From NCBI RefSeq assembly GCF_020991085.1, contig NZ_CP087719.1, positions 5,131,001 to 5,195,000 on the forward strand: a stretch of DNA of 64,000 nucleotides. The letters are read 5' to 3'. The translations under genes and the position numbers were made by a program. The notes under the pieces were generated by a model. That model was not told where the DNA came from. It did not search any database and was given only the letters and a program-made list of their open reading frames with translations. The DNA comes from Roseomonas sp. OT10. Lineage in GTDB: Bacteria > Pseudomonadota > Alphaproteobacteria > Acetobacterales > Acetobacteraceae. Below, in pieces: positions 1 through 64,000 of the stretch (the stretch's first letter is position 1; every line of letters starts with the position of its first letter).

Positions 1-68
1 CGGAAGTAGCGGTAGGTCACCCGCCCTTTCCGGAACTCGTGGATGTAGTCCAGCTTGATCCGCGTCAT
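1..68 (-). CDS. Tyrosine recombinase/integrase, N-terminus only (runs off left edge)
   Basis: Only 22 codons lie in the window. They begin MTRIKLDYIHEFRKGRVTYR, the usual N-terminal strand pattern of phage tyrosine integrases (I-x-Y-x-x-x-F-x-x-x-x-G-x-x-x-Y-x-Y-F-R). The start codon at 68 overlaps the stop of the HTH gene (ATGA), so it is translationally coupled to the capsid/HTH operon. By family knowledge it would catalyse integration and excision of the element. The catalytic R-H-R-Y residues are outside the window, so the call rests on the N-terminal motif and the prophage context. Confidence 0.6.
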   Translation of the reverse strand, partial: MTRIKLDYIHEFRKGRVTYRYF

Positions 69-322
69 GCTTCCAGCACCCGATCCCAGGAGTTGGAACC
101 ATCCTTGCCCTTCCCGCCGCGGCGGGGGAGGAGCCGGCACGCGGCGCGCAGCTCCTCCGTGTCCCACAGGGTGCGCGCGTCCACCTTCCGCGGCTCCGGC
201 ATCCGCCCGTCCTCCACCATCTCGTCAAACTTGGTCGAGGACACGCCCACCAGGGCCGCCGCAGCCTCGCGGGCGACCAGGAAGGGCAGGATGCCGGGCG
301 GCAGGTGGTCGTAGTGCGCCAT
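65..322 (-). CDS. AlpA/excisionase-type helix-turn-helix DNA-binding protein
   Basis: This 85-residue protein has a winged-HTH pattern at residues 14-55 (FLVAREAAAALVGVSSTKFD, then a basic wing MPEPRKVD and the LWDTEEL helix). That pattern is typical of MerR-like excisionases and AlpA activators, which sit next to integrases in prophages and satellites. The start codon at 322 overlaps the portal stop codon (TGATG) and the stop overlaps the integrase start. Expected roles are excision directionality and activation of integrase expression. The tail is basic and glycine-rich. The DNA-binding class is clear, but excisionase versus activator cannot be separated from sequence. Confidence 0.7.
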   Translation of the reverse strand: MAHYDHLPPGILPFLVAREAAAALVGVSSTKFDEMVEDGRMPEPRKVDARTLWDTEELRAACRLLPRRGGKGKDGSNSWDRVLEA

Positions 323-1509
323 CAGCCCTGCGCGCCCTCCACCGGCTGCTGCTGGCCCTGCTGCGCCGCCGCCGGCCGCGGGTTCCAGCCCTCCACCTCG
401 CGCACCTCGTTGGGGTCGAGGATCTGGTTGCGCACGGCGATCTCGTGCGCCTTCCACCGCGCCTCGTAGTCGCCGCGCATGAGGCCGGAGAGGTCCACCT
501 CCAGCGTCAGGTCGGAGCCGGTGCCGAAGATGGAGCGGGAGAACTCCGCCTCGATCTTGCGCGCCCAGGGCGTGAGGCTGAACTGCGCGAACCAGAGCGC
601 CGCCTGCTGCGAGTTGGTGAAGGTGTTGTGCGTGTAGTCCTGCACGATGGGCGGCGGCACCTGGAACAGCCGGCACAGCTCCTCCACCGTGAAGCGCCGC
701 GACGCCAGCACCTCGGCGTCCTCCGGGCTGACGGAAAGGGCCTTCCATTCCATGCCCTCTTCCAGCACCAGTACCCGGCGGGCGTTGCGCGTGCCGGTGA
801 TGCTGTCTGTGATCTGCGCCCGCAGACGTCGCACTGCATCGTCGCTCAGGGTCTTGGGATGCGTGACCGAGCCGGAGGGCGTCGCCTGGTTTTGCCACAG
901 GCTGCCGGTCCACTCCTGGAGCGCGGTGGCGCTGCCCAGCACCTCCGGCGCGCGGCTGATCCGGCTGCGGCCGATCAGCCCGTCGTCGCTGCGGTCGCGC
1001 AGGTGGAACACCTCGTCGGCCAGGTAGCGCCGCACGCCGCCGGCATCCTGCACCACGTCGTAGGCCAGCCGTCCGGACGGCAGGGTGTAGAGCTGGAGCT
1101 TGCCCCAGGGGATCGGCCGCAGCGCGGTGATGCGCCCGGCGCCGTCGTACTCCAGCGCCAGCACCGCGTTGCCGTGCAGCAGCACCTGCGCCATCAGCCA
1201 CTCGATCATGTCGGGCCAGGTCTGGTGCGCGTTCGGCCGGCGGATCAGGCGGGCCACCGGATGCGACGGCACCTCCTCCCGCCCGCCAGGCGTCACCCGG
1301 TAGACGTAGGCCGGCAGGCTGCCCATGGTCGAGCTGATCGCGCCGACGCAGGCCGAGACGGTGGACAGGTTCTCCGCCAGGCGGGCGTTGACGTAGACGC
1401 CCGAGGCGGTGGGGCGGATGCCGAAGGCCGCGGCATAGCCCGCAGGGTCGGAGAGGGGCGCCGCGCGCTTCTCCGTCCGGCCCAGCAGGCGGGCGAGGAG
1501 GCCAGCCAT
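322..1509 (-). CDS. HK97-family phage portal protein
   Basis: The 395-residue protein starts MAGLLARLLGR at 1509, where ATG overlaps the protease stop. It has the hallmarks of HK97-type portals: an N-terminal region with LSTVSACVGAISSTMGSLPA (about residues 48-67), a conserved HPVARLIRRPN segment, and a C-terminal DYTHNTFTNSQQAALWF stretch. Portals form the dodecameric vertex ring through which DNA is packaged and are docked by terminase. About 395 residues is normal for the family. It is followed by an HTH protein and the integrase, not by head-tail adaptors or tail genes, which is unusual for a complete phage late operon. Confidence 0.93.
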   Translation of the reverse strand: MAGLLARLLGRTEKRAAPLSDPAGYAAAFGIRPTASGVYVNARLAENLSTVSACVGAISSTMGSLPAYVYRVTPGGREEVPSHPVARLIRRPNAHQTWPDMIEWLMAQVLLHGNAVLALEYDGAGRITALRPIPWGKLQLYTLPSGRLAYDVVQDAGGVRRYLADEVFHLRDRSDDGLIGRSRISRAPEVLGSATALQEWTGSLWQNQATPSGSVTHPKTLSDDAVRRLRAQITDSITGTRNARRVLVLEEGMEWKALSVSPEDAEVLASRRFTVEELCRLFQVPPPIVQDYTHNTFTNSQQAALWFAQFSLTPWARKIEAEFSRSIFGTGSDLTLEVDLSGLMRGDYEARWKAHEIAVRNQILDPNEVREVEGWNPRPAAAQQGQQQPVEGAQG

Positions 1510-2051
1510 CACAGCGTCTCCAGGAAGCGGGCGCGGGCGGCTGCCGCGGCGCCCTGGGCGGTCCGGCTGCGGGCCTGGACGGTGGTGGCGGCATAGGCGG
1601 GCCAGGCATGGACCACCGACACCTCCAGCAGCTCCACCGCGCGCAGCTCGCGCTTGTCGGCCGCGGGCCATGCCTCGTCCTTCACCCGGAAGGAGAAGGA
1701 CATGCCGCCCAGGTCGCGCCGCTCGGCCAGGGCGAGGATGTCGCGCCCCAGGCTAGTATCCGGCACGTCCAGGGAGAAGTGCAGCCCGCGGGTGTCCTCC
1801 GCGAGCCGCAGCGTGCCCGAGGCGGTGCGCGCCAGCAGCCGGCCGGGGTCGTGGTCCACCAGGGCGAGCACGTCGCCCCCGGCGGCCAGCGACGCCCGGA
1901 AGGCGCCGGTGCGGATCGTCTCGGTGAAGCCGCCGATGTGGGCCTCGGCCGCGAACACCGCGGCGTAGCCCTCCAGGCGGCGGCCGGCGGCGCGCAGCTC
2001 GGCGGCGGCGCGACGCTCCAGCCCGTCCGGGAAGCGCGCCGCGCCGCTCAC
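1509..2051 (-). CDS. HK97-family prohead protease
   Basis: I place the start at GTG 2051 because GTGA overlaps the capsid stop codon, giving 180 residues. The protein reads RLEGYAAVF near the N-terminus, LVDHDPGRLLARTASGTL in the middle and DLGGMSFSF further on. These are the conserved segments of the herpesvirus-like U35 prohead proteases, with the D-H-D segment carrying the catalytic His and the GMSFSF segment the Ser. It would cleave the N-terminal scaffold domain of the capsid protein encoded immediately upstream. Neighbours are the capsid gene (upstream in transcription) and the portal gene (downstream). A longer reading frame continues upstream, but only inside the capsid gene in another frame. 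Confidence 0.92.
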   Translation of the reverse strand: MSGAARFPDGLERRAAAELRAAGRRLEGYAAVFAAEAHIGGFTETIRTGAFRASLAAGGDVLALVDHDPGRLLARTASGTLRLAEDTRGLHFSLDVPDTSLGRDILALAERRDLGGMSFSFRVKDEAWPAADKRELRAVELLEVSVVHAWPAYAATTVQARSRTAQGAAAAARARFLETL

Positions 2052-3337
2052 GCGATGATATCCTTGATGGCCGCGAAGCTCTCCGGGTGACGCACGGCGA
2101 CGTCCACCGTCATCATCGCCCTGATCTGCACGTTCCCCTTGGCGTAGGCATCGGCCGCGTAGGGGTTCACCAGGATATCCAGCTCCGACCACACCCCGAT
2201 GAGGAGGTCCGACCAGTTGCCGTAGATCAGGGCGGAGAGGCCGGTGCCGGTGCCCTTGGTGAGGTTGGACGGCACGTTGTTCGTGACGGTGGGCGTGGCG
2301 CCCTGGAACACCATCGGGACGCCCAGCGGGAAGCCCGACACGTCCTTCATCTTGGCCGCGGCGCGCCGGACCCTGGTGTTGGTCAGGAAGCCCATGGAGC
2401 CGCCGTCCGCGTTGGCATCCTCCACCTGCCCCTGGAGGTCGGCCACCAGGTCGAAGGTCAGAGCGCCGCCGTTGGTGCCGGCCGACACACCGCCGATACC
2501 GGAGGTGTTGAGGATGCCCCGCGGCTCGGCGCCCGCGCCGCTGCCGGCGATGGCCGCGCGGTCCAGCGTCTCAGCCAGCACCAGGGCCATGTCGTTGCGG
2601 GCGAGCTGCTCCACGTCCGGGCTCGCCTGCTGGATCATGTTGCGGCTGTACTCGGTGATGACGCCCGCGTGCTTCGGGGTCAGCGTCACGCCGTCGAACT
2701 GCGGGTCCGAGAAGGCCAGGGCGGTATTCTCCGCGACCCAGCCGGCCACTACGGATGCCTTGCGGCGCGGGATGGTGATGTTGCCCAGCAGGCCAGTCAG
2801 CACCGTGGCGCCCAGCGCGCGGACGCGGGTGGTGGTCCGCAGGCGGTCGATGAACAGGTCTTCGCGGTACTCGCCCGGCACCAGGTTGCCACCCGGCCCG
2901 CCCGCCGGCAGGGCGGTGGTGACGACGCGGCTCTCGACGTTGGCGGGTGCGCCCATGTGCCAGAACAGGCCCTCGGCGCGGCGCCCGGAGCGGCGCTCCA
3001 GCTCGGTCGACACCTCGCGGGCACGGCCGGCAGCCGGATCGGTGCCGCCCAGGGAAGCGCGGATCACGTCGAGGATGCCCACGCGGCTGATCTCGGCGTC
3101 CAGGCGGGCGTCGCCCGTGCCGGGGACCGGCGTGCCGGCGGCGCGGCGCTCGGCGTCGTCCACGATGGACTGGCGGCCGATGCGGCTCTCCAGCGCATCC
3201 AGCTCGGCCTTGAGCGCATCCCATCGGGTACGCTGCTCGGCCGAGAGGTCGCCTGCCTCGCCGGCAGGAGCAGTGTTGAGGGAGCGCATCTCGGCGGCGA
3301 TGGCCGCGCGACGCTCCAGCATTTCACGCAGGGTCAC
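2048..3337 (-). CDS. HK97-fold major capsid protein
   Basis: The protein has 429 residues. Residues 1 to about 110 are charged and helical (LREMLERRAAIAAEMRSLN, then DALKAELDALESRIGRQ), matching the cleavable scaffolding delta-domain of HK97-family capsids. The rest contains typical capsid segments, with GGPGGNLVPGEYREDLFIDR as the N-arm/E-loop region and a C-terminal MTVDVAVRHPESFAAIKDI strand common to the family. The start codon overlaps the stop of the 106-residue gene upstream (ATGA). It would form the icosahedral head. The gene order capsid-protease-portal is the reverse of the common portal-protease-capsid order. Confidence 0.93.
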   Translation of the reverse strand: MTLREMLERRAAIAAEMRSLNTAPAGEAGDLSAEQRTRWDALKAELDALESRIGRQSIVDDAERRAAGTPVPGTGDARLDAEISRVGILDVIRASLGGTDPAAGRAREVSTELERRSGRRAEGLFWHMGAPANVESRVVTTALPAGGPGGNLVPGEYREDLFIDRLRTTTRVRALGATVLTGLLGNITIPRRKASVVAGWVAENTALAFSDPQFDGVTLTPKHAGVITEYSRNMIQQASPDVEQLARNDMALVLAETLDRAAIAGSGAGAEPRGILNTSGIGGVSAGTNGGALTFDLVADLQGQVEDANADGGSMGFLTNTRVRRAAAKMKDVSGFPLGVPMVFQGATPTVTNNVPSNLTKGTGTGLSALIYGNWSDLLIGVWSELDILVNPYAADAYAKGNVQIRAMMTVDVAVRHPESFAAIKDIIA

Positions 3338-3654
3338 GAAGGAACCTCGGCGGTAGAGGATGCCTTCGCGAGAGGCGTGTCAGCGGGGTCGCAGCCCGTC
3401 AGGGCGCGATAGGTGTCGGATGCAGCCCGGGTGAGCTGTCTCCGAAAGGAGCTGTCGAGGATGGCGACGCGACATTGGCGGCCGGCCACTCCCAGGCGAA
3501 TGTGGAGTGTGCCGTCGTCGCGGAGCGAGAAGGTCGCGCCCGCGAAGAGGAAGGGACCGGCCTCCACCGTCATCCGTGCGAGGATCTTCCAGGGGCCGCG
3601 CACAATGGGCTTCTGGTACGGCTCCATACCCGAAATGGTGAAGGAGAGCTGCAT
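3334..3654 (-). CDS. Small protein of the capsid operon, function unknown
   Basis: This 106-residue protein sits between the ribbon-helix-helix-like gene and the capsid gene. Both junctions overlap by a few bases (TGATG at 3654, ATGA at 3334). The N-terminal half is beta-rich and polar (PIVRGPWKILARMTVEAGPF, then FSLRDDGTLHIRLG), and the C-terminal half is basic with alternating charge. No membrane segment or known catalytic motif is visible. By position it could be a head-tail connector, a decoration protein or a capsid-size factor, but nothing in the sequence decides this. Confidence 0.6.
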   Translation of the reverse strand: MQLSFTISGMEPYQKPIVRGPWKILARMTVEAGPFLFAGATFSLRDDGTLHIRLGVAGRQCRVAILDSSFRRQLTRAASDTYRALTGCDPADTPLAKASSTAEVPS

Positions 3655-3944
3655 CAGTCCTCGATGTCGTCGCCCGATGGGCCCTGGCCGCCGTCGAAGT
3701 CAGCCCCAGGCGGATCACCTTCCCAGACAGCGCGGCGACCTGCGTTCGCGAAAGCCGTTTCGAGCAGCGCATTCCAGCGACGCCGGAAGGTCTCGTCCTT
3801 GATGAGATCGCCCATGCCAGCAAAGTCCACCAGGGCCTCGATGACATTTCCAATGGGCTGACTGCGATCGACTCCCATCAGCTTCAGTTGTTTGAGAACC
3901 GGCGGGTCGATCCAGATGGTGGTTCGCTTCTTGGCAGTGGTCAC
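3654..3944 (-). CDS. Ribbon-helix-helix-like repressor candidate heading the capsid cassette
   Basis: The 96-residue protein begins MTTAKKRTTIWIDPPVLKQL, a short beta strand followed by a helix, then GVDRSQPIGNVIEALVDFA. That is the strand-helix-helix spacing of CopG/Arc-type DNA-binding proteins. The acidic C-terminus (GPSGDDIED) is typical of short regulators. A perfect 14-bp inverted repeat lies 15-52 bases upstream of the start codon, as expected for an autoregulated operator. It is the first gene after a 102-base gap in the operon and would therefore control the capsid, protease and portal genes. The fold assignment is inference from pattern, not from a recognised family member. Confidence 0.55.
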   Translation of the reverse strand: MTTAKKRTTIWIDPPVLKQLKLMGVDRSQPIGNVIEALVDFAGMGDLIKDETFRRRWNALLETAFANAGRRAVWEGDPPGADFDGGQGPSGDDIED

Positions 3945-3958
3945 GACTATGGCTCCAG

Positions 3959-3996
3959 CAGGTATGCCACGTCATACGTCATACGTGGCATACCTG
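3959..3996. promoter_or_regulatory. Perfect 14-bp inverted repeat, likely operator of the capsid cassette
   Basis: The left arm CAGGTATGCCACGT (3959-3972) and right arm ACGTGGCATACCTG (3983-3996) are exact reverse complements around the 10-base loop catacgtcat. The loop and inner arms also contain tandem CATACGT units. It lies in the 102-base gap between two minus-strand genes, directly upstream of the ribbon-helix-helix-like gene. A transcript would fold into a strong hairpin, but there is no T-run on either strand, which favours a protein-binding site over a terminator. Confidence 0.65.
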
Positions 3997-4046
3997 TCAA
4001 GCCCTGATTCCGGCGAGCAGCCCCACGGCCACCCGCCTCCGATCGG

Positions 4047-4286
4047 TCATCTCTGGGCCCGCGCCTGCTCCTCGGCGTAGGTGTTCGCGGCGACCACCTG
4101 CTCCATCAGCCGGGCCGTCACCCATTCGATGGCGCCTTGCAACTGATCGGCCTCGGGGCACGAGCCTCGCCGGAAGTCGCCGGTCGTGGCGATCTCCTGG
4201 AGGGCGTGCAGCCCGCTGCCGATCTCCAGCAGGCGGCGGTCCAGTTCGTTGAAGGCATCCTTGGCGTTGGGGGTAGGAGTGCTCAT
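4047..4286 (-). CDS. Small helical protein of the phage-like element, unknown function
   Basis: This 79-residue protein is almost entirely helical by composition (FNELDRRLLEIGSGLHALQE, then LQGAIEWVTARLMEQVVAAN). It has a DFRRGSCPEADQ loop in the middle and is acidic overall. No signal peptide or metal motif is seen. The start overlaps the stop of the 180-residue gene (ATGA at 4283-4286). It is the last gene of the promoter-proximal half of the operon, before the operator gap. It may be a coiled-coil scaffold or an anti-repressor, but nothing here identifies it. Confidence 0.6.
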   Translation of the reverse strand: MSTPTPNAKDAFNELDRRLLEIGSGLHALQEIATTGDFRRGSCPEADQLQGAIEWVTARLMEQVVAANTYAEEQARAQR

Positions 4287-4825
4287 CGGCCGGCCTCCCA
4301 GGTGCGGGCCGCATCAAGAGCGCGCAGCGGGTCCAGCTCGGCGGGCATGTAGCAGCCGGCCCCCAGCGCCTCGGCTTCAATGCCACCCGCCCGTTCCAGG
4401 AACCCGCGCAGCCCGTACAGCAGCCGCGCAAGGCGCCGCCCCAGGGCCAGCAGGTCGTCCTTGGAGAGATGGTTGGTCGTCAGGGCGCTCGCCTCGCCGT
4501 AGGCCACAGCCAGCTGCATCAACGCGCCCTCGTGGCTGGTGGGGCGGGCGAAGGTCATGTCCCGCTCCAGGCACTCGATCCGCGGCCAGATGGCTTCCTT
4601 GCGGTGCAAGTGCGCCAGGGAGGCCGGACCCTGGTTCGCTCTTCTGGCCTCCAGCTCGGCCACGTCGGCCGCCTCGTGGGCCGCGTTCAGCACGGCCAGC
4701 TCGCGGCCGATCAGGGCAGCCGGGCAGGTGGTGGGGGAGTTTCCGCCACGGTGGCGAGAACTCTGATTTCGTTGCCGGTTTTTCCGGCAACGGGGTGCCG
4801 CAGCGGTTGGGGTGGCGGTCGCCAT
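4283..4825 (-). CDS. Hypothetical phage-element protein, 180 aa
   Basis: I chose the start at 4825 because its ATG overlaps the upstream stop (TGATG). The frame is open further upstream, but only inside the previous gene. The first 35 residues are basic and low-complexity. From there the protein is helical, with LIGRELAVLNAAHEAADVAE, a charged segment, then LMQLAVAYGEASALTTNHLS and a C-terminal RLARLLYGLRGFLERAGG helix. A similar helical layout occurs in many uncharacterised prophage proteins, and no catalytic motif is visible. It could be a small-terminase-like or scaffold component, but I cannot support either. Confidence 0.55.
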   Translation of the reverse strand: MATATPTAAAPRCRKNRQRNQSSRHRGGNSPTTCPAALIGRELAVLNAAHEAADVAELEARRANQGPASLAHLHRKEAIWPRIECLERDMTFARPTSHEGALMQLAVAYGEASALTTNHLSKDDLLALGRRLARLLYGLRGFLERAGGIEAEALGAGCYMPAELDPLRALDAARTWEAGR

Positions 4826-5202
4826 CACCGGCCACCCTCGGGCCGGAAGGCAGGCGGCGGCGGCAAGGCGCCGGAGGAGCAAAGGGCAAATTTGCACTTT
4901 GAAGCCGGGCTGGCCAAGAACTCGGCAAATTTGCCGAGTTGGCCGCCGCGCCGGGGGAACCGGACCACCACCGCCGGCACGCGATCCGCGGCGAGCGTCA
5001 CAGGCTGGGCCGACACCTCGGCCAGGTCGTCATCCTCCAGCCCCTCCGGCTCCAGGTCCGGGTCGCCGTCCAGGGCGTCCAGCATCGCGAGGGCGCGGGT
5101 GACGATGTTCTCCAGCGCCGCCCGCTGGGCTCTTCTCGATAGCGCGGCACGGTGCCGCGCCTCTCTTCTGGGCGCGGGCGTGCTATGGGCGTGTTCAGCC
5201 AT
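4825..5202 (-). CDS. Hypothetical phage-element protein, first gene of leftward operon, 125 aa
   Basis: The 125-residue protein starts MAEHAHSTPAPRREARHRAA. The N-terminus is basic (residues 10-30), followed by an acidic segment DALDGDPDLEPEGLEDDDLA, then RFPRRGGQLGKFAEF and a proline-rich end. This acidic DPDLEPE segment is common in short uncharacterised proteins of alphaproteobacterial prophages. It is the promoter-proximal gene of the leftward operon and faces the XRE repressor across a 139-base control region. No function can be assigned. Confidence 0.55.
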   Translation of the reverse strand: MAEHAHSTPAPRREARHRAALSRRAQRAALENIVTRALAMLDALDGDPDLEPEGLEDDDLAEVSAQPVTLAADRVPAVVVRFPRRGGQLGKFAEFLASPASKCKFALCSSGALPPPPAFRPEGGR

Positions 5203-5341
5203 GACCTGCTGACTCCTTCAGCGGGTTGCGGTTAGGCCGGGCGCGGGCTCCTACCCCCGCAGCTCGGCCGCCAGCCGTTTAGGCTGACGCCAACCAAATT
5301 GGCGTGCTAGAATGCTCTGGTCAACCATTTTAGTTGGACCA
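5203..5341. promoter_or_regulatory. Divergent control region with repeated TTGG/CCAA palindromes
   Basis: This gap separates the leftward operon from the rightward XRE gene. It contains ACGCCAA-N5-TTGGCGT (5287-5305, perfect arms), CAAC-N7-GTTG (5322-5336) and TTGGACCAA (5334-5342, touching the XRE start codon). CAACCA occurs at 5291 and again at 5322, 31 bases apart, or three helical turns. This arrangement is expected for a lambda-cI-like repressor controlling both directions. The promoter hexamers are not clear enough to call. Confidence 0.6.
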
Positions 5342-5572
5342 ATGTTGCCCGCTCAAACTCGTGCCGCTCGTGGGCTCGTGGATTGGTCACAGGGGCGTTT
5401 GGCAGAAGCCGCCGGCGTGTCCCTCAGCACCGTGAAGGACTTCGAAGCCGGGCGTCGCCAGCCTGTGCCTGCCACCCTCTCCGCCATCCGCGCCGCGCTG
5501 GAGGCGGCTGGGGTAGAGTTCATCGCGGAGAACGGCGGCGGGGCGGGAGTGCGGTTGAGGAAGACAAGCTGA
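5342..5572 (+). CDS. XRE-family (cI-like) helix-turn-helix repressor
   Basis: The 76-residue protein is essentially one HTH domain: LVDWSQGRLAEAAGVSLSTV then DFEAGRRQPVPATLSAIRA, followed by ALEAAGVEFI near the C-terminus. That is the standard small XRE regulator found in prophages and plasmids. I start it at 5342 (MLPAQTRAARG). The ORF could begin 30 bases earlier, but that extension crosses the palindromic sites and looks non-coding. There is no Shine-Dalgarno sequence, and the palindrome TTGGACCAA abuts the ATG, so autorepression or leaderless translation is possible. It probably represses the divergent capsid operon and keeps the element silent. Confidence 0.85.
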   Translation: MLPAQTRAARGLVDWSQGRLAEAAGVSLSTVKDFEAGRRQPVPATLSAIRAALEAAGVEFIAENGGGAGVRLRKTS

Positions 5573-5593
5573 CAGCTTGCGCCATCAGCTTGT
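5564..5593. terminator. Bidirectional hairpin between convergent XRE and SinR-like genes
   Basis: ACAAGCTGA (5564-5572) and TCAGCTTGT (5585-5593) form a perfect 9-bp stem with a 12-base loop. The stem overlaps the XRE stop codon. An alternative inner hairpin (AAGCTGACAGCTT) is possible. There is no long T-run, so termination strength is uncertain, but the position between two convergent genes fits a shared terminator. Confidence 0.5.
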
Positions 5594-5600
5594 GCCTTGG

Positions 5601-5885
5601 TCAGATGTTATCCCGCAGCCACTTGTTGCCAGCGTCGCTGAAGCCGCACCAAGCAGCGTCACGGGCACTCTTCACGACGATAAGCCTGTCGTTGGAGTCG
5701 ATCACCTGCTGAAGGTTATCTCGAATCTCCTTGGCGCTCTTGTCAGATTGAACGACCCAATACGAAAAGAGCGGCTTCCACCGCACGGAGAAGGTGCTCT
5801 CGATGCGGTCAGTCAGCTTCTTCAATGCTGTGCGGTAAGCATCGCCTTCTTTCATCAGGTCATAACTGATGATGTACGTGGCCAT
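5601..5885 (-). CDS. SinR-family protein with Cas2/VapD-like ferredoxin-fold pattern
   Basis: I start this at 5885 (MATYIISYDLMKEGDAYRTA), giving 94 residues. The frame runs further upstream, but only through non-coding-looking sequence. The opening strand YIISYDL with an Asp at its end, the middle PLFSYWVVQS strand, and the later NDRLIVVKSARDAAW strand match the beta-alpha-beta layout of small 'SinR family' proteins, which resemble Cas2 and VapD. No CRISPR repeats or other cas genes are present. Cas2/VapD relatives include nucleases and toxins, so it may act in element maintenance or defence. That role is inference. Base composition here is noticeably more AT-rich than the chromosome. Confidence 0.65.
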   Translation of the reverse strand: MATYIISYDLMKEGDAYRTALKKLTDRIESTFSVRWKPLFSYWVVQSDKSAKEIRDNLQQVIDSNDRLIVVKSARDAAWCGFSDAGNKWLRDNI

Positions 5886-6040
5886 GGTCGGTCGTCCCTT
5901 CCTGGAACGAGGGTGCAGAACCGCCTTGACCGACGCGCAGGATTTCCGCTTAAGCTGCGGACGCAAGAGACGCGGTACCGCAGGCGGTTCCAACGCTGCG
6001 GTGGCCACGAGGCCGGGGATTGCAGCCCCGGCCTTTTCTC
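5886..6040 (+). ncRNA. Possible small RNA: promoter-like hexamers followed by intrinsic terminator
   Basis: This stretch upstream of the SinR-like gene has no convincing ORF. On the + strand, TTGACC (5926-5931) is followed 17 bases later by CTTAAG (5949-5954), a plausible but weak sigma-70 pair. Seventy-odd bases further on there is a strong terminator at 6011-6037. Together they would define an RNA of about 75-80 nucleotides. No known RNA family is recognisable, and the -10 element is poor, so this is a candidate only. Confidence 0.3.
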
Positions 6041-6044
6041 GTGG
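6005..6044 (+). terminator. Rho-independent terminator, + strand
   Basis: GGCCGGGG (6011-6018) pairs perfectly with CCCCGGCC (6026-6033) across a 7-base loop and is followed by TTTT (6034-6037). Outer bases CCACGA and TCGTGG can extend the pairing around the T-run. No + strand protein gene ends here, which is why an untranslated transcript is suspected upstream. Confidence 0.65.
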
Positions 6045-6442
6045 CGATCACAACCACTGATTCCACGGTCTGGAACGACGCGCAACCGATTCGTTCCCCC
6101 TCGCGTGATTCGGTACGGGAAACGGTCAGATCGCTTCATGTGGCGAGACGACTGGCAATCGCTCCCCACTGGCGCCGGCTAGACCGCGCCCCAAGGCGAT
6201 TTTTCGCGTCCACAGTTGGAGGGTTGGGGTCCGCAGTCCGCACCAGGTTCGCACCCTGGTTCGCACTAGGTCCGCAGTCCGCACTAGGTTCGCAGGGTGC
6301 GGACCCTGCGAACCCCCGACGACCGCAAAAATCCCCAGCATTTGCTGGGATTCGCCGCCGGGTCCGCAGTCCGTATGAAAAACAATCAATCACCAGCGGG
6401 GAAAAATTCTCCGCGTGACCCCACTGCGGTTCATCCCTCCCA
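6045..6442. repeat. Non-coding AT-richer region with iteron-like repeats and perfect hairpins
   Basis: No gene is supported here. Two 26-bp direct repeats lie at 6228-6253 and 6269-6294 (41-base period, one mismatch), beginning GGTCCGCAGTCCGCA and ending GGTTCGCA. A third partial copy (GGTCCGCAGTCCG) is at 6361-6373. GGTTCGCA also occurs at 6258-6265. A perfect 12-bp stem, GGTTCGCAGGGT with ACCCTGCGAACC, occupies 6287-6314 with a 4-base loop. Another hairpin, CCCAGCA/TGCTGGG, lies near 6333-6349. Such a cluster near a primase/helicase gene suggests a replication origin or a replication-protein binding array. Confidence 0.6.
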
Positions 6443-6739
6443 TCAGCTCCGAGCGATTTTCTCGGCCAACTCCACCACCTCCTGCCCGATGGCGTCGCGC
6501 AGCTCGGGCGGCAGCACCACCGCAGGCAGCCACCGGCCGTCCCTGGGGTGCCGGAAGACGGGCGCCTTGCACGTCAGGCTCCCATCCGTCTCCCGCACCA
6601 CCTGCACACCCTGGAGGGTCAGCAGCCCGCCCGCGATCTCCACATCCACCACGGCCAGCCCCGCCAGGCGCCCGGCGCCCCGCACCGCCTCCAGGCCCTT
6701 CACCTCGTACCGCACGGGAACCGTCTCGGCGTCGGTCAT
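6443..6739 (-). CDS. Small protein with SpoVG-like layout, phage-like element
   Basis: The 98-residue protein shows strands LAGLAVVDVEIAGGLLTLQG and VQVVRETDGSLTCKAP, then FRHPRDGRWLPAVVLPPELR and a final amphipathic helix. The order (variable strand, 'dGs..c..P', 'dGrw.p.V.lp', helix) recalls SpoVG-domain proteins, which bind nucleic acid, but identity is too low for a firm call. The start overlaps the stop of the upstream 60-residue gene (ATGA). It is the last gene of the leftward primase operon and ends just before the iteron-like region, which fits a replication-accessory role. Confidence 0.5.
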   Translation of the reverse strand: MTDAETVPVRYEVKGLEAVRGAGRLAGLAVVDVEIAGGLLTLQGVQVVRETDGSLTCKAPVFRHPRDGRWLPAVVLPPELRDAIGQEVVELAEKIARS

Positions 6740-6918
6740 GCCACCCTCCCCAGCAGGCGCGCCAGGCGCCGCAGCTCGGCCACCACCTCGCTCTTGTCCT
6801 CGTGGAACCGGTGCGGGTCGCGGTGGCTCGGGGACAGGCGGGATACCCGCTCGGCCAGGGCTTCAAGGGTGGAGGATGGGAGCTGAACGGCAAGGCGATC
6901 CCCGCGCTCCAGCCTCAC
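6736..6918 (-). CDS. Small hypothetical protein (60 aa) in the primase operon
   Basis: The frame is open to 7098, but I place the start at GTG 6918, where GTGA overlaps the preceding stop codon. That leaves a 60-residue protein beginning VRLERGDRLAVQLPSSTLEA and ending in a leucine-rich helix SEVVAELRRLARLLGRV. There is a His/Arg-rich centre (PSHRDPHRFHED). No function is recognisable. Its coupling to both neighbours argues that it is real. Confidence 0.5.
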   Translation of the reverse strand: MRLERGDRLAVQLPSSTLEALAERVSRLSPSHRDPHRFHEDKSEVVAELRRLARLLGRVA

Positions 6919-7172
6919 GGCCCCCGCTCCTTGATCGCCCGTTTCATGAGCTGGTCCACGGCCTGATAGGCGCCGCGCATCCCACCCGCCTTCGTCTTGA
7001 AGCCATGGTCGCGAAGCCGCTCGATCAGCCGATCCCGAACCTCGATCCAGGATCGCCCAGGGACGCCGCCGCGACAGGCGGCCACCACCTCCGGCCACAG
7101 AGCCTTCAGCGCTTCCTCTCGCTGCCGGATGTCAGGGTTGGCGGAGCAAAGGAACGGGCTGTCGTAGGTCAT
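6915..7172 (-). CDS. Small hypothetical protein (85 aa) downstream of primase
   Basis: The protein begins MTYDSPFLCSANPDIRQREE and is helical and charged: EEALKALWPEVVAACRGGVP, then IEVRDRLIERLRDHGFKTKA and QAVDQLMKRAIKE. Aromatic and charged residues alternate as in small DNA-associated phage proteins, but no family is evident. It follows the primase gene after an 88-base gap full of palindromes and overlaps the next gene by GTGA. Confidence 0.55.
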   Translation of the reverse strand: MTYDSPFLCSANPDIRQREEALKALWPEVVAACRGGVPGRSWIEVRDRLIERLRDHGFKTKAGGMRGAYQAVDQLMKRAIKERGP

Positions 7173-7187
7173 GGCGACATCCTCGCG

Positions 7188-7302
7188 GGTGGAGGGGGTG
7201 GAGGGTGGTGGGGGGTCTTCCGGTTAACCGCACTAGGTGCGTGCACGCACGCCTCATGGATCATGCGGATAACCCTCCACCACCCTCCACCCCTCCACCC
7301 CA
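7188..7302. repeat. G-rich inverted repeat flanking two perfect palindromes
   Basis: A G-rich arm (7188-7216) and its near-exact reverse complement (about 7271-7301) are built from GGGTGGAGG units and differ by about two changes. Between them lie CGGTTAACCG (7221-7230) and GTGCGTGCACGCAC (7237-7250), both perfect palindromes. The right arm encodes the Gly-rich C-terminus of the primase. The structure could block or terminate transcription, or it may be a replication-related element. Confidence 0.55.
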
Positions 7303-9639
7303 CCCAGGGCGGGCGGTCGGCTGGAGCCCGATGCCGCGAACCCACTGGATGCCCTTGTTCGTGGCGTACCGGAGCCCCTGGGTTCGCTCGATCATGCCGC
7401 GCAGGCGGCGGTTGTCCGGCTCGGGCTCCCCGTTCGCCTGGCACCACTGGTGGAAGCTGCCCAGCAGGGCGGCGGGCTTGGTGCTGAGGGTGGCGTCCAG
7501 GATGCAGCACTCGGCCAACCAGCGGGCGAAGTAGTCCTGCTCCGCGAAGTATTCCGCCGTCGCCTCGATCACCACTGGCGGACGCATCAGCCCGTCGCGC
7601 TGCCACAGCAGGCAGCCGTCCAGCATCCATGCCAGGATGCCCGGCCACTCCGCCTTCAGCTTCTCCTCCAGCTCTGCATCCTTGACCGCCGGCTTGCGGG
7701 TGAAGGGCACCAGGTTCATCCGGCGCCGCATCGCCTCGTCCAGGTTCTTCAGCACGGGCTTGTGGTTGCCGATGATCGTGAGCTTGAACTGCGGGGTGTA
7801 GGTGAAGAAGTCCTGCCGCATGAACCGCGCCGTGACGGGATCGCCGCCGGTCATCTGCTTGATCCGCTGCTCCGCCCAGGTGCGCCCCTCCTCCGTCTCG
7901 GAGGACACGACCATGCGGGCTCCGCGCAGCGCGGCGAGGTCGGTGGGGTGCTTCTCGCCATGGCTCGCCGTGAAGGTGTCCATGGCCGCCACCGCGGCAT
8001 AGTCGCCCATGATCTTCGCCACGGTGTTCAGGAAGACGCTCTTGCCGTTGCCGCCGGCCCCGTGCCCGAACAGCAGGGCTTGCTCGCGGGTCAGGCCGGT
8101 GAGGCAGTAGCCGCACCACCGCTGGAGGAAGCCGATCAGCGCATCATCCCTGCCGGTCGTCTCATCCAGGAACCGCAGCCAGCGGTCCGGCGGCACCTCG
8201 CGCGAGGGCGCCACGGCCGCCACCCGGGTCATCATGTCTTCCGGCCGGGCCAGCCGCATCCGGCCTGTGCGCAGGTCCACCGTGCCGCCCGGCGTCGCCA
8301 GCAGCATGGGGTCGGCGTCCCAGTCCTCCGCCACCGCGGCATGCGCGGGGTCACGTTGGGCGAACTTCTCCACCCCGGCGGCGAAGGCGGCCTTGCCGGT
8401 GATGGCCTGGGTCTTGAACTCGGCCTCCCGGTTGGCCTGCGCCACCAGCGTGCGGGCGAAGCTGAACGCCGCGTGCTTGCGGTCCTGGCGCCAGTGGGTG
8501 CCGGCCCACTCGAACCAGGCGCCCGTGCTGTGGCAGTAGCGCAGCCGGTCGCGGAACTGGCGGGTGAAGGCCAGGGCCACGCCGTGTTCCGTCAGCAGCA
8601 CGTCGTCGTTGGCCGCCTGCGACGCCCGATCCCAGGTGCGGCGTGCCTCCCGCGCGCCGTCCGGCAGGCCCTTGTCGGCCTTCCACGCGGCGGTGTCCGG
8701 GTCCTCCTCCAGCCGGTCCAGGAAGGCGGCATAGTCGCCTCCCGCCCGCTTCACCTCGGCGGCCATGCGGAACGCCTTGGCGCTGCGGCTGCCGTCCTTG
8801 CCGCCCCCCTTGGTACCCTGCGCCCCGGATCGGCTGCGGGGCCGCTCCTGGCTCTCTCCGGAGGCGCCCGCGGCCATGCCGGGGCCGGCCTCCTGGACCA
8901 GCCACAGCAGGTCCGCCAGCGCCGCCGGGCGCAGCTCCTCCGGCGCGTCCGCGTGCCGCTCGCCCGTCACGGCGAAGAACCGGCCGGAGATGTAGAACTC
9001 GATGCCCGGCGGGTGGTCGCCGCCCTTCCTGGCCCACTTCCGGCCCGTCGCCGTGCCCATGGCCTGCCGCAGGGCGGGTGCGTCCGCCGCGTCGTAGAGG
9101 AAGAACAGCTTCACCCCGGAGCCGGAGGGCGACACCTCGGCATAGGTCGGGAAGCGCGTCAGCACGGGCAGCGCCCAGGGCGCCAGGTCGCCCGTCTCGG
9201 CCCGGCAGGTGTCGAGGTCGATCCCACCGATGCACAAGCCGTCCTGCTCGCCCAGCTCCAGCCCGATCCCGCCCGAGCCGAAGGGCCGGGGGAGCTGCGC
9301 CGCGCGTGCCTCGGCTTCCGGCCGGCGGCCCCAGGTGGCCGGCGCGTCCGCCTTCGCCTTCCGGCCGTCCGGGGCGTAGGGGACCTTCGTCGGCTTGCCC
9401 TGCGGCCCGCGGCCCTCCGTCTGCCAAGCAACCCAGCGCGGGTGGGTGGCAAGGGTGGCGAGGGTGACGGGAAAAGGCTTGTCGTCAGCCTCGTTTGGTG
9501 GGACACCATGCCTCGGATCGCCAGTAAAATGGCGGGCCTCGGAAGTGTCCCAGTCGTTAGCAGGCGACTGATTCAGCGAGACTTCCGGACGCCGCCCCTG
9601 GGCATTCTCCCCATCCTGACAGCGCCGCCTTCCGTTCAC
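7261..9639 (-). CDS. Bifunctional primase / D5-type superfamily 3 helicase of the element
   Basis: About 792 residues if it begins at GTG 9639; no ATG lies in this frame near the start, so the start is uncertain. The N-terminal primase-polymerase domain shows GGIDLDTC (about 138-145) and SPSGSGVKLFF (about 170-180), the acidic and the S-G-G motifs of AEP-like phage primases. The C-terminal D5/P4-type helicase domain has Walker A GAGGNGKS (about 527-534), then SSETEEGRTWAEQRIKQMTG and FKLTIIGNHKPVL (sensor). Such proteins initiate replication of P4-like satellites and phages. The last residues (GGGVEGGGG) come from the inverted repeat. It is the outermost gene of the element on this side. Confidence 0.88.
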   Translation of the reverse strand: MNGRRRCQDGENAQGRRPEVSLNQSPANDWDTSEARHFTGDPRHGVPPNEADDKPFPVTLATLATHPRWVAWQTEGRGPQGKPTKVPYAPDGRKAKADAPATWGRRPEAEARAAQLPRPFGSGGIGLELGEQDGLCIGGIDLDTCRAETGDLAPWALPVLTRFPTYAEVSPSGSGVKLFFLYDAADAPALRQAMGTATGRKWARKGGDHPPGIEFYISGRFFAVTGERHADAPEELRPAALADLLWLVQEAGPGMAAGASGESQERPRSRSGAQGTKGGGKDGSRSAKAFRMAAEVKRAGGDYAAFLDRLEEDPDTAAWKADKGLPDGAREARRTWDRASQAANDDVLLTEHGVALAFTRQFRDRLRYCHSTGAWFEWAGTHWRQDRKHAAFSFARTLVAQANREAEFKTQAITGKAAFAAGVEKFAQRDPAHAAVAEDWDADPMLLATPGGTVDLRTGRMRLARPEDMMTRVAAVAPSREVPPDRWLRFLDETTGRDDALIGFLQRWCGYCLTGLTREQALLFGHGAGGNGKSVFLNTVAKIMGDYAAVAAMDTFTASHGEKHPTDLAALRGARMVVSSETEEGRTWAEQRIKQMTGGDPVTARFMRQDFFTYTPQFKLTIIGNHKPVLKNLDEAMRRRMNLVPFTRKPAVKDAELEEKLKAEWPGILAWMLDGCLLWQRDGLMRPPVVIEATAEYFAEQDYFARWLAECCILDATLSTKPAALLGSFHQWCQANGEPEPDNRRLRGMIERTQGLRYATNKGIQWVRGIGLQPTARPGWGGGVEGGGGLSA

Positions 9640-9682
9640 CCCGTCGCGATGCCGGGCGGCTGCTTCCTGCCGCACACTGCCG
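9640..9682. other. Probable right boundary of the integrated element
   Basis: Only 43 bases separate the primase start from the stop codon of the chromosomal hydantoinase gene, so the element must end here or slightly inside. The matching attachment repeat would lie left of the window beyond the integrase, so the core sequence cannot be identified from this window. Confidence 0.35.
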
Positions 9683-11740
9683 TCATCCCGCGGGCATCGC
9701 GGCCCGCAGCAGGATCGCGCCGGATTCGTGCACCTCGCCGGACCAGCCGGGCGGAACCAGCGTCGTCGCGTCGAGCTGCGTGACGATGGCCGGCCCCTCG
9801 AACCGGTCCCCGGCCCCCAGCGCGGCGCGGTCGTAGAGCGCCGCGTCCCGGCTGCCCCCGGCGAAGTGCACGCGCTGCGTGCCCACCGGCACGGCGCCGT
9901 CGCCGGGCGGCAGGGTCGCGGCCACGGCGGGCGGCAGCAGCCCCGCCGCCTCCACGCGCAGGGTGACGATCTCGGGCGTTCCCTCCGGCAGGTCGAAGCC
10001 GTACAGCGCCCGGTGCGCGCCGGCGAAATCCGCGGCCGCCCGGGCCACGCCGCCGCGCCAGGGCACGGCCAGCTCGCTGCCCTGGCCGGCATAGCGCATC
10101 AGCACCACCCGCTCCCGCCGCCGGGAGGCGGGGGCGACCTGCTCCTCCGCCAGCCAGTCCTCCGCCTCGGCCTCCAGCGCGGCGAAGGCGGCTTCGATCG
10201 CGGGGTCGGCCGCCTCCCCGGGCAGGAGGGAGCGGCTGAACTCCGCGCGCAGGTCCGCGGCCAGCAGCCCCTGGGCGCAGAGCACGCCCGGCGAGGGCGG
10301 CACCAGCACCGTGCCGATCCCCAGCATCCGCGCCAGCGCGCAGCCATGCAGCGGCCCGGCCCCGCCGAAGGGGGCCAGGGCGAAGTCGCGCGGATCGTGG
10401 CCACGCTCCACGGACACGACGCGCAGCGCGCCGACCATGTTGGAATCCGCGATGGCCAGGATGCCGCGCGCGGCGGCGTGCAGGTCCAGCCCCAGCGGCT
10501 CCGCCACCTCGCGGCGCACCGCCGCCTCGGCCGCCCCCACGTCCAGCACCATGCGCCCGCCCAGCAGCCGCGGCGGCAGGTGGCCGAGCACGACATGCGC
10601 GTCCGTCACCGTCGCCTGCGTCCCGCCCAGCCCGTAGCAGGCGGGGCCAGGCCGGGCGCCGGCGCTTTCCGGCCCCACGGCGAGCGCGCCGTCGCGGGTG
10701 ACGCGCGCCAGCGAGCCGCCGCCGGCGCCGATCGTCACCATGTCCACCATGGGCAGGGGCAGGGGCCATTCCCCCACCTTGCCATGCTGGGTGAGGCCGA
10801 TGGCCCCGCCGCGCAGCAGGCAGATGTCGGCGCTGGTGCCGCCGATATCGACGGTGAGGATGTCGGGCACCCCGGCCGCCTGCGCCACCGCCCGCGCGCC
10901 CACCACCCCGGCCGCCGGGCCGGACAGCGCGGTGACGGCCGGGGCGCGGCGGATGGAGGTGGCGCCGGCCACGCCGCCATTCGACTTCATCAGCAGCAGC
11001 GGCGCCGCGATGCGCGCCTCCGCCAGCCGCTCCTCCAGCCGGCGGACATAGGTGGAGACCGCCGGCATCACCTGGGCATTCAGGATCGTGGCGAGCGAGC
11101 GCTCGTATTCCCGCACCACCGGCAGCACGTCGGAGGAGGCGGTGACCGCGATCCCGGGCAGGGCCTCGCGCAGCATCGCCGCCACGCGGGCCTCGTGCGC
11201 CGGGGCGGCGAAGGCGTGCAGCAGGCAGACGGCGACGGCGGAGACCCCCGCGGCACGGCAGGCTGCGGCCGCGTCGGCGACGCTGGCCTCATCCAGCGGG
11301 GTCAGCACCGTGCCGTCGGCCGCGACGCGCTCCACCACCTCGAAGACGCGGGAGGGCGGGACGGGGCGCGCGGGCTTCACCCAGGCATGCAGGTTGGCAC
11401 GGCGCGGGATGTCCTGCCGCCCGATCTCCAGCACGTGGCGGAAGCCCGCGGTGGTGACGAGGGCCGTCGTGGCGCCCTTGCCCTCCAGGATCAGGTTGGT
11501 CGCCACGGTGGTGCCGTGCAGCACCCGCCCCACCCGCGCCTCCGCCTCGCCCGCCGCCTCCAGGGCCAGGCGTACGCCGGTCAGGAAGGCTTCCGAGGGG
11601 TCCTGCGGCGTGGAGGGGGTCTTGGCCGTCCAGGCGCGGCCGGTGGCGTCGTCCTGCAAAGTGATGTCGGTGAAGGTGCCGCCGATGTCGACCGCGACCG
11701 AAAGGGGGGCCACGGAAAGGTCCGCGTCAGTCGAGGGCAT
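9683..11740 (-). CDS. hyuA: Hydantoinase/oxoprolinase subunit A (ATP-dependent)
   Basis: The 685-residue protein has the actin-like ATPase signatures of HyuA: SVAVDIGGTFTDITL near the N-terminus and ILTVDIGGTSADI around residue 300, plus TTVATNLILEGKG and LAPFGGAGPLHG. I start it at 11740, where GGGAG sits 8 bases upstream. An ATG six bases earlier is too close to that site. With subunit B (previous gene, 14-base overlap) it opens hydantoin or 5-oxoproline rings using ATP. The gene closes an operon headed by an oligopeptide ABC transporter, suggesting that imported cyclic amide or pyroglutamyl compounds are the substrates. The precise substrate is not deducible. Its 3' end abuts the phage-like element. 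Confidence 0.93.
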   Translation of the reverse strand: MPSTDADLSVAPLSVAVDIGGTFTDITLQDDATGRAWTAKTPSTPQDPSEAFLTGVRLALEAAGEAEARVGRVLHGTTVATNLILEGKGATTALVTTAGFRHVLEIGRQDIPRRANLHAWVKPARPVPPSRVFEVVERVAADGTVLTPLDEASVADAAAACRAAGVSAVAVCLLHAFAAPAHEARVAAMLREALPGIAVTASSDVLPVVREYERSLATILNAQVMPAVSTYVRRLEERLAEARIAAPLLLMKSNGGVAGATSIRRAPAVTALSGPAAGVVGARAVAQAAGVPDILTVDIGGTSADICLLRGGAIGLTQHGKVGEWPLPLPMVDMVTIGAGGGSLARVTRDGALAVGPESAGARPGPACYGLGGTQATVTDAHVVLGHLPPRLLGGRMVLDVGAAEAAVRREVAEPLGLDLHAAARGILAIADSNMVGALRVVSVERGHDPRDFALAPFGGAGPLHGCALARMLGIGTVLVPPSPGVLCAQGLLAADLRAEFSRSLLPGEAADPAIEAAFAALEAEAEDWLAEEQVAPASRRRERVVLMRYAGQGSELAVPWRGGVARAAADFAGAHRALYGFDLPEGTPEIVTLRVEAAGLLPPAVAATLPPGDGAVPVGTQRVHFAGGSRDAALYDRAALGAGDRFEGPAIVTQLDATTLVPPGWSGEVHESGAILLRAAMPAG

Positions 11741-13544
11741 CAGCATAGCTCCCGCGGTGGAAGGCCCGCGCCTCGGGCCGGTCGGCGCGCCGCGCCGCGG
11801 TGGCGGCCGCGTCCACCGCGCCGCTCGCGACCACCACGCCGTAGTCGCGCGCCGCGCCCTCCGGGCTCACCAGCCCGCCCAGCACATCGGCCAGGACGGC
11901 GTCCGCCGGCCGGTCGAAGGGGTGGCCGCGCCCGCCGCCGCCCCCCGTCTCGATGCGCAGGATGTCGCCGCGCACCAGCCGGTTGCCGTCGGAGAGCGGG
12001 CGCAGCACCCGCTCCCGCCCCGTCCCCGGATTCACCACCACGCGCCCGGGTCGCCCGGACTGGCCGCCGGCCGCGCCCCAGGGCGGGTTCTCCACCCCGT
12101 CCACGCGCACCGCCAGCACGGCCTCGTCGGCAAGCACCTCGTACTCGCGCAGGATGCCGCAGCCGCCGCGCCAGCGCCCCGGCCCGCCGCTGTCGCGGTG
12201 CAGCGCGTAGTGGCGCAGGCGCACGGGGTATTCCAGCTCCAGGAACTCGACCGGGTAGTTCTCCTGCGCGACGAAGTAGACGCCGTCGATCCCGTCGGCG
12301 AAGCCGCGCGCGCCATAGCCCACGCCCAGCCCGTCGCTCATCAGGAAGGGCTTTCCCTGGTGCATGCCGCGCAGCAGCATGATGACATAGGCCGCATGCG
12401 CCGCCGGCGCCTCGCCGCCGGCCACCGCGACCAGCCCGTTCAGCGCCGCGAGCGTCCGCATCATGGTCAGGCCGCGCATGCCCAGCGCCGCCGGCCAGCG
12501 CGGCTGCAGCAGCGAGCCCTCGCGCAGGATCACCTCGTCCAGGGATTGCGGGCCGCCGGCATTGACCACCTGGTTCGGGTCGCCGCCGAGGAAGTACATG
12601 CCCAACGCCATGCCCGGCACGTCCGGGTTCATCAGGAAGTTCACCGGGCCGGGCGACTGGTCGTCCGTCTCCGTGGCGTCGAGGATGAAGCGGTCGTCGC
12701 CGTCCGGCGCCGGCTCCCGCGTCAGGGCCAGGCGCAGCCGCAGCGGGCCGTTGCCATGGCCGTCGCCATCGATGCGGTCGGTGAAGCGGTGCGTGCCGAC
12801 GGGGAAGGTGTCGCGCAGCCGGGCGCGCACGATGGCGCGCGTGCGGGCCAGCAACTGCGCCAGCGCATCCGCCAGGATGTCGGGGCCGAAGCGGGCGGCG
12901 ATCTCGCGCATGCGCGTCGCGCCCAGATCCACGCTGGCCATCAGCGCCCGCGCGTCGCCGCGCGCCACGGCGGGATAGCGGCAGTTGCGGTAGAAGATGT
13001 TCAGCGCCGCCTCGTTCAGCGTGCCCGCATCGATCAGCTTCGTCGGCGGGACGATGATGCCCTCGTGGAAGATCTCGGTGGCGTCGGGCGAGATGGAGCC
13101 GGGGCGCAGGCCGCCGATGTCGGCGAAATGGGCCCAGCCCATGACGAAGGCGATGCGCCGCCCCTCGTGGAAGACGGGTGCGAGGAAGACCTGGTCGTTG
13201 GAATGGCTGACCGCGCCGCGCGAGCCGTAGCAGTCGCTGTACCAGTAGAGGTCGCCCTCCCGCATCGCCTCCTTGGGGAAGTGGCGGAAGACCGGCCCGG
13301 TGATGTCGCCGAAGATCGGCACGTTGGAGCCGACCGCCATCACCCCGTCCGCGTCGAACAGCGCGTTGAAGAAGTCCTTCTTCTCGCGGATGAAGGCGGA
13401 CATGGCGGTGCGCTCGATCAGCGCCTCCATCTCCACCTGGGCGGCGCGCATGGCGCCGCGCACGATCTCCAGCGTGACGGGATCGCAGAGCCGGGGCGGG
13501 GGGAGCCGGGACGGGGAGAGCTGGGCGGGCGGGGCGTCGTTCAT
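11727..13544 (-). CDS. hyuB: Hydantoinase/oxoprolinase subunit B
   Basis: The 605-residue protein carries the family-typical opening DPVTLEIVRGAMRAAQVEME, then HSNDQVFLAPVFHEGR, and the conserved HRDSGGPGRWRGGCG and RGHPFDRP segments found in HyuB/oxoprolinase B. Length matches the family (about 550-620). The start at 13544 has GGAGA upstream. It pairs with HyuA, whose start lies inside its last codons, implying coupled 1:1 synthesis. Substrate candidates are hydantoins, 5-oxoproline and related lactams. Confidence 0.93.
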   Translation of the reverse strand: MNDAPPAQLSPSRLPPPRLCDPVTLEIVRGAMRAAQVEMEALIERTAMSAFIREKKDFFNALFDADGVMAVGSNVPIFGDITGPVFRHFPKEAMREGDLYWYSDCYGSRGAVSHSNDQVFLAPVFHEGRRIAFVMGWAHFADIGGLRPGSISPDATEIFHEGIIVPPTKLIDAGTLNEAALNIFYRNCRYPAVARGDARALMASVDLGATRMREIAARFGPDILADALAQLLARTRAIVRARLRDTFPVGTHRFTDRIDGDGHGNGPLRLRLALTREPAPDGDDRFILDATETDDQSPGPVNFLMNPDVPGMALGMYFLGGDPNQVVNAGGPQSLDEVILREGSLLQPRWPAALGMRGLTMMRTLAALNGLVAVAGGEAPAAHAAYVIMLLRGMHQGKPFLMSDGLGVGYGARGFADGIDGVYFVAQENYPVEFLELEYPVRLRHYALHRDSGGPGRWRGGCGILREYEVLADEAVLAVRVDGVENPPWGAAGGQSGRPGRVVVNPGTGRERVLRPLSDGNRLVRGDILRIETGGGGGRGHPFDRPADAVLADVLGGLVSPEGAARDYGVVVASGAVDAAATAARRADRPEARAFHRGSYADALD

Positions 13545-13575
13545 GCGGCTCTCCGGTCGGGCAAGGGGGCGGGGC

Positions 13576-15294
13576 TCACTGGAAGGGCCGCGCGGTTTCC
13601 CGCGTGCCGGCGGGGTAGCAGAGCCTGCCGCCGACGACGCGGTAGCCGGCCTCCTGCAGGAGGCGCCGCGCGGCCTCGAGGCCGCCCCCCGGGGCGCGGG
13701 CCTCGATGCCCGGGTCGTGCCAGAACTCCAGCGCCGGCGAGACCAGCGAGTTCGACGGCACCGCCTGCCCGCCCCAGGCGGCGCCGGCCATCATCTCCCG
13801 GTTCGCCACCGTCGAGAGCGCGCGGCGGAAGGCAGGGTCGGAGAAGGGCGGGCGGCGCAGGTTGAAGGCGGCGTACTGGAAGCCGATGTCCACGCCCTCG
13901 CGCAGCGCGAGGGTGGCGGATTGCGACGCCACCAGGTCCCGCAGCGGCTCCGGGTCGCCGGGATAGTCGGCGAGCACGTTGACCTCCCCGCGGCGGAGTG
14001 CCCCGAGGGTGGATTCGATGTTCGTGATGATGCGGATGATGAGGCGATCCGCCTTCGGCCGGGACCAGTGGTTCGGGTTGGCCTCCAGCACCACCTCCTC
14101 GTTGGTGCGGTGGCGGACGAAGCGGTAGGGGCCGGAGCCGACCGCCTTCTCGTCGAGATAGGATTCCAGGTTCTCCGGGCGGCCCATGTAGTCCCGCAGC
14201 ACCGGCTCCCACAACGCCTTCGGCACGATGTTCAGCTTCGACAGCGTGGCGATCTGGAAGGCGGCATCGGGCTTCCGCAGGGTGAAGCGCACCGTGCGCG
14301 GACCCGTCGCCTCGACCGAGGCGATGTTGGCCACGAAGGGCTTGTACATCGGCGCCTCGTCGCCGGTGCCGGGCAGCCGGAAGGAGAAGACGATGTCCTC
14401 CACGGTCACCGGGGAGCCGTCGTGGAAGGTCATGCCCTCGCGGATCACGCAGTCGATGGTGGTGGGATCGACCAGCGTCACCGTCTCCGCCGCCCAGGGC
14501 TTCGGCAGCCCGTCCGGGCCGACGCGCATCACCCGGTCCCAGACCAGCTCGTTCGCCCAGGAATCGGGGATGCCGCCGATGTTGAAGGGATGGATGACGC
14601 GCACCGGCTCGGTGCTGTTCAGCACGATGTCGCGAAGGTTGCCGGAGGGGGCGAGGCCGATCCAGTTCCAGAAGTTGCGCAGCCCCAGCCCCGCCTGCAT
14701 CACCACGCTGCCCTCGGCGAAGATCCGCTTGTTGAAGGCCTGCAGGTTCACCGGGTGCACGAGGAAGGCATAGGGCTGGTCCTGGTTGATCCGCTCCTGC
14801 AGCTCCCGCATCAGCGCCTGTCGCTTCGGCAGGTCCAGCTCCGTGCGCTGCGCCTCGGCCAGCCGGTCATAATCGGGGCTGCTGTAGCCGACGAAGTTGT
14901 AGCCGCTGGCGATGTTGGCGGAGTGGAAGAGGTTGTAGACCAGCTCATCCGGGTCGCTGCGTTCGGGGCGGCCGGTCATCGCCCACATGGTGGCGTCCCA
15001 GCGCTGCCGCTCGTACCAGACGGTCTGGGTCAGCTGCTGGATCGGCATCGGCCGCAGCTCGATGGTCAGGCCGAGCTTGCGCCATTCCTGCGCCAGCAGC
15101 TCGGCGGCCTGCCAAGCGGCGGGAGCGGCAGCCTGGGGGCGGGTGAGCAGGATGATGGGCCGGATCGGGTCGCCCGCAGCGCCCTGTGCCAGGGCGGGGG
15201 CGGCCATGCCCAGACCAGTCATGTCCAGCCCGGCTATGCCCAGGCCGGCCGAACCGATGGTGGCGGTGCTGAGAAGCAGGGCTCGGCGGCGCAT
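13576..15294 (-). CDS. ABC transporter substrate-binding protein (SBP family 5), circularly permuted order
   Basis: The 572-residue protein has a signal peptide (residues 1-37, ending ALAQG) and a clear AGGAG site. All family-5 peptide-binding segments are present but in a rotated order. The segment normally near the C-terminus (AAELLAQEWRKLGLTIELRP, then GYSSPDYDRLAEAQ at about 134) comes first. The normal N-terminal part follows (FHDGSPVTVEDIVFSF at about 289), and the chain ends at LLQEAGYR, which is normally mid-protein. In the unpermuted homologue at 28719 the same two landmarks are at about 461 and 113. It would act in the periplasm, delivering peptides or related ligands to the permeases encoded upstream. 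It is a paralogue of the protein at 19227. Confidence 0.9.
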   Translation of the reverse strand: MRRRALLLSTATIGSAGLGIAGLDMTGLGMAAPALAQGAAGDPIRPIILLTRPQAAAPAAWQAAELLAQEWRKLGLTIELRPMPIQQLTQTVWYERQRWDATMWAMTGRPERSDPDELVYNLFHSANIASGYNFVGYSSPDYDRLAEAQRTELDLPKRQALMRELQERINQDQPYAFLVHPVNLQAFNKRIFAEGSVVMQAGLGLRNFWNWIGLAPSGNLRDIVLNSTEPVRVIHPFNIGGIPDSWANELVWDRVMRVGPDGLPKPWAAETVTLVDPTTIDCVIREGMTFHDGSPVTVEDIVFSFRLPGTGDEAPMYKPFVANIASVEATGPRTVRFTLRKPDAAFQIATLSKLNIVPKALWEPVLRDYMGRPENLESYLDEKAVGSGPYRFVRHRTNEEVVLEANPNHWSRPKADRLIIRIITNIESTLGALRRGEVNVLADYPGDPEPLRDLVASQSATLALREGVDIGFQYAAFNLRRPPFSDPAFRRALSTVANREMMAGAAWGGQAVPSNSLVSPALEFWHDPGIEARAPGGGLEAARRLLQEAGYRVVGGRLCYPAGTRETARPFQ

Positions 15295-15321
15295 CGGCGT
15301 AGCTCCTTGTGCTTCGGGCGG

Positions 15322-16296
15322 TCAGGCGAGGTGGCAGGCGGCGTGGCGTCCCGCCGCGACCCCGCGCAGCACCGGCTCCTCCTCCGCGCAGCGGGCGAAG
15401 GCCAGCGGGCAGCGGTCGCGGAAGGTGCAGCCGGAGGGCTGGTTCACCTGGTCCGGCAGCCCCCCGCGAAGCGGCAGGGCGCCGCGGTCCTGCTCCACGC
15501 GCGGCACGGGCACGGCGGCGACCAGGGCGCGGGTATAGGGGTGGGCGGGGGCGGCGATGACCTCGGCGGTGGGGCCGGACTCGACCACGCGCCCGAGATA
15601 CATCACCGCCACTTCCTCGCAGACGTAGCGGATCAGGGCGAGGTCGTGGCTGATGTAGAGCGCGGCCAGCCCCAGCTCGTCCCGCGCCGCGCGCAGCACG
15701 TTCAGCACGCCTGCGCGGACGGAGACGTCGAGCATGGAAACCGGCTCGTCCGCCACGATCGCCTTCGGATGCGTCACCAGGGCGCGCGCCAGCACCACGC
15801 GCTGGAGCTGCCCGCCCGACAGCTCGTGCGGATAGCGGTCGAGATAGGCGGCGGGCGGGTTCAGCCGCACCCGCGCCATCGCCTCCTGGATGCGGGCCGG
15901 GTGCTGCGCGGCGGGCAGGCCGAAATTGTTCAGCGGCTCGGTCAGGGAGCGGCGGATGGTGAAGCGCGGGTTCAGCGCGTCGAAGGGGTTCTGGAAGACC
16001 AGCTGCACCTTGGCCCGGAAGGGCAGCAGCGCCTTGCCCTGCAGGGGCGTGACGTCCCGCCCCTCGAACAGCACCGCGCCCGAGGTCGGCTCCTCCAGCC
16101 GCAGCAGCAGCCGCGCCGTGGTGGTCTTGCCGCAGCCGCTCTCCCCCACGATGCCCAGCGCCCGGCCGGCGCCGACCGCCAGCGACACGCCGTTCACCGC
16201 CCGCACCACAGGCCGCCGCCCGGCCAGCACGTCCGCCATGCGCCGCGGCGCCGGGAAGGCCTTCACCAGGTCATTGGCGGCGATCAGCGGGCCCAT
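15322..16296 (-). CDS. Oligopeptide ABC transporter ATP-binding protein, DppF type
   Basis: I start this at 16296 (MGPLIAANDLVKAFPAPRRM), overlapping the upstream ATPase by 13 bases, for 324 residues. Walker A GESGCGKTT, Q-loop VFQNPFDALNP, signature LSGGQLQR, Walker B AIVADEPVSMLD and switch H (SHDLALI) are all intact. The C-terminal oligopeptide-transporter extension with its cysteine cluster (CTFRDRCPLAFARCAEEEP) suggests an iron-sulphur site, as in Dpp/Opp ATPases. It would form a heterodimer with the DppD-type subunit and power the two permeases of this operon. Confidence 0.94.
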   Translation of the reverse strand: MGPLIAANDLVKAFPAPRRMADVLAGRRPVVRAVNGVSLAVGAGRALGIVGESGCGKTTTARLLLRLEEPTSGAVLFEGRDVTPLQGKALLPFRAKVQLVFQNPFDALNPRFTIRRSLTEPLNNFGLPAAQHPARIQEAMARVRLNPPAAYLDRYPHELSGGQLQRVVLARALVTHPKAIVADEPVSMLDVSVRAGVLNVLRAARDELGLAALYISHDLALIRYVCEEVAVMYLGRVVESGPTAEVIAAPAHPYTRALVAAVPVPRVEQDRGALPLRGGLPDQVNQPSGCTFRDRCPLAFARCAEEEPVLRGVAAGRHAACHLA

Positions 16297-17291
16297 GTCG
16301 CGGCCTCCGCGGCGAGCGGGCGCAACGCGGCCGCCTCGGTGGCGCGCCAGCAGGCGGCATGGTGGTCCGGCGCCTCCTCGACCAGCGGCGGGTCCTCGGC
16401 GCAGCGCGCGACGGCGAAGGGGCAACGTGGCGCGAAGCGGCAGCCGCCGGGCGGGTCGAGCAGGGAGGGTGGCGCGCCCTCGATCGGCACCAGCTCGCCG
16501 CCCGCGCGCTCCAGGTCGGGGAAGGCGTTCATCAGCCCCATGGTGTAGGGGTGCAGCGGCGCCTCCAGCACGGCGCGCACCGGCCCGCTCTCCACCACGC
16601 GCCCGGCATACATCACCACCACCCGGTCGCAGGCATAGGCGACCACCGCCACGTCGTGCGTGACCAGGATCATCCCCAGGCCGAGCCGGGCCTGGAGGTC
16701 CTTCAGCACGTCCAGCACCTGCCGCTGCACGATCACGTCCAGCGCCGTCACCGGCTCGTCCGCGATCAGCAGGGCCGGATTCAGCGCCAGGGCCACGGCG
16801 ATCGAGGCGCGTTGCCGCATGCCGCCGGAGAACTGGTGCGGCCAGTCCCGCAGGCGCCGCGCATCCAGCCCGACCAGGGCGAAGAGCTCCGCCGCCCGCG
16901 CCTGCGCCGCCGCGCGCGACATCCCGCCGCGCTCGGTCAGCACCTCCATGACCTGGGCGCCGACGCGCTGCACCGGGTCGAGCGCGTTCATCGCCGTCTG
17001 CGGCACGAAGGCGAGGCGGCGCCAGAGCAGCGCGCGCCGCTCGCCGGGCGAGAGGGCGACGAGGTCGCGCCCCTCGAACACGGCCTGCCCGGCGGCGATC
17101 CGCGCCGCGCGCGGCAGCACGCCCATCAGCGCGCGGCCCAGGGTGGACTTGCCGCAGCCGCTTTCCCCCACCAGCCCGACGATGGCGCCGGCGGGCACGT
17201 CGAAGCTGGCCCCGTCCACCGCCCGCACCGGACCGGCCGGCGTGGCGTAGTGGACGGCAAGGCCGCGGACGGAGAGCAGCGGCGCCATCAA
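16284..17291 (-). CDS. Oligopeptide ABC transporter ATP-binding protein, DppD type
   Basis: The 335-residue protein has Walker A GESGCGKST, signature FSGGMRQR, Walker B LLIADEPVTALD and switch H (THDVAVV). The C-terminal cysteine motif CRFAPRCPFAVARCAEDPP is that of the Opp/Dpp family. The ATG at 17291 overlaps the permease stop codon (ATGA). It is one of two ATPases of a complete permease-permease-ATPase-ATPase set. The arrangement and cysteine motif point to peptide or peptide-like substrates. Confidence 0.94.
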   Translation of the reverse strand: MMAPLLSVRGLAVHYATPAGPVRAVDGASFDVPAGAIVGLVGESGCGKSTLGRALMGVLPRAARIAAGQAVFEGRDLVALSPGERRALLWRRLAFVPQTAMNALDPVQRVGAQVMEVLTERGGMSRAAAQARAAELFALVGLDARRLRDWPHQFSGGMRQRASIAVALALNPALLIADEPVTALDVIVQRQVLDVLKDLQARLGLGMILVTHDVAVVAYACDRVVVMYAGRVVESGPVRAVLEAPLHPYTMGLMNAFPDLERAGGELVPIEGAPPSLLDPPGGCRFAPRCPFAVARCAEDPPLVEEAPDHHAACWRATEAAALRPLAAEAATWAR

Positions 17292-18235
17292 TCCCCCAGC
17301 TTCGGGAAGAGCAGCTTCTCGGAGCCGCGCGAGATCAGGAAGCCCGCCAGAACCAGCAGCACGACGCAGAGCCCGGGCGGGACGAACCAGTTCCAGGCGC
17401 CGCGCGACAGCGCCTGGTTGGCGAAGGCGTCCTGCAGCATCAGCCCCCAGGAGATCGCCGCCGGGTCGCCGAAGCCGAGGAAGGAGGCGGAGGCCTCGGT
17501 CAGGATCGCCCAGCCCACCGCGATGGAGCCGTAGAGCGCGGCCAGCGGCGCGACCTGCGGCGCGATGTGCACGAAGATGATGCGCGCGCGGGAGCAGCCG
17601 GTGACGCGCGCCGCTTCCACCCAGCCGCGCTCGCGCAGGGACAGCACCTGGGAGCGGATGACGCGCGCCGTGTTGGGCCAGAGCAGCAGCGCGACCGAGG
17701 CCACCAGCGTATCCGTCCCGGCATGGGTGAGGGCGGAGATCACCAGCACGAAGGGCAGGAAGGGCAGGCCCAGCACCACGTCGGCCAGCCGCATCACCAG
17801 CCGGTCCACCCAGCCGCCGAGGTAGCCGGAGAGCAGGCCGAGCAGCGAGCCCAGCGCCACGACGCAGATGGCCGCGGTGATGCCGACGGTGAGCGCCGAG
17901 CGGGTGCCGTGCACGAGCTGGGAGAAGATGTCGCGCCCGCCCGCCGTGGTGCCCAGCCAGTGCGTGGCCGAGGGCGGCAGGTAGCGCGCGACGCGGTAGG
18001 CGCCGCTGAACATGATCTGCCGCGGGTCGTGGGTGGCGATGAGGTCGGCGAAGACCGCGACCAGGATGAAGGTGGCGTAGATCGCCAGCCCGACCAGGGC
18101 GAAGGGCTGGGCCCGCAGGAAGCCCAGCGTCGCGCCGAGCGCCCGGCCCAGGCCGGGCCCCCAGCCGATCCCGCGCGTGGCGGGCAGGGCCCTATCGCTT
18201 GGCACCGACCGAAACCCTCGGGTCGAGCCAGGCAT
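17288..18235 (-). CDS. Oligopeptide ABC transporter permease, DppC type
   Basis: The 315-residue inner-membrane protein has an N-terminal membrane segment (FALVGLAIYATFILVAVFAD, about 44-63), then LGTTAGGRDIFSQLVHGTRS, the classic DppC entry loop, and about five more membrane segments. The EAA loop is EAARVTGCSRARIIFVHIAP, which contacts the ATPases. It overlaps the DppB-type gene by 44 bases, so a slightly later start is possible. It pairs with the DppB-type subunit to form the translocation channel. Confidence 0.93.
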   Translation of the reverse strand: MPGSTRGFRSVPSDRALPATRGIGWGPGLGRALGATLGFLRAQPFALVGLAIYATFILVAVFADLIATHDPRQIMFSGAYRVARYLPPSATHWLGTTAGGRDIFSQLVHGTRSALTVGITAAICVVALGSLLGLLSGYLGGWVDRLVMRLADVVLGLPFLPFVLVISALTHAGTDTLVASVALLLWPNTARVIRSQVLSLRERGWVEAARVTGCSRARIIFVHIAPQVAPLAALYGSIAVGWAILTEASASFLGFGDPAAISWGLMLQDAFANQALSRGAWNWFVPPGLCVVLLVLAGFLISRGSEKLLFPKLGD

Positions 18236-19169
18236 AGAGCAGGTCGGCCACCGTGTTCATGAGGACGAGGACGAAGGCGATCAGGATGAAGGCCCCCTGC
18301 GCCAGAGGATAGTCGGCCCCCTGCACCGCGCCCACCAGGACGCGGCCCAGCCCGGGCCAGGAGAAGACCTGCTCGATCACCACGTTGCCGCCGAAGGACT
18401 GGCCCAGGCCGAGCGCGAAGGCGGTCGCGACGGGCAGCAGCGCGTTGCGCGCGGCGTGGCGCATGACGATGGCCCAGCGCGAGAGGCCCTTCATCCGGGC
18501 CATGACGATGAACTCGTCGTTCAGCACCTCCAGCATGGTCGCGCGCATCAGCAGCAGCGGCAGCCCTTGCAGGTACAGGGCGAGCGTGATGGCCGGCAGG
18601 GCGAGGTGGCGCAGGAAGTCGAGCGAGGTCATCCGCGCCCATTCCGAGGCGTGCTCCGCCCCCGCCACGCCGGCGCCGCCGGAGGGGAAGATGCCCCAGG
18701 CGAAGGAGAGCCAGGAGAGCAGGATCATGCCCAGCCAGAATTCCGGCGCGGCGCGCGTGGCCAGCGCGGCGGGGATGGCGACGCCCTCGATCAGCGTTCC
18801 CCGCGCGAAGGCGAGGAAGGCGCCCGCCACGATCCCGAAGGCATAGGCGACCAGCAGCGCCGTGACGGTCAGCGCCACGGTGTTCGGCAGCGCCTCCATC
18901 AGGATGTCGGCCACCGGGCGCTTCTGTAGGAAGGAGATGCCGAAGTCGCCCTGCACGAGGCTGAGCAGGTAGAGCCCGTACTGCTCGTGCAGCGGCCGGT
19001 CGAGGCCGAAGGAGGCGAGCAGCGCGGCGCGCATCTCCTCGCTGAAGGATTCCGAGAGGAAGTTGAGCGTCGGGTCGCCCGGCATCAGCCGGAAGACCAG
19101 GAAGGTCAGCGTCGCCACCGCCCACAGCACGAAGAGCGCATGACCCAGGCGGCCGAGGAGCAGCCTCAC
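18192..19169 (-). CDS. Oligopeptide ABC transporter permease, DppB type
   Basis: The 325-residue membrane protein opens with a GTG start at 19169 and a first membrane helix (ALFVLWAVATLTFLVFRLMP), then PGDPTLNFL and a long periplasmic loop with FGLDRPLHEQYGLYL, as in DppB/OppB. The C-terminal EAA-like loop ARMKGLSRWAIVMRHAARNA and the FSWPGLGRVL motif are conserved. It lies 57 bases after the first binding-protein gene in the same operon. Confidence 0.93.
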   Translation of the reverse strand: MRLLLGRLGHALFVLWAVATLTFLVFRLMPGDPTLNFLSESFSEEMRAALLASFGLDRPLHEQYGLYLLSLVQGDFGISFLQKRPVADILMEALPNTVALTVTALLVAYAFGIVAGAFLAFARGTLIEGVAIPAALATRAAPEFWLGMILLSWLSFAWGIFPSGGAGVAGAEHASEWARMTSLDFLRHLALPAITLALYLQGLPLLLMRATMLEVLNDEFIVMARMKGLSRWAIVMRHAARNALLPVATAFALGLGQSFGGNVVIEQVFSWPGLGRVLVGAVQGADYPLAQGAFILIAFVLVLMNTVADLLYAWLDPRVSVGAKR

Positions 19170-19226
19170 GGGCGGCCCGCCCCCGCCGGCAGGCCCCTCA
19201 CCGGTGCGCCCTCATCGGCCCCGCCC

Positions 19227-20906
19227 TCATTGGAACGGCGCCGTGCTTTCCTTCACGCCGGGGGGGTAGTGCAGCCGGTTCCCGACCAGCCGGTACCCCG
19301 CCTCCTGCAGCAGCTTCTTCGCCCCGTCGAAATTGCCGCCGGGGACGCGCGTCTCGATGCCCTTGTCGTGCCAGAACTCCAGCGCCGGCGAGACCAGCGA
19401 GTTCGCCGGGACCGCCTGCCCGTTCCAGGCTGCGCCCGCCATCATCTCGCGGTTGATCGCGGCCGAGAGCGCGCGGCGGAAGGCGGGGTCGGAGAAGGGC
19501 GGGCGGCGCAGGTTGAAGGCGACGAACTGGAAGCCAATGTCCACCCCCTCGCGGATCGCCACCATCGCCGGCATCTGCGCCGCGATGCCCTTCAGCAGCT
19601 CCGGGTCGCCGTAGTAGTCGGCGATGACGTTGACCTCGCCGCGGCGGAAGGCGCCCAGCGTCGCCTCCGTGTTGGTGATGATGCGCATGATCCAGCGGTC
19701 GGCCTTGGGCTTCGCCCAGTGGTTCGGGTTCGCCTCCAGCACCACCTCCTCGTTCACGCGCGAGCGGACGAAACGGTAGGGGCCGGAGCCGACCGGCTTC
19801 TCCTCGACGTAGGATTCGAGGTTCTGCGGCCGGTTCAGGTAGTCCTTGACCACCGGCTCCCACAGCTTCCTGGGCACGATGTTCAGCTTCGCCAGCACGG
19901 CGATCTGGAAGGCCGCGTCGGGGCGTTTCAGCGCGAAGCGCACCGTGCGCGGGCCGGTCGCCGTCACCGAGGCGATGTTGGCCACGAAGGGCTTGTACAT
20001 GGGCGATTCGTCGCCCATCCCCGGCACCTCGAAGGAGAAGACCACGTCCTCCGCCGTCACTGGGCTGCCGTCGTGGAAGGCCATGCCCTCGCGCAGCGTG
20101 CAGTCGACGGTGGTGGGATCGACCTGCGTCACCCTCTCCGCGGCCCAGGGCTGCGGCAGCCCGTCCGGGCCGACGCGCATCAGCCGGTCCCAGACCAGGT
20201 CGGTCACCCAGGAATCCGGCGCGCCGCTGACATAGAAGGGGTTGGTCGCCTTCACCGGCTCGGTACTGTTCACCACGATGTCGCGCTGCCGCCCGGTGGG
20301 GCGCAGGCTGATCCAGTTCCAGAAGTTGCGCAGCCCCAGCCCCGCCTGCATCACCACGCTGTCCTCGGCGAAGACCTGCTTGTTGAAGGCGTGCAGGTTC
20401 ACCGGATGCACCAGGAAGCCGTAGGGCTGGTCCTTGTTCACCAGCTCCTGCACCTGCATCACCAGGTCCCGGCGGCGCTTCTGGTCCAGCTCGACGCGCT
20501 GCGCCTCGGCCAGCCGGTCGTAATCGGGGTTGTTGTAGCCGACGAAGTTGTAGCCCGTGGCGATGTTGGCCGAGTGCAGCAGGTTGTAGACCATCTCGTC
20601 CGGGTCGCCGCGCTCCGGCCGGCCGACCATCTGCCACATCGTGGTGTCCCAGCGCTGCCGCTCGTACCAGACCACTTGGCTCTGCTGCTGGTTCGGCAGC
20701 GGGCGGAGGTCCACCACCAGCCCGAGCTTGCGCCATTCCTGCGCGATCAGCTCCGCCGCCTGCCAGGCGGCCGGCGCCGCGGCCTGGGGGCGGGTGATCA
20801 GCACGATCGGGCGGATCGGGTCGCCGGGCGCTCCCTGTGCCGCCGCGGGCAGGTGCGGCAGGGCCGTGAGGGATGTGGCGGCGAGGAGCAACTGACGGCG
20901 GCGCAT
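19227..20906 (-). CDS. ABC transporter substrate-binding protein (SBP family 5), circularly permuted paralogue
   Basis: The start at 20906 (MRRRQLLLAATSLTALPHLP) gives a signal peptide and 559 residues. The sequence is closely similar to the protein at 13576 along its whole length and shows the same rotated segment order. GYNNPDYDRLAEAQ comes at about 122, before FHDGSPVTAEDVVFSF at about 276, and the chain ends shortly after LLQEAGYRLVGNRL. It is the first gene of the operon, followed by the permease and ATPase genes, so it is probably the main periplasmic receptor. The second copy may widen the ligand range. The divergent peptidase gene begins 152 bases away. Confidence 0.9.
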   Translation of the reverse strand: MRRRQLLLAATSLTALPHLPAAAQGAPGDPIRPIVLITRPQAAAPAAWQAAELIAQEWRKLGLVVDLRPLPNQQQSQVVWYERQRWDTTMWQMVGRPERGDPDEMVYNLLHSANIATGYNFVGYNNPDYDRLAEAQRVELDQKRRRDLVMQVQELVNKDQPYGFLVHPVNLHAFNKQVFAEDSVVMQAGLGLRNFWNWISLRPTGRQRDIVVNSTEPVKATNPFYVSGAPDSWVTDLVWDRLMRVGPDGLPQPWAAERVTQVDPTTVDCTLREGMAFHDGSPVTAEDVVFSFEVPGMGDESPMYKPFVANIASVTATGPRTVRFALKRPDAAFQIAVLAKLNIVPRKLWEPVVKDYLNRPQNLESYVEEKPVGSGPYRFVRSRVNEEVVLEANPNHWAKPKADRWIMRIITNTEATLGAFRRGEVNVIADYYGDPELLKGIAAQMPAMVAIREGVDIGFQFVAFNLRRPPFSDPAFRRALSAAINREMMAGAAWNGQAVPANSLVSPALEFWHDKGIETRVPGGNFDGAKKLLQEAGYRLVGNRLHYPPGVKESTAPFQ

Positions 20907-21058
20907 GGGAAACGTCTCCGGCGATTGGCGCGCATGCAAGCACATCCTGTGCCTCAGGCAAGGCGGAATCCGCATCCATTGCATTCTTTTGGTATGCAGC
21001 CGCTTGCACGGCCGGGCCGTCGGTGCTGGCATCCGCGCCGCCAACGGGAGCCCGTCCG
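20907..21058. promoter_or_regulatory. Divergent promoter region between binding protein and M28-type peptidase
   Basis: This 152-base gap must carry the promoters for the leftward transporter/hydantoinase operon and the rightward peptidase gene. It is less GC-rich than its flanks (stretches such as CATTGCATTCTTTTGGTATG). I see no convincing hexamer pair or palindrome, and no dedicated regulator lies next to it. Confidence 0.4.
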
Positions 21059-22798
21059 ATGCCGATCAGCGATGCCGAGCGTTCCTTCCTCGATGCCATC
21101 TCCCTCGATGCGCCCTGGGAGCTGGTGACGACCTTCGCGCAGACGCCGCGCTGGAAGCCGGAGGACGTCAACGCGGCGGGCGGGATGATCGCCGAGCGGC
21201 TGCGCCGGCACGGCGTGCCGGTGGAGGTGCACCGGCCGGAGATCTGCCTCTCGATTCCCCACGATGCCTCCGTCACGGCCGCGGGCGTGACCTACCGCGC
21301 CAAGCCGCCCTCCTCCTCGCTGCCGGTGCCGGAGGGGCGCACCGCGCCGCTGGTCAAGCTGGTCGCCAACCCGAAGGCGCTGCGCTCCTACAACCGCGAC
21401 ATCGCCACGCTGTTCGGCGGCTCCATCACCTCCGTCGAGGAGGTGCGGGAGAAGGTGGGGGGGAAGATCGTGGTCATGCAGGGCTTCGGCAACCCCGCGC
21501 TGACCAGCCTGATCGAGGAGTGGGGCGGCGTCGGGCTGATCGCGGTCAATCCCGGCATCGACATCCACTGGGGCACCTGCACCACCATCTGGGGCAGCCC
21601 CGACCTGCACGACCTGCCGCGCAAGCCGAAGATCCCCGTGGTGGCGGTGAACAACCCGGACGGGCAGGCGCTGATGGCCCTGGCCGAGCGGGGCGGCGAG
21701 GCCACCATCCGCACGGTGATGCAGGAAGGCTGGTTCGAGCAGGCCGTCCCCGTCGCCACCATCCCCGGCACCGAGGAGCCGGAGAAGTTCGTCCTCCTGC
21801 ACGGGCACTACGACAGCTGGGACGTCGGCGTGGGGGACAACGCCACCGGCGATGCCTGCATGCTGGAGGTGGCGCGGGTGCTCTGGGCCCATCGCGCCCG
21901 GCTGAAGCGCAGCGTGAAGATCGCGTGGTGGCCCGGCCATTCCACCGGGCGCTATGCCGGTTCCACCTGGTTCACCGATGCCTTCGCGCAGGAGCTGGAC
22001 CGCGACTGCCTGGCGCAGATCAACTGCGACAGTCCGGGCTGCCGCTGGGCGACCTCCTACCACGAGACGCGGGCCTTCACGGAATGCGCCGCCCTGGCCG
22101 CGGGCGCCATCCGCGACGTGGTGCCCGGGGCGGAGATCAGGACCATGCGGCCGCCGCAGGCGGGCGACTACTCCTTCAACAACATCGGGCTGCCGAGCTT
22201 CCTGATGCTGTCCAGCACGATGCCGGAGGCGCTGCGCAAGGAGAAGAACTACTACGACGTCTCCGGCTGTGGCGCGAACATCGCGTGGCATACGGAGAAC
22301 GACACGCTGGAGATCGCGGACCGCGACATCCTGCTGACGGACATGCGGATCTACCTGCTCTCCGTGCTGCGCGTGGCCAATGCGGAGGTGCTGCCCTTCG
22401 ACTGGACCGCCACCTGCGACGAATTCGACGGCACCATCGGCGAGTACGAGGCCGCCTCCTCCGGCATGGCGGACCTCGCCCCGGCCCGCGAGGCGGTCGC
22501 GGCGCTGCGCCAGGCCCTCTCCGCGCTGGAGGGCGCGCCCACGGCCGCCCGCAATGCGGCGCTGCAGGAGCTCTCCCGGCTGCTGGTGCCGATCAACTAC
22601 ACGCGCGAGCCGCGCTTCACCCACGACCCCGCCTATACCGTGCCGCCCCTGCCCACCCTGGCCGTGGCGGCGGAGCTGCCCTCCCTGCCGGAGCACCTCC
22701 GCCGGCCGGGGCAGGTGGAGCTGATGCGCGGGCAGAACCGCTTCGTCGCCGCCCTGAACGCCGCCACCCGGCGCGTGCGGCAGGCCGCCGGCGGCTGA
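21059..22798 (+). CDS. M28-like metallopeptidase with PA-type insert, altered active-site motif
   Basis: The 579-residue protein starts MPISDAERSFLDAISLDAPW with no signal peptide. A PA-domain-like region (GKIVVMQGFGNPALTSLIEE) precedes the catalytic half. Zinc-ligand candidates are present: HGHYDSWDVG (about 247), GDNATG (about 258), NCDSPG (about 321) and WHTEND (about 410). The position that normally carries the Glu-Glu pair with the general base reads WWPGHSTGRYAGS (about 290-302) instead. The enzyme may therefore use another base or have lost peptidase activity. It diverges from the hydantoinase/peptide-transport operon, suggesting that it processes the imported substrate. Confidence 0.85.
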   Translation: MPISDAERSFLDAISLDAPWELVTTFAQTPRWKPEDVNAAGGMIAERLRRHGVPVEVHRPEICLSIPHDASVTAAGVTYRAKPPSSSLPVPEGRTAPLVKLVANPKALRSYNRDIATLFGGSITSVEEVREKVGGKIVVMQGFGNPALTSLIEEWGGVGLIAVNPGIDIHWGTCTTIWGSPDLHDLPRKPKIPVVAVNNPDGQALMALAERGGEATIRTVMQEGWFEQAVPVATIPGTEEPEKFVLLHGHYDSWDVGVGDNATGDACMLEVARVLWAHRARLKRSVKIAWWPGHSTGRYAGSTWFTDAFAQELDRDCLAQINCDSPGCRWATSYHETRAFTECAALAAGAIRDVVPGAEIRTMRPPQAGDYSFNNIGLPSFLMLSSTMPEALRKEKNYYDVSGCGANIAWHTENDTLEIADRDILLTDMRIYLLSVLRVANAEVLPFDWTATCDEFDGTIGEYEAASSGMADLAPAREAVAALRQALSALEGAPTAARNAALQELSRLLVPINYTREPRFTHDPAYTVPPLPTLAVAAELPSLPEHLRRPGQVELMRGQNRFVAALNAATRRVRQAAGG

Positions 22799-22809
22799 AC
22801 CCAGCCCGT

Positions 22810-22831
22810 CCGGGAGGCGGCAGCCTCCCGG
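22810..22831 (+). terminator. Hairpin after the peptidase gene
   Basis: CCGGGAGGC (22810-22818) and GCCTCCCGG (22823-22831) form a perfect 9-bp stem with a 4-base loop, 12 bases after the stop codon at 22798. There is no T-run, as is common in very GC-rich genomes, so it may be a processing or pause structure. Confidence 0.5.
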
Positions 22832-22925
22832 CGCGGCCGGGGCCGATCGACCATCATTTGGCGTGACGCGACGGGGTGTGATTCATCGTCTGGCGGCAGG
22901 GAAGGGGCCGCCGGATGGTGAGGCG

Positions 22926-23075
22926 CTACCGCGAAGCGACAGCGTAAGCTAGGGCAAGCAGATCGCGCTGGCTCACCCACGCCCCCACGAGCTCATCTTG
23001 AATCATCTGCGCTTCAGCATGCAAACGGCTGAAGACAGGAGGGCCGGGGGTGCTGTTCCTTTTCTGACCGAACAT
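22926..23075 (-). CDS. Possible small protein (49 aa), divergent to TetR
   Basis: A short minus-strand frame reads MFGQKRNSTPGPPVFSRLHA and continues as a charged helix (QMIQDELVGAWVSQRDLLAL). Its residue pattern looks more protein-like than the + strand at the same place. A longer start at 23120 is possible, and that ATG would overlap the TetR start codon within CATG. No family is recognised, and it could be a remnant at the edge of the acquired segment. The rest of 22832-23118 holds nothing else I can support. Confidence 0.3.
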   Translation of the reverse strand: MFGQKRNSTPGPPVFSRLHAEAQMIQDELVGAWVSQRDLLALAYAVASR

Positions 23076-23118
23076 GGACCGCTTGCGTTTCAGGCGGAGT
23101 TCGGAGAGCAGATGCTGC

Positions 23119-23727
23119 ATGGCGTCGCGCGCGAAAGACAAGGCCCACCCGCCCGCAGGCAAGGTCACCTCGCCGATGCGCTCGGACGCGCGCCGCAACG
23201 AGATGGCGATCGTGAAGGCCGCGAAGACTGAATTCGCCAAGAACGGCGTGGATGTTCCGGTGCGCGTCATTGCGGCGAGCGCCGGCGTCGGCATGGGCAC
23301 GCTCTATCGCCACTTCCCCAAGCGGTCGGACCTGATCGTCGCGGTCTTCCGCCGCGAGATCGACGCATGTGCCGACGATGCAGCCACGTTTGCCAGCACC
23401 AAGGCACCGCTTGCCGCACTCGCCGCCTGGCTCCAGCGCTATGCGGAGTTCATCGAGACCAAGCATGGTTTCAGCGCCGCGCTCCACTCGGGCGATCCCG
23501 ACTACGACGAGCTGCCGATCCATTTCCGGATGCGCTTCGAGCCGGCGCTGGAGAACCTGCTGGAGACCGCGCGCTCGGCCGGGGTGGTGCGAGCCGACGT
23601 CACGGCCTTCGATCTCCTTCGCGGCATCGGCAACCTTGCCACGGCCTCGGGGCCGGGCGGTCCTGCTCACGTCCGGGTGATGCTTGGGCTCATCGTCGAC
23701 GGCCTTACCGTCATGCGGGCGGATTGA
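23119..23727 (+). CDS. TetR-family transcriptional regulator
   Basis: About 202 residues from ATG 23119, with GGAGAG nine bases upstream. The N-terminal HTH is standard: MAIVKAAKTEFAKNGVDVPV, then IAASAGVGMGTLYRHFPKRS. The C-terminal region (DELPIHFRMRFEPALENLLE and the last helix HVRVMLGLIVDGLTV) resembles the SbtR-like C-terminal domain. The likely target is the alpha/beta hydrolase gene now 1.5 kb downstream. That promoter carries a pair of palindromes typical of TetR operators, and an IS element separates the two genes. Confidence 0.92.
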   Translation: MASRAKDKAHPPAGKVTSPMRSDARRNEMAIVKAAKTEFAKNGVDVPVRVIAASAGVGMGTLYRHFPKRSDLIVAVFRREIDACADDAATFASTKAPLAALAAWLQRYAEFIETKHGFSAALHSGDPDYDELPIHFRMRFEPALENLLETARSAGVVRADVTAFDLLRGIGNLATASGPGGPAHVRVMLGLIVDGLTVMRAD

Positions 23728-23808
23728 CGCCTCCCTCGAACTGCGGCTGCCGGCGCCATGTGTGGGCCGTGAACCGCGCCGGGTTTGGCGGAGGCTGTTT
23801 GGCGTGAG

Positions 23809-24714
23809 TCAGGCCGCCAGGGCTATGGCCTCCTGGGCGGCATAGTAGCGCGCCTCCGCCTCGGCGGGCGGGATGTTTCCGATCGGCTCGAGGAGGCGGC
23901 GGTTGTTGAACCAGTCCACCCATTCGAGGGTGGCGAACTCGACGCCCTCCAGGCTGCGCCACGGGCCGCGGCGCCGAATGACCTCGGTCTTGAACAGGCC
24001 GATGACGCTCTCGGCCAGCGCGTTGTCGTAGCTGTCGCCGACGCTGCCGACCGACGGCTCGATGCCCGCTTCCGCCAGGCGCTCGGTGTAGCGGATAGAC
24101 ACGTATTGGACCCCGCGATCGCTGTGATGGATCAGCCCCATGCCCTGGACAGGCCGCCGGTCATGCAGCGCCTGCTCCAGGGCATCCAGGACGAAGCCAG
24201 CATGGGAGGTGCGCGACACCCGCCAGCCGACGATCCGCCGCGCGAAGGTGTCGATGACGAAGGCGACGTAGACGAAGCCCTGCCAGGTCGCGACGTAGGT
24301 GAAGTCCGACACCCAGAGCAGGTTCGGCCGCGGCGCCAGGAACTGCCGGTTTACCCGGTCGGCCGGGCATGGCGCGCCCTTGTCGGGCACCGTCGTCCTG
24401 GTCTCCTTGCCACGCACCACGCCGCGCAGGCCCATCTGGCGCATCAGCCGCGCCACCGTGCAGCGGGCGACCGACGTCCCCTCGCGGCCGAGCTGGCGCC
24501 AGACCTTCCGCACGCCGTAGACGCCGAAGTTCTCGGCGTGGACCCGCCGCACCTCCGCCCGCAGCATGCTGTCCCGCTGCGACCTGGCCGAGCCCAGAGT
24601 GGGATCGGCGCGGCGCGCGGCATGGGCGTGGTAGGTGGACGGGGCGATCGGCAGAACCCGGCAGATCGACTCGACCCCGTACACGCCCCGATGATCGTCG
24701 ATGAAGGCGATCAT
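23809..24714 (-). CDS. IS3-family transposase OrfB (DDE integrase domain)
   Basis: The 301-residue protein has the HTH_21-like region ([20 protein letters not shown] and [17 protein letters not shown]), then the rve integrase core. The DDE residues are visible in [16 protein letters not shown] (first D), [12 protein letters not shown] (second D) and [17 protein letters not shown] (E). The start overlaps the OrfA stop codon as ATGA. No A-rich slippery site is seen at the junction, so translational coupling or an unusual frameshift would produce the active protein. Confidence 0.95.
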
Positions 24715-25043
24715 GGCTTCGACCGGCGGTCGAGCTCCGCCAGGGCAAAATACGCTGATGCCTTGCGCAGGATCTCGTTCGCCTGGCGCAGCTCGCGGTT
24801 CTCCCGCTCCAGCGCCTTGATGCGATCCCGATCCTCGCTCGTGGGCCCGGCACGCTTGCCGCGGTCACGCTCGGCCTGCCGGACCCAGCGACGCAGCGTC
24901 TCCGCCGTGCAGCCGATCTTCGCCGCGATCGAGCCAATCGCCGCCCATTGCGAGCCATGCTCCCCGGCGCCGTCCAGCACCAGCCGCACCGACCGCTCCC
25001 GAACCTCAGGCGAGTAGCTCGCCGCCGTCTTCTTCGCCGTCAT
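24711..25043 (-). CDS. IS3-family transposase OrfA (HTH/leucine-zipper)
   Basis: The 110-residue protein begins [20 protein letters not shown] and contains the HTH segment [20 protein letters not shown], followed by a coiled coil ([20 protein letters not shown]). This is the standard InsE/OrfA architecture. It recognises the IS ends and multimerises with OrfB. Confidence 0.95.
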
Positions 25044-25120
25044 CGCTCCATCCTCTCAACGGTTGGAGCCTCCGCCAAACCCGGCGCGGTTCAGGCGGCG
25101 CCGAGCAGCCTTCACAGCGC

Positions 25121-25173
25121 TTGATTAAGCGGAGCAGTGCTCCATATAGTGCCACAATCGGAGCAATGCTCCG
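25121..25173 (+). promoter_or_regulatory. Promoter of the hydrolase gene with two operator palindromes
   Basis: TTGATT (25121-25126) and TATAGT (25145-25150), 18 bases apart, make a good sigma-70 promoter. GGAGCA-G-TGCTCC (25131-25143) lies inside the spacer, and CGGAGCA-A-TGCTCCG (25159-25173) lies just after the expected transcription start. The two palindromes share arms and are centred 29 bases apart. This is the arrangement expected for repression by a dimeric TetR-type regulator, most simply the one at 23119. Confidence 0.75.
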
Positions 25174-25225
25174 GTAATGGCCGGCCGTCCGGTCGCCCCG
25201 TGTGTGGGCCAACGAGGAGGGTACG

Positions 25226-26155
25226 ATGGCCGACCAGGCACCGGTTGCCAGATCAACGGCGATGGATCTCGCGCAGGTCGTGTCGATCGCCCCGGTCAGG
25301 CTGACGGCGCCGCAACGTGGCGAGGATATCCAATTGCGTGTGTCGGCACCGGTCGACGGCGACCGGCTGCCGGTTCTCATTTTCTCCCACGGCAACGGTC
25401 AGTCGCATCACGCCTACGGGCCCATCGTCCATTACTGGGCCGCCCAAGGCTTTGCCGTCATCAGCCCGACCCATCTTGATTCCCGCATGCTCGCCCTGCC
25501 ACAGGATGACCCGCGGCGGCCCGACCTATGGCACCACCGCGAGCAGGATCTGGTGCGGATCCTTGATGAGCTTGACGCGATCGCGGATCAGATCCCTGCG
25601 ATTCACGGCAGGCTGGACCGGGATCGGATCGCGGTCGCCGGGCACTCCTGGGGCGCACAGACGGCCAGTATGCTGCTTGGTGCCACGCATCCCGATCCGC
25701 GCGACGGGACGACGGTCGGCATCGCCGACGATCGCGTGAAGGCGGGGGTCCTGCTCGCCGTGCCGGGTACCGGCGGCAGGAACCTCAGTGAGTTCGCCGC
25801 GACGCGGTTCCCGTTCATGAACCCCAGCTTTGCCCGGATGGACACGCCTGCCCTCATCGTCGCGGGTGACGCGGACCATGGCGCGATGACGACGCGCGGA
25901 CCTGATTGGTGGCGCGAGGCCTACGACCTCAGCCCTGGGCGCAAGGCGTTGTTCACGGTGTTCGGCGGCGAACACTCGCTCGGCGGGGTCGCGAACTACG
26001 AGGCGAAAGAGACGACCGATGAGAGTCCGCTGCGCATCGCCGCCGTGCAACGGGTCACGACCGCCTACCTTCGGCACGTACTGGGGTTGGGTGATGCCGA
26101 GTGGCGGACAGTGAGCTCGGATGTCGCCTCGGAAGGCCGGATCGACACCAAGTGA
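25226..26155 (+). CDS. Alpha/beta hydrolase (chlorophyllase/dienelactone-hydrolase-like)
   Basis: The 309-residue protein starts at 25226 behind a strong GAGGAGG site. It contains FSHGNG (oxyanion strand), the nucleophile elbow AVAGHSWGAQ, ALIVAGDADHG near the acidic residue, and a late GGEHSLGG with the likely catalytic His. That completes a Ser-Asp-His triad. There is no signal peptide, so it is cytoplasmic. An inducible esterase under TetR control is typical of detoxification or solvent-response pairs, but the substrate is unknown. Codon usage is less GC-extreme than in the flanking chromosome. Confidence 0.87.
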   Translation: MADQAPVARSTAMDLAQVVSIAPVRLTAPQRGEDIQLRVSAPVDGDRLPVLIFSHGNGQSHHAYGPIVHYWAAQGFAVISPTHLDSRMLALPQDDPRRPDLWHHREQDLVRILDELDAIADQIPAIHGRLDRDRIAVAGHSWGAQTASMLLGATHPDPRDGTTVGIADDRVKAGVLLAVPGTGGRNLSEFAATRFPFMNPSFARMDTPALIVAGDADHGAMTTRGPDWWREAYDLSPGRKALFTVFGGEHSLGGVANYEAKETTDESPLRIAAVQRVTTAYLRHVLGLGDAEWRTVSSDVASEGRIDTK

Positions 26156-26264
26156 AGGAGCTGAGCCGCGCCGCAGCCCTGGCGCGTCTGCGTGCCGGAT
26201 CAATGGCGCGCGGGGCAGCGCGGCCCGCGCCCTGGCACTGTCGAGCATCGCGAGAGGAGATGTC

Positions 26265-26606
26265 TCAACGATGGCATGCGCAGCATGTTTTCGCTAGGGG
26301 CGGGACATTCGGTTCCACGTTCGACGGCGTGAGGAATGTAAGGTCGCCGTACTGGACCCACTCCTCCGCCAGACGGCCGCGGCTGTCGTATCGGAGCAGG
26401 TTCATCAGCTCGCGCCGCATCGGTTTTCCGTTTGGCATGGCCGAACCCACCACTGTGCCATGCAGGGTGCAGTCGCGCGGGACATAGCGATCGAGGGATC
26501 CGTCACCGGCTCGCGCCATGGCCTCCCTGCCGATGCGCACCAGGCCGCGGGCTTGCTCACTGTATCGAAGGTCGTCAGCGCTGATGAATTCATCCACCGG
26601 CTTCAT
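26265..26606 (-). CDS. NTF2/SnoaL-like protein (possible)
   Basis: The 113-residue protein starts MKPVDEFISADDLRYSEQAR and continues with GDGSLDRYVPRDCTLHGTVV, then RRELMNLLRYDSRGRLAEEW and VQYGDLTFLT. The 'G.i.eEWvq.D' strand pattern near the C-terminus and the size suggest a cone-shaped NTF2-like fold, but the usual N-terminal helices are weak. The start overlaps the stop of the truncated hydrolase upstream (ATGA), so it was once co-expressed with an intact hydrolase. It may now lack its promoter. Confidence 0.5.
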   Translation of the reverse strand: MKPVDEFISADDLRYSEQARGLVRIGREAMARAGDGSLDRYVPRDCTLHGTVVGSAMPNGKPMRRELMNLLRYDSRGRLAEEWVQYGDLTFLTPSNVEPNVPPLAKTCCACHR

Positions 26607-26833
26607 GGCTGTTTGCCGGCGCAGACAGTTCCGTTGACCGCCTGCTTCCGTGCGAGAAAGTCCACGATATGGTCGGCAAACTCCGCAGCAGGGGTTTCAA
26701 GGGCAAAGTGTCCCGCGTCGATCAGGTGGATTTCGGCGTCGGGCAGATCCTTCCGATGGGCCTCGCCGCCTGAGGGAACGAACGCGGGATCGTGCCGTCC
26801 CCATTCCGCCAGCAGCGGCGGTTGATGGTCCTG
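26603..26833 (-). pseudogene. C-terminal remnant of an alpha/beta hydrolase
   Basis: About 75 residues survive. LLAEWGRHDPAFVPSGGEAH, then LPDAEIHLIDAGHFALETPA and IVDFLAR are the characteristic C-terminal end of haloalkane-dehalogenase-like hydrolases, including the catalytic His in GHFALE. The nucleophile half is missing. Upstream in this frame the sequence becomes antisense to a LysR gene, and homology stops near 26833, so a deletion or recombination joined the two. Confidence 0.75.
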
Positions 26834-26851
26834 AAAGCAGATACTGAAACG

Positions 26852-27538
26852 ATGGACGGGCTGGATGCGATGGCGCTGTTTGTCTCTGCCGTGGACGAAG
26901 GTTCTCTCGCTGCTGCGGCGAGACGCCACGGTCAATGGCCGGCAGCCGTCACGGGGGCCGTATCGCTGCTTGAGCGGCAGGCCGGCGATATCCTTTTGCT
27001 CCGGTCGACACGCCGGCTCAGCCTGACGCCATCGGGCCAGCGGTATGTCTCTGTATGGAGTGATGTCCTGGCCAGGCTTCGCGAGATCGAGCCTGACCCT
27101 GCTGCCAGAACGCTCAAGGGTCAGATCGTCCTGACCGCTCGGAAGTTGTTCGGCCGCATGAAGGTCGTGCCGATCCTCGGGGAATTTCTTCGGGAGCATC
27201 CTCACATCGAGGCCAGGATGCTGATGGCCAATCATCTGTTCGATCTGACCGGCGAGGAAGTGGATCTGGCGGTGCGTCTCGCCCCCCTCTCCGATTCGAC
27301 CTTCAAGACAGTCCAGGTCGGCGAAGTTCAGGTGCTGCTGTGTGCTTCCCCCGATTATCTGGCGAATGCCGGCGCACCTTCGACGCCCGCCAATCTCGAC
27401 CGGCACGATTGCATCTCGCCAGGGCACCGGCACAGGCCAGGATGTAGCGCAAGGTGCCCCCAAAAACAACGCCGCCAATCCCTTTGCTGGAAGCAACCTG
27501 TTCGCCGGCGACAAGGTGGCTGCCGACCGCGCGCATGA
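26852..27538 (+). pseudogene. LysR-family regulator, C-terminally disrupted
   Basis: The frame begins MDGLDAMALFVSAVDEGSLA with a normal LysR HTH (AAAARRHGQWPAAVTGAVSL and STRRLSLTPSGQRYV). It continues into the effector domain (GEEVDLAVRLAPLSDSTFKT, VQVLLCASPDYLANAG). After about residue 188 (LDRHDCISPG) the sequence no longer resembles LysR and runs through an Arg/Cys/Gln-rich tail to the stop at 27538. About 100 residues of the effector domain are absent and not found in other frames, which indicates a recombination breakpoint near 27417 rather than a simple frameshift. The start is only 19 bases beyond the hydrolase remnant. Confidence 0.75.
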
Positions 27539-27727
27539 AGTCCGAGCTTGCGCGCATGGTCGCGAACCCGGGCGATGGGGTGGAGCCCTACTCCTGTCCT
27601 TCTGGGAAGGCGCCCGCAACCACCCGGGCCTCCCCGGTCGGTTCTTGCCCGGGGGCCCGCAGGCTTGTCCCCATCGCCTGTGGGGGAGCGGCTTGAGCCG
27701 GCTCCGGCCGGCGCGATAGGATGCGCC
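27539..27727. other. Non-coding junction at the right end of the acquired segment
   Basis: No convincing gene is present. GC content rises back to the chromosomal level within this stretch. A minus-strand frame at 27303-27557 (with SHLVAGEQVASSKGIGGVVF) looks somewhat protein-like but has no recognisable family and lies antisense to the LysR tail. The region ends with the ribosome-binding site (AGGA) of the next LysR gene. Confidence 0.4.
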
Positions 27728-28600
27728 ATGCGGCATCTGGACACCGAGGCGCTGGCCGCCTTCACGGCGGTCGTGGATTTCGGCAGCTTCACCGCGGCTG
27801 CCGCGCAGATGCACAAGACGCCCTCGGCCATCAGCATCGCGGTTTCGCGGCTGGAGGAGCGGCTGGGCCATCGCCTGTTCCTGCGCGGCCACCGCAACAT
27901 CGCGCTGACGGCGGCCGGAGAGCGCCTCCTCCTGCATGCGCGCAAGATGCAGGCGCTGGAGGCGGAGGCGCTGGCCGACCTGATGGGCGACCGCCGGGAG
28001 AGCCGGGTGCGCCTGGGCATGCCGGACGACTACGTCTCCTGGTTCGGCGCCGCGCTGGTGCAGCGCTTCAGCCCGGCGCATCCGAACGTCTACATCGACC
28101 TGCAATGCCACTTCTCCCGGCACCTGGAACGCATGGTCGGCAGCCAGGAGCTGGATCTGGCGCTGATCACCCAGAGCACGGACCGCCCCCAGGGCGAGTT
28201 CCTCCGCCATGAGCGGCAGGTCTGGTGCACCGCGCCGGACGCGGTGCCGGAAGCGCAGCGGGTTCTGCCCCTCGCGTTGTTCTCCGAGGAATGTCCGGCC
28301 AGGCCGGGCGTCTTCGCGCTGCTCCGCCAGGCCGGACGGGACTGGCGGCTGGTCCATTCCTCCTCGCACCTGGCCGGCATCGAGATCGCCGTGGTCTCCG
28401 GCAAGCTGCTGACCGTCCTGCCGGAGCCGGCGGTGCCCCGGGGCTGGCGCCGCCTGGGACCGGAGCACGGGCTGCCCGAATTGCCGGAGCTGCCCCTGGG
28501 TCTGCTGCATGCCCGCTCGCCCCGGCTGGCGGTGCGCCGGCTCGCCGCATTTCTCCGGCGGGAGTTCGGCGCCACCCAGATGCCTGCGGCAGCGGAATAA
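27728..28600 (+). CDS. LysR-family regulator of the adjacent peptide-transport cluster
   Basis: The protein has 290 residues and a start at 27728 with AGGA upstream. A first ATG at 27721 is in another frame. The HTH (FGSFTAAAAQMHKTPSAISI, then RLEERLGHRLFLRGHRNIAL) is complete, followed by a full effector domain including PDDYVSWFGAALVQRFSPAH and SSSHLAGIEIAVVSGKLLTV. Effector domains of the PecT/DhcR type carry the 'PDDY' motif. The gene precedes a binding-protein/ABC/peptidase cluster on the same strand, 118 bases upstream, and probably activates it in response to the imported compound. Confidence 0.92.
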   Translation: MRHLDTEALAAFTAVVDFGSFTAAAAQMHKTPSAISIAVSRLEERLGHRLFLRGHRNIALTAAGERLLLHARKMQALEAEALADLMGDRRESRVRLGMPDDYVSWFGAALVQRFSPAHPNVYIDLQCHFSRHLERMVGSQELDLALITQSTDRPQGEFLRHERQVWCTAPDAVPEAQRVLPLALFSEECPARPGVFALLRQAGRDWRLVHSSSHLAGIEIAVVSGKLLTVLPEPAVPRGWRRLGPEHGLPELPELPLGLLHARSPRLAVRRLAAFLRREFGATQMPAAAE

Positions 28601-28718
28601 ATTTCCGTCAAGCCCGCCCCAAATCTTTTCATCCCCCGCCGCCCGGTGGGCGATTGACCGTCGGGGCCCCTGGTCGCTCCAATCCGCCCGCCCCCAACGG
28701 ACAGCGGATCTTCGGCCC

Positions 28719-30332
28719 ATGACGACCTCTGCGCGCAATACTCCGGGCCTCACGCGCCGCCTGCTCGGCACCGCCGGCCTGGCCGCGGCGCTGGCGCCGG
28801 CCTGGAGCGGCCCGCTGCGCGCCCAGGCGCAGCCGAAGCGGGGCGGCCGCATCACGGTGGCGCTGAGCCCCGAGCCGCCGACGCTGATGCTGGGCCTCAG
28901 CGGCCAGGGGCCGGTGCAGCTCGTGGGGGGGAAGATCTACGACGCGCTGCTGACCTATGCGCACGACCTGACGCCGCAGCCGAGCCTGGCGAAGAGCTGG
29001 GAGGTCTCGCCGGACGGGCTGCGCTACACCTTCCGGTTGCAGGAGGGCGTGACCTGGCATGACGGGAAGCCCTTCACCGCCGAGGATGTGGTGTTCTCGA
29101 TGCGGGACTTCCTGTCGGAAACCAACCCGCGCGCCCGCGGCCTGACCAGCCGCATCAAGGAATACGCCACGCCCGACGCGCAGACGGTGGTGATCACGCT
29201 GGGCGAGCCGGTGCCTGCCTTCCTCTGGTTCTTCGACGTCACCACCATGCCGATGATCCCGAAGCACCTCTATGCCGGGACGGATTTCCGCAACAACCCC
29301 GCCAATGCGACCCCCATCGGCACGGGGCCCTTCCGCTTCGTGGAGTGGCGCCGGGGGGAGCTGGTGCGCCTCGCCCGCAACGAGCACTACTGGAAGCCGG
29401 GCAGGCCCTATCTGGACGAGGTGGTGTTCCGCATCCTGCCCGACGCCGCCTCCCGCCTCGCGGCGCTGGAGAACGGGCAGATCGACGTCGCCTCCAACTA
29501 CGACATCGATCCGGTCCACACGCCGATGCTGTCGCGCCTTCCCAACCTGGAGGTGACGAACAAGGGCTACGAGTTCCTCGGCCACCTCTCCTGGCTGGAG
29601 ATGAACAACCGGGTGAAGCCGATGGACGACCGCCGCTTCCGCCAGGCGGTGCTGCATGCCATCGACCGCGACTTCCTGGCCCAGCGCATCTGGTTCGGCA
29701 ACGCCATCCCCGCCACCGGCCCGCTGAACCAGGCGACGCGCTTCTACGAGAAGGACACTGCGCGCTACCCCTTCGACCCGGCGAAGGCACGCGCCCTGCT
29801 GGACGAGATGGGGCTGAAGCCCGGCGCGGACGGGGTGCGGGTCAGCCTGCGCATGATGCCGCTGCCCTATGGCGAGGTCTGGACCCGGATGGCGGAATAC
29901 ATCCGTGAATCCCTGGGCAAGGTCGGCATCCGGCTGACGCTGGAGGCGGTGGATGCCGGCGCCTGGGCGCAGCGCCTGGGCAACTGGGACTACGACATGA
30001 CGATCAACGTGGTCGGCCAGTTCGCCGATCCGGCGATCGGCGTGGCCCGCAGCTACGTCAGCAGCAACATCCGCAAGGGCATCCCCTTCACCAACACCGA
30101 GGGCTATTCCAACCCGCAGGTCGATGCGCTGTTCGAGAAGGCCGCCGTGACCGTCGACCAGGGCGAGCGCGCGAAGCTCTATTCCGACGCCCAGAAGCTG
30201 CTGGTCCAGGACGTGCCGGTCGGCTGGCTGCTGCAGGTGCGCTTCCCGACGGTGCTGAACAAGCGCTTCGCGGACGTGATCACCACCGCGATCGGCGTGA
30301 ACGAGAGCTTCGACGCCGTCCACCTGCGCTGA
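28719..30332 (+). CDS. ABC transporter substrate-binding protein, family 5, canonical order
   Basis: The 537-residue protein has a Tat-like or Sec signal (TRRLLGTAGLAAALAPAWSG) followed by the usual family order: GGRITVALSPEPPTL, YDALLTYAHDLTPQPSLAKS, WHDGKPFTAEDVVFSM (about 113), AIDRDFLAQRIWFGNA, KARALLDEMGL (about 357) and GYSNPQVDALFEKA (about 461). It is the unpermuted reference for the two rotated paralogues elsewhere in the window. It heads a transporter cluster and binds peptides or similar ligands in the periplasm. Confidence 0.95.
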   Translation: MTTSARNTPGLTRRLLGTAGLAAALAPAWSGPLRAQAQPKRGGRITVALSPEPPTLMLGLSGQGPVQLVGGKIYDALLTYAHDLTPQPSLAKSWEVSPDGLRYTFRLQEGVTWHDGKPFTAEDVVFSMRDFLSETNPRARGLTSRIKEYATPDAQTVVITLGEPVPAFLWFFDVTTMPMIPKHLYAGTDFRNNPANATPIGTGPFRFVEWRRGELVRLARNEHYWKPGRPYLDEVVFRILPDAASRLAALENGQIDVASNYDIDPVHTPMLSRLPNLEVTNKGYEFLGHLSWLEMNNRVKPMDDRRFRQAVLHAIDRDFLAQRIWFGNAIPATGPLNQATRFYEKDTARYPFDPAKARALLDEMGLKPGADGVRVSLRMMPLPYGEVWTRMAEYIRESLGKVGIRLTLEAVDAGAWAQRLGNWDYDMTINVVGQFADPAIGVARSYVSSNIRKGIPFTNTEGYSNPQVDALFEKAAVTVDQGERAKLYSDAQKLLVQDVPVGWLLQVRFPTVLNKRFADVITTAIGVNESFDAVHLR

Positions 30333-30356
30333 ACCGGGCCAGGCCCCGTCGCCCGC

Positions 30357-31334
30357 GTGCCCGTCCTGCGGTTCCTCTCCTGGCAGTTGCTTCGCCTGAT
30401 CCTGGTGGTCGCGGGTGTCGCGGTGCTGAACTTCACCCTGGTGCATCTGGCGCCGGGCGACCCCGTCAGCGTGCTGGCGGGCGAATCCGGTGCCGCGGAC
30501 GCGCAGTTCGTCGCCCAGCTTCGCCGCGAGTTCGGGCTGGACCAGCCGCTGGCGGTCCAGCTCTGGCATTACCTCGCCAGCATCGCGCGGCTCGACCTGG
30601 GGATGAGCTACCGCCAGCGCGTCCCCGTGCTCGACCTCATCCTGGGTGCGCTGCCGGCCACGCTGCTCCTCACCGTGCCCGCCTTCCTGCTGGCGCTCGG
30701 CGGCGGCATTGCCTGGGGGCTTCATGCGGCGCAGCGGCGCGGCGGGCCGCGCGTCGCCGTCTTCACCGCCGGCACCGCCCTGTTCAATGCCGCGCCCGTC
30801 TTCTGGATCGCGCTGCTGGCAGTGCTGCTCTTCTCCGTGACGCTGGGCTGGCTGCCCGCCTTCGGAATGCGCGAGACGGATGCGCCGGACTCCGCCCTGC
30901 TGGCCGCGCTGGACGTGCTGCGCCACGCGGTGCTGCCAGTGGCCACCCTGGCGCTGTTCTACATGGCCGTCTACGCTCGGGTGATGCGCGCCTCGGCGCT
31001 GGAGGTGCAGCATCTGGACCATGTCCGCACCGCCCGTGCCAAGGGCGTGCCGCGGGCCCGGGTGGTGCGCCGCCACGTCGCGCCCAACGCCATCCTGCCG
31101 GTGATCGCGCTGGCCGGGCTGCAGGCGGGGCAGCTCATCGGCGGCTCGGTGGTGGTGGAGACGGTCTTCGCCTGGCCGGGCATGGGCCGGCTGGCCTTCG
31201 ACTCCCTGCTGCAGCGCGACTACCCGGTGCTGATGGGCATCCTGCTGCTCTCCTCGGTCCTCGTCGTGGCGTTCAACGCGCTCACCGATCTGGTCGCCGC
31301 CCTGGCCGACCCGCGCATCGGCGGGGGTGCCTGA
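30357..31334 (+). CDS. Oligopeptide ABC transporter permease, DppB type
   Basis: The 325-residue protein starts at GTG 30357. The first membrane helix (LILVVAGVAVLNFTLVHLAP) leads into PGDPVSVLAGESG and FGLDQPLAVQLWHYL, and the C-terminal part has the EAA-like loop ARAKGVPRARVVRRHVAPNA and FAWPGMGRLAFDSLLQRDYP. These are standard DppB/GsiC features. It overlaps the following permease by one base at the stop/start. Confidence 0.94.
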   Translation: MPVLRFLSWQLLRLILVVAGVAVLNFTLVHLAPGDPVSVLAGESGAADAQFVAQLRREFGLDQPLAVQLWHYLASIARLDLGMSYRQRVPVLDLILGALPATLLLTVPAFLLALGGGIAWGLHAAQRRGGPRVAVFTAGTALFNAAPVFWIALLAVLLFSVTLGWLPAFGMRETDAPDSALLAALDVLRHAVLPVATLALFYMAVYARVMRASALEVQHLDHVRTARAKGVPRARVVRRHVAPNAILPVIALAGLQAGQLIGGSVVVETVFAWPGMGRLAFDSLLQRDYPVLMGILLLSSVLVVAFNALTDLVAALADPRIGGGA

Positions 31335-32152
31335 TGCGCCGGGCCTCCCCCGCCCTGCTGCTGGGCCTGCTCTGCCTCGCCCTGGTGCTGGCCATGGCGC
31401 TGCTGGGCCCGGTGCTCTACCCGGTGGACCCCTGGGCCAGCGGACCGATGCCCTTCGCCCCGCCCCTGTCCGAAGGGGCGCCGCTCGGCACGGACCTGCT
31501 GGGGCGCGACATCCTGGCCGGGGTGCTGCAGGGCGCGCGCGTCTCGCTGCTGGTCGGCGCCGTGGCGGCGGCCGGGGCCGTGCTGCTGGGCGGGGTGGTC
31601 GGGCTGCTCGCCGGCTTCTTCCGCGGCGCCGTGGACACGGTGCTGACGGGGGTGACGGAATTCTTCCAGACGGTTCCGGGCTTCATCCTGTCGATCCTGC
31701 TGGTCTCGCTCTTCCGCCCGTCCCTCGGCTCGATCGTCACCGCCATCGCCCTGGTCTCCTGGCCCCAGGTGGCGCGGGTGGTCCGGACCCAGACCCTGTC
31801 GCTGCGCGAGCGGGAGTTCGTCCTCGCCGCGCGGCTCAGCGGCAAGCCGCTGTGGAAGGTGCTGCTGGTCGACCTCGTCCCGCACCTGCTGCCGCCGGTG
31901 CTGGTGGTGGCCAGCGTCATCGTCGCCAATGCCATCCTGACCGAGAGCGCGCTGAGCTTCATGGGGCTGGGCGATCCCCGGCTGATGTCCTGGGGCTACA
32001 TGATCGGCGCCGCGCGTTCGGTGATCCGCTTCGCCTGGTGGATGAGCGTCTTTCCCGGCTGCGGCATCCTGCTGCTGGTGCTGGGGGTGAACCTGCTCAG
32101 CGACGGGCTGGCCCACCACCTCGACCCGCGCCGCTCGGTGGTGCGGGCATGA
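31334..32152 (+). CDS. Oligopeptide ABC transporter permease, DppC type
   Basis: The 272-residue protein begins MRRASPALLLGLLCLALVLA. The periplasmic entry motif LGTDLLGRDILAGVLQGARV is the DppC hallmark, and the EAA loop AARLSGKPLWKVLLVDLVPH is present. At 272 residues it is short for the family, with only a brief cytoplasmic N-terminus. The stop overlaps the ATPase start (ATGA). Confidence 0.94.
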   Translation: MRRASPALLLGLLCLALVLAMALLGPVLYPVDPWASGPMPFAPPLSEGAPLGTDLLGRDILAGVLQGARVSLLVGAVAAAGAVLLGGVVGLLAGFFRGAVDTVLTGVTEFFQTVPGFILSILLVSLFRPSLGSIVTAIALVSWPQVARVVRTQTLSLREREFVLAARLSGKPLWKVLLVDLVPHLLPPVLVVASVIVANAILTESALSFMGLGDPRLMSWGYMIGAARSVIRFAWWMSVFPGCGILLLVLGVNLLSDGLAHHLDPRRSVVRA

Positions 32153-33726
32153 GCGGGCCGCCCGTGCTGGAGGTGCGCGACCTCTCCCTCTCCCTCGGCG
32201 GCCGGGCGCTGGTCCGCGACGTCTCCTTCGCCGTCGCCCCGGGCGAGACCGTCTGCCTGGTCGGGGAGTCCGGCTCCGGCAAGTCGCTGCTCTCGCTGGC
32301 CACGATGGGGCTGCTGCCGGAGCCGATCCGCGTGTCCGGCGGCACGATCCGGCTGAACGGCCAGGAGGTCACGGCGCTGGGGGAGACGGCGCTGGAGGGG
32401 CTGCGTGGCCGCGAGGCGGGGATGGTCTTCCAGGAGCCCCTTTCCGCCCTGAACCCGGTGATGCGGGTGGGCGAGCAGATCCGCGAGGTCTTCGCCACCC
32501 ACGGCGTCGCCGCCGATGCCGCGCGGATCGCGGAGCTGCTGCGGCGCGTCGGCTTCCGCGACCCGGAGCGGATCGCCCGGGGCTACCCGCACCGCCTCTC
32601 GGGCGGGCAGCGCCAGCGGGTGATGATCGCCATGGCCGTGGCGCTGCGTCCGCGCCTCGTCATCGCCGACGAGCCGACCACGGCGCTGGATGTCACCACC
32701 CAGTCCCAGATTCTCGACCTGCTGCGCGACATCCGGCGCGAGCAGGGCAGTGGCCTGCTCTTCGTCACCCATGATTTCGGGGTGGTGGGCGAGATTGCCG
32801 ACCGGGTGGTGGTTCTGCGCGCCGGCGAGGTGGTGGAGCAGGGGCCGGCCGCCGAGGTGCTCGGCGCACCACGGGCCGACTACACCCGGGCCCTGCTGGC
32901 CGCGGTGCCGCGCGGGGAGCCGCGGCCGCGCCGGGCGCTGGATGCTATACCGGCGATCGAACTGGCGGGAGCGCGCAAGACCTACCACCACCGCGCGGGG
33001 CTGCTGGCGCCGCGCCAGGCGCTGGTCGCGCTGGGCGACGTCTCGCTGACGGTGCAGCGCGGCGAGACTCTGGGGGTGATCGGGGAGTCCGGCTCCGGCA
33101 AGTCCACCCTGGCGAAGCTGCTGGTCGGGCTGGTGCTGCCCGAGGCGGGCACGCTGCGGATCGGCGGCACGGATGCGCTGGCGCGGGGCGCCCGGCGCGG
33201 CCTGTACCGGCAGGTGCAGATGGTGTTCCAGGACCCCTATGCCTCGCTGAACCCGCGGCGGCGGGTGCTGGACATCCTCGTCGAGGCGCCGCTCGCCGCC
33301 GGCATTCCCGCTGCCGTCGCGCGGGAGGAGGCGCTGGCCATGCTGCACCGGGTCGGCCTGCCCGAGGACGCGGCGCGGCGCTTCCCGCACGAATTCTCGG
33401 GGGGCCAGCGGCAGCGCATCGCCATCGCCCGGGCGCTGGCGGTGCGCCCCGCCGTGCTGGTGGCGGACGAACCCGTCTCGGCGCTCGACGTCTCCGTGCA
33501 GCGCCAGATCCTGGAGCTCCTGCGCGGCATCCAGGCGGAGCTGGGGCTGACCATGGTCTTCATCACCCACGACCTGCGCGTCGCGGCGGAGCTCTGCGAC
33601 CGGTTGGCGATCATGCGGGAGGGGAAGGTGGTGGAATACGGCTGGACGGGGGAGGTGATGCGCCGTCCGCGGGATGCCTACACGCGCAGGCTGCTGGCCT
33701 CGATCCCCGGCAGGGCAGCGGCATGA
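32149..33726 (+). CDS. Fused double ATP-binding protein (DppD-DppF type)
   Basis: The 525-residue single chain has two complete nucleotide-binding domains. Domain 1 has GESGSGKS (about 39), LSGGQRQR (about 149) and VIADEPTTALDV. Domain 2 has GESGSGKST (about 312), VFQDPYASLNPRRR, FSGGQRQR (about 415) and VLVADEPVSALD. A short proline/arginine-rich linker around residue 265 joins them. The fusion replaces the two separate ATPases seen in the operon at 15322-17291. The iron-sulphur-type cysteine extension is absent. It powers the permeases at 30357 and 31334. Confidence 0.95.
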   Translation: MSGPPVLEVRDLSLSLGGRALVRDVSFAVAPGETVCLVGESGSGKSLLSLATMGLLPEPIRVSGGTIRLNGQEVTALGETALEGLRGREAGMVFQEPLSALNPVMRVGEQIREVFATHGVAADAARIAELLRRVGFRDPERIARGYPHRLSGGQRQRVMIAMAVALRPRLVIADEPTTALDVTTQSQILDLLRDIRREQGSGLLFVTHDFGVVGEIADRVVVLRAGEVVEQGPAAEVLGAPRADYTRALLAAVPRGEPRPRRALDAIPAIELAGARKTYHHRAGLLAPRQALVALGDVSLTVQRGETLGVIGESGSGKSTLAKLLVGLVLPEAGTLRIGGTDALARGARRGLYRQVQMVFQDPYASLNPRRRVLDILVEAPLAAGIPAAVAREEALAMLHRVGLPEDAARRFPHEFSGGQRQRIAIARALAVRPAVLVADEPVSALDVSVQRQILELLRGIQAELGLTMVFITHDLRVAAELCDRLAIMREGKVVEYGWTGEVMRRPRDAYTRRLLASIPGRAAA

Positions 33727-35237
33727 GATCGGATGCGCTGACCCGGCGGCCGCCCGCGCCGCCGGCCGGCCCCGCCCCGCGCATTGCCGTCGGGCGGCTG
33801 TGGCAGGAGACCAATTCCTTCAACCCGCTGCCCACGACGCGCGAGGACTTCCAGGTGGAGGTGGGCGAGGCGATGATCGCCGCCTATGCCGGCTCGGCCA
33901 CGCCGCTGGGCGGCATCCTGGCGCGGCTCGGGGCGCTGGGCGCGTCGGCGGTGCCGGTGCTGGCGGCCAAGGCGCGGCCGGGCGGGCCGATCGAGCCGGG
34001 CTGGATGGCGGAGCTGCTCGACCGGATGGTGTCGGGGATCGTCGCCGCCGCGCCGGACGGCGTCTGCCTGGAGCTGCACGGCTCGATGGCCGCTGCCACA
34101 GGGGCCGTCCCGGAGCTGGACGACGTGGAGGGCACGCTGCTCGCCCGGCTGCGCGCCGCACTCGGTCCGGACACGCCCATCGTCGCGGTGCTGGACCTGC
34201 ACGGGCACGTCACCGCGACCATGGTGGCGGCGGCCAGCTTCCTGACCGGCTACCGCACCCATCCGCATGCCGACATGGTGGAGACGGGCGAGCGCGCCGC
34301 CTCCGTCCTGATGGCCATGCTGGCCGAGGGGCTGCGGCCGCTGGCGGCGCGCCGCTCCCTGCCCTTCCTGGCGCTGTCGAACGACGAGACGAGCATGCCG
34401 CCGATGCGGCGGCTGCGCGGCTTGCAGGAGACGCTGCCCGGCTGCCGGGACCCGCGCTTCCTCGACCTCTCCCTGTTCAACGTCCACCCCTTCCTGGACC
34501 TGCCGGGCATGGGGCAGGTGGTGCTGGCCTATGCCGAGGATGGCGGGCTGGCGGAGGCGGTGGCGGAGGAGATCGCCGCCGCCTTCTGGGCCGCGCGGGG
34601 GGAGTTCGCGGGGGCCTCGCCGGCCATGGCGGAGGTCTTCGCCGCCATCGCCGAATCCCCCGGCCGCCCGGCCGCCATCGGGGACGAGGGCGACAGCGTC
34701 CTGGCCGGCACGCCAGGCGATTCCCTGGCCCTGGCCCGCTTCGCCGCAGAGCATCACCCCGGCCTGCGCGGTCTCGCCCCGGTCTACGATCCGGCGGCCG
34801 TGGGGGCCGCGCAGGCAGCGGGGGTCGGGGCCTGGCTGGAGCTGGCCCTGGGGGGCGGCATCACCCCCGGGTTGGAGCCCTGGCGCCTCCCGGTGGTGGT
34901 GGAGCGGCTGACCGCGGGGCGCTTCGCCAATACCGGCGCCTACATGACCGGCGTGGTCAACGATCATGGCCCCAGCGCGGTGCTGCGGCACGGCGCGCTG
35001 CGCCTGCTCGCCACCAGCCGGGCGCCCTCGGCCACCGACCCTGCCCTGGCCACCGAGGCGGGGCTGTTGCTCGCCGATCTCGATTTCCTCGTGGCCAAGT
35101 CCGGCAACCACTTCCGCCTGTCCTTCGCGTCGGAATGCCGCTGCCTGGTCGCGGCGACGCCCGGCCTCTCCGCGCGCGCGGTCGGATTCCTGCGGCACCG
35201 GCGCGGGCGGCCACTCTTTCCCATCGACCCGCTCTGA
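33723..35237 (+). CDS. M81-family metallopeptidase (MlrC-like)
   Basis: The 504-residue protein overlaps the ATPase stop (ATGA at 33723). The MlrC-type N-terminal segment IAVGRLWQETNSFNPLPTTR, LDLHGHVT (about 156, Asp and His ligands) and GYRTHPHADMVETG (about 174-187, His and Asp ligands) are intact, as is DETSMPPMRRLRG. MlrC was described as a zinc enzyme hydrolysing linear microcystin fragments. Environmental relatives sit beside peptide transporters, as here. The natural substrate is probably a modified or D-amino-acid peptide delivered by this cluster's transporter. No signal peptide is evident, so action is cytoplasmic. Confidence 0.92.
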   Translation: MRSDALTRRPPAPPAGPAPRIAVGRLWQETNSFNPLPTTREDFQVEVGEAMIAAYAGSATPLGGILARLGALGASAVPVLAAKARPGGPIEPGWMAELLDRMVSGIVAAAPDGVCLELHGSMAAATGAVPELDDVEGTLLARLRAALGPDTPIVAVLDLHGHVTATMVAAASFLTGYRTHPHADMVETGERAASVLMAMLAEGLRPLAARRSLPFLALSNDETSMPPMRRLRGLQETLPGCRDPRFLDLSLFNVHPFLDLPGMGQVVLAYAEDGGLAEAVAEEIAAAFWAARGEFAGASPAMAEVFAAIAESPGRPAAIGDEGDSVLAGTPGDSLALARFAAEHHPGLRGLAPVYDPAAVGAAQAAGVGAWLELALGGGITPGLEPWRLPVVVERLTAGRFANTGAYMTGVVNDHGPSAVLRHGALRLLATSRAPSATDPALATEAGLLLADLDFLVAKSGNHFRLSFASECRCLVAATPGLSARAVGFLRHRRGRPLFPIDPL

Positions 35238-35283
35238 CGGCAGGCCCTGAGGGGGCCCGCCGCGGCGGCTTGGAGACGGTTTC

Positions 35284-36534
35284 ATGGCACATCTGGTCGG
35301 CGGCATCTCCAGCGGCGCACGCGGCCTGCCGGAGTTGGACGGCGAAGGCTTCCTCGTCTCCCGCTCCGAGGGGCCCTGGGTCTGGGATGGCGCCGGCCGC
35401 CGTTACGTCGACACCGCGCTGGGGTTCGGTGCCACCGTGCTGGGCCATGCCCCGCCCGCCGTCTGCGCGGCGGTGCGCGAGGCCATCGACCGCGGGCCGA
35501 TGCCGGCCTTCCCGCACGCGCTGGAGGAGGCCGCCGCCGCGGCCCTGACCGCGCAGACCGGGCCGCTGGATCGCGCGGTCTTCACCAACACCGGCAGCGA
35601 GGCCGTCCACCTCGCCTGCCGCGTCGCGCGCGCGGCGACGGGGCGCGGCACCATCGCCAAGTTCGCCGCCGGCTACGACGGCTGGTACGACGAGGTGGCC
35701 TTCGGCAATGCCGGCAGCCCGGAGGCGCTGATGCAGGCCAATGCCCGGCCGCAGCGCCAGCGCACCGTGCTGCTGCGCTTCAACGACCTCGACGACGCCC
35801 GGCGGTTGTTCGAGGAGAACGGCGACATCGCCGCGCTCGTGATTGAGCCGGTCCTGGCCAATGCCGGCTGCATCCCGCCGGCCCCGGGCTACCTGGCGGC
35901 CCTGGCGGCCCTGGCGCGGTCCAGCGGCGCGATGGTGATTGCCGACGAGGTGCTGATGGGCTTCCGGCTGCAGGCGGGGCTGACCAGCCCGCTGCTGGGG
36001 GTGACGCCGGACCTGGCGACCGTCGGCAAGGCGATCGGCAGCGGCTTCGCCGTCGCGGCGGTGCTGGGAACCGAGGCGGCGATGGCGCCGCTGACGGAAG
36101 GGCGCGTCCCGCGGGCGGGCACCTACAGCGGCAATCCCGTCGCCTGTGCGGCGGTCTGCGCGACGATGGCCCTGCTGCGCGGGATGGACTACGCGGCGCT
36201 GCTGCGCGACGGGGACCGGCTGCGCCAGGGGATCGAGGCGGAGTTCGCCGCGGCGGGCCTGCCGGTCTGCACCAGCGGGTACGGCAACGTCTTCACCCTG
36301 TGGCGCGGCAGCGAGCCGCCCGGAACCTACGCGGACGCCCTGGCCCGCATCGACCACGGCTTCAACCGGCTGATGCACGACGCGCTGCGCCGGGAAGGCG
36401 TGGTCTCCATGGCCGTGCCCTTCGGCCGCCACTACCTCTCCGCCACGCATCCGGGCGAGGCCCTCGACCGGCTGGATGAAGCGTTCCGCGTCTGCGCCAG
36501 GCGCATCGGCGACGTGCCGCAGATGCTGAACTGA
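35284..36534 (+). CDS. Class-III PLP aminotransferase (glutamate-1-semialdehyde aminomutase-like)
   Basis: The 416-residue protein has the fold-type I features FTNTGSEAVHLACRVARAAT, FAAGYDGWYDE, VIEPVLANAGCIPPAPGYL, VIADEVLMGFR (PLP-binding Asp) and TVGKAIGSGF (Schiff-base Lys, about 248), then GTYSGNPVACAA. The general pattern resembles HemL and related aminomutases, but it is encoded with a peptide transporter and M81 peptidase. A catabolic transaminase or amino-acid aminomutase role is therefore more likely than haem synthesis. It lies 46 bases after the peptidase gene and is the last gene of the cluster. Confidence 0.92.
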   Translation: MAHLVGGISSGARGLPELDGEGFLVSRSEGPWVWDGAGRRYVDTALGFGATVLGHAPPAVCAAVREAIDRGPMPAFPHALEEAAAAALTAQTGPLDRAVFTNTGSEAVHLACRVARAATGRGTIAKFAAGYDGWYDEVAFGNAGSPEALMQANARPQRQRTVLLRFNDLDDARRLFEENGDIAALVIEPVLANAGCIPPAPGYLAALAALARSSGAMVIADEVLMGFRLQAGLTSPLLGVTPDLATVGKAIGSGFAVAAVLGTEAAMAPLTEGRVPRAGTYSGNPVACAAVCATMALLRGMDYAALLRDGDRLRQGIEAEFAAAGLPVCTSGYGNVFTLWRGSEPPGTYADALARIDHGFNRLMHDALRREGVVSMAVPFGRHYLSATHPGEALDRLDEAFRVCARRIGDVPQMLN

Positions 36535-36744
36535 CGGAGGCACGCCGTCGCCCCTCGGCCGGTGGCGCGCGCGTGGATGGCGCCGGACGCGGCGGGGCGG
36601 GGCCTGCATCCGGCCTTGCGGGATCGGCTCCGGCAGGGTCGAACCCGAAGGCGCGGCACAGGCACGGCGGCCTGCTGGCCAGCATCTGCTGGCTGTCCCC
36701 AGGCGTCCAACCCCCGACGCCCTGGAGCAGGCCCGCGGCAGCCC
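36535..36744. other. Convergent intergenic stretch, nothing identified
   Basis: These 210 bases lie between the stop codons of the aminotransferase (+) and LrgB (-) genes. They are GC-rich with no supported ORF, no T-rich hairpin and no repeat that I can recognise. Confidence 0.4.
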
Positions 36745-37470
36745 CTAGGGGCCCGCGAACAGCCGCCACAGCAGCGGCAGCAGCAGGGCGCTGGCGAGGG
36801 CGTTCAGCCCCATCGCCAGGCCGCTGAAGGCCCCTGCGACGATGTTCACCGACAGGGCGCGTGCCGTGCCGATCCCGTGCGAGGCGGTGCCGATGGCCAG
36901 CCCGCGGGCGCGCCAGTCCTTCACCCCGGCGAGGTCGAGCACCAGCGGCCCCAGGGCGGCACCGACGATGCCGGAGAGGATCACCACCGTCGCCGTCAGG
37001 GCCGGCAGCCCGCCCAGCCGCTCGGAGATGCCCATGGCCACCGGCGTCGTCACCGAGCGCGGCGCGAGCGAGGCGGTGACCTCCGGCGAGGCGCCCAGGG
37101 CGAGGGCGATGCCGATCCCCGCGGCCGAGGCGAAGAGCCCGCCGCCGCAGACCGCCAGCACCGCCGCCGGGAAGGAACTGCGCACGGCGCTCCACTGCCG
37201 GTGCAGCGGCACCGCCAGGGCGACGGTGGCCGGGCCCAGCAGGAAGTGGACGAACTGCGCGCCCTGGAAATAGGCCCGGTACTCCACCCCGCCCAGCAGC
37301 AGCCCGCCGGCCAGCAGGGCCACGGCGAAGAGCACGGGATTGGCCAGCGGATGGCGCCCCAGCCGCCGTTGCAGCCGAAGCGCGCCGAGCCAGGCGGCAA
37401 GGGTCACCGTCAGCGCCGCCAGCGGCTCCCGCGCCAGATAGACCCAGATCTCGGTCAGCTCGCCGCCCAC
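36745..37470 (-). CDS. lrgB: LrgB/CidB-family membrane protein
   Basis: About 241 residues from GTG 37470, four bases after the LrgA stop codon. The protein has roughly seven membrane segments and the LrgB-conserved stretches HFLLGPATVALAVPLHRQW, APRSVTTPVAMGISERLGG and GTASHGIGTARAL. LrgA/LrgB pairs are implicated in murein hydrolase export control, and plant and bacterial homologues in glycolate/pyruvate movement. The frame is open further upstream, but only inside lrgA. Confidence 0.92.
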   Translation of the reverse strand: MGGELTEIWVYLAREPLAALTVTLAAWLGALRLQRRLGRHPLANPVLFAVALLAGGLLLGGVEYRAYFQGAQFVHFLLGPATVALAVPLHRQWSAVRSSFPAAVLAVCGGGLFASAAGIGIALALGASPEVTASLAPRSVTTPVAMGISERLGGLPALTATVVILSGIVGAALGPLVLDLAGVKDWRARGLAIGTASHGIGTARALSVNIVAGAFSGLAMGLNALASALLLPLLWRLFAGP

Positions 37471-37474
37471 GGCG

Positions 37475-37828
37475 TCAGCCCAGCCGGCGCAGCAGGGCCT
37501 GGGCGAGCCGCCCGGTGACGGCGATCGCCAGCAGCGTCCCCGCCAGGATGGCCAGGCTGATCGGCGCCCATTCCCGGGCCAGCAGCGGCAGGTAGAGCAC
37601 CACGCCGACCCCGGCCGGGATGAAGAGCAGGCCGAGGTTGCCCAGCAGCGCATCCGCCACCTGGCCCAGCGCCTGGGGCGGGGGCCGCTCCTCGCCGTGG
37701 CGCAGCAGCAGCCAGGCGAAGAGCAGCACCATGCCGATCACCGGCCCCGGTACCGGCAAATGCAGCAGCCGCCCCAGGATCTCGCCCGCGAGCTGGCAGG
37801 CCAGAAGGCCCGTGATGGCTCCGATCAT
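37475..37828 (-). CDS. lrgA: CidA/LrgA-family membrane protein
   Basis: The 117-residue protein starts MIGAITGLLACQLAGEILGR at 37828 with GGAGAG upstream. Four membrane helices are evident, and the conserved PVPGPVIGMVLLFAWL and LGNLGLLFIPAGVGVV motifs are those of the holin-like CidA/LrgA family. It is followed by LrgB with a 4-base gap, the usual two-gene operon. Confidence 0.93.
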   Translation of the reverse strand: MIGAITGLLACQLAGEILGRLLHLPVPGPVIGMVLLFAWLLLRHGEERPPPQALGQVADALLGNLGLLFIPAGVGVVLYLPLLAREWAPISLAILAGTLLAIAVTGRLAQALLRRLG

Positions 37829-38027
37829 GTCGCGCTCTCCTTGCAGGTCCCGGCTCCCTTCCTGTAGCCGGCCGGCGGCAGCGGGGAAGAGGCCGCGATC
37901 CTGGCGCGGCGGCCCAGGCCGGGGCCGCGCCGCCCGGCGACGATGCGCCGGCCGCCGGCGGAGACGCCGGCCCCGTTGCTCCGATCCCGTGGGCACCGAT
38001 CCCCTGGGCAGCCGCCCCCCGGGGGGG

Positions 38028-38594
38028 TCAGCCCCGTGGCGCCCTGTCCTGCAGCGGCAGCATGCGGTCCAGCAGCCCGTCGCGGCGCACCGCGACATGC
38101 CAGGCCGTGCCCAGGATGTGCAGGATCACCAGGCCATAGACCGCGAACTGCAGGGCGACGTGGATCCGGTTGCCGATGACCCCCAGCACGTCGTTGCGCG
38201 GCAGGCCGGGCAGGTCGAACAGGCGGAAGAAGGGCACGGGCTGGCCGTTCCCCGCCATCAGGTAGCCGGTGACCGGCATGGCCAGCAGCACGAGGTACAG
38301 CCCCCAGTGGGTGCCCCAGGCCAGCGCCCGCAGCACCGGCCCCTCGCCGGCCGGCCCGGGCGGCGGCGGGTGGGAGAGGCGCCAGGCGATCCGCGCGACC
38401 ACCAGGAGGAACAGGGAGATGCCGCAGGATTCGTGCAGCAGGTACCAGAAGACCCGCACCGGCCCTTCCGGGAAGTTCTCCGCCACCCAGACGAAGGGCA
38501 GCAGCAGGAACAGCACCGCCGTGCTGACCCAGTGCAGCAGCTGCGCCACCCCCGAGTAGCGTGGGGCCGCCCCGGGAGCGCCCGCTGACACCAT
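38028..38594 (-). CDS. Cytochrome b561 family protein
   Basis: The 188-residue protein has four membrane helices. Candidate haem-ligating histidines are in AQLLHWVSTA, LLHESCGISLFLLV, NRIHVALQF and ILHILGTAWHV, the pattern of bacterial di-haem b561 proteins that pass electrons from quinol in the inner membrane. GPVRVFWYLLHES and MLPLQDRAP are typical b561 features. It stands alone, divergent from the glycosyltransferase gene across 95 bases. Confidence 0.9.
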   Translation of the reverse strand: MVSAGAPGAAPRYSGVAQLLHWVSTAVLFLLLPFVWVAENFPEGPVRVFWYLLHESCGISLFLLVVARIAWRLSHPPPPGPAGEGPVLRALAWGTHWGLYLVLLAMPVTGYLMAGNGQPVPFFRLFDLPGLPRNDVLGVIGNRIHVALQFAVYGLVILHILGTAWHVAVRRDGLLDRMLPLQDRAPRG

Positions 38595-38689
38595 CGCCCT
38601 TCCTCCTCGCGCACCCCGGCCGCGCCGCGGCCTCTCGCCGGCCGGCCCCGCCCCTGATATGCGGTTCCGCCGCGATCCGGGGAGGGTGA

Positions 38690-39571
38690 ATGGACAGGCC
38701 GTCGGTCAGCGTCCTCACCCCGGTGAAAGGACGCGAGCGGCATCTCCGCCGCCTCCTGGCCGGGCTGGCGCGCGGCACGCGGCGCCCGGACCGCGCCGTG
38801 GTGGTGGACATGGGCGAGGCGCCGCCGGCCCTGCCGCCCTGTCCCTTCCCCGTCACGCACCACCGCATGCCCTCGCCCGGCCTGCCGCTCGCCGCCGCGC
38901 GCAACGCCGCCGCCCGGCTGGCGGGCACGCCGCTGCTGGTCTTCCTGGACGTGGACTGCATCCCCGCCGCGAACCTGGTGGAGGCGCTGGCGGCCGCGGC
39001 CCAGGCCGAGGATGCGCTGGTCTGCTGCGAGATCCGCTACCTGCCCGCCGCCGCCCTGCCGCCGGAGGAGGACGCGCCCCTGCCGCCGGAGGCCGCGCTG
39101 CTGGCCGCCGGCCGGCCTCATCGCGACCGGCCCTTCCCCGCCTCGGGCCGGCGGGAGGAGGCGAATGCCGGGTTGTTCTGGTCCCTGGCCTTCGCCGTGC
39201 GCCGCGCCACCTTCGAGCGGATCGGCGGCTTCGACGAGTCCTTCACCGGCTACGGCGCCGAGGACACCGACCTGTCCTTCCGCGCCCGTGCCGCCGGGGT
39301 GCCGCTGCTCCTCACCGGCGACACCCGCGCCTTCCACCAGCACCACACGGTCCGCGACCCGCCGCTGCAGCACTTCGCCGACATCCTGGCCAATGCCCAG
39401 CGCTTCCGCGCGCGGCACGGGCTCTGGCCGATGGATGGATGGCTGCATGCCTTCGCCCGGATGGGGCTGATCGCCCCCCTCCCGGCCGAGGGCGCCAGGA
39501 TCACCATCCTGCGTGCCCCGACCGAGGCGGAGCTGCGCGCGGCGATCTGCCCGCCGGACCGGGTGTACTGA
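38690..39571 (+). CDS. Family 2 glycosyltransferase
   Basis: The 293-residue protein starts MDRPSVSVLTPVKGRERHLR, the GT-A nucleotide-sugar-binding strand. VFLDVDCIPAANLVEAL supplies the DxD metal motif, and GYGAEDTDLSFRARAAG is the conserved acceptor/catalytic ED motif. There is no membrane segment. It may add sugars to a surface polysaccharide together with the convergent pyruvyltransferase-like gene. Confidence 0.92.
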   Translation: MDRPSVSVLTPVKGRERHLRRLLAGLARGTRRPDRAVVVDMGEAPPALPPCPFPVTHHRMPSPGLPLAAARNAAARLAGTPLLVFLDVDCIPAANLVEALAAAAQAEDALVCCEIRYLPAAALPPEEDAPLPPEAALLAAGRPHRDRPFPASGRREEANAGLFWSLAFAVRRATFERIGGFDESFTGYGAEDTDLSFRARAAGVPLLLTGDTRAFHQHHTVRDPPLQHFADILANAQRFRARHGLWPMDGWLHAFARMGLIAPLPAEGARITILRAPTEAELRAAICPPDRVY

Positions 39572-39580
39572 CCCGGGGCC

Positions 39581-39595
39581 CCGCCGTCACGGCGG
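39581..39595. terminator. Shared hairpin between convergent genes
   Basis: CCGCCGT and ACGGCGG are perfect arms around one base. The site lies ten bases after the glycosyltransferase stop and overlaps the end of the convergent pyruvyltransferase gene. It could serve both strands. No T-run follows. Confidence 0.35.
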
Positions 39596-40585
39596 CGGAT
39601 CCTCCAGGCCGATGCAGCCGGAGCCGGCGGGAAGCTGGTTGGCCAGGGTGACGAAGACGCGGCGGAGGCTGTCGTCGCGCATCGGCGAGAGGCCGATGGT
39701 GCGGGTGCCCGCCCCGAGGCCGTGCAGGCAGTTGTGCTTGCGCTGGGAGATCAGCGTGTCCAGGCGGGCGATCAGGCCCTTGAGCCGGCGCGGCGTGACC
39801 TCGGCCGCCCAGAAGGGGCGCTCGGCCAACTGCGGGCAGAGGATCTCCCGGCCCGCCAGGAAGCGGGCGGCGAAGCGGCGGAAGCCGCTGCCGTCATCCT
39901 CCTCGGCCGAATCGACATGCAGGGTGGAGCAGACGGGCAGGACGGCGTGGCCGGGGAAGCGGGCCAGCAGGGCCTCCACGACCGCCGCATCGTGCTCGAG
40001 GCAGCGGCGCATCAGCGGGGTGTCGATGATGGACAGGCCGAGCAGCGGCCGGTCCCCGGGGAGCAGCGCATCGGCCAGGCCGAAATCGGGGGCGATGGCG
40101 CGCTCGGGGTAGCGGGTGACGCCAGGCAGCACCTCGAGCCCCCATTCGGCGACCATGTCCACCGAGCGGTGGTCGCGCACCGTGAAGGAGGCGAGGCCCT
40201 CCAGCACCTCGCGCACCACCGGCGCGGGCCAGCCGGGGCCGGGGGGGATGCGGGCGACGCCGATATTATGGACGTGCAGCTCGGCACCGGCGGCCAGGGC
40301 CTCGGCCATCCAGGGGAAGAAGGTCTCGACATCCGCCCGGGTGCCGATGCCGCCGCCGCCATAGACCACCCGCGCCGGTGCCAGGGCCCGCATCTCCGGC
40401 CCGTTCCGGAAGGTGCCGGCGAGGCCGGGGACGCAGCGGTGCGTCCACGCCGGCTGCACCGAGAAGGCGAAGGCCTCCGCCGCCGGGAATTCCCGCATGG
40501 CCTCGATCAGGCACAGCTCGTCGCCGAGGTTGCCGAAGCCGTAGGCGCCGATGAAGGCCGTCCGCATGGCCTGCCGGGGTGCCAT
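39587..40585 (-). CDS. Polysaccharide pyruvyl transferase family protein
   Basis: The protein has 332 residues from ATG 40585; an alternative start six codons later gives MRTAFIGAYGFGNLGDELCL. The N-terminal GNLGDEL motif, GGGGIGT, FTVRDHRSVDMVAEWG and the late HNCLHGLGAGTRTIGL segment are those of WcaK/CsaB-type pyruvyltransferases, which add ketal pyruvate to cell-surface glycans. It lies 26 bases downstream of the ABC permease genes on the same strand, but functionally it pairs better with the convergent glycosyltransferase. Confidence 0.87.
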   Translation of the reverse strand: MAPRQAMRTAFIGAYGFGNLGDELCLIEAMREFPAAEAFAFSVQPAWTHRCVPGLAGTFRNGPEMRALAPARVVYGGGGIGTRADVETFFPWMAEALAAGAELHVHNIGVARIPPGPGWPAPVVREVLEGLASFTVRDHRSVDMVAEWGLEVLPGVTRYPERAIAPDFGLADALLPGDRPLLGLSIIDTPLMRRCLEHDAAVVEALLARFPGHAVLPVCSTLHVDSAEEDDGSGFRRFAARFLAGREILCPQLAERPFWAAEVTPRRLKGLIARLDTLISQRKHNCLHGLGAGTRTIGLSPMRDDSLRRVFVTLANQLPAGSGCIGLEDPPP

Positions 40586-40611
40586 CCGGGGCGTCGGCGC
40601 GCAAGCCCGGC

Positions 40612-41445
40612 CTACCCCTTCACCGCCCCCGCCGTGAGTCCCGCGATGACGTAGCGCTGCGCCGCGACCACCCCCAGCAGCACGGGCGCGAGCTGCAGCG
40701 TGGCGGCGGCGAAGAGGATGCCCCAGTCCACCCCTTCCACCGTGCTCAGCATCTCGCCGATGACGAGGGGCGAGGTGCGGGCGTCGCGCGTGGTGAAGAC
40801 GAGGGCGAAGATGTACTCGTTCCAGGCATAGACCATCACGAAGAGCGAGGCGGCGATGGCGCCGTTCAGCACCAGCGGGAAGACCACCCGGCGCAGAATC
40901 TGCACAAGGGTGGCGCCGTCCACCAGCGCCGCCTCCTCCAGCTCGCGCGGCACCTGGTCGATGAAGGCGCGCATGATCCAGGTGCCGAGGCTGACGAAGA
41001 AGGCGGCGTAGAGCAGGATCAGCACGAGGTGCGTGTCGCTCAGACGCAGCCAGGAGAAGAGCGGGAAGAGCGGCAGCGTCACGACGATCGGCGGCAGCAT
41101 CCGCACCACCACCATGAAGAAGGCCGAGCCGGTCAGCAGCCGCCCCGAATAGCGCGAATAGACGTAGCCGGCGCAGGTGGAGGCCACCACCGTCAGCGCC
41201 GTGGCGCCCAGCGTGACGATCAGGCTGTTCAGCATGTTGCCGAAGAAGGCGGGCCAGGTCTCCCACAGCCGCGCGTAGTTCTCGAAGGTGGGCGCGAAGA
41301 CCAGACTGGGCGGGATGGCGAAGATGTCGCGCGGCGGCTTGAAGGAGGCGGCGACCACCATCGCGATCGGGAAGACCGACCAGACCACCGCCACCCCCGC
41401 GCCAAGCAGGCGCAGCAGCTTGCCGGGCCAGCGCGGCTCACGCAT
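40612..41445 (-). CDS. ABC transporter permease, carbohydrate type (MalG/UgpE-like)
   Basis: The 277-residue protein has six membrane helices, starting with LLGAGVAVVWSVFPIAMVVA. The EAA loop LEEAALVDGATLVQILRRVV lies at about 180. The pattern is that of CUT1 carbohydrate permeases. It overlaps the partner permease by 8 bases. No ATPase gene is found in this operon. Confidence 0.93.
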   Translation of the reverse strand: MREPRWPGKLLRLLGAGVAVVWSVFPIAMVVAASFKPPRDIFAIPPSLVFAPTFENYARLWETWPAFFGNMLNSLIVTLGATALTVVASTCAGYVYSRYSGRLLTGSAFFMVVVRMLPPIVVTLPLFPLFSWLRLSDTHLVLILLYAAFFVSLGTWIMRAFIDQVPRELEEAALVDGATLVQILRRVVFPLVLNGAIAASLFVMVYAWNEYIFALVFTTRDARTSPLVIGEMLSTVEGVDWGILFAAATLQLAPVLLGVVAAQRYVIAGLTAGAVKG

Positions 41446-42406
41446 GGCGGAACATCCTCTGCCAGGCCTGGTACAGGTAGGGCATCGCGACCGCGAGGGA
41501 GAGGATCAGCATCGCGAGCCCGGTGGCCGAGGCGAGGCCGAACTCGTGGTAGCGGAAGGCGGCGCGGTAGAGGTAGACCGCCAGCACCTCCGTCATCCGC
41601 GCCGGCCCGCCCTCGGTCAGCAGCCAGACCTCGGAGAAGATGCGCATCGCCGTGATGTAGCGGAACAGCAGCGCCACCAGCAGCGAGGGCAGGATGAAGG
41701 GCAGCCGGACGTGCCAGAAGCACTGCCAGGCGCCCGCCCCGTCCACCGTCGCCGCCTCCATCTGGTCGCGCGGCACCGCCTGGAGCGCGGCGTAGAGGAT
41801 CAGGAAGGTGAAGGGGGTGTGGATCCAGATGCTGAGGATCGCCGCCAGCGTCAGCGCGTCGAAGGGATCGGCCGACCAGTCGAGCTGGCCGAGGCCCAGG
41901 CTCGCCATCGTCCAGCTCACCATGCCGATGTCGGGCTCCAGCACGAAGCGCCACATCACCACCGCCGAGACCTCGTTGATCGCATAGGGCGCGATCAGCA
42001 GGGCGATCAGCAGGCGGCGGCAGGGCATCCAGCCGGAGAGCAGCAGGGCGAGGCCGAGGCCCAGCAGCATCTCGCCATAGACGACGGCATTGACCACCCA
42101 GAAGGTGTTCCAGGCGGCATGCCAGAACACGCCGTCGGCCAGCAGCGCGCGGAAGTTGGCGAGCCCGACGAAGGTCCAGTCCCCGGCGAAGGAGGCGCTG
42201 TGCAGGCTCATCCAGCCCACATAGATCGCCGGCAGCAGGATCAGCCCGAGCAGCAGAAGCTGCGCCGGGGCGAGCAGCGCGTACTGCGCCGCGCCGGGGC
42301 GGCCGGAGGCGGCGCCGCGCCGGCGCCTGGCGCGCGCCGGGGCGGGACGGGCGAGGGCGACGGCCGGCAGGGCTTCCGCCGCCTCCACCCCGGAGGGCGG
42401 GGTCAT
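41438..42406 (-). CDS. ABC transporter permease, carbohydrate type (MalF/UgpA-like)
   Basis: About 322 residues from ATG 42406 (MTPPSGVEAAEALPAVALAR). The first 45 residues are cytoplasmic and Ala/Arg-rich. Six membrane helices follow, with the EAA loop MEAATVDGAGAWQCFWHVRL and GGPARMTEVLAVYLYRAAF, typical of UgpA-like subunits. It forms the channel with the MalG-like permease and receives substrate from the family-1 binding protein upstream. Confidence 0.93.
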   Translation of the reverse strand: MTPPSGVEAAEALPAVALARPAPARARRRRGAASGRPGAAQYALLAPAQLLLLGLILLPAIYVGWMSLHSASFAGDWTFVGLANFRALLADGVFWHAAWNTFWVVNAVVYGEMLLGLGLALLLSGWMPCRRLLIALLIAPYAINEVSAVVMWRFVLEPDIGMVSWTMASLGLGQLDWSADPFDALTLAAILSIWIHTPFTFLILYAALQAVPRDQMEAATVDGAGAWQCFWHVRLPFILPSLLVALLFRYITAMRIFSEVWLLTEGGPARMTEVLAVYLYRAAFRYHEFGLASATGLAMLILSLAVAMPYLYQAWQRMFRHA

Positions 42407-42445
42407 GCTGCGACCCCGCATCGCGGACGGCCGGTCATGCCTGCG

Positions 42446-43744
42446 TCAGGCCGGCAGCAGCGGCTCGATGCGCGCCTTGGCGGAGCGCATCGCGGCGGCA
42501 GGCTCCGAGGCGCCGAGCATGGCCTTCTGCACCTCCTCCATGAAGATATCCATCGCCCGCCCGACCTGGTCGAAGCCCGGCACCACCAGCTTCGCGATGG
42601 GCAGCACGCGGCGCTCCGCATCCGAATAGGGCGCGAGCTCCCGCACGCGCGGGTCGTCATAGGCGGACATGCGCACCGGCCCGTTGCCGTTGACCGCGGC
42701 GCGGATGGTGTTGTCGCGCGAGGAGATGGTGCGGATCAGCGACCAGGAGAGCTTCTTGTCCGGCGCGTTGCGCGGGATTCCCATGGCCCAGACGGAGGTC
42801 TTGGCCGGCACCAGCGCGCCCGGCTTCCCCGCGGCCGCGGCCAGCATCGGGATCGGCGTCACCGCGATCTGGCCGGGGTACTTGCTCTGGCGCGGGTCGT
42901 TGTAGTTCTCGAAGCGGCCATAGGGCTGGTTGGTTAGCGCCGCGCGGCCCTGCTGCATGGCGGTGATGACCTCCTCCGTCTTGAAGGTCATCATGTTCCG
43001 CGGCAGCACGCCGCGCTTGTACCAGTCCCGCAGCAGGGTGATCGCCTGGAGGGCGGCCGGCTGGTCGGCGACGAACTTGTAGTCGCCCGTGATGAAGTCG
43101 CCGCCATGGGCGCGGATGATGTCCATGATCCCCGAAGGGTCGTCCATCGAGGTGGCATAGCCCGCCACCCGCGTCCCGTCCGGGCGCGTGAAGGTCAGGC
43201 GCTCGGCGGCCTGGATCACCTCCTCGAAACTCTCCGGCACCTTGGCGACGCCGCGCTCCTCCAGCAGCGCCTTGTTGTAGAACAGCCCGTGCGTCGCGTG
43301 CCGGAAGGGCACGCCGATCCAGCGGCCCTGGTAGGTGTGCGCCGCGATCATCGAGGGCGAGATCTCGTCGATCGCCTCGATCGGCTCCGCCTCCATGTAG
43401 GGGCGCAGGTCCTCGAACAGGGGCGCGATGTGCGGGCCGCCGTAGCGTTCCAGCAGGAAGCCGACATCCACCTGGCCCTGGGCCAGCGCCGCCTCGCGGT
43501 AGAGGCGCTCGTGCACCGCCTCCACGCCGAAGGTCAGCCACTCGATCTCCCGCCCGCCATTCGCCTGGCGCCAGGCGGCGGTGGAATCGCCGCCCTTGGC
43601 GCCCGTCACGACGCGCTGGTGCACCGCGTGGCTCATGATCACCACGCGGCGTGGCGCCTGTGCGAGCGCCGGGCGCGCCAGCCCCGATGCCGCCGCGAGC
43701 AGGCCGGCGCCGCCGGCCAGGACATCCCGCCTGGTTCCCATCAT
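42446..43744 (-). CDS. ABC transporter substrate-binding protein, family 1
   Basis: The 432-residue protein starts MMGTRRDVLAGGAGLLAAAS at 43744, with GGAGG eight bases upstream. An RR-x-x motif makes a Tat signal likely. The family-1 features are IEWLTFGVEAVHERLYREAA, VPFRHATHGLFYNKALLEER, AERLTFTRPDGTRVAGYATS and RAALTNQPYGRFENYND. Family-1 binding proteins usually bind sugars or polyols. Here the neighbours are a TauD-type dioxygenase and a GntR regulator, so the ligand could be a different small molecule. Confidence 0.93.
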   Translation of the reverse strand: MMGTRRDVLAGGAGLLAAASGLARPALAQAPRRVVIMSHAVHQRVVTGAKGGDSTAAWRQANGGREIEWLTFGVEAVHERLYREAALAQGQVDVGFLLERYGGPHIAPLFEDLRPYMEAEPIEAIDEISPSMIAAHTYQGRWIGVPFRHATHGLFYNKALLEERGVAKVPESFEEVIQAAERLTFTRPDGTRVAGYATSMDDPSGIMDIIRAHGGDFITGDYKFVADQPAALQAITLLRDWYKRGVLPRNMMTFKTEEVITAMQQGRAALTNQPYGRFENYNDPRQSKYPGQIAVTPIPMLAAAAGKPGALVPAKTSVWAMGIPRNAPDKKLSWSLIRTISSRDNTIRAAVNGNGPVRMSAYDDPRVRELAPYSDAERRVLPIAKLVVPGFDQVGRAMDIFMEEVQKAMLGASEPAAAMRSAKARIEPLLPA

Positions 43745-43812
43745 CACCCTGTCCTCCCACCTTCCGGCGGCCCTGTTCGGCTCTGCCGGCACTCCCTTGG
43801 ACGTCGGCGGCG

Positions 43813-44673
43813 CTATCCCGTGCCCGGCTCCAGCCGCAGCGGGTGGCGCTCGTAGATGTGCTGCCGGGCGGCGCCGATATGCGCCTGCATCTCCAGCCGG
43901 GCCCGCAGACCGTCCCGGGCGCGGATCGCCTCCAGGATGGAGCGGTGCTCCGCCGCGATCAGCCGGGCGCGCGCCAGCGGCTCGGCCAGGCCGAAATTGC
44001 GCACCTCCACCCGGGCGATGCCGATCAGGTTCGGCATCTGCTCCAGCGTGACGATGAAGAACTGGTTCTGGCTGGCCTGGGCCACGGCGCGGTGGAAGCG
44101 GAAGTTCATGTCGCCGGCGAGATCGGGCGCCCCCAGCGCCGGCAGCTCCTCCGCCTCGCGCAGCGCCGCCTCGATGCCCGCGAGCGTCTCCGGCGTGTGG
44201 CGCAGCGCGGCGAGGTGCGCGGCCTCGCCCTCCACGGCGATGCGGAAGTCGAAGTACTGCTCCACGTCGGCGACGCTGCGCAGCACGGGGAAGCGCAGGC
44301 TGCCCGGGTTGGGGCCGCGCAGCACGACGGTACCGGAGCCGCGCTGCGAGCTGACGTAGCCCTCCTCCCGCAGCCGCGCGAGCGCATCGCGCAGCACGGG
44401 GCGGGAGACGCCGAAGCGGCGGCACAGCTCGAACTCCGTGGGCAGCTTGCAGTCGCGCGGGAACTCGCCGTGCTCGATCAGCCGGCGGAGCTGCTCGCCC
44501 ACGCGCTCGCCCAGGGTGGGGGAACGCTCCGTGGGAGAGCGCTCCGTGGGGGATCGCTCTGCGGACGCCTGATCCGCGGGCATCCGCTCCGCCGGGGCGC
44601 GCTCCGGCACGGCATCGGGCGCGGCGGCCGGGGCCGCCGCCTCCCGGGCCAGCCGGGCGGGCCCGCGCGCCAT
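43813..44673 (-). CDS. GntR-family (FadR/FCD) regulator with repetitive N-terminal extension
   Basis: The 286-residue protein has a normal winged HTH (GEQLRRLIEHGEFPRDCKLP, FGVSRPVLRDALARLREEGY) and an FCD effector domain (FDFRIAVEGEAAHLAALR, FRFHRAVAQASQN, with metal-binding His and Asp residues). About 52 residues precede the HTH, including three tandem SPTER units encoded by three near-identical 15-bp repeats at 44516-44560. It starts at the base next to the TauD stop codon. A 12-bp palindrome upstream of the tauD gene is a candidate operator. Confidence 0.92.
   Translation of the reverse strand: MARGPARLAREAAAPAAAPDAVPERAPAERMPADQASAERSPTERSPTERSPTLGERVGEQLRRLIEHGEFPRDCKLPTEFELCRRFGVSRPVLRDALARLREEGYVSSQRGSGTVVLRGPNPGSLRFPVLRSVADVEQYFDFRIAVEGEAAHLAALRHTPETLAGIEAALREAEELPALGAPDLAGDMNFRFHRAVAQASQNQFFIVTLEQMPNLIGIARVEVRNFGLAEPLARARLIAAEHRSILEAIRARDGLRARLEMQAHIGAARQHIYERHPLRLEPGTG
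44516..44560. repeat. Three tandem 15-bp repeats inside the GntR gene
   Basis: Each 15-base unit (GTGGG, then GGAACGCTCC, AGAGCGCTCC or GGATCGCTCT) encodes one S-P-T-E-R unit. Copy-number change would keep the frame, so the linker length may vary between strains. Confidence 0.75.
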
Positions 44674-45564
44674 TCAGACCGGCCGCTCGCCGCGGGTGGT
44701 CAGCCGGTGCATGCGCCGCCGGCCCAGGCCGGTGAAGGCGTCGCGCCGGTGCATGGTGCAGCGGTTGTCCCAGATCACGAGGTCCCCCACGCGCCATTCC
44801 TGGGCCCATGTATGGCCCGGCTGGACGGCATAGGACCAGAGCTCCTCCACCAGTGCCTCGCTCTTCGCCAGCGGCAGGCCGGGGATGTAGGAGCCGAAGC
44901 GCCGGCCGAGGTAGAGCGCCTGGCGCCCGCTTTCCGGATGGGTGCGGATGATCGGGTGCTGCGGGCCCGGCATCTCCCGCACGTCGTCCGTCTCGATGTC
45001 CTGGTAGCCGGGGCGCTTGCCGCCCTGGGCGTTGTGGCTGGCCTGGTGCTTCAGCCGCAGCCGGGTCAGCCGGGCGCGCAGGTCCTGCGGCACCGCCTCC
45101 AGCGCCGCGTACATGTTGGTGAAGCTGGTGTTGCCCCCCGTGGGCGGCACCTCCCGCGCCAGCAGCATGGTCAGGGCGGAGGGCGTGTCGGTGAAGGCGA
45201 GGTCGGTGTGCCAGTGCAGCTCGCCGTCGCCATGCTCGCCGATCGGCTTGCCGTCCTCGGTGACGTTGGAGATCACGGTGACGTTCGGCGCGTCGCGCAG
45301 GTAGGTGGGGCGGCTGCGGGTGAAGTCGGGCGAGGGCAGCAGCTCGCCGAAGCGGGCACCGAACCGCTCGAAGGCCGGGTCGTCGATCGCCGTGCCGCGG
45401 ATGCGGATGACAAGGTGGTCCAGCAGCGCCTGACGGATGATGGCCATGTCGGCCTCGCCCGGGTTGGCGACGTCGACGCCCAGGATGTCGGCTCCCAGCC
45501 CGCCGCCGGTCGGCTGGACATGCGCGCCGCTGCCCGTGCGGGCTTCCGCGAGGTTGGTGGACAT
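44674..45564 (-). CDS. TauD/TfdA-family 2-oxoglutarate-dependent dioxygenase
   Basis: The 296-residue protein has the iron ligands in LHWHTDLAF (His-x-Asp, about 117-119) and the distal His in TMHRRDAF (about 272), with the 2OG-binding Arg in HRLTTRGERP. The N-terminal TGGGLGADILGVD segment is characteristic of TauD/TfdA enzymes. Such enzymes oxidise taurine, alkyl sulphates, aryloxyalkanoates and similar compounds. The adjacent transporter presumably imports the substrate. It is the first gene of the operon. Confidence 0.93.
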   Translation of the reverse strand: MSTNLAEARTGSGAHVQPTGGGLGADILGVDVANPGEADMAIIRQALLDHLVIRIRGTAIDDPAFERFGARFGELLPSPDFTRSRPTYLRDAPNVTVISNVTEDGKPIGEHGDGELHWHTDLAFTDTPSALTMLLAREVPPTGGNTSFTNMYAALEAVPQDLRARLTRLRLKHQASHNAQGGKRPGYQDIETDDVREMPGPQHPIIRTHPESGRQALYLGRRFGSYIPGLPLAKSEALVEELWSYAVQPGHTWAQEWRVGDLVIWDNRCTMHRRDAFTGLGRRRMHRLTTRGERPV

Positions 45565-45871
45565 TCTTGCCTCCCTTGACTTCCTTGCCAGGAGGTTGAG
45601 TGGTTCTGGACATATTTGTCAATTGACATCTGGCGAACGGCCAAGCCTGCCTACGCGGACGGCAGGGAAAGCCGGCTCGGCGCCGGGGCGTCGCGCGCTG
45701 CGCCATCCGGAAGGTCGCGCCCGCCCGGGCCTCCGCGCGCGCCAAGGCTGACCTGGGAGGCGCCGCCTCCGGCGCCTCGGCCTCCCTGGCAGCGGTTCAG
45801 GGAGCCGCCCGTGGCGGAGAGACGGGGACCGGGAAGGCGGAACTTTTCCCCGGTCGGCGGGAGCGCCCCGC
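45565..45871. other. Intergenic region, 307 bases, between hisA and tauD-like gene
   Basis: The half nearest the dioxygenase gene is AT-richer and holds TTGACA on the minus strand plus the palindrome described separately. The other half is GC-rich. A stem of GACCGGG/CCCGGTC around 45827-45850 could end the hisA transcript. I looked for hisF or hisE remnants downstream of hisA and saw none. Confidence 0.5.
45617..45628. promoter_or_regulatory. Palindrome TGTCAATTGACA, candidate GntR operator and promoter
   Basis: This 12-bp perfect palindrome lies about 53-64 bases upstream of the dioxygenase start. Its right half on the minus strand forms TTGACA, a consensus -35 element. FadR-type regulators bind short palindromes of the T-G-T...A-C-A type, so the adjacent GntR protein could block this promoter directly. 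The -10 element (TCAACC, 17 bases on) is weak. Confidence 0.5.
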
Positions 45872-46594
45872 TCAGCCCGCCTCGGCCAGTGCCGTCGCCG
45901 GATCCAGCCGCCCGTCGTAGAGCGCCCGCCCCACGATCACGCCCGCGATGTTCCCGGCTTCGCGCAGGGCGGTGATGTCCGCCATCCCGGCGACGCCACC
46001 GCTGGCGACGACGGGCGTGGTCAGCCGCGCGGCGAGCGCCGAGGTGGCGGCGACGTTCACGCCGCCCAGCATGCCGTCGCGGTCGATGTCCGTGTGGATG
46101 ATCGCCGCCGCCCCGGCATCCTCGAAGCGCAGCGCGAGGTCGAGGGCGGTCATCTCCCCCGTCTCGGCCCAGCCCTCGGTGGCCACGCGGCCGTCGCGGG
46201 CGTCGATGCCGATGGCGACCTTGCCCGGATGGGCGCGGCAGGCGGCGCGGGCGAAGTCCGGGTCCTTGGCCGCCGCCGAGCCCAGGATGATGCGGCTCAC
46301 CCCCTCGGCCAGCCAGGCTTCCAGCGTCGCCATGTCGCGCACCCCGCCGCCGAGCTGCACCGGCAGGGAGACGGCGGCCAGGATGGCGCGCACGGCGGCG
46401 GCGTTGGCGGGGCGGCCGGCGAAGGCGCCGTCCAGGTCCACCACGTGCAGCCAGCGGAAGCCCGCGGCCTGGAAGGCGGCGGCCTGGGCGCCGGGGTCGT
46501 CGGCATAGACGGTCGCCTGGTCCATCTCGCCGCGCTTCAGGCGCACCACCTGCCCGCCCTTGAGGTCGATGGCGGGGTAGAGGGTCAGGCTCAC
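45872..46594 (-). CDS. hisA: HisA, ProFAR isomerase
   Basis: The 240-residue TIM-barrel enzyme of histidine synthesis starts at GTG 46594, which overlaps the upstream stop (GTGA). [20 protein letters not shown] carries the catalytic Asp, and [16 protein letters not shown] holds the second catalytic Asp and phosphate-binding loop. [10 protein letters not shown] and [11 protein letters not shown] are the paired phosphate sites. It isomerises 5'-ProFAR to PRFAR. hisF, which normally follows, is absent here. Confidence 0.96.
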
Positions 46595-47163
46595 GGGCTT
46601 CCCTTTCCGCGCCGGGCGCGCGCCGGCCCCAGCAGCTTGTAGTAGTAGTGGCCGGGCACGGTGGCGCCGTCCACGCGGGCATAGGCGGGGTGGGTGCCCC
46701 AGCGCTCGTAGCCGCAGCCCTCGAACAGCGCGATGGCGGTCGTCTGCGTCGCGCGCACGTCGAGGTTCAGCACGCGGTGGCCCAGGGCGGCGGCGCGCTC
46801 CTCCACCCGCCGCACCAGCAGGCGGGCGAGGCCGTGGCCGCGCGCATAGGGCGCGACATAGGCGTGGGTGAGCTGCGCGCCCCAGGACTGCGCCTCGTTG
46901 TGGCGCGGCGGGCGGACGAGCTGGGCGCTGCCGACCGGGTGGCCGTCGAGGCGGGCGAGGAACAGCTCCCGCTCCGGCACCAGCAGCACGCCGCGGAAGT
47001 GGCGGGCCAGCGCGTCGCGGCCCTGGGGCGCGATCCAGCCGAAGCCGCCGCCCTCGATGATGGCTGCGTCCGTCGCCTCGCACAGCTCGGAGAGGTCGGG
47101 CTCCTCCAGGCTCTCGACCCGCTCCACGGAGAGCTCGTGGGCGGGGGCATGCAGGCCGCTCAC
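46591..47163 (-). CDS. GNAT-family N-acetyltransferase in the his operon
   Basis: About 190 residues from GTG 47163, where GTGA overlaps the hisH stop. The acetyl-CoA binding motif is visible as [20 protein letters not shown] (R-G-H-G-L-A, motif A), followed by [20 protein letters not shown] and [15 protein letters not shown] basic C-terminus follows. It is coupled on both sides to histidine genes, which is not the usual alphaproteobacterial arrangement. The substrate is unknown. Confidence 0.85.
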
Positions 47164-47813
47164 GGCGACCAGCCCAGGAAGTTGGCGAGCATGCGCAGGC
47201 CGGTCGGGCCGCTCTTCTCCACGTGGAACTGGGTACCCGCCAGGTTGTCGCGGCCGACCACGGCGCAGACCGGCCCGCCGTAGCGCGCGGTGGCCAGGGT
47301 CTCGCCCGGCCGGCCGCCGCGCAGGGCGTAGGAGTGGACGAAATAGACGTGCTCGCCCGGGGCGAGGCCGGCCAGGATGGGGTGGCCGGGCGGCGTGAAG
47401 TCCAGCCCGTTCCAGCCCATCTGCGGCAGGGGCAGCGGGGTGCCGTCCTCCGCGCGCGGGTCCATCGGCGCGATCTCGCCGGCGATCCAGCCCAGGCCGG
47501 GGGTGGTGCCGTGCTCCAGCCCGCGCTCCGCCATCAGCTGCATGCCGACGCAGATGCCGAGGAAGGGGAGGGCACGCCGCTCCACCGCCTCGCGCAGCGC
47601 CGCCTCCATGCCCGGCAGCGCGTCGAGGCCCCGGCGCACGGCGGCGAAGGCGCCCTGGCCGGGCAGCACCACGCGGTCTGCGGCGGCGAGATCCTCGGCG
47701 CGGGTGGTCAGGCCGATCTCCGCATCGATCCCGGCCTCCCGCGCGGCGCGGTCGAAGGCGCGCCGCACGGAGGCCAGGTTGCCCGAGCCGGTGTCGATCA
47801 CGGCGACCTTCAT
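47160..47813 (-). CDS. hisH: HisH, glutaminase subunit of imidazole glycerol phosphate synthase
   Basis: The 217-residue class-I glutamine amidotransferase has the nucleophile Cys in [10 protein letters not shown], the oxyanion motif [15 protein letters not shown], and His/Glu in [10 protein letters not shown]. It starts [20 protein letters not shown] at 47813. It feeds ammonia to HisF, whose gene is not in this window. Confidence 0.96.
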
Positions 47814-48220
47814 GCCGCGCGCTCCGCGAGGCGCAGCAGCGCCGCCTCCTCGTCTCGCGCCACCACCACGTCGCGCTCCGGCCAGCCGCGCCGGGCCAGC
47901 GTCCAGCGCTGCAGGTCGCGGCCGTGGAAGCCGACCAGCAGGGCGAGGGCCAGCGCCGCCCAGGGCTCGACGGGCTCGGGCAGCAGGGCGACGAGCCCGG
48001 CCAGCGCCAGCCAGCCGAGCAGCCCCCACCAGAGCCGCTTCGCCGCCAGCCAGAGCGGCGGGAACAGGAAGCCCCACCAGGCGAAGCCCTCCGGCACCAG
48101 CCGTGGCGCGGGGCCGGAGGCATCCGGCACGGTCGCCCAGGGTGAGCCGGCGATGGAGGCGGCGAGCGGCGCCGGCAGCGCCGGGGCGCCGGGCGCGTGG
48201 ACGGTGAAGACCCGCATCAC
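47810..48220 (-). CDS. DUF2628 membrane protein
   Basis: The 136-residue protein opens [11 protein letters not shown] and has the DUF2628 core: LVPEGFAWWGFLFPPLWLAA, then one or two membrane helices (LLGWLALAGLVALLPEP) and a charged C-terminus. In alphaproteobacteria this protein is commonly encoded between hisB and hisH, as here. Starts and stops overlap both neighbours. Function is unknown. Confidence 0.85.
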   Translation of the reverse strand: MMRVFTVHAPGAPALPAPLAASIAGSPWATVPDASGPAPRLVPEGFAWWGFLFPPLWLAAKRLWWGLLGWLALAGLVALLPEPVEPWAALALALLVGFHGRDLQRWTLARRGWPERDVVVARDEEAALLRLAERAA

Positions 48221-48834
48221 GCCTCCAGCACGCCCTTGGTCGAGGGGATGGCGTCCGCCGTGCGCGGGTCACGCTCCACCGCCTGCCGCAGCGCGCGCGC
48301 GACGGCCTTGAAGCAGCCCTCCGCGACGTGGTGCGCGTTGTGCCCGTGGCGCAGCATGACGTGCAGCGCCATCAGCCCGTTGGACGACAGGGCGCGGAAG
48401 AACTCCTCGAACAGCTCGGTGTCCATCTCCCCGATCTTGGGGCGCTGGAACTCGACCTGCCAGACCAGGAAGGCGCGCCCCGAAAGGTCGATCGCCGCCT
48501 CCGCCAGCGCCTCGTCCATCGGCACCACGGCGTGGCCGTAGCGGCGGATGCCGCGCTTCTCGCCCAGCGCCTGGCGCAGCGCCTGGCCCAGCACGATCCC
48601 CACATCCTCGGTGGTGTGGTGGAAGTCCACATGCAGGTCGCCCTTCGCCACCACGGTCAGGTCGAACAGCGCGTGCTTCGCCAGCGCGGTCAGCATGTGG
48701 TCGAGGAAGCCGATTCCCGTGTCGATCTCCGCCCGGCCGGTCCCGTCCAGGTCCAGGCGCAGGGAGATGTCGGTCTCGGCGGTCGCGCGCGCGATCTGGG
48801 CGGTGCGCGCGGGGGCGAGGAAGGCGGCGTTCAT
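48217..48834 (-). CDS. hisB: HisB, imidazoleglycerol-phosphate dehydratase
   Basis: The 205-residue enzyme has the paired metal-binding motifs [17 protein letters not shown] and [20 protein letters not shown], plus [16 protein letters not shown]. This is the monofunctional dehydratase with no phosphatase domain. It is the first gene of the leftward his operon (hisB-DUF2628-hisH-GNAT-hisA). It catalyses dehydration of IGP to imidazole-acetol phosphate. Confidence 0.97.
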
Positions 48835-48926
48835 GGCGCCCCTTTAGACCCGCTCCGGGGACGCGGCCAGCCGGTTGCGGCGCCTCCGGCAGCCCGCGGG
48901 GCCGCTCATCCCGGAACTGGCGCCGC

Positions 48927-50255
48927 TCAGCGCCCGATCAGGACGTAGTGGATCGTGAAGTCCACCGTCGTGCTCTCGCGGATGCCATAGGGCAGGGCGG
49001 GCACGATGCGGTCGCGGAACACCGACTGGGTGGCGGCATCCAGCATCCAGGAGCCCGAGCGGGTGCGCAGCTGCACCGATTCCACCCGCCCGTCCGGCGC
49101 GACCACGACGCGGACGGTGGTGGACCCGTCCTCCCCGTTCATGGCGGCGGCGCGGGGGTACTGGCTGTGCCGCCGCACCCAGTCGACCAGGGCCCGGCCC
49201 CAGTCGGCGCCGGGATTGGCGCCGGCCACCACGCGCATGTTGCTGTTCACGTCGCTGCCGCCGCTCGGGCCCGGGGCGGGGTCCGGCACCCGGCCGACCG
49301 AGAGATCCATCCCCTGCCGCGGCCGCGAGGGCCGCGCTGGCGCGCCGCCCGGCGGGGGCGCCGGGGCCAGGGCGATGGCCGGGCCGCGGCTGAGGTCCAG
49401 TGTGTTGGCGAAGGGGTTGGGGCGCGGCGCCGGGCGGGGCGGGGCCGGGCGGGGCGGGGCCGGAGCCGGCCGCGGCGAGGCCTCGGGCGGCGGCGGGGGC
49501 GGCAAGGGCAGCGCCTCCGCCACGGCCGGCGGCGCCTCGGTGGGTGGCGCCTCCGTGGGTGGCGCGGGTGGCGCGGCCGGAGGTGGCGGCAGCAGGGCGA
49601 CGCTGCCTGGCGTCTCGTCCGGCACGGGCCGCAGGTCGGGCGGCGCCGCGGCGGTCCGGGGCGGGGCCGGTGGCGGCGGGATGGGGGAGGGCGGCACGGG
49701 CGGCTGTGGAACGGGCAGCGGCGCCGCCGGGCGGGGCGGCGGCGTCAGTGCCGCGGTCGGCGGGGCAGGGAGGGGCGGCGGCGGGGCGGAGGGGGCGGGA
49801 ACGGGCGGTGCGGGCGCGGCGACCGGGGGCAGGGGCGCGGGCGGCGGGGCAGGGGGCGCGGCCTCCGCCGCCGGGGAGGGCAGGGCCGGGACCGAGGGCG
49901 GGGCGGAGGGGGCGGCGTTGGCGGCCTCGCCGCCTTCCAGCACCACCTCGATGCCCTGGCTGGGCATGGCCTCGCGCATCGGCTCGCGCGGCGGGCTCAG
50001 CAGCAGGAAGGCCAGCAGCCCCAGATGCAGCAGCAGCGAGGCGACGAGCGCCCAGTGGAACCAGCGCCGGCGGCGGGAGGAGGCCCGGCCGGGCGGCGGC
50101 GAGCCGGGCGGCCCCGGAACGAGGCGCGGCCGCAACGGGGGAATCCCGGGGGGAATCGCGCCGCCCGGCGCATCGGGGGCGCCGTGGCGAAGGAAGGCGC
50201 CAGGCCGGGCCGCATCGGGACCACGGGTGGGGGCGAGAAGGGCGGGCTGCACCAC
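48927..50255 (-). CDS. TonB-like energy transducer with very long proline-rich domain
   Basis: The 442-residue protein has a cytoplasmic N-terminus (about 65 residues), one membrane helix [20 protein letters not shown], then roughly 200 residues rich in Pro-Ala ([29 protein letters not shown]). A TonB/TolA-type C-terminal domain follows: [40 protein letters not shown], then a final strand. The 'YP..A...G..G.v.v...v..dG.v' pattern is diagnostic. It would couple proton-motive force to outer-membrane receptors. No exbB, exbD or receptor gene is adjacent. The start could be later than 50255. Confidence 0.88.
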
Positions 50256-50471
50256 CCGCTGGGATTGGGCCCGCCCGCGCCGGGGCGCAAGGCCGGACTC
50301 CGCCGGACAGACCGGCCTCCGTCACAGGGCCCCGTTACAGGCCCCCATCGCATGCCCCGTCACACGCCCCCCGGGGCGACGGGCCCGGCCAGGGAGCAGA
50401 ACCGGGGCGCAAGCCGGCCGCGCGGCGGTGCCCGATTGCAGCGGCGGGGCCGAGGGGCCACATCGCGCGCC

Positions 50472-51029
50472 ATGTCGCATACGAATCCGAACGACCCGCT
50501 GGGCTGGCACGGCACCACCATCCTGTGCGTCCGCAAGGACGGGCAGGTGGCCATGGCCGGCGACGGCCAGGTCTCGATGGGCCAGACCGTGGTCAAGAAC
50601 AACGCCCGCAAGGTCCGCCGCATCGCGCAGGGCCGCGTGCTGACGGGCTTCGCCGGGGCCACCGCCGATGCCTTCACCCTGCTCGAACGGCTGGAGGCGA
50701 AGCTGGAGCGCTTCCCCGACCAATTGGAGCGCGCGGCGGTGGAGCTGGCCAAGGACTGGCGCACCGACCGCTACCTGCGCCGGCTGGAGGCGCTGCTGGC
50801 GGTGGCCGATTCCAGCCGCTCCCTGCTCATCACCGGCCAGGGCGACGTGCTGGAGCCGGAGGACCAGATCATCGGCATCGGCTCGGGCGGCAACTACGCC
50901 CTTGCCGCCGCGCGGGCGCTCGCCACGGTGGAGGGGCTCTCGGCCGAGGAGATCGCCCGCCGCTCCATGGCGATCGCGTCCGACATCTGCGTCTACACCA
51001 ACGGCCGCATCGTGCTGGAGACGTTGTGA
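50472..51029 (+). CDS. hslV: HslV, ATP-dependent protease subunit
   Basis: The 185-residue protein has a 14-residue propeptide ending GWHG, then [20 protein letters not shown]. Autocleavage before the first Thr (residue 15) would expose the catalytic N-terminal threonine. [37 protein letters not shown] and [17 protein letters not shown] are conserved. It forms the double hexameric peptidase that pairs with HslU. The stop overlaps the next ATG (TGATG). Confidence 0.97.
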
Positions 51030-51862
51030 TGGACGGTGCGCAGGACGAGGCCGACCGGCGCATGGCGGAGGGGCTGGCGCGGCGCTACGGGATCAGCGCC
51101 GAGGCGGTGCTGGCGCTGCTGCGCGCGCTGCGCGCCGGCGGCGGGACCCAGGCGCAGTTCAGCCACCCGGAGCTGGGCGGCATGGGCCAGTGGTCCAACG
51201 GGATGCTGATGATCGGCGAGATGTTCAACGACGCGCTGAAGTCGCGCGTCGGCGGGCTGGCCGGCGACCTCGCCGCGCTGCTGCGCGACGGCGCGCTGAA
51301 GCTGTCGGAAGCCGCCTCTGGCGGTGGCTTCGGCGGCGGCGGGGCCTCGGGCGGCTGGTGGCCGGCGGAGCTGGGCCGCCCCTCCTCCACCGGGTCGCAG
51401 AACGGCGCGGCCTATGCCCTCTTCCCGGAGCGGCAGCGGCTGGCGGTGCGGCGCGACGGGGTGGTGACGCTGCACGACATGGGTGGGCGCCTCCTCTACG
51501 GCGTCTCGCAGCAGCAGGGCGGCGGCAGCGGCACGCTGTCCTTCAGCGGGCCGGACGGCACCGTGCGGCTGGAGGAGCTGCCCGTGGTCGGCATGCCGGA
51601 ACCCGGCGACACGTCCCAACAGGGTTCGGGGCCGGCGGCCGAGCCCGGGCGCGCCGCCGCGGCCCCGCCCCCGGACCCTGTCGGGGCGCCGGGCGGCAGC
51701 GATGCCGCCGCGCCCCTCCGGGGCGACATGGCCGCGCCCCTCCGGGGCGACGCGGCCGGCACGCTGGACACGCTGGAGCGGCTCGCCGCCCTGCGCGACC
51801 GCGGCGTGCTGACCGAGGACGAGTTCGCCGCCAAGAAGGCCGAGCTGCTGCGCCGGCTCTGA
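51029..51862 (+). CDS. SHOCT-domain protein between hslV and hslU
   Basis: The 277-residue protein starts [20 protein letters not shown], with ATG overlapping the hslV stop. The N-terminal 90 residues are helical, followed by a Gly-rich linker ([13 protein letters not shown]). A compact segment with [20 protein letters not shown] and [20 protein letters not shown] comes next. After a low-complexity Ala/Pro stretch it ends in a SHOCT helix pair ([20 protein letters not shown]). SHOCT domains occur at the ends of many unrelated proteins. Its coupling to hslV and 61-base distance to hslU suggest a function linked to the protease, possibly an adaptor, but this is inference. Confidence 0.8.
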
Positions 51863-51923
51863 GCCGCGCGCCAACGACACGCTTTTGGAGGGCGGGGCCC
51901 GGCCCTGCCCGGATGGATCGAGA

Positions 51924-53246
51924 ATGGACCCCGTCAACCTTTCCCCGCGCGAGATCGTCTCCGAGCTGGACCGCTACATCGTCGGCCAGCACGACGCCAA
52001 GCGCGCCGTCGCCATCGCGCTGCGCAACCGCTGGCGCCGCCAGCAGCTCCCGGAAGGGATGCGCGAGGAGGTGGTGCCGAAGAACATCCTGATGATCGGC
52101 CCCACCGGCGTGGGCAAGACGGAGATCGCGCGCCGCCTGGCGAAGCTGGCGCAGGCGCCCTTCCTGAAGGTCGAGGCGACGAAGTTCACCGAGGTCGGCT
52201 ATGTCGGCCGCGACGTGGAGCAGATCGTGCGCGACCTGGTGGAGGCCGCGATCGTGCAGACCCGCGACACCGCCCGCGCCGAGGTGCAGGCCAAGGCGGA
52301 GCTGAACGCGGAGGAGCGCATCGTCACCGCCCTCGTCGGCGAGAACGCGGCGGGCGAGACGCGCATGAAGTTCCGCCGCATGCTCCGCGAGGGCAGCCTG
52401 GAGGACAAGGAGGTCGAGGTGCAGGTCTCGGACTCCGCCGGCACGCCGATCGGCATGATGGACATCCCCGGCATGCCGCCGGGCGCGCAGATGGCCAACA
52501 TGCAGGAGATGCTGGGCAAGATGTTCGGCGGCCGGCAGCGGCCGCGCAAGCTGCACGTCGCCGAGGCCCGCACCCTTCTCATCCGCGAGGAGGCGGACAA
52601 GCTGCTCGACCAGGAGAAGCTGACCCGCGACGCCGTCGCCAAGGCGGAGAACCACGGCATCGTCTTCCTCGACGAGATCGACAAGGTCGCGGCCCGCACC
52701 AGCGAAGGCGGCTTCCGCGGCGGCGACGTCTCCCGCGAGGGCGTGCAGCGCGACCTGCTGCCGCTGATCGAGGGCACGACGGTCAACACCAAGCACGGCC
52801 CGGTGAAGACGGACCACATCCTGTTCATCGCGAGCGGCGCCTTCCACATCGCCAAGCCCTCCGACCTGCTGCCCGAGCTGCAGGGCCGCCTGCCGATCCG
52901 GGTGGAGCTGTCGGCGCTGACGCGGGAGGATTTCCGCCGCATCCTGACCGAGCCGGAGCACAGCCTCGCCAAGCAGTACGTCGCGCTGCTGGGCACCGAG
53001 GGCGTGACGCTGGAGATCACCGACGACGCGATGGACGCCATCGCCGACCTCGCCGCCGACATCAACGCGCGGGTGGAGAACATCGGCGCCCGCCGGCTGG
53101 CGACGGTGCTGGAGCGGCTGCTGGAGGAGCTGTCCTTCTCCGCCTCCGACCGCGCGGGGGAGTCGGTGCGGGTGGATGCTGCCTATGTGCGGGAGAAGGT
53201 GGGGCCGCTGGCCGCGAGCACGGATCTCAGCCGCTTCATCCTGTAA
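51924..53246 (+). CDS. hslU: HslU, ATPase subunit of the HslVU protease
   Basis: The 440-residue AAA+ unfoldase starts [20 protein letters not shown] at 51924. The frame is open 39 bases earlier, but the alignment to the family starts here. Walker [26 protein letters not shown] (pore loop), Walker [11 protein letters not shown], the I-domain with [13 protein letters not shown], and the conserved C-terminal LSRFIL that docks into HslV are all intact. Confidence 0.97.
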
Positions 53247-53284
53247 TACCGATGGCGGGATGTCGCGCCCGGTGATCCGGCGCG

Positions 53285-53621
53285 GGACCGGGAGGGGACG
53301 CCGTCCCCTCCACGGACCCTCCCCTGCCGGAGCCACAAGCGGGCCCCGGACCCCGCTGGGAGTCTGGTGCTTCCGGTAGACGTCAGCCTGCGAGCTGAAC
53401 CCTGACGGAGCGCGACAAGCGGGACTCCATAAGAACTTCGTAGGCGTCAGTAAGTGCGGTGGCCGTACCCGCCGAGGAGCATGGCTCCTCGGCGCCTTGA
53501 CCCCGTATCAGGCTGTCCCGCGGCAGCGCTGATCGGGTCCAGGGCCCGCAGGGTCCTGGCGGAGTGGGGGTACGGGGGCGAGGCAGAGCCTTGCCCCCGG
53601 GGAACGGGTCCCACGCCGGCA
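53285..53621 (+). repeat. Dispersed intergenic repeat, copy A (about 340 bp)
   Basis: The reverse complement of 56775-57117 matches this stretch over nearly its whole length. Shared blocks include GGACCGGGAGGGGACG, CAAGCGGGCCCCGGACCCCG and GTGGGGGTACGGGGGCGAGG. It contains a perfect stem GCCGAGGAGC/GCTCCTCGGC (53471-53493, loop ATG) and a second stem formed by GGGGGC...GCCCCC near 53574-53598. A possible ORF inside (for example GGKALPRPRTPTPPGPCG on the minus strand) is conserved between copies only because the DNA is. It looks like a genome-wide REP/MITE-type element. Confidence 0.85.
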
Positions 53622-53649
53622 CGGATCAAGGGGCATCCCGCCGCGCGGA

Positions 53650-54984
53650 TCAGCCGGCCGGCTGTGGCGGCGTCACGCGCACCAGGTTGTCGCCGCGCAG
53701 GCGGTAGCCCAGCCGGTGGGCCAGGGAGAGCAGGGCATAGGTCGCCTTGAAGGCCAGGACCGGGAGCTGCCGGTTGGTGTCGGCGTGCACGTCCCCGGCC
53801 AGCAGGCTGACCAGCCCGTCGCGCATGCGGAAGCGGTTGGAGGGCTGCATGAACATGTCGCGCAGCACCGGCCGGTTGATGCGGTAGATCAGCCAGGAGA
53901 GCGAGCCGATCGCGCGCTCCACCTTGCGCTCGAAGCGGCGCAGCAGGGGGGCGGCGCGGCGGGGGTCGTCCAGCCAGGTGTCCACCGCCTCTGCCCCCAG
54001 CTCGGCGCTGGCCATGGCCAGCATCACGCCGGAGGAGAAGACGGGGTCGATGAAGGCGAAGGCGTCGCCCACCATCAGCCAGCCCTCCCCGGCCATGCGG
54101 GCGGAGCGGTAGGAGTAGTTGCCCGTCATCGTCGCCGGGCCGAGGATCTCCGCCCTTTCCATCCGCGCCGCCGCCGAGGGGCTGCGCGCCAGGGTCTCCC
54201 GCAGGAAGGCCTCGATGCTGCCTTGGCGGGTCTTGAAGTAGCCGGGGTTGCTGACGACGCCGACGCTCATCACCCCGCCGGGCAGCGGGATCATCCAGCA
54301 CCAGCCCTGCTCCAGCAGGTGGATGGTGATGTTGCCCTCGTGGCAGCCCTCGCAGAAGGCAACGTTGCGGAAATGGCCGTACATGGCGGCCGTGTTGTTG
54401 TGCGGGTTGCGCGCCTTGCTGCGCATCTGCCCCGCCAGCACCGTGTCGCGGCCGGAGGCGTCGACGACGAAGCGCGCCAGCCAGGCGCGGCGGTTGCCGC
54501 TCTCATCCTGGGCGATCACGCGGGAGCCATGGACGGGGTCGATTGCGACCTCCATCACCCGCCAGCCCTCCAGCGCCTCCGCCCCCCGCTCGCGGGCGGT
54601 GCGGAACAGCAGCGTGTCCAGGTCGGCGCGGCGGATCTGGTAGCTGTGCTTGTAGGTGGCGTTCAGCGCATTGGCGAAGGTGAAGGTCACCTTCTTGCCG
54701 TGCTCGTCCGAGATGAAGGAGGCGCCGGGCTTGAACACGCCCAGCCGGTCCACCTCCGCCGTGATGCCCAGCCGGTCGAACAGGCGCAGGTTCTGCGGCA
54801 GCAGGGATTCGCCGATGTGGAAGCGGGGGTGCCGGTCCTTCTCCAGCAGCACCACGCGGCGCCCCTTCTCGGCCAGCAGCGCGGCGGTGGTGGAGCCGCC
54901 GGGGCCGCCGCCGATCACCAGCACGTCGCAGCGCTCGGCCAGAAGCTGGTCGGGGGCCTCGGCGGCCGGGGCGTCGAGCGGCAT
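53650..54984 (-). CDS. FAD-dependent monooxygenase/halogenase-like flavoprotein
   Basis: The 444-residue protein from ATG 54984 has the Rossmann motif CDVLVIGGGPGGSTTAALLA, then KDRHPRFHIGESLLPQNLRL, and FIDPVFSSGVMLAMASAELG near the FAD ribityl site. A WCWMIP sequence at about 226-231 matches the W-x-W-x-I-P motif of flavin-dependent halogenases. The 'HIGESLLP' segment is also typical of that group and of related FAD hydroxylases. The halogenase Lys is not obvious to me, so halogenation is a hypothesis. The gene sits inside a module bracketed by inverted repeats. Confidence 0.85.
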   Translation of the reverse strand: MPLDAPAAEAPDQLLAERCDVLVIGGGPGGSTTAALLAEKGRRVVLLEKDRHPRFHIGESLLPQNLRLFDRLGITAEVDRLGVFKPGASFISDEHGKKVTFTFANALNATYKHSYQIRRADLDTLLFRTARERGAEALEGWRVMEVAIDPVHGSRVIAQDESGNRRAWLARFVVDASGRDTVLAGQMRSKARNPHNNTAAMYGHFRNVAFCEGCHEGNITIHLLEQGWCWMIPLPGGVMSVGVVSNPGYFKTRQGSIEAFLRETLARSPSAAARMERAEILGPATMTGNYSYRSARMAGEGWLMVGDAFAFIDPVFSSGVMLAMASAELGAEAVDTWLDDPRRAAPLLRRFERKVERAIGSLSWLIYRINRPVLRDMFMQPSNRFRMRDGLVSLLAGDVHADTNRQLPVLAFKATYALLSLAHRLGYRLRGDNLVRVTPPQPAG

Positions 54985-55131
54985 CGCGGCGCGTTCTCCG
55001 GAAAGGGGATGGGGCCTCACCCATAGAACAGAACGCAACGGGGCGGAAACATCCGGACGGGTGGAGACGCCAGCTTGCGGCGGCGGGCTGCCCCGCCGCC
55101 ATACCGCCCCGCCGGCCGGCGGGGCCGGTGG

Positions 55132-55911
55132 TCAGAGCGCCTGCTTCTTGTCCTGGTAGACCGCCAGCGTGCCGATGGAGTTCCCCCCGTCGACGGCCAG
55201 CGCGGTGCCCGTGACGAAGGCGGCCGCCTCGCCCGCCAGGAACAGCGCCGCCCGGCCGACATCCCCGGCGGTGACGCCGCGCCCGAGCGGGATGTTCCCC
55301 GCCGTCGCCGCCACATGCGCAGGCGTGAGGGGGGAGGTGGCGCTGCCCGCGGCGAAGCCCGGCTCCAGCGCGTTCACCCGGATGCCGTATTCCGCCAGCT
55401 CCAGCGCGAAGCCCTTGGTCAGCCGGTCCAGCGCCGTCTTGGACAGGCAGTAGGGCGCCACGCTGCGCCGCATCTTGCGCGCCGCGCCCGAGGAGATGTT
55501 GATCACGCTGCCTTTCACCCCGCGCTCCACCATCTGCCGGGCGAGGGCGCGGGTGAGGAGGAAGGGCGCGCGCAGGTTGATGCCCAGGATGCGGTCCCAC
55601 TCCGCCGCGTCCACGTCGAGCAGGAAGCCGGAGGGGTAGACCCCGGCATTGTTCACCAGCACGTCCGCCGCGCCCCAGCGCCGCCCGACCTCGGCGGCCA
55701 GAGCCTCGATGGCGGCGGCGTCGAGCAGGTCGGCCGCATGGGTGAAGCCCTCGGGCCCGAGGTCGCGCCCCTCCAGCGCCGCCGTCGCGGTGTCGGTCAG
55801 GCAGAGGCTGCACCCGGCGGAGCGGAAGGCGTCGGACAGCCAGGTGCCGATGATGCCGCCCGCCCCGGTGACGACGACCCGCTTGCCTGCGAGCCCATGG
55901 GACAGATCCAT
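55132..55911 (-). CDS. Short-chain dehydrogenase/reductase
   Basis: About 259 residues from ATG 55911 (MDLSHGLAGKRVVVTGAGGI). The NAD(P) motif TGAGGIIG, DVLVNNAGVYPSG, the catalytic Ser in NISSGAARKM, the Tyr-x-x-x-Lys in YCLSKTALDRL and a classical C-terminal FVTGTALAVDGG are intact. Its fold and length are those of classical SDRs. It lies 147 bases upstream of the flavoprotein on the same strand, and substrate is unknown. Confidence 0.93.
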   Translation of the reverse strand: MDLSHGLAGKRVVVTGAGGIIGTWLSDAFRSAGCSLCLTDTATAALEGRDLGPEGFTHAADLLDAAAIEALAAEVGRRWGAADVLVNNAGVYPSGFLLDVDAAEWDRILGINLRAPFLLTRALARQMVERGVKGSVINISSGAARKMRRSVAPYCLSKTALDRLTKGFALELAEYGIRVNALEPGFAAGSATSPLTPAHVAATAGNIPLGRGVTAGDVGRAALFLAGEAAAFVTGTALAVDGGNSIGTLAVYQDKKQAL

Positions 55912-56125
55912 GCCGTGCCTTCCTTCCCGCCGTTCCATGCGGCCGGCAGGATGCCGCCGCCGCCGCCAGGGACCAAATGCCCGCCGGCGTCCCGGTCGGA
56001 TGCGGCGGGCGGCCGGGCCTTTAGCCCTTGCTCCCCCCCGGGTGGCGGTGGCCGGGCCGGCGGCGCGGGCTATGCTGCCCGGCCCGTGGCGCCGTGGCCC
56101 GCAGGCTCCATCCCGGGAGGAACCG

Positions 56126-56761
56126 ATGACGGAATGCTCTCTGATCCTGGCGCGCGCCGCCCCGGATGCCACCGCCCGGATCGGCGCCGTGCGCGAGGCG
56201 CATCTCGCCCTGCTCCGCCCGACGGCCGAGGCGGGAGAGCTGCTGGTCGGCGTGCCGCTGCTGGATGCGGCGGGGGCCTTTCGCGGCTCCCTGATGCTGG
56301 TCGCCGCCACGGCGCTGGAGCGCTACCTCGACGCCGAGTCGTTCCGGCGCGAGGGAATCTGGGAGAGCCACTCGGTCCACCCCTTCCGCGTCGCGCCACT
56401 GCCCTATCGCCCCCTGCCCTCGGGCCCCGCGCCATCCCAGCCCAGCCACGTGGTCACGCTGGCCTGGGACGGACGGGACGACGCCGCGCTGTCCCGCCGC
56501 CTGGCGGCGCGCGAGGCGCATCTCGCCCGCGTCCGCCCCGCCGCGGAGGCGGGGGTCCTGGCGGTGGGCGGGGCGATCCTCGACGCGCCGGGCGGGCGCA
56601 TGGTGGGGTCCATGGCCATCACCGCCCATCCCGACATCGCCGAGGCCCGTGCCTGGTGGGCGCAGGACCCCTACGGCACGGGCGAGGTCTGGAAGGAGAC
56701 GGAGTGGCACGCCACCCGCTTCGCGCCGCTGCCCTACCGCCCCTTGCCGGGCGCAGCGTGA
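56126..56761 (+). CDS. Protein with two tandem YciI-like (YCII) domains
   Basis: The 211-residue protein contains two copies of the same fold. The first has IGAVREAHLALLRPTAEAGE, LLVGVPLLDAAGAFRGSLML and WESHSVHPFRVAPLPYRPLP. The second has LAAREAHLARVRPAAEAGVL, AVGGAILDAPGGRMVGSM and TEWHATRFAPLPYRPLPGA. The repeated R-E-A-H-L-A and APLPYRPLP blocks show an internal duplication. YciI proteins are small ferredoxin-like domains of unclear catalytic role. GGGAGG precedes the ATG. Confidence 0.88.
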   Translation: MTECSLILARAAPDATARIGAVREAHLALLRPTAEAGELLVGVPLLDAAGAFRGSLMLVAATALERYLDAESFRREGIWESHSVHPFRVAPLPYRPLPSGPAPSQPSHVVTLAWDGRDDAALSRRLAAREAHLARVRPAAEAGVLAVGGAILDAPGGRMVGSMAITAHPDIAEARAWWAQDPYGTGEVWKETEWHATRFAPLPYRPLPGAA

Positions 56762-56774
56762 GACACCGGGGCCA

Positions 56775-57117
56775 TGCCGGCGTGGGGTGCGCTCGTGGCC
56801 CGGGGGCAAGGCTCCGCCTCGCCCCCGTACCCCCACTCCGCCAGGACCCTGTGGGCCCTGGACCCGATCAGCGCTGCCGCGGGACAACCTGATACGGGGC
56901 CACAGCGCCGAGGAGCATGGCTCCTCGGCGGGTACGGTGTCCGCGCTCGCGGACGCCCCAAATTGCTTCTTCGGAGTCCCATCTGTCCGCGTTCCGTCAG
57001 GGTTGAGCCCGCAGGCTGACGCCCACCGCGTAGAGCCAGACTCTCAGCGGGGTCCGGGGCCCGCTTGTGGCCCCGGCAGGGGAGGGTCTGGGAGGGGACG
57101 GCGTCCCCTCCCGGTCC
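56775..57117 (-). repeat. Dispersed intergenic repeat, copy B, inverted relative to copy A
   Basis: This is the reverse complement of the repeat at 53285-53621, with scattered substitutions and small indels. It keeps the GCCGAGGAGC/GCTCCTCGGC stem (about 56910-56932). With copy A it forms an inverted pair around the three-gene module. The surrounding 57118-57143 holds nothing else before the esterase stop. Confidence 0.85.
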
Positions 57118-57143
57118 GCCGCCGGCCTGCCGGGCGCAACCGG

Positions 57144-58796
57144 TCAGGGCGAGGGCGCGCGGCAGGCGAAGCTGGCTGCCTCGTCCGGGCTGCCCCGGCC
57201 GTCATGGACGGCGAGCTGGGGATAGGGGCAGAGCGGCCGGGTCCGCGCGATGCGGCTGCCGGCGAGCTGGGCGGCGGGGATGCTGTCCGGCGCCGTCCCG
57301 GCCTCCACCCATTCGACCAGTGCTGTCATGGCGTCGAAGCTGTCGGGGCCGAAGCCGCCGCGGCAATGGAACATGCCGGGTACCATGAACAGGCGGAAGA
57401 AGTCGGGCGTGCCGGCACCGTTCGCGGCCAGCGCCTTCTGGTAGTACTCCACGCTCATCAGCGGCGTCAGCGCCGTGTCCGCCCAGCCGTGGTACATGAT
57501 CAGCCGGCCGCCGCGCCGCCGGAAGGCGGAGAGGTCCGGGTCGGTTGCGTTGATCAGCGACCGGGCCGCGGCCATGCGGCCGGGGTCGCGGGCGAAGTCG
57601 AAGCCGGCCGGGTCGAAGCCGGGGTTCGCCTTCCCGAAGGCCATGTTCTGCATGAAGGTCATGGCGTACTCGAACTGGCGCGAGGGCTGCCCCGGCAGGG
57701 GGATGATCCAGCGCGTCCAGCCGCTGGCGGAATCGCTGCCGCCGGGCAGCGCCGGGCCGGCGGCTTCGGAGCCGGGCGGGAAGCCATGGAAGTACGGGCT
57801 GCCATCCGGCAGGCGGATGCCGCCCTGGATGGCCGCCACGGCGCGCGCCTGCGGCTCCGTCAGGCAGTCGTCGCCGTCCTGGCCCGGGGCGCAGCGCTTC
57901 ACGTCGCGCGCCGGGTCGAAGTCGCAGCGGCGCGGATCGGCGAGCAGCCCGTCCTGCAGCCCGTCGGCGGCGTCGCAGCGCGCCAGCACCCCCTGCGAGA
58001 CCGCGCCCATCTTGGCGATGGTCAGCCCGCTGCCGCGCAGGGCGCGGTCGTTCCAGATGTAGTTGACCATGGTGTCGACGAAGTTCGACACCGGCGCGCC
58101 GGCCAGGATGCCGTCGAAATCGTCGGGGAAGCGCTGCGCCGAGATCAGCCCCTGACGCCCGCCGGTGGAGCAGGCATCCCAGTAGGAGAAGGCGGGCGGG
58201 CGGCCGTAATAGGCCGCCGTGGCGCGCTTCGCCTCCTCGACCGTGCGGTGGACGGCGCGGAAGGCGTAGTCGACCAGCTTCGCGGTGCTGGCGGCGAAGG
58301 TGCCCAGCGGCTCGCGCTCTGCGTCGTGGCCGGTGTTGTTGCTGGCGACGACGAAGCCGCGGCGCAGCGCCGCCTCGCGCGTGTCGCGCCGCGTGGGGGA
58401 GTCCAGGTCCTCGCCGGCATAGCCGCCATTGCCGAACATGTAGAAGCGGCGGTTCCAGCGCTCCGGCAGGTTCACCTCGAACTGCACCTCCGGCGCGATC
58501 ACGCCGCGCAGGCGGCAATAGGCGGGGATGTCGCCCGCCGCCGGGATGGCGGTGGCGGAGACGATCGTCACCTCGCCGCCCGACAGCCCGGTCCGCAGCG
58601 CGTCGCAGCCCTGTCGAGGCTGCTGCGGCGTCAGCGTGTAGGGAACGCTGGACCGCTGCGCGCGGGAAAAGGTGCCGGTTCCCGTGCTCTCCGACACGCC
58701 GGGGGGCTGTGCTGCCGGCTGGGCGAGGGCGGCTCCGCCCAAGCCCAGAGAGCAAACGACGACCGCCGCGCCCAGCCCGCTTGCCGCGCGTCCCAT
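57144..58796 (-). CDS. Tannase/feruloyl esterase family protein, secreted
   Basis: The 550-residue protein from ATG 58796 has a signal peptide (GLGAAVVVCSLGLGGAALAQ). The Ser nucleophile is in YWDACSTGGRQGLISAQRFP, and the late GMFHCRGGFGPDSFDAM segment contains the catalytic His with the disulphide partner Cys (the CS-D-HC arrangement of the family). YHGWADTALTP supplies the Asp. Enzymes of this family hydrolyse gallate or ferulate esters of plant material. It is exported, so it acts outside the cytoplasm. No transporter lies next to it. Confidence 0.93.
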   Translation of the reverse strand: MGRAASGLGAAVVVCSLGLGGAALAQPAAQPPGVSESTGTGTFSRAQRSSVPYTLTPQQPRQGCDALRTGLSGGEVTIVSATAIPAAGDIPAYCRLRGVIAPEVQFEVNLPERWNRRFYMFGNGGYAGEDLDSPTRRDTREAALRRGFVVASNNTGHDAEREPLGTFAASTAKLVDYAFRAVHRTVEEAKRATAAYYGRPPAFSYWDACSTGGRQGLISAQRFPDDFDGILAGAPVSNFVDTMVNYIWNDRALRGSGLTIAKMGAVSQGVLARCDAADGLQDGLLADPRRCDFDPARDVKRCAPGQDGDDCLTEPQARAVAAIQGGIRLPDGSPYFHGFPPGSEAAGPALPGGSDSASGWTRWIIPLPGQPSRQFEYAMTFMQNMAFGKANPGFDPAGFDFARDPGRMAAARSLINATDPDLSAFRRRGGRLIMYHGWADTALTPLMSVEYYQKALAANGAGTPDFFRLFMVPGMFHCRGGFGPDSFDAMTALVEWVEAGTAPDSIPAAQLAGSRIARTRPLCPYPQLAVHDGRGSPDEAASFACRAPSP

Positions 58797-59015
58797 GCCC
58801 GTATCCTCCCTGACGTCTTGTCGCGGAGAGGATCGCGCAACGCCATCGGAGATCAAGCCCGGTCGCGGCGCTTCCCCGTCGCCAAGCGCGGCGCATGGGG
58901 CCCGGACGCCGCGTGGCGAGGAGGGTCGGGGGAAAGGCGGACCCTTCCCCCCGTGCCAAGGGCGCGTCGCGCGGGCCGGAGGGAGGCCGGCCCCCGGGGG
59001 CCGGCGATCCGCGCG
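58797..59015. other. Intergenic region upstream of the esterase gene
   Basis: These 219 bases separate the esterase start and the FKBP stop. They are GC-rich with repeated GGCGC tracts. No hairpin with a T-run and no supported ORF is seen. The esterase promoter must lie here. Confidence 0.4.
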
Positions 59016-59387
59016 TCAGCCGACGCCGAGCAGCTCCACGTCGAACAGCAGCGTGGCGTTCGGGGGGATGACGCCCCCGGCGCCGCGGGCGCCGTAGCCG
59101 TGCTCGGGCGGAAGCTGGAGCATGCGGCGGCCGCCGACCTTCATGTCTGCCACGCCGAGGTCCCAGCCGGAGATCACCTGGCCGACGCCGATGGTGAACT
59201 GGAAGGGCGAGCCGCGGTCGCGGGAGCTGTCGAACTTGCGGCCGGGCTTGCCGCCCTCGTCCAGCCAGCCGGTGTAGTGGACGGTGACGGTCTGGCCGTG
59301 GCTGGGGGAGGGGCCGTCGCCCACCACCTCGTCGCGGTAGCGGACGCCGGAGGGGGCGGCGGTGAAGCCCTCGGGGTTGTCGGTCAT
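59016..59387 (-). CDS. FKBP-type peptidyl-prolyl isomerase
   Basis: The 123-residue protein begins MTDNPEGFTAAPSGVRYRDE. It contains the FKBP core: VTVHYTGWLDEGGKPGRKFD, SSRDRGSPFQFTIGVGQVIS, GWDLGVADMKVGGRRMLQLP, HGYGARGAGGVIPPNATLLF and a final DVELLGVG. It has no signal peptide, so it is a cytoplasmic prolyl isomerase. It is divergent from the queuosine operon. Confidence 0.95.
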   Translation of the reverse strand: MTDNPEGFTAAPSGVRYRDEVVGDGPSPSHGQTVTVHYTGWLDEGGKPGRKFDSSRDRGSPFQFTIGVGQVISGWDLGVADMKVGGRRMLQLPPEHGYGARGAGGVIPPNATLLFDVELLGVG

Positions 59388-59597
59388 GGTATGGGCGCTT
59401 CCCGTCTGTGAAGGGAAGCCTTTAGCCCCGTGGCCGCCCGGCGCCAAACCGGCCGGCCTGTGCCCGGCGGGGCGGCTTCCCCTCCGCCCGGCGGCTGCCC
59501 CGGCCGCCGGGCCCGCCGAGCCGCTCCGACTCGGTAACCCAGCCCCCCGTTCCCGCCGGTGGACTCCGCCCTGCCGCCCCGCTACCCCGGCCCCGCC

Positions 59598-60668
59598 GTG
59601 ACCCCTGCCCCGGTTCCTTCCCTCGCCCCGCTGCGGACGGCGGATTTCGACTTCGCCCTGCCCGAGAGCCTGATCGCCCAGTCCCCGGCCCGGCCGCGGG
59701 ATGCCGCGCGGCTGCTCGACCTGACCGCCGGCGCGCCGGCCGATCGCGGCGTGCTGGACCTGCCAGGGCTGCTGGAGCCGGGCGACCTGCTGGTGGTGAA
59801 CGACACCCGCGTCATCCCCGCACGCCTCCGGGCGAAGCGCGGCGAGGCGGCCATCGAGCTGCTGCTGAACCGCGCCGAGGGCGGCGGCGTCTGGCACGCG
59901 CTGGCGCGCAACGCGAAGCGCCTGCGGACAGGGGACGTGCTCACCGTCCAGGGCGCGCCGGAGCTGGCCCCGCGCGTGGTGGAACGGCTGGAGGACGGCG
60001 CCGTCCTGGTCGATTTCGGCCCGGACGAGGCGGCGCTGCTCGCGGCGCTGGAGGTGGCGGGCGAGGTGCCGCTGCCGCCCTACATCGCCCGCCCCGGCGG
60101 GCCGGGGGCCGCCGACCGCGAGGACTACCAGACGGTCTTCGCGCGCAACCCCGGCGCGGTGGCGGCGCCGACCGCCAGCCTGCACTTCACCCCCCGCCTG
60201 CTGGCGGCGCTGGAGGCGCGGGGCATCGAACGCGCCACCGTCACCCTGCATGTCGGCGCCGGCACCTTCCTGCCGGTGCGCGGCGAGGATGCGCGGGCGC
60301 ACAGGCTGCACGCCGAATGGGGCGAGATCACCGAGGCGACGGCGGCGCGGCTGAACGCGGCGAAGCGCCTGGTCGCCGTGGGCACCACCGCGCTGCGCCT
60401 GCTGGAGAGCGCGGCGCGGGAGGACGGCAGCATCGCCCCCTTCCGCGGGCTGACCGATCTGTTCCTGCTTCCGGGGCATCGCTTCCGCAGCGCGCCCCTG
60501 CTGCTGACCAACTTCCATCTGCCGCGCAGCACGCTGTTCATGCTCGCCTGTGCCTATGCGGGCACGGAGCGCGTGCGCGCCGCCTATGCCCACGCCGTGG
60601 CGTCCGGCTATCGCTTCTACTCCTACGGCGATGCCTGCCTGCTGCGTCGGGAGGAATCCGCGCCGTGA
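59598..60668 (+). CDS. queA: QueA, tRNA ribosyltransferase-isomerase
   Basis: About 356 residues from GTG 59598; an earlier GTG at 59559 is possible. [57 protein letters not shown] and [20 protein letters not shown] are conserved QueA motifs. It uses S-adenosylmethionine to build epoxyqueuosine on tRNA. The stop overlaps the tgt start (GTGA). Confidence 0.96.
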
Positions 60669-61852
60669 CCCTGTCCTTCACCCTCTCCGCCACCGATGGC
60701 GGCGCCCGCGCCGGCACGCTGCGCACCGCGCATGGCGAGGTGCCGACCCCCGTCTTCATGCCCGTGGGCACCGCCGGCACGGTCAAGGCGATGACCGCCG
60801 ACGCCGTGCGTGCGACGGGGGCGAGGATGATCCTCGGCAACACCTACCACCTGATGCTGCGCCCCGGGGCGGAGCGGGTGGCGCGGCTCGGCGGGCTGCA
60901 CCGCATGGCGGACTGGCCCGGCCCGATCCTGACCGATTCCGGCGGCTTCCAGGTGATGTCGCTGAGCAAGCTGCGTGACATGGACGAGGACGGCGTGACC
61001 TTCCGCAGCCACCTCGACGGCTCGAAGCACCGCCTCACGCCCGAGCGTTCGGTCGAGATCCAGCGTCTGCTGGACGCGGACGTGACCATGTGCCTGGACG
61101 AGTGCACGCCCTTCCCCGCGACGGAGGCGGAGGCGGCGAAGTCCATGCGCCTGTCCATGCGCTGGGCCGCGCGCTGCCGGGACGCCTTCACCCCCCGCCC
61201 CGGCTACGGGCTGTTCGGCATCGTCCAGGGCGGCATCCACCCGGCGCTGCGCGCCGAGAGCGCCGCGGCCCTGACCGCCATCGGCTTCGAGGGCTACGCC
61301 ATCGGCGGCCTCGCGGTGGGCGAGGGGCAGGAGGCGATGTTCGCCACCCTCGACGTCACCAACCCGCTGCTGCCCGCCGACAGGCCGCGCTACCTGATGG
61401 GCGTCGGCACGCCGTCGGACCTGATCGGCGCGGTGGCGCGCGGGGTGGACATGTTCGACTGCGTCATCCCCACCCGCTCGGGGCGGACGGCGCGGGCCTA
61501 TACCTCGCGCGGGGTGCTGAACCTGCGCAACGCCCGCCACGCGGATGACGGCGCGCCGCTCGACCCGGCCTGCGACTGCCCCGCCTGCACCCGGCACAGC
61601 CGCGCCTACTTGCACCACCTGTTCCGGTCCGAGGAGATGCTCGGCCCGATGCTGCTGACCTGGCACAACATCGAATACTACCAGCGCCTGATGGACCGGC
61701 TGCGCAGCGCCATCCTCGCCGGCCGCTTCGCGCGCGAGGCGGAGGCCATCGCTGCCGGCTGGGCCGCCGACGCGCCGGAGCCCGTCCCCCCGGAACCGGC
61801 CCGTCCGGAAGCGGCGCCTCCGGAAGCAGCTCCTCTGGGAAGCCCCGCATGA
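60665..61852 (+). CDS. tgt: Tgt, queuine/preQ1 tRNA-guanine transglycosylase
   Basis: About 395 residues from GTG 60665. The catalytic Asp is in [12 protein letters not shown], the nucleophile Asp in [17 protein letters not shown], and the zinc site is [16 protein letters not shown]. It is slightly longer than typical because of a C-terminal Pro/Glu/Ala tail ([20 protein letters not shown]). It exchanges guanine 34 for preQ1. Confidence 0.97.
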
Positions 61853-62313
61853 CCGCCACCGACGTCTCCGGCCTGACGCAGCTCGGCCACCACGCCGCGC
61901 CGCCCGCCAGCCCGGAGGAAGCGGTGCTGGAGCGCGTGCCCAACCCGCATCCCGGCACGCGCTACCTGGTGCGCTTCACCGCGCCGGAGTTCACCTCGCT
62001 CTGCCCGATGACCGGCCAGCCGGACTTCGCGCACCTGATGATCGACTACGTGCCGCGCGACTGGCTGGTGGAGAGCAAGTCGCTCAAGCTCTACCTGACC
62101 AGCTTCCGCAACCACGGCGCCTTCCACGAGGCCTGCACGCTGGACATCGCCAAGCGCCTGGTGGACGTGCTCTCGCCGGAATGGCTGCGCATCGGCGGCT
62201 ACTGGTACCCGCGCGGCGGCATCCCGATCGACGTCTTCTGGCAGTCCGGCGCCTCGCCCGAGGGCGTTTGGATCCCCGCCCAGGACGTGCCGCCCTATCG
62301 CGGGCGCGGCTGA
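61849..62313 (+). CDS. queF: QueF, preQ0 reductase (type I-like)
   Basis: The 154-residue protein has the nucleophilic Cys in [20 protein letters not shown] and the NADPH motif [18 protein letters not shown]. Its length fits the short unimodular QueF. The ATG overlaps the tgt stop (ATGA). It reduces 7-cyano-7-deazaguanine to preQ1, the base inserted by Tgt, so the three genes form a complete preQ0-to-epoxyqueuosine segment. Confidence 0.96.
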
Positions 62314-62461
62314 TCGTCCCGGGGCCGGCGGCCCCTGCCGGTCGTCCCGGCCCGCGCCTCCGGCCATCGCGGAGCCCGGCCGTGGCGCCGCCCCCGGGGG
62401 GCAGGTACGGCCCCGGTGGCCCGGGGCGCCTTTCCCCCGGGGCCGGTGAAACGGGTTTCCG

Positions 62462-63055
62462 TCAGCCGGCCAGCAGCGGCACCAGGGAGGCGACCAGCAG
62501 CCCGGCCATGACCCAGTTGAACGGCCGGCGGCGACGCGGATCGGCCAGCCAGCGGCGCAGCCCCACGCCGAAGCCGGCCCAGAGGGCGATGGCCGGCAGT
62601 CCGACCGCCACGAAGACCATCGCCATCCAGCCGGCGCCGGTGCCGTAGGTCGCCAGGGCCGAGACCACCATGACCCAGGCCTTAGGGTTCACCCACTGGA
62701 AGGCGGCCGCGGCGAGGAAGCCGAAGGGGCGGGCCGGGCTGGCATCGGGCGCGTCCGGGGCGGCGGCGCGGACGATCTTCCAGGCCAGCCACAGCATCCA
62801 GGCGGCGCCCAGCCAGCGCATGGCCGCCGCCAGCCCGGGCCGGGCCGCCAGCAGCGGCCAGAGGCCCAGCCCCAGGGCCAGGACCATCACCACCATCCCC
62901 GTGCTGATCCCCAGCATGTGCGGCACGGTGCGGCGGAAGCCGAAATTCACCCCGGAGGCCAGCAGCATCAGGTTGTTCGGCCCGGGCGTCACCGAGGCGA
63001 CAAAGGCGAAGACGGCCAGCGGCAGCAGGCCCGCCAGCCATGACGGCTCGCTCAT
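62462..63055 (-). CDS. LysE-family amino-acid exporter
   Basis: The 197-residue protein has six membrane helices. The LysE/RhtB signature VTPGPNNLMLLASGVNFGFR is at the N-terminus, with KAWVMVVSALATYGTGAGW later. The start overlaps the DUF1127 stop (ATGA). It lies beside a divergent MocR-type regulator, a common regulator-exporter pairing for amino acids or pyridoxal-derived compounds. Confidence 0.93.
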   Translation of the reverse strand: MSEPSWLAGLLPLAVFAFVASVTPGPNNLMLLASGVNFGFRRTVPHMLGISTGMVVMVLALGLGLWPLLAARPGLAAAMRWLGAAWMLWLAWKIVRAAAPDAPDASPARPFGFLAAAAFQWVNPKAWVMVVSALATYGTGAGWMAMVFVAVGLPAIALWAGFGVGLRRWLADPRRRRPFNWVMAGLLVASLVPLLAG

Positions 63056-63306
63056 GGCCAGGGCCGCCGGCGGCTGGGATCGCGGGTCGGCGGGCCCAGG
63101 TCCCAGGGCGGGCGCGACGCCTCGCGCAGCGCCTCGGCACGGGTCACCCCGATGTCGGACAGCAGGCGCGGCGTCATCTCGGCCAGCTGGCGCCGGGTGG
63201 CGATGGCGCGCAGCGCCAGTTCCAGCGCGGCCAGGAAGCCCGTGGCGCCCCGGCCGCGGCGTTGCGTTATCGGGAAGGCGATTGTAGCGTTACTGATGTC
63301 TCTCAT
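63052..63306 (-). CDS. DUF1127-domain small protein
   Basis: About 84 residues from ATG 63306 (MRDISNATIAFPITQRRGRG); an ATG at 63321 is also possible. The DUF1127 helix is IATRRQLAEMTPRLLSDIGV, followed by TRAEALREASRPPWDL. Small Arg-rich DUF1127 proteins modulate RNA maturation and phosphate/nitrogen responses in some bacteria. It is co-transcribed with lysE. Its ATG overlaps the divergent MocR ATG within CATG. Confidence 0.88.
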   Translation of the reverse strand: MRDISNATIAFPITQRRGRGATGFLAALELALRAIATRRQLAEMTPRLLSDIGVTRAEALREASRPPWDLGPPTRDPSRRRPWP

Positions 63307-63336
63307 GGAAACCAATAACACCGCCGATCGCGTTAC
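63264..63336. promoter_or_regulatory. Three GCGTTA(C/T) direct repeats at the MocR/DUF1127 divergence
   Basis: GCGTTAT at 63264-63270 and GCGTTAC at 63287-63293 and 63330-63336 sit around the overlapping start codons. MocR-type regulators bind direct repeats, so these are candidate operators controlling both directions. Confidence 0.45.
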
Positions 63337-64000
63337 TCAACGCCTGCGCGGCCTGGCCCTGGCCGGGACGGCGGGCGCGCGGCTGCCCTCCGTGCGCGCG
63401 CTGATGCGGGAGTGGCGCGTCAGCCCCGTCACCGTGCAGCGCGCCCTCGACACCCTCGTCCGCGAGGGGGTGATCGAGGCGCGGCCCGGCCGCGGCACCT
63501 TCGTGGCCCGCCGGCCCGGATCGGTGGCCGCCCCGGCGGATTTCGGCTGGCAGAGCCTGGCGCTCGGCCCGGCCGGGGCCAGCCTGGACGGGCTGACCAA
63601 CGCCACGCGCCTGCACACCGGCGCGGCCCGCCGCCTCCAGGTCGGCTACCTGCCCGAAGCGTTGCAGCCGACCGCCCTGCTCGCCGCCGCCTCGGCCCGC
63701 GCGCTGCGCCGGCCGGGCATCTGGAACCGCGTCGCGCCCGAGGGGCAGGAGGCGCTGCGCGGCTGGTTCGCCGCCGGCACCGGGGGCGCCTTCGCGACGC
63801 ACGAGGTGACGATCTGCCCCGGCAGCCAGGCCGCCATCGCCGCCGCCTTCCGCGCCCTCGCCCGGCCCGGGGACGCGGTGCTGCTGGAGAGCCCGACGTA
63901 TTTCGGCGCCATCGCCGCCGCCCGCGCTGCCGGGCTGCAGCCCGTGCCGGTGCCGACCGACCGCGAGGGGCTGCGCCCCGAGGCGCTGGAGGACGCCTTC
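63305..64000 (+). CDS. MocR-type GntR regulator with aminotransferase domain (truncated by window end)
   Basis: 232 codons are visible. The N-terminal winged HTH reads LPSVRALMREWRVSPVTVQR then ALDTLVREGVIEARPGRGTF. It is followed by the start of a fold-type I aminotransferase domain (GYLPEALQPTALL, EVTICPGSQAAIAAAFRALA, LLESPTYFGAIAAARAAGLQ). The PLP lysine is beyond the edge. Such PLP-sensing regulators control pyridoxine, GABA or amino-acid metabolism genes. The likely target here is the divergent DUF1127-lysE pair. Confidence 0.92.
   Translation, partial: METNNTADRVTQRLRGLALAGTAGARLPSVRALMREWRVSPVTVQRALDTLVREGVIEARPGRGTFVARRPGSVAAPADFGWQSLALGPAGASLDGLTNATRLHTGAARRLQVGYLPEALQPTALLAAASARALRRPGIWNRVAPEGQEALRGWFAAGTGGAFATHEVTICPGSQAAIAAAFRALARPGDAVLLESPTYFGAIAAARAAGLQPVPVPTDREGLRPEALEDAF

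Follow-up and report, generated by a model that had tools for sequence, protein, structure and literature searches.

A probable circular permutation in a branch of family-5 solute-binding proteins from bacteria and haloarchaea

Natural circular permutation in the solute-binding protein (SBP) of an ABC importer has been described for TpMglB-2 (Tp0684) and its relatives ('Type Ic / Cluster Bc'), for which the part of the published account used here reports that the permutation is kept across species, that ligand binding is retained, that three strands which once lay close to the N-terminus are now close to the C-terminus and there is a fourth hinge crossing, and that membrane tethering is proposed as a possible cause (PMC4990184). 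Permutation of the periplasmic binding protein fold has also been studied on halves of the Thermotoga maritima ribose-binding protein, laboratory-made half-proteins of another class than the protein considered here, going by the excerpts of that paper (PMC9815098). In the portions of two further papers that were retrieved, PF00496 stands in a table and permutation in the title of a cited reference (PMC2588589), and the permuted protein is an ATP-grasp protein (PMC7701253). Among the open-access papers listed (titles and abstract openings, with preprints outside the search), none describes a permuted family-5 SBP. The original reading likewise knew of no such rotation in this family, and it missed that natural permutation has been published for another SBP class, as the cited part of PMC4990184 sets out.

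The protein P0003 is encoded in a 64,000-nucleotide stretch of the Roseomonas sp. OT10 contig NZ_CP087719.1 (the window). It is like the family-5/Cluster C SBPs (AppA, DppA and OppA; PF00496) in sequence family, predicted fold and Dpp/Opp-type operon partners, but unlike them in that the chain is rotated, with predicted termini near DppA 345/346. TpMglB-2 is set apart by its published description, in the part used here, as a Type I/Cluster B, sugar-binding protein, whereas the matches of P0003 are to family 5; and in contrast to the strand shift of TpMglB-2, the rotation in this Cluster C protein carries about 170 residues from the C-terminal end to the N-terminal one. The best explanation, to which we assign a probability of about 0.93, is that P0003 is a family-5 (Dpp/Opp-type) SBP with a circularly permuted chain.

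Operon and likely role of P0003

The features of the window are as follows, with the evidence for each in brackets.

9683..11746, minus strand: hydantoinase A/oxoprolinase family protein, HyuA (PF01968, PF05378)
11727..13544, minus strand: hydantoinase B/oxoprolinase family protein, HyuB (PF02538)
13576..15294, minus strand: P0003, 572 aa, family-5 SBP read as permuted, second SBP of the operon (ORF, PF00496, order of blocks, AlphaFold model)
13615..14634, minus strand: former N-terminal two thirds of P0003, aa 221-560 (PF00496, BLASTP, structure alignment, profile-profile comparison)
14635..14652, minus strand: stretch where the old C- and N-termini meet, about aa 215-220 (BLASTP stops at aa 214; the overlay of DppA residue 1 starts at aa 221)
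14653..15171, minus strand: former C-terminal block of P0003, aa 42-214 (PF00496, PDB sequences, BLASTP, hhalign)
15175..15294, minus strand: putative export leader, about aa 1-40, with RRR, a hydrophobic stretch and ALAQ (read by eye from the sequence)
15322..16425, minus strand: DppF-type ATPase (ABC_tran and oligo_HPY)
16284..17291, minus strand: DppD-type ATPase (ABC_tran and oligo_HPY)
17288..18235, minus strand: DppC/OppC-type permease, 315 aa, without insert (OppC_N and BPD_transp_1)
18192..19169, minus strand: DppB/OppB-type permease (BPD_transp_1 and BPD_transp_1_N)
19227..20906, minus strand: P0004, second permuted paralogue and first gene of the operon, 74% identical to P0003
20873..22798, plus strand: M28 family peptidase, divergent, with an uncertain start codon; as listed it overlaps the P0004 start (PF04389)
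28719..30332, plus strand: P0002, family-5 SBP of the ordinary, unpermuted kind, serving as comparator (single PF00496 stretch, aa 85-447 on profile 1-361)

The coordinates 13576..15294 had been given correctly at the outset with the strand unstated; the gene lies on the minus strand, and the plus strand there carries a different open frame from which the landmarks are absent. The operon order is SBP (P0004), DppB, DppC, DppD, DppF, SBP (P0003), HyuB and HyuA, and the Pfam domains of the neighbours place P0003 with DppBC-type permeases and oligo_HPY ATPases. The protein had first been treated as a single oddity, but it is paired in its own operon and belongs to a broad family. At all eight loci with the same operon (L031-L038) there is no binding protein between DppF and HyuB, so that P0003 appears to be a narrowly distributed duplicate. 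The window operon has two permuted SBPs versus one at each of these eight similar loci, and the second may supply the importer with another ligand.

A search of genome contigs left 80 loci, 67 of which hold a permuted ORF, and neighbour genes were labelled by their best BLASTP matches to the genes of six annotated plasmid regions. The neighbours at Falsiroseomonas-type loci and at one from the Paracoccaceae (L039) include HyuA/HyuB, M28 and M20, while Haloferacaceae loci have D-aminoacylase, M81 and mostly dipeptide epimerase and DUF1611. The SAR324 locus carries creatininase-type and aminotransferase genes, and the Maritalea locus a gamma-glutamylcyclotransferase-like gene without the other hydrolases. 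Among the 13 unpermuted loci from the same search, M20 occurs in two and a creatininase-type gene in three, and HyuA, HyuB, M28, D-aminoacylase and dipeptide epimerase were seen at none. A fixed hydantoinase link was rejected, these genes being present in L031-L039, partly in L089, and absent from most other loci. The variable neighbour enzymes hint that peptides or peptide-like amino-acid derivatives are taken up and degraded.

P0003 most likely serves a Dpp/Opp-type importer as its binding component, with small peptides or peptide-like amino-acid derivatives as the substrate, a ligand and a benefit that we infer. Exported by its own leader, P0003 would bind such a compound, close on it as its relatives do and pass it to the permease, after which the linked hydrolases would degrade it. 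It is possible, though less likely than not, that the SBP instead serves mainly non-peptide compounds such as hydantoins or oxoproline, since HyuA/HyuB adjoin P0003 here and at related loci and the entry titles of its structural neighbours name many non-peptide ligands, among them opines, nickel complexes and sialic acid. Set against this, HyuA was found at 10 and HyuB at 9 of the 67 permuted loci (some truncated) versus 60 of 67 for the DppB-type permease, and four haloarchaeal loci have D-aminoacylase, three of them together with dipeptide epimerase, instead.

Inverted order of the family-5 blocks

Over the whole of P0003, PF00496 scores 224.7 bits (gathering cut-off, 32.4) in two stretches. 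Taken alone, aa 218-572 match profile positions 2-282 with 199.5 bits, and aa 1-217 match positions 295-366 with 28.6 bits, the latter under the gathering cut-off. The same inverted arrangement was recovered by BLASTP against P0002, in which aa 64-214 of P0003 align to 392-536 of 537 (E 1.6e-7) and aa 251-552 to 73-367 (E 3.8e-29). Against PDB sequences the later part of P0003 falls on residues 59-337 of Lmo0135 (5isu) and 80-349 of AppA (1xoc), with the N-terminal part on 357-460 and 379-497, respectively; the N-terminal part alone matches AppA 379-497 at E 1.9e-8. Among the best 60 of 94 PDB-sequence matches, none has a best stretch beginning before P0003 residue 221, and no permuted relative with a solved structure is among the matches listed for either whole P0003 or its N-terminal part alone. 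Profile comparisons place the N-terminal block at the extreme C-terminus of 18 aligned ordinary proteins (hhalign, 99.7%, E 3.4e-25) and aa 219-551 on P0002 aa 41-369 (E 1.9e-69). Each block is present once, and their order is inverted, with what was the C-terminal third now leading and a few residues joining it to what were the N-terminal two thirds.

The rotated family-5 order first read from the landmarks is thus borne out by Pfam, PDB-sequence, own-profile and profile-profile comparison, including the two inverted PF00496 blocks that had been suggested as a check, and a linear full-length alignment in normal order, the opposite outcome set out beforehand, appeared in none of these comparisons. 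Several details shift slightly: the landmark GYSSPDYDRL, placed at about residue 134, starts at 136; FHDGSPVTVEDIVFSF, placed at about 289, starts at 290; the chain, said to end at LLQEAGYR, continues for another 20 residues; and the old termini are joined as expected, though nearer 214-221 (BLASTP and structure alignment) than 195-215. All NCBIfam equivalogs (NikA, DppA, OppA, SapA and GsiB) score below cut-off, the best for P0003 reaching 93 bits versus 600. Because the two stretches are inverted and not collinear, P0003 is placed as a permuted branch of the PF00496 family and not as an ordinary member.

The AlphaFold model of P0003 (pLDDT 89.9; pTM 0.85) predicts a Cluster C fold, and aa 221-560 overlay DppA 1-345 (VIA-align on the Foldseek top 1000, best 50 listed). 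Because the structural aligner preserves chain order, this overlay leaves out the N-terminal block, which the sequence and profile matches assign to DppA 346-507. P0003 is accordingly predicted to adopt the usual family-5 fold, its chain ends relocated to around DppA 345/346, which we take to lie in domain III (the second lobe); ordinary family-5 binding proteins have both termini in domain I. As first suggested, the relocation could conceivably alter hinge motion or ligand access. Residues 1-31 have pLDDT <50, and leader-like N-termini were recognized by eye in the sequences of permuted proteins. Membrane tethering was rejected as the cause of the rotation, and the low share of permuted proteins with a lipobox-like motif, 13 of 60 with a loose regular expression whose hits may in part be false (e.g., L056), argues against tethering as its general reason.

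The genome of P0003 supplied 27 ordinary family-5 proteins for a profile, which was then applied to 97 permuted-like ORFs, chosen for collinear alignment with P0003 and including P0003 and P0004, and to 46 ordinary ORFs. Seven matches that were fragmentary or unclear (two each from L122 and L139, and one each from L009, L027 and L030) were omitted from both sets. All 46 ordinary relatives gave one block in normal order, a control that is not independent of the profile because 27 of the 46 built it. Two blocks were found in 96 of the 97 permuted-like ORFs, which represent fewer distinct genes since some are the same gene reached through two collections (e.g., L036 and L111). By midpoint the blocks are inverted in 96 of 96, with no overlap above five positions in 90, and these 96 ORFs, bacterial and archaeal, share one break position. 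When 60 permuted proteins were rotated back with the leader removed, 59 scored better and 58 gave a single near-full-length block (median gain over the set, 51.8 bits; minimum, -0.2). The two exceptions are a Halarchaeum pair (L108), whose ORFs at 9767-11551 and 11742-13529 are adjacent and very divergent, each with two inverted blocks and a weak leading one (18 bits in one ORF, 16 in the other), so that their order is less certain. Scanning rotations at intervals of 20 raised the score by >15 bits in none of the 46 ordinary proteins; when the leader was retained it broke up the join, and for five of nine proteins such a scan told nothing.

A partial duplication or fusion, in which a stray C-terminal SBP fragment was set before another, truncated SBP to give a damaged or bifunctional product, has in its favor that any permutation includes a fusion step and that the two window copies diverge fairly fast (dN 0.18, dS 0.39, dN/dS ~0.47). 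We hold it to be very improbable, given single-copy blocks, the identical break position in 96 ORFs from both domains, an AlphaFold model that is confident across nearly the whole mature chain, and the restoration of a single block in 58 of 60 proteins. That the rotation is an alignment artefact of a divergent linear family-5 protein, for which the sub-threshold score of the N-terminal block alone could be cited, has a negligible chance beside the hhalign match of that block to the ordinary extreme C-terminus and the absence of rotation gains in the ordinary set. Linear alignment and partial duplication are likewise rejected by block order, rotation scans and BLASTP, and a clean circular permutation is supported as the right reading of P0003.

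Distribution and origin of the rotated branch

Of the 75 rows matching P0003 in its own genome, two extend over the rotated chain, and both belong to the window operon. The 75 rows in one 5.7-Mb genome, where some proteins account for two rows, point to a large expansion of family-5 SBPs. In counts that may be low, since only the best few candidates per genome were scored, matches occurred in 37 of 299 genomes of the family sample (own genome included; E <=1e-40; mostly near full length, with some fragments), 14 of 385 of the class sample (own genome included; 1e-35; one, G703, a contig-end fragment), 13 of 299 of the phylum sample (1e-60; full length in the own genome only, the other 12 beginning at profile position 193 at the earliest) and 78 of 145 sampled Halobacteria (1e-70). 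The halobacterial matches are in permuted order, with 139 of 141 spanning from profile position <=48 to at least 509. Two haloarchaea, G1218 (L076) and G1217 (L083), have six and three divergent, profile-spanning permuted paralogues, respectively (E <=1e-70).

The permuted form is present in Alphaproteobacteria, Halomonadaceae, other phyla and Halobacteria. Permuted loci come, among others, from Falsiroseomonas, Pararhodobacter, Halomonas and relatives, Trueperaceae, Alkalispirochaeta, Anoxynatronum, Micromonosporaceae, Anaerolineae, SAR324 and haloarchaea; several of these genomes are metagenome-assembled and their names possibly unsure. Among plasmids, 20 records match at 1e-30, 18 of them with at least 80% of the query covered. 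An assembly artefact was ruled out, the same rotated order recurring in many genomes.

When the sequences are rotated before tree building, a single branch separates the permuted rows from the ordinary ones, corresponding to one change. The SH-aLRT value of this branch is 62 with 60 permuted and 46 ordinary rows; a smaller tree, limited to 22 selected permuted rows (L108 left out) and 55 ordinary ones, gives it 99, and the branch linking the permuted clade to its ordinary neighbours has a value of 73 there. A single origin followed by transfer, also between bacteria and haloarchaea, fits these data, the rotation having presumably arisen once and then spread. Going by what is generally known of permutation, the ancestral gene would have been duplicated in tandem, the outer parts lost and a leader later put on the new N-terminus.

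A permease insert and the meaning of the branch

Loci of the subclade of Halomonadaceae, Paracoccaceae and relatives encode fused ATPases and an OppC-type permease of about 580 residues, with OppC_N at 17-49 and the transport domain at 394-575. The stretch between the two gives beta-propeller matches, including PSII_BNR in three of the four inserts scanned, that of L044 giving no PSII_BNR match. In L063:12632-14365 and other long OppC ORFs the beta-propeller-like insert comprises about 300 residues in the first extracytoplasmic loop; the adjoining L063:14365-16671 is a fusion of two Dpp-type ATPases (769 residues, with two ABC_tran and two oligo_HPY stretches). Stop to stop, 27 of the 55 OppC-type ORFs in permuted loci reach at least 513 residues. 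Across 12 genomes chosen for such a locus, the insert is present in one match per genome (12 of 103), and the remaining 91 align from residue 328 onward only. Eight of 121 genomes sampled from the family of the Vreelandella genome with L063 carry the insert-bearing permease (E 1e-90), and the permuted SBP (E 1e-40) is found in these eight and no others, each time about 1.1 kb away from the permease; in an order-level sample the only one of 145 genomes matching the permease at 1e-100 is that Vreelandella genome itself. Shared operon descent would also explain this co-occurrence. No description of a propeller-bearing OppC was found among the open-access titles and abstract openings listed, preprints being outside the search.

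Tentatively, and with clearly less than even odds for the whole, the permuted SBPs may form a separate, single-origin class of peptide-type importer that is spread over the bacteria and present in roughly half of the haloarchaeal species. The rotation would put the N-terminal end, and any lipid anchor, on the second lobe, and the transporter would have adapted, the cognate OppC of one subclade gaining an extracytoplasmic beta-propeller-like domain that the other matched OppC-type permeases of the same genomes lack.

Family-5 SBPs are very common and are modelled as one linear family, and the existence of a widely kept rotated branch implies that linear domain models split permuted SBPs in two. 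Taken together with TpMglB-2, as portrayed in the part of its description used here, the permuted family-5 branch suggests that rotation arose at least twice among the SBPs of ABC importers. The rotated branch also offers a natural experiment for learning what chain connections, and what position of the termini, a two-lobed SBP needs.
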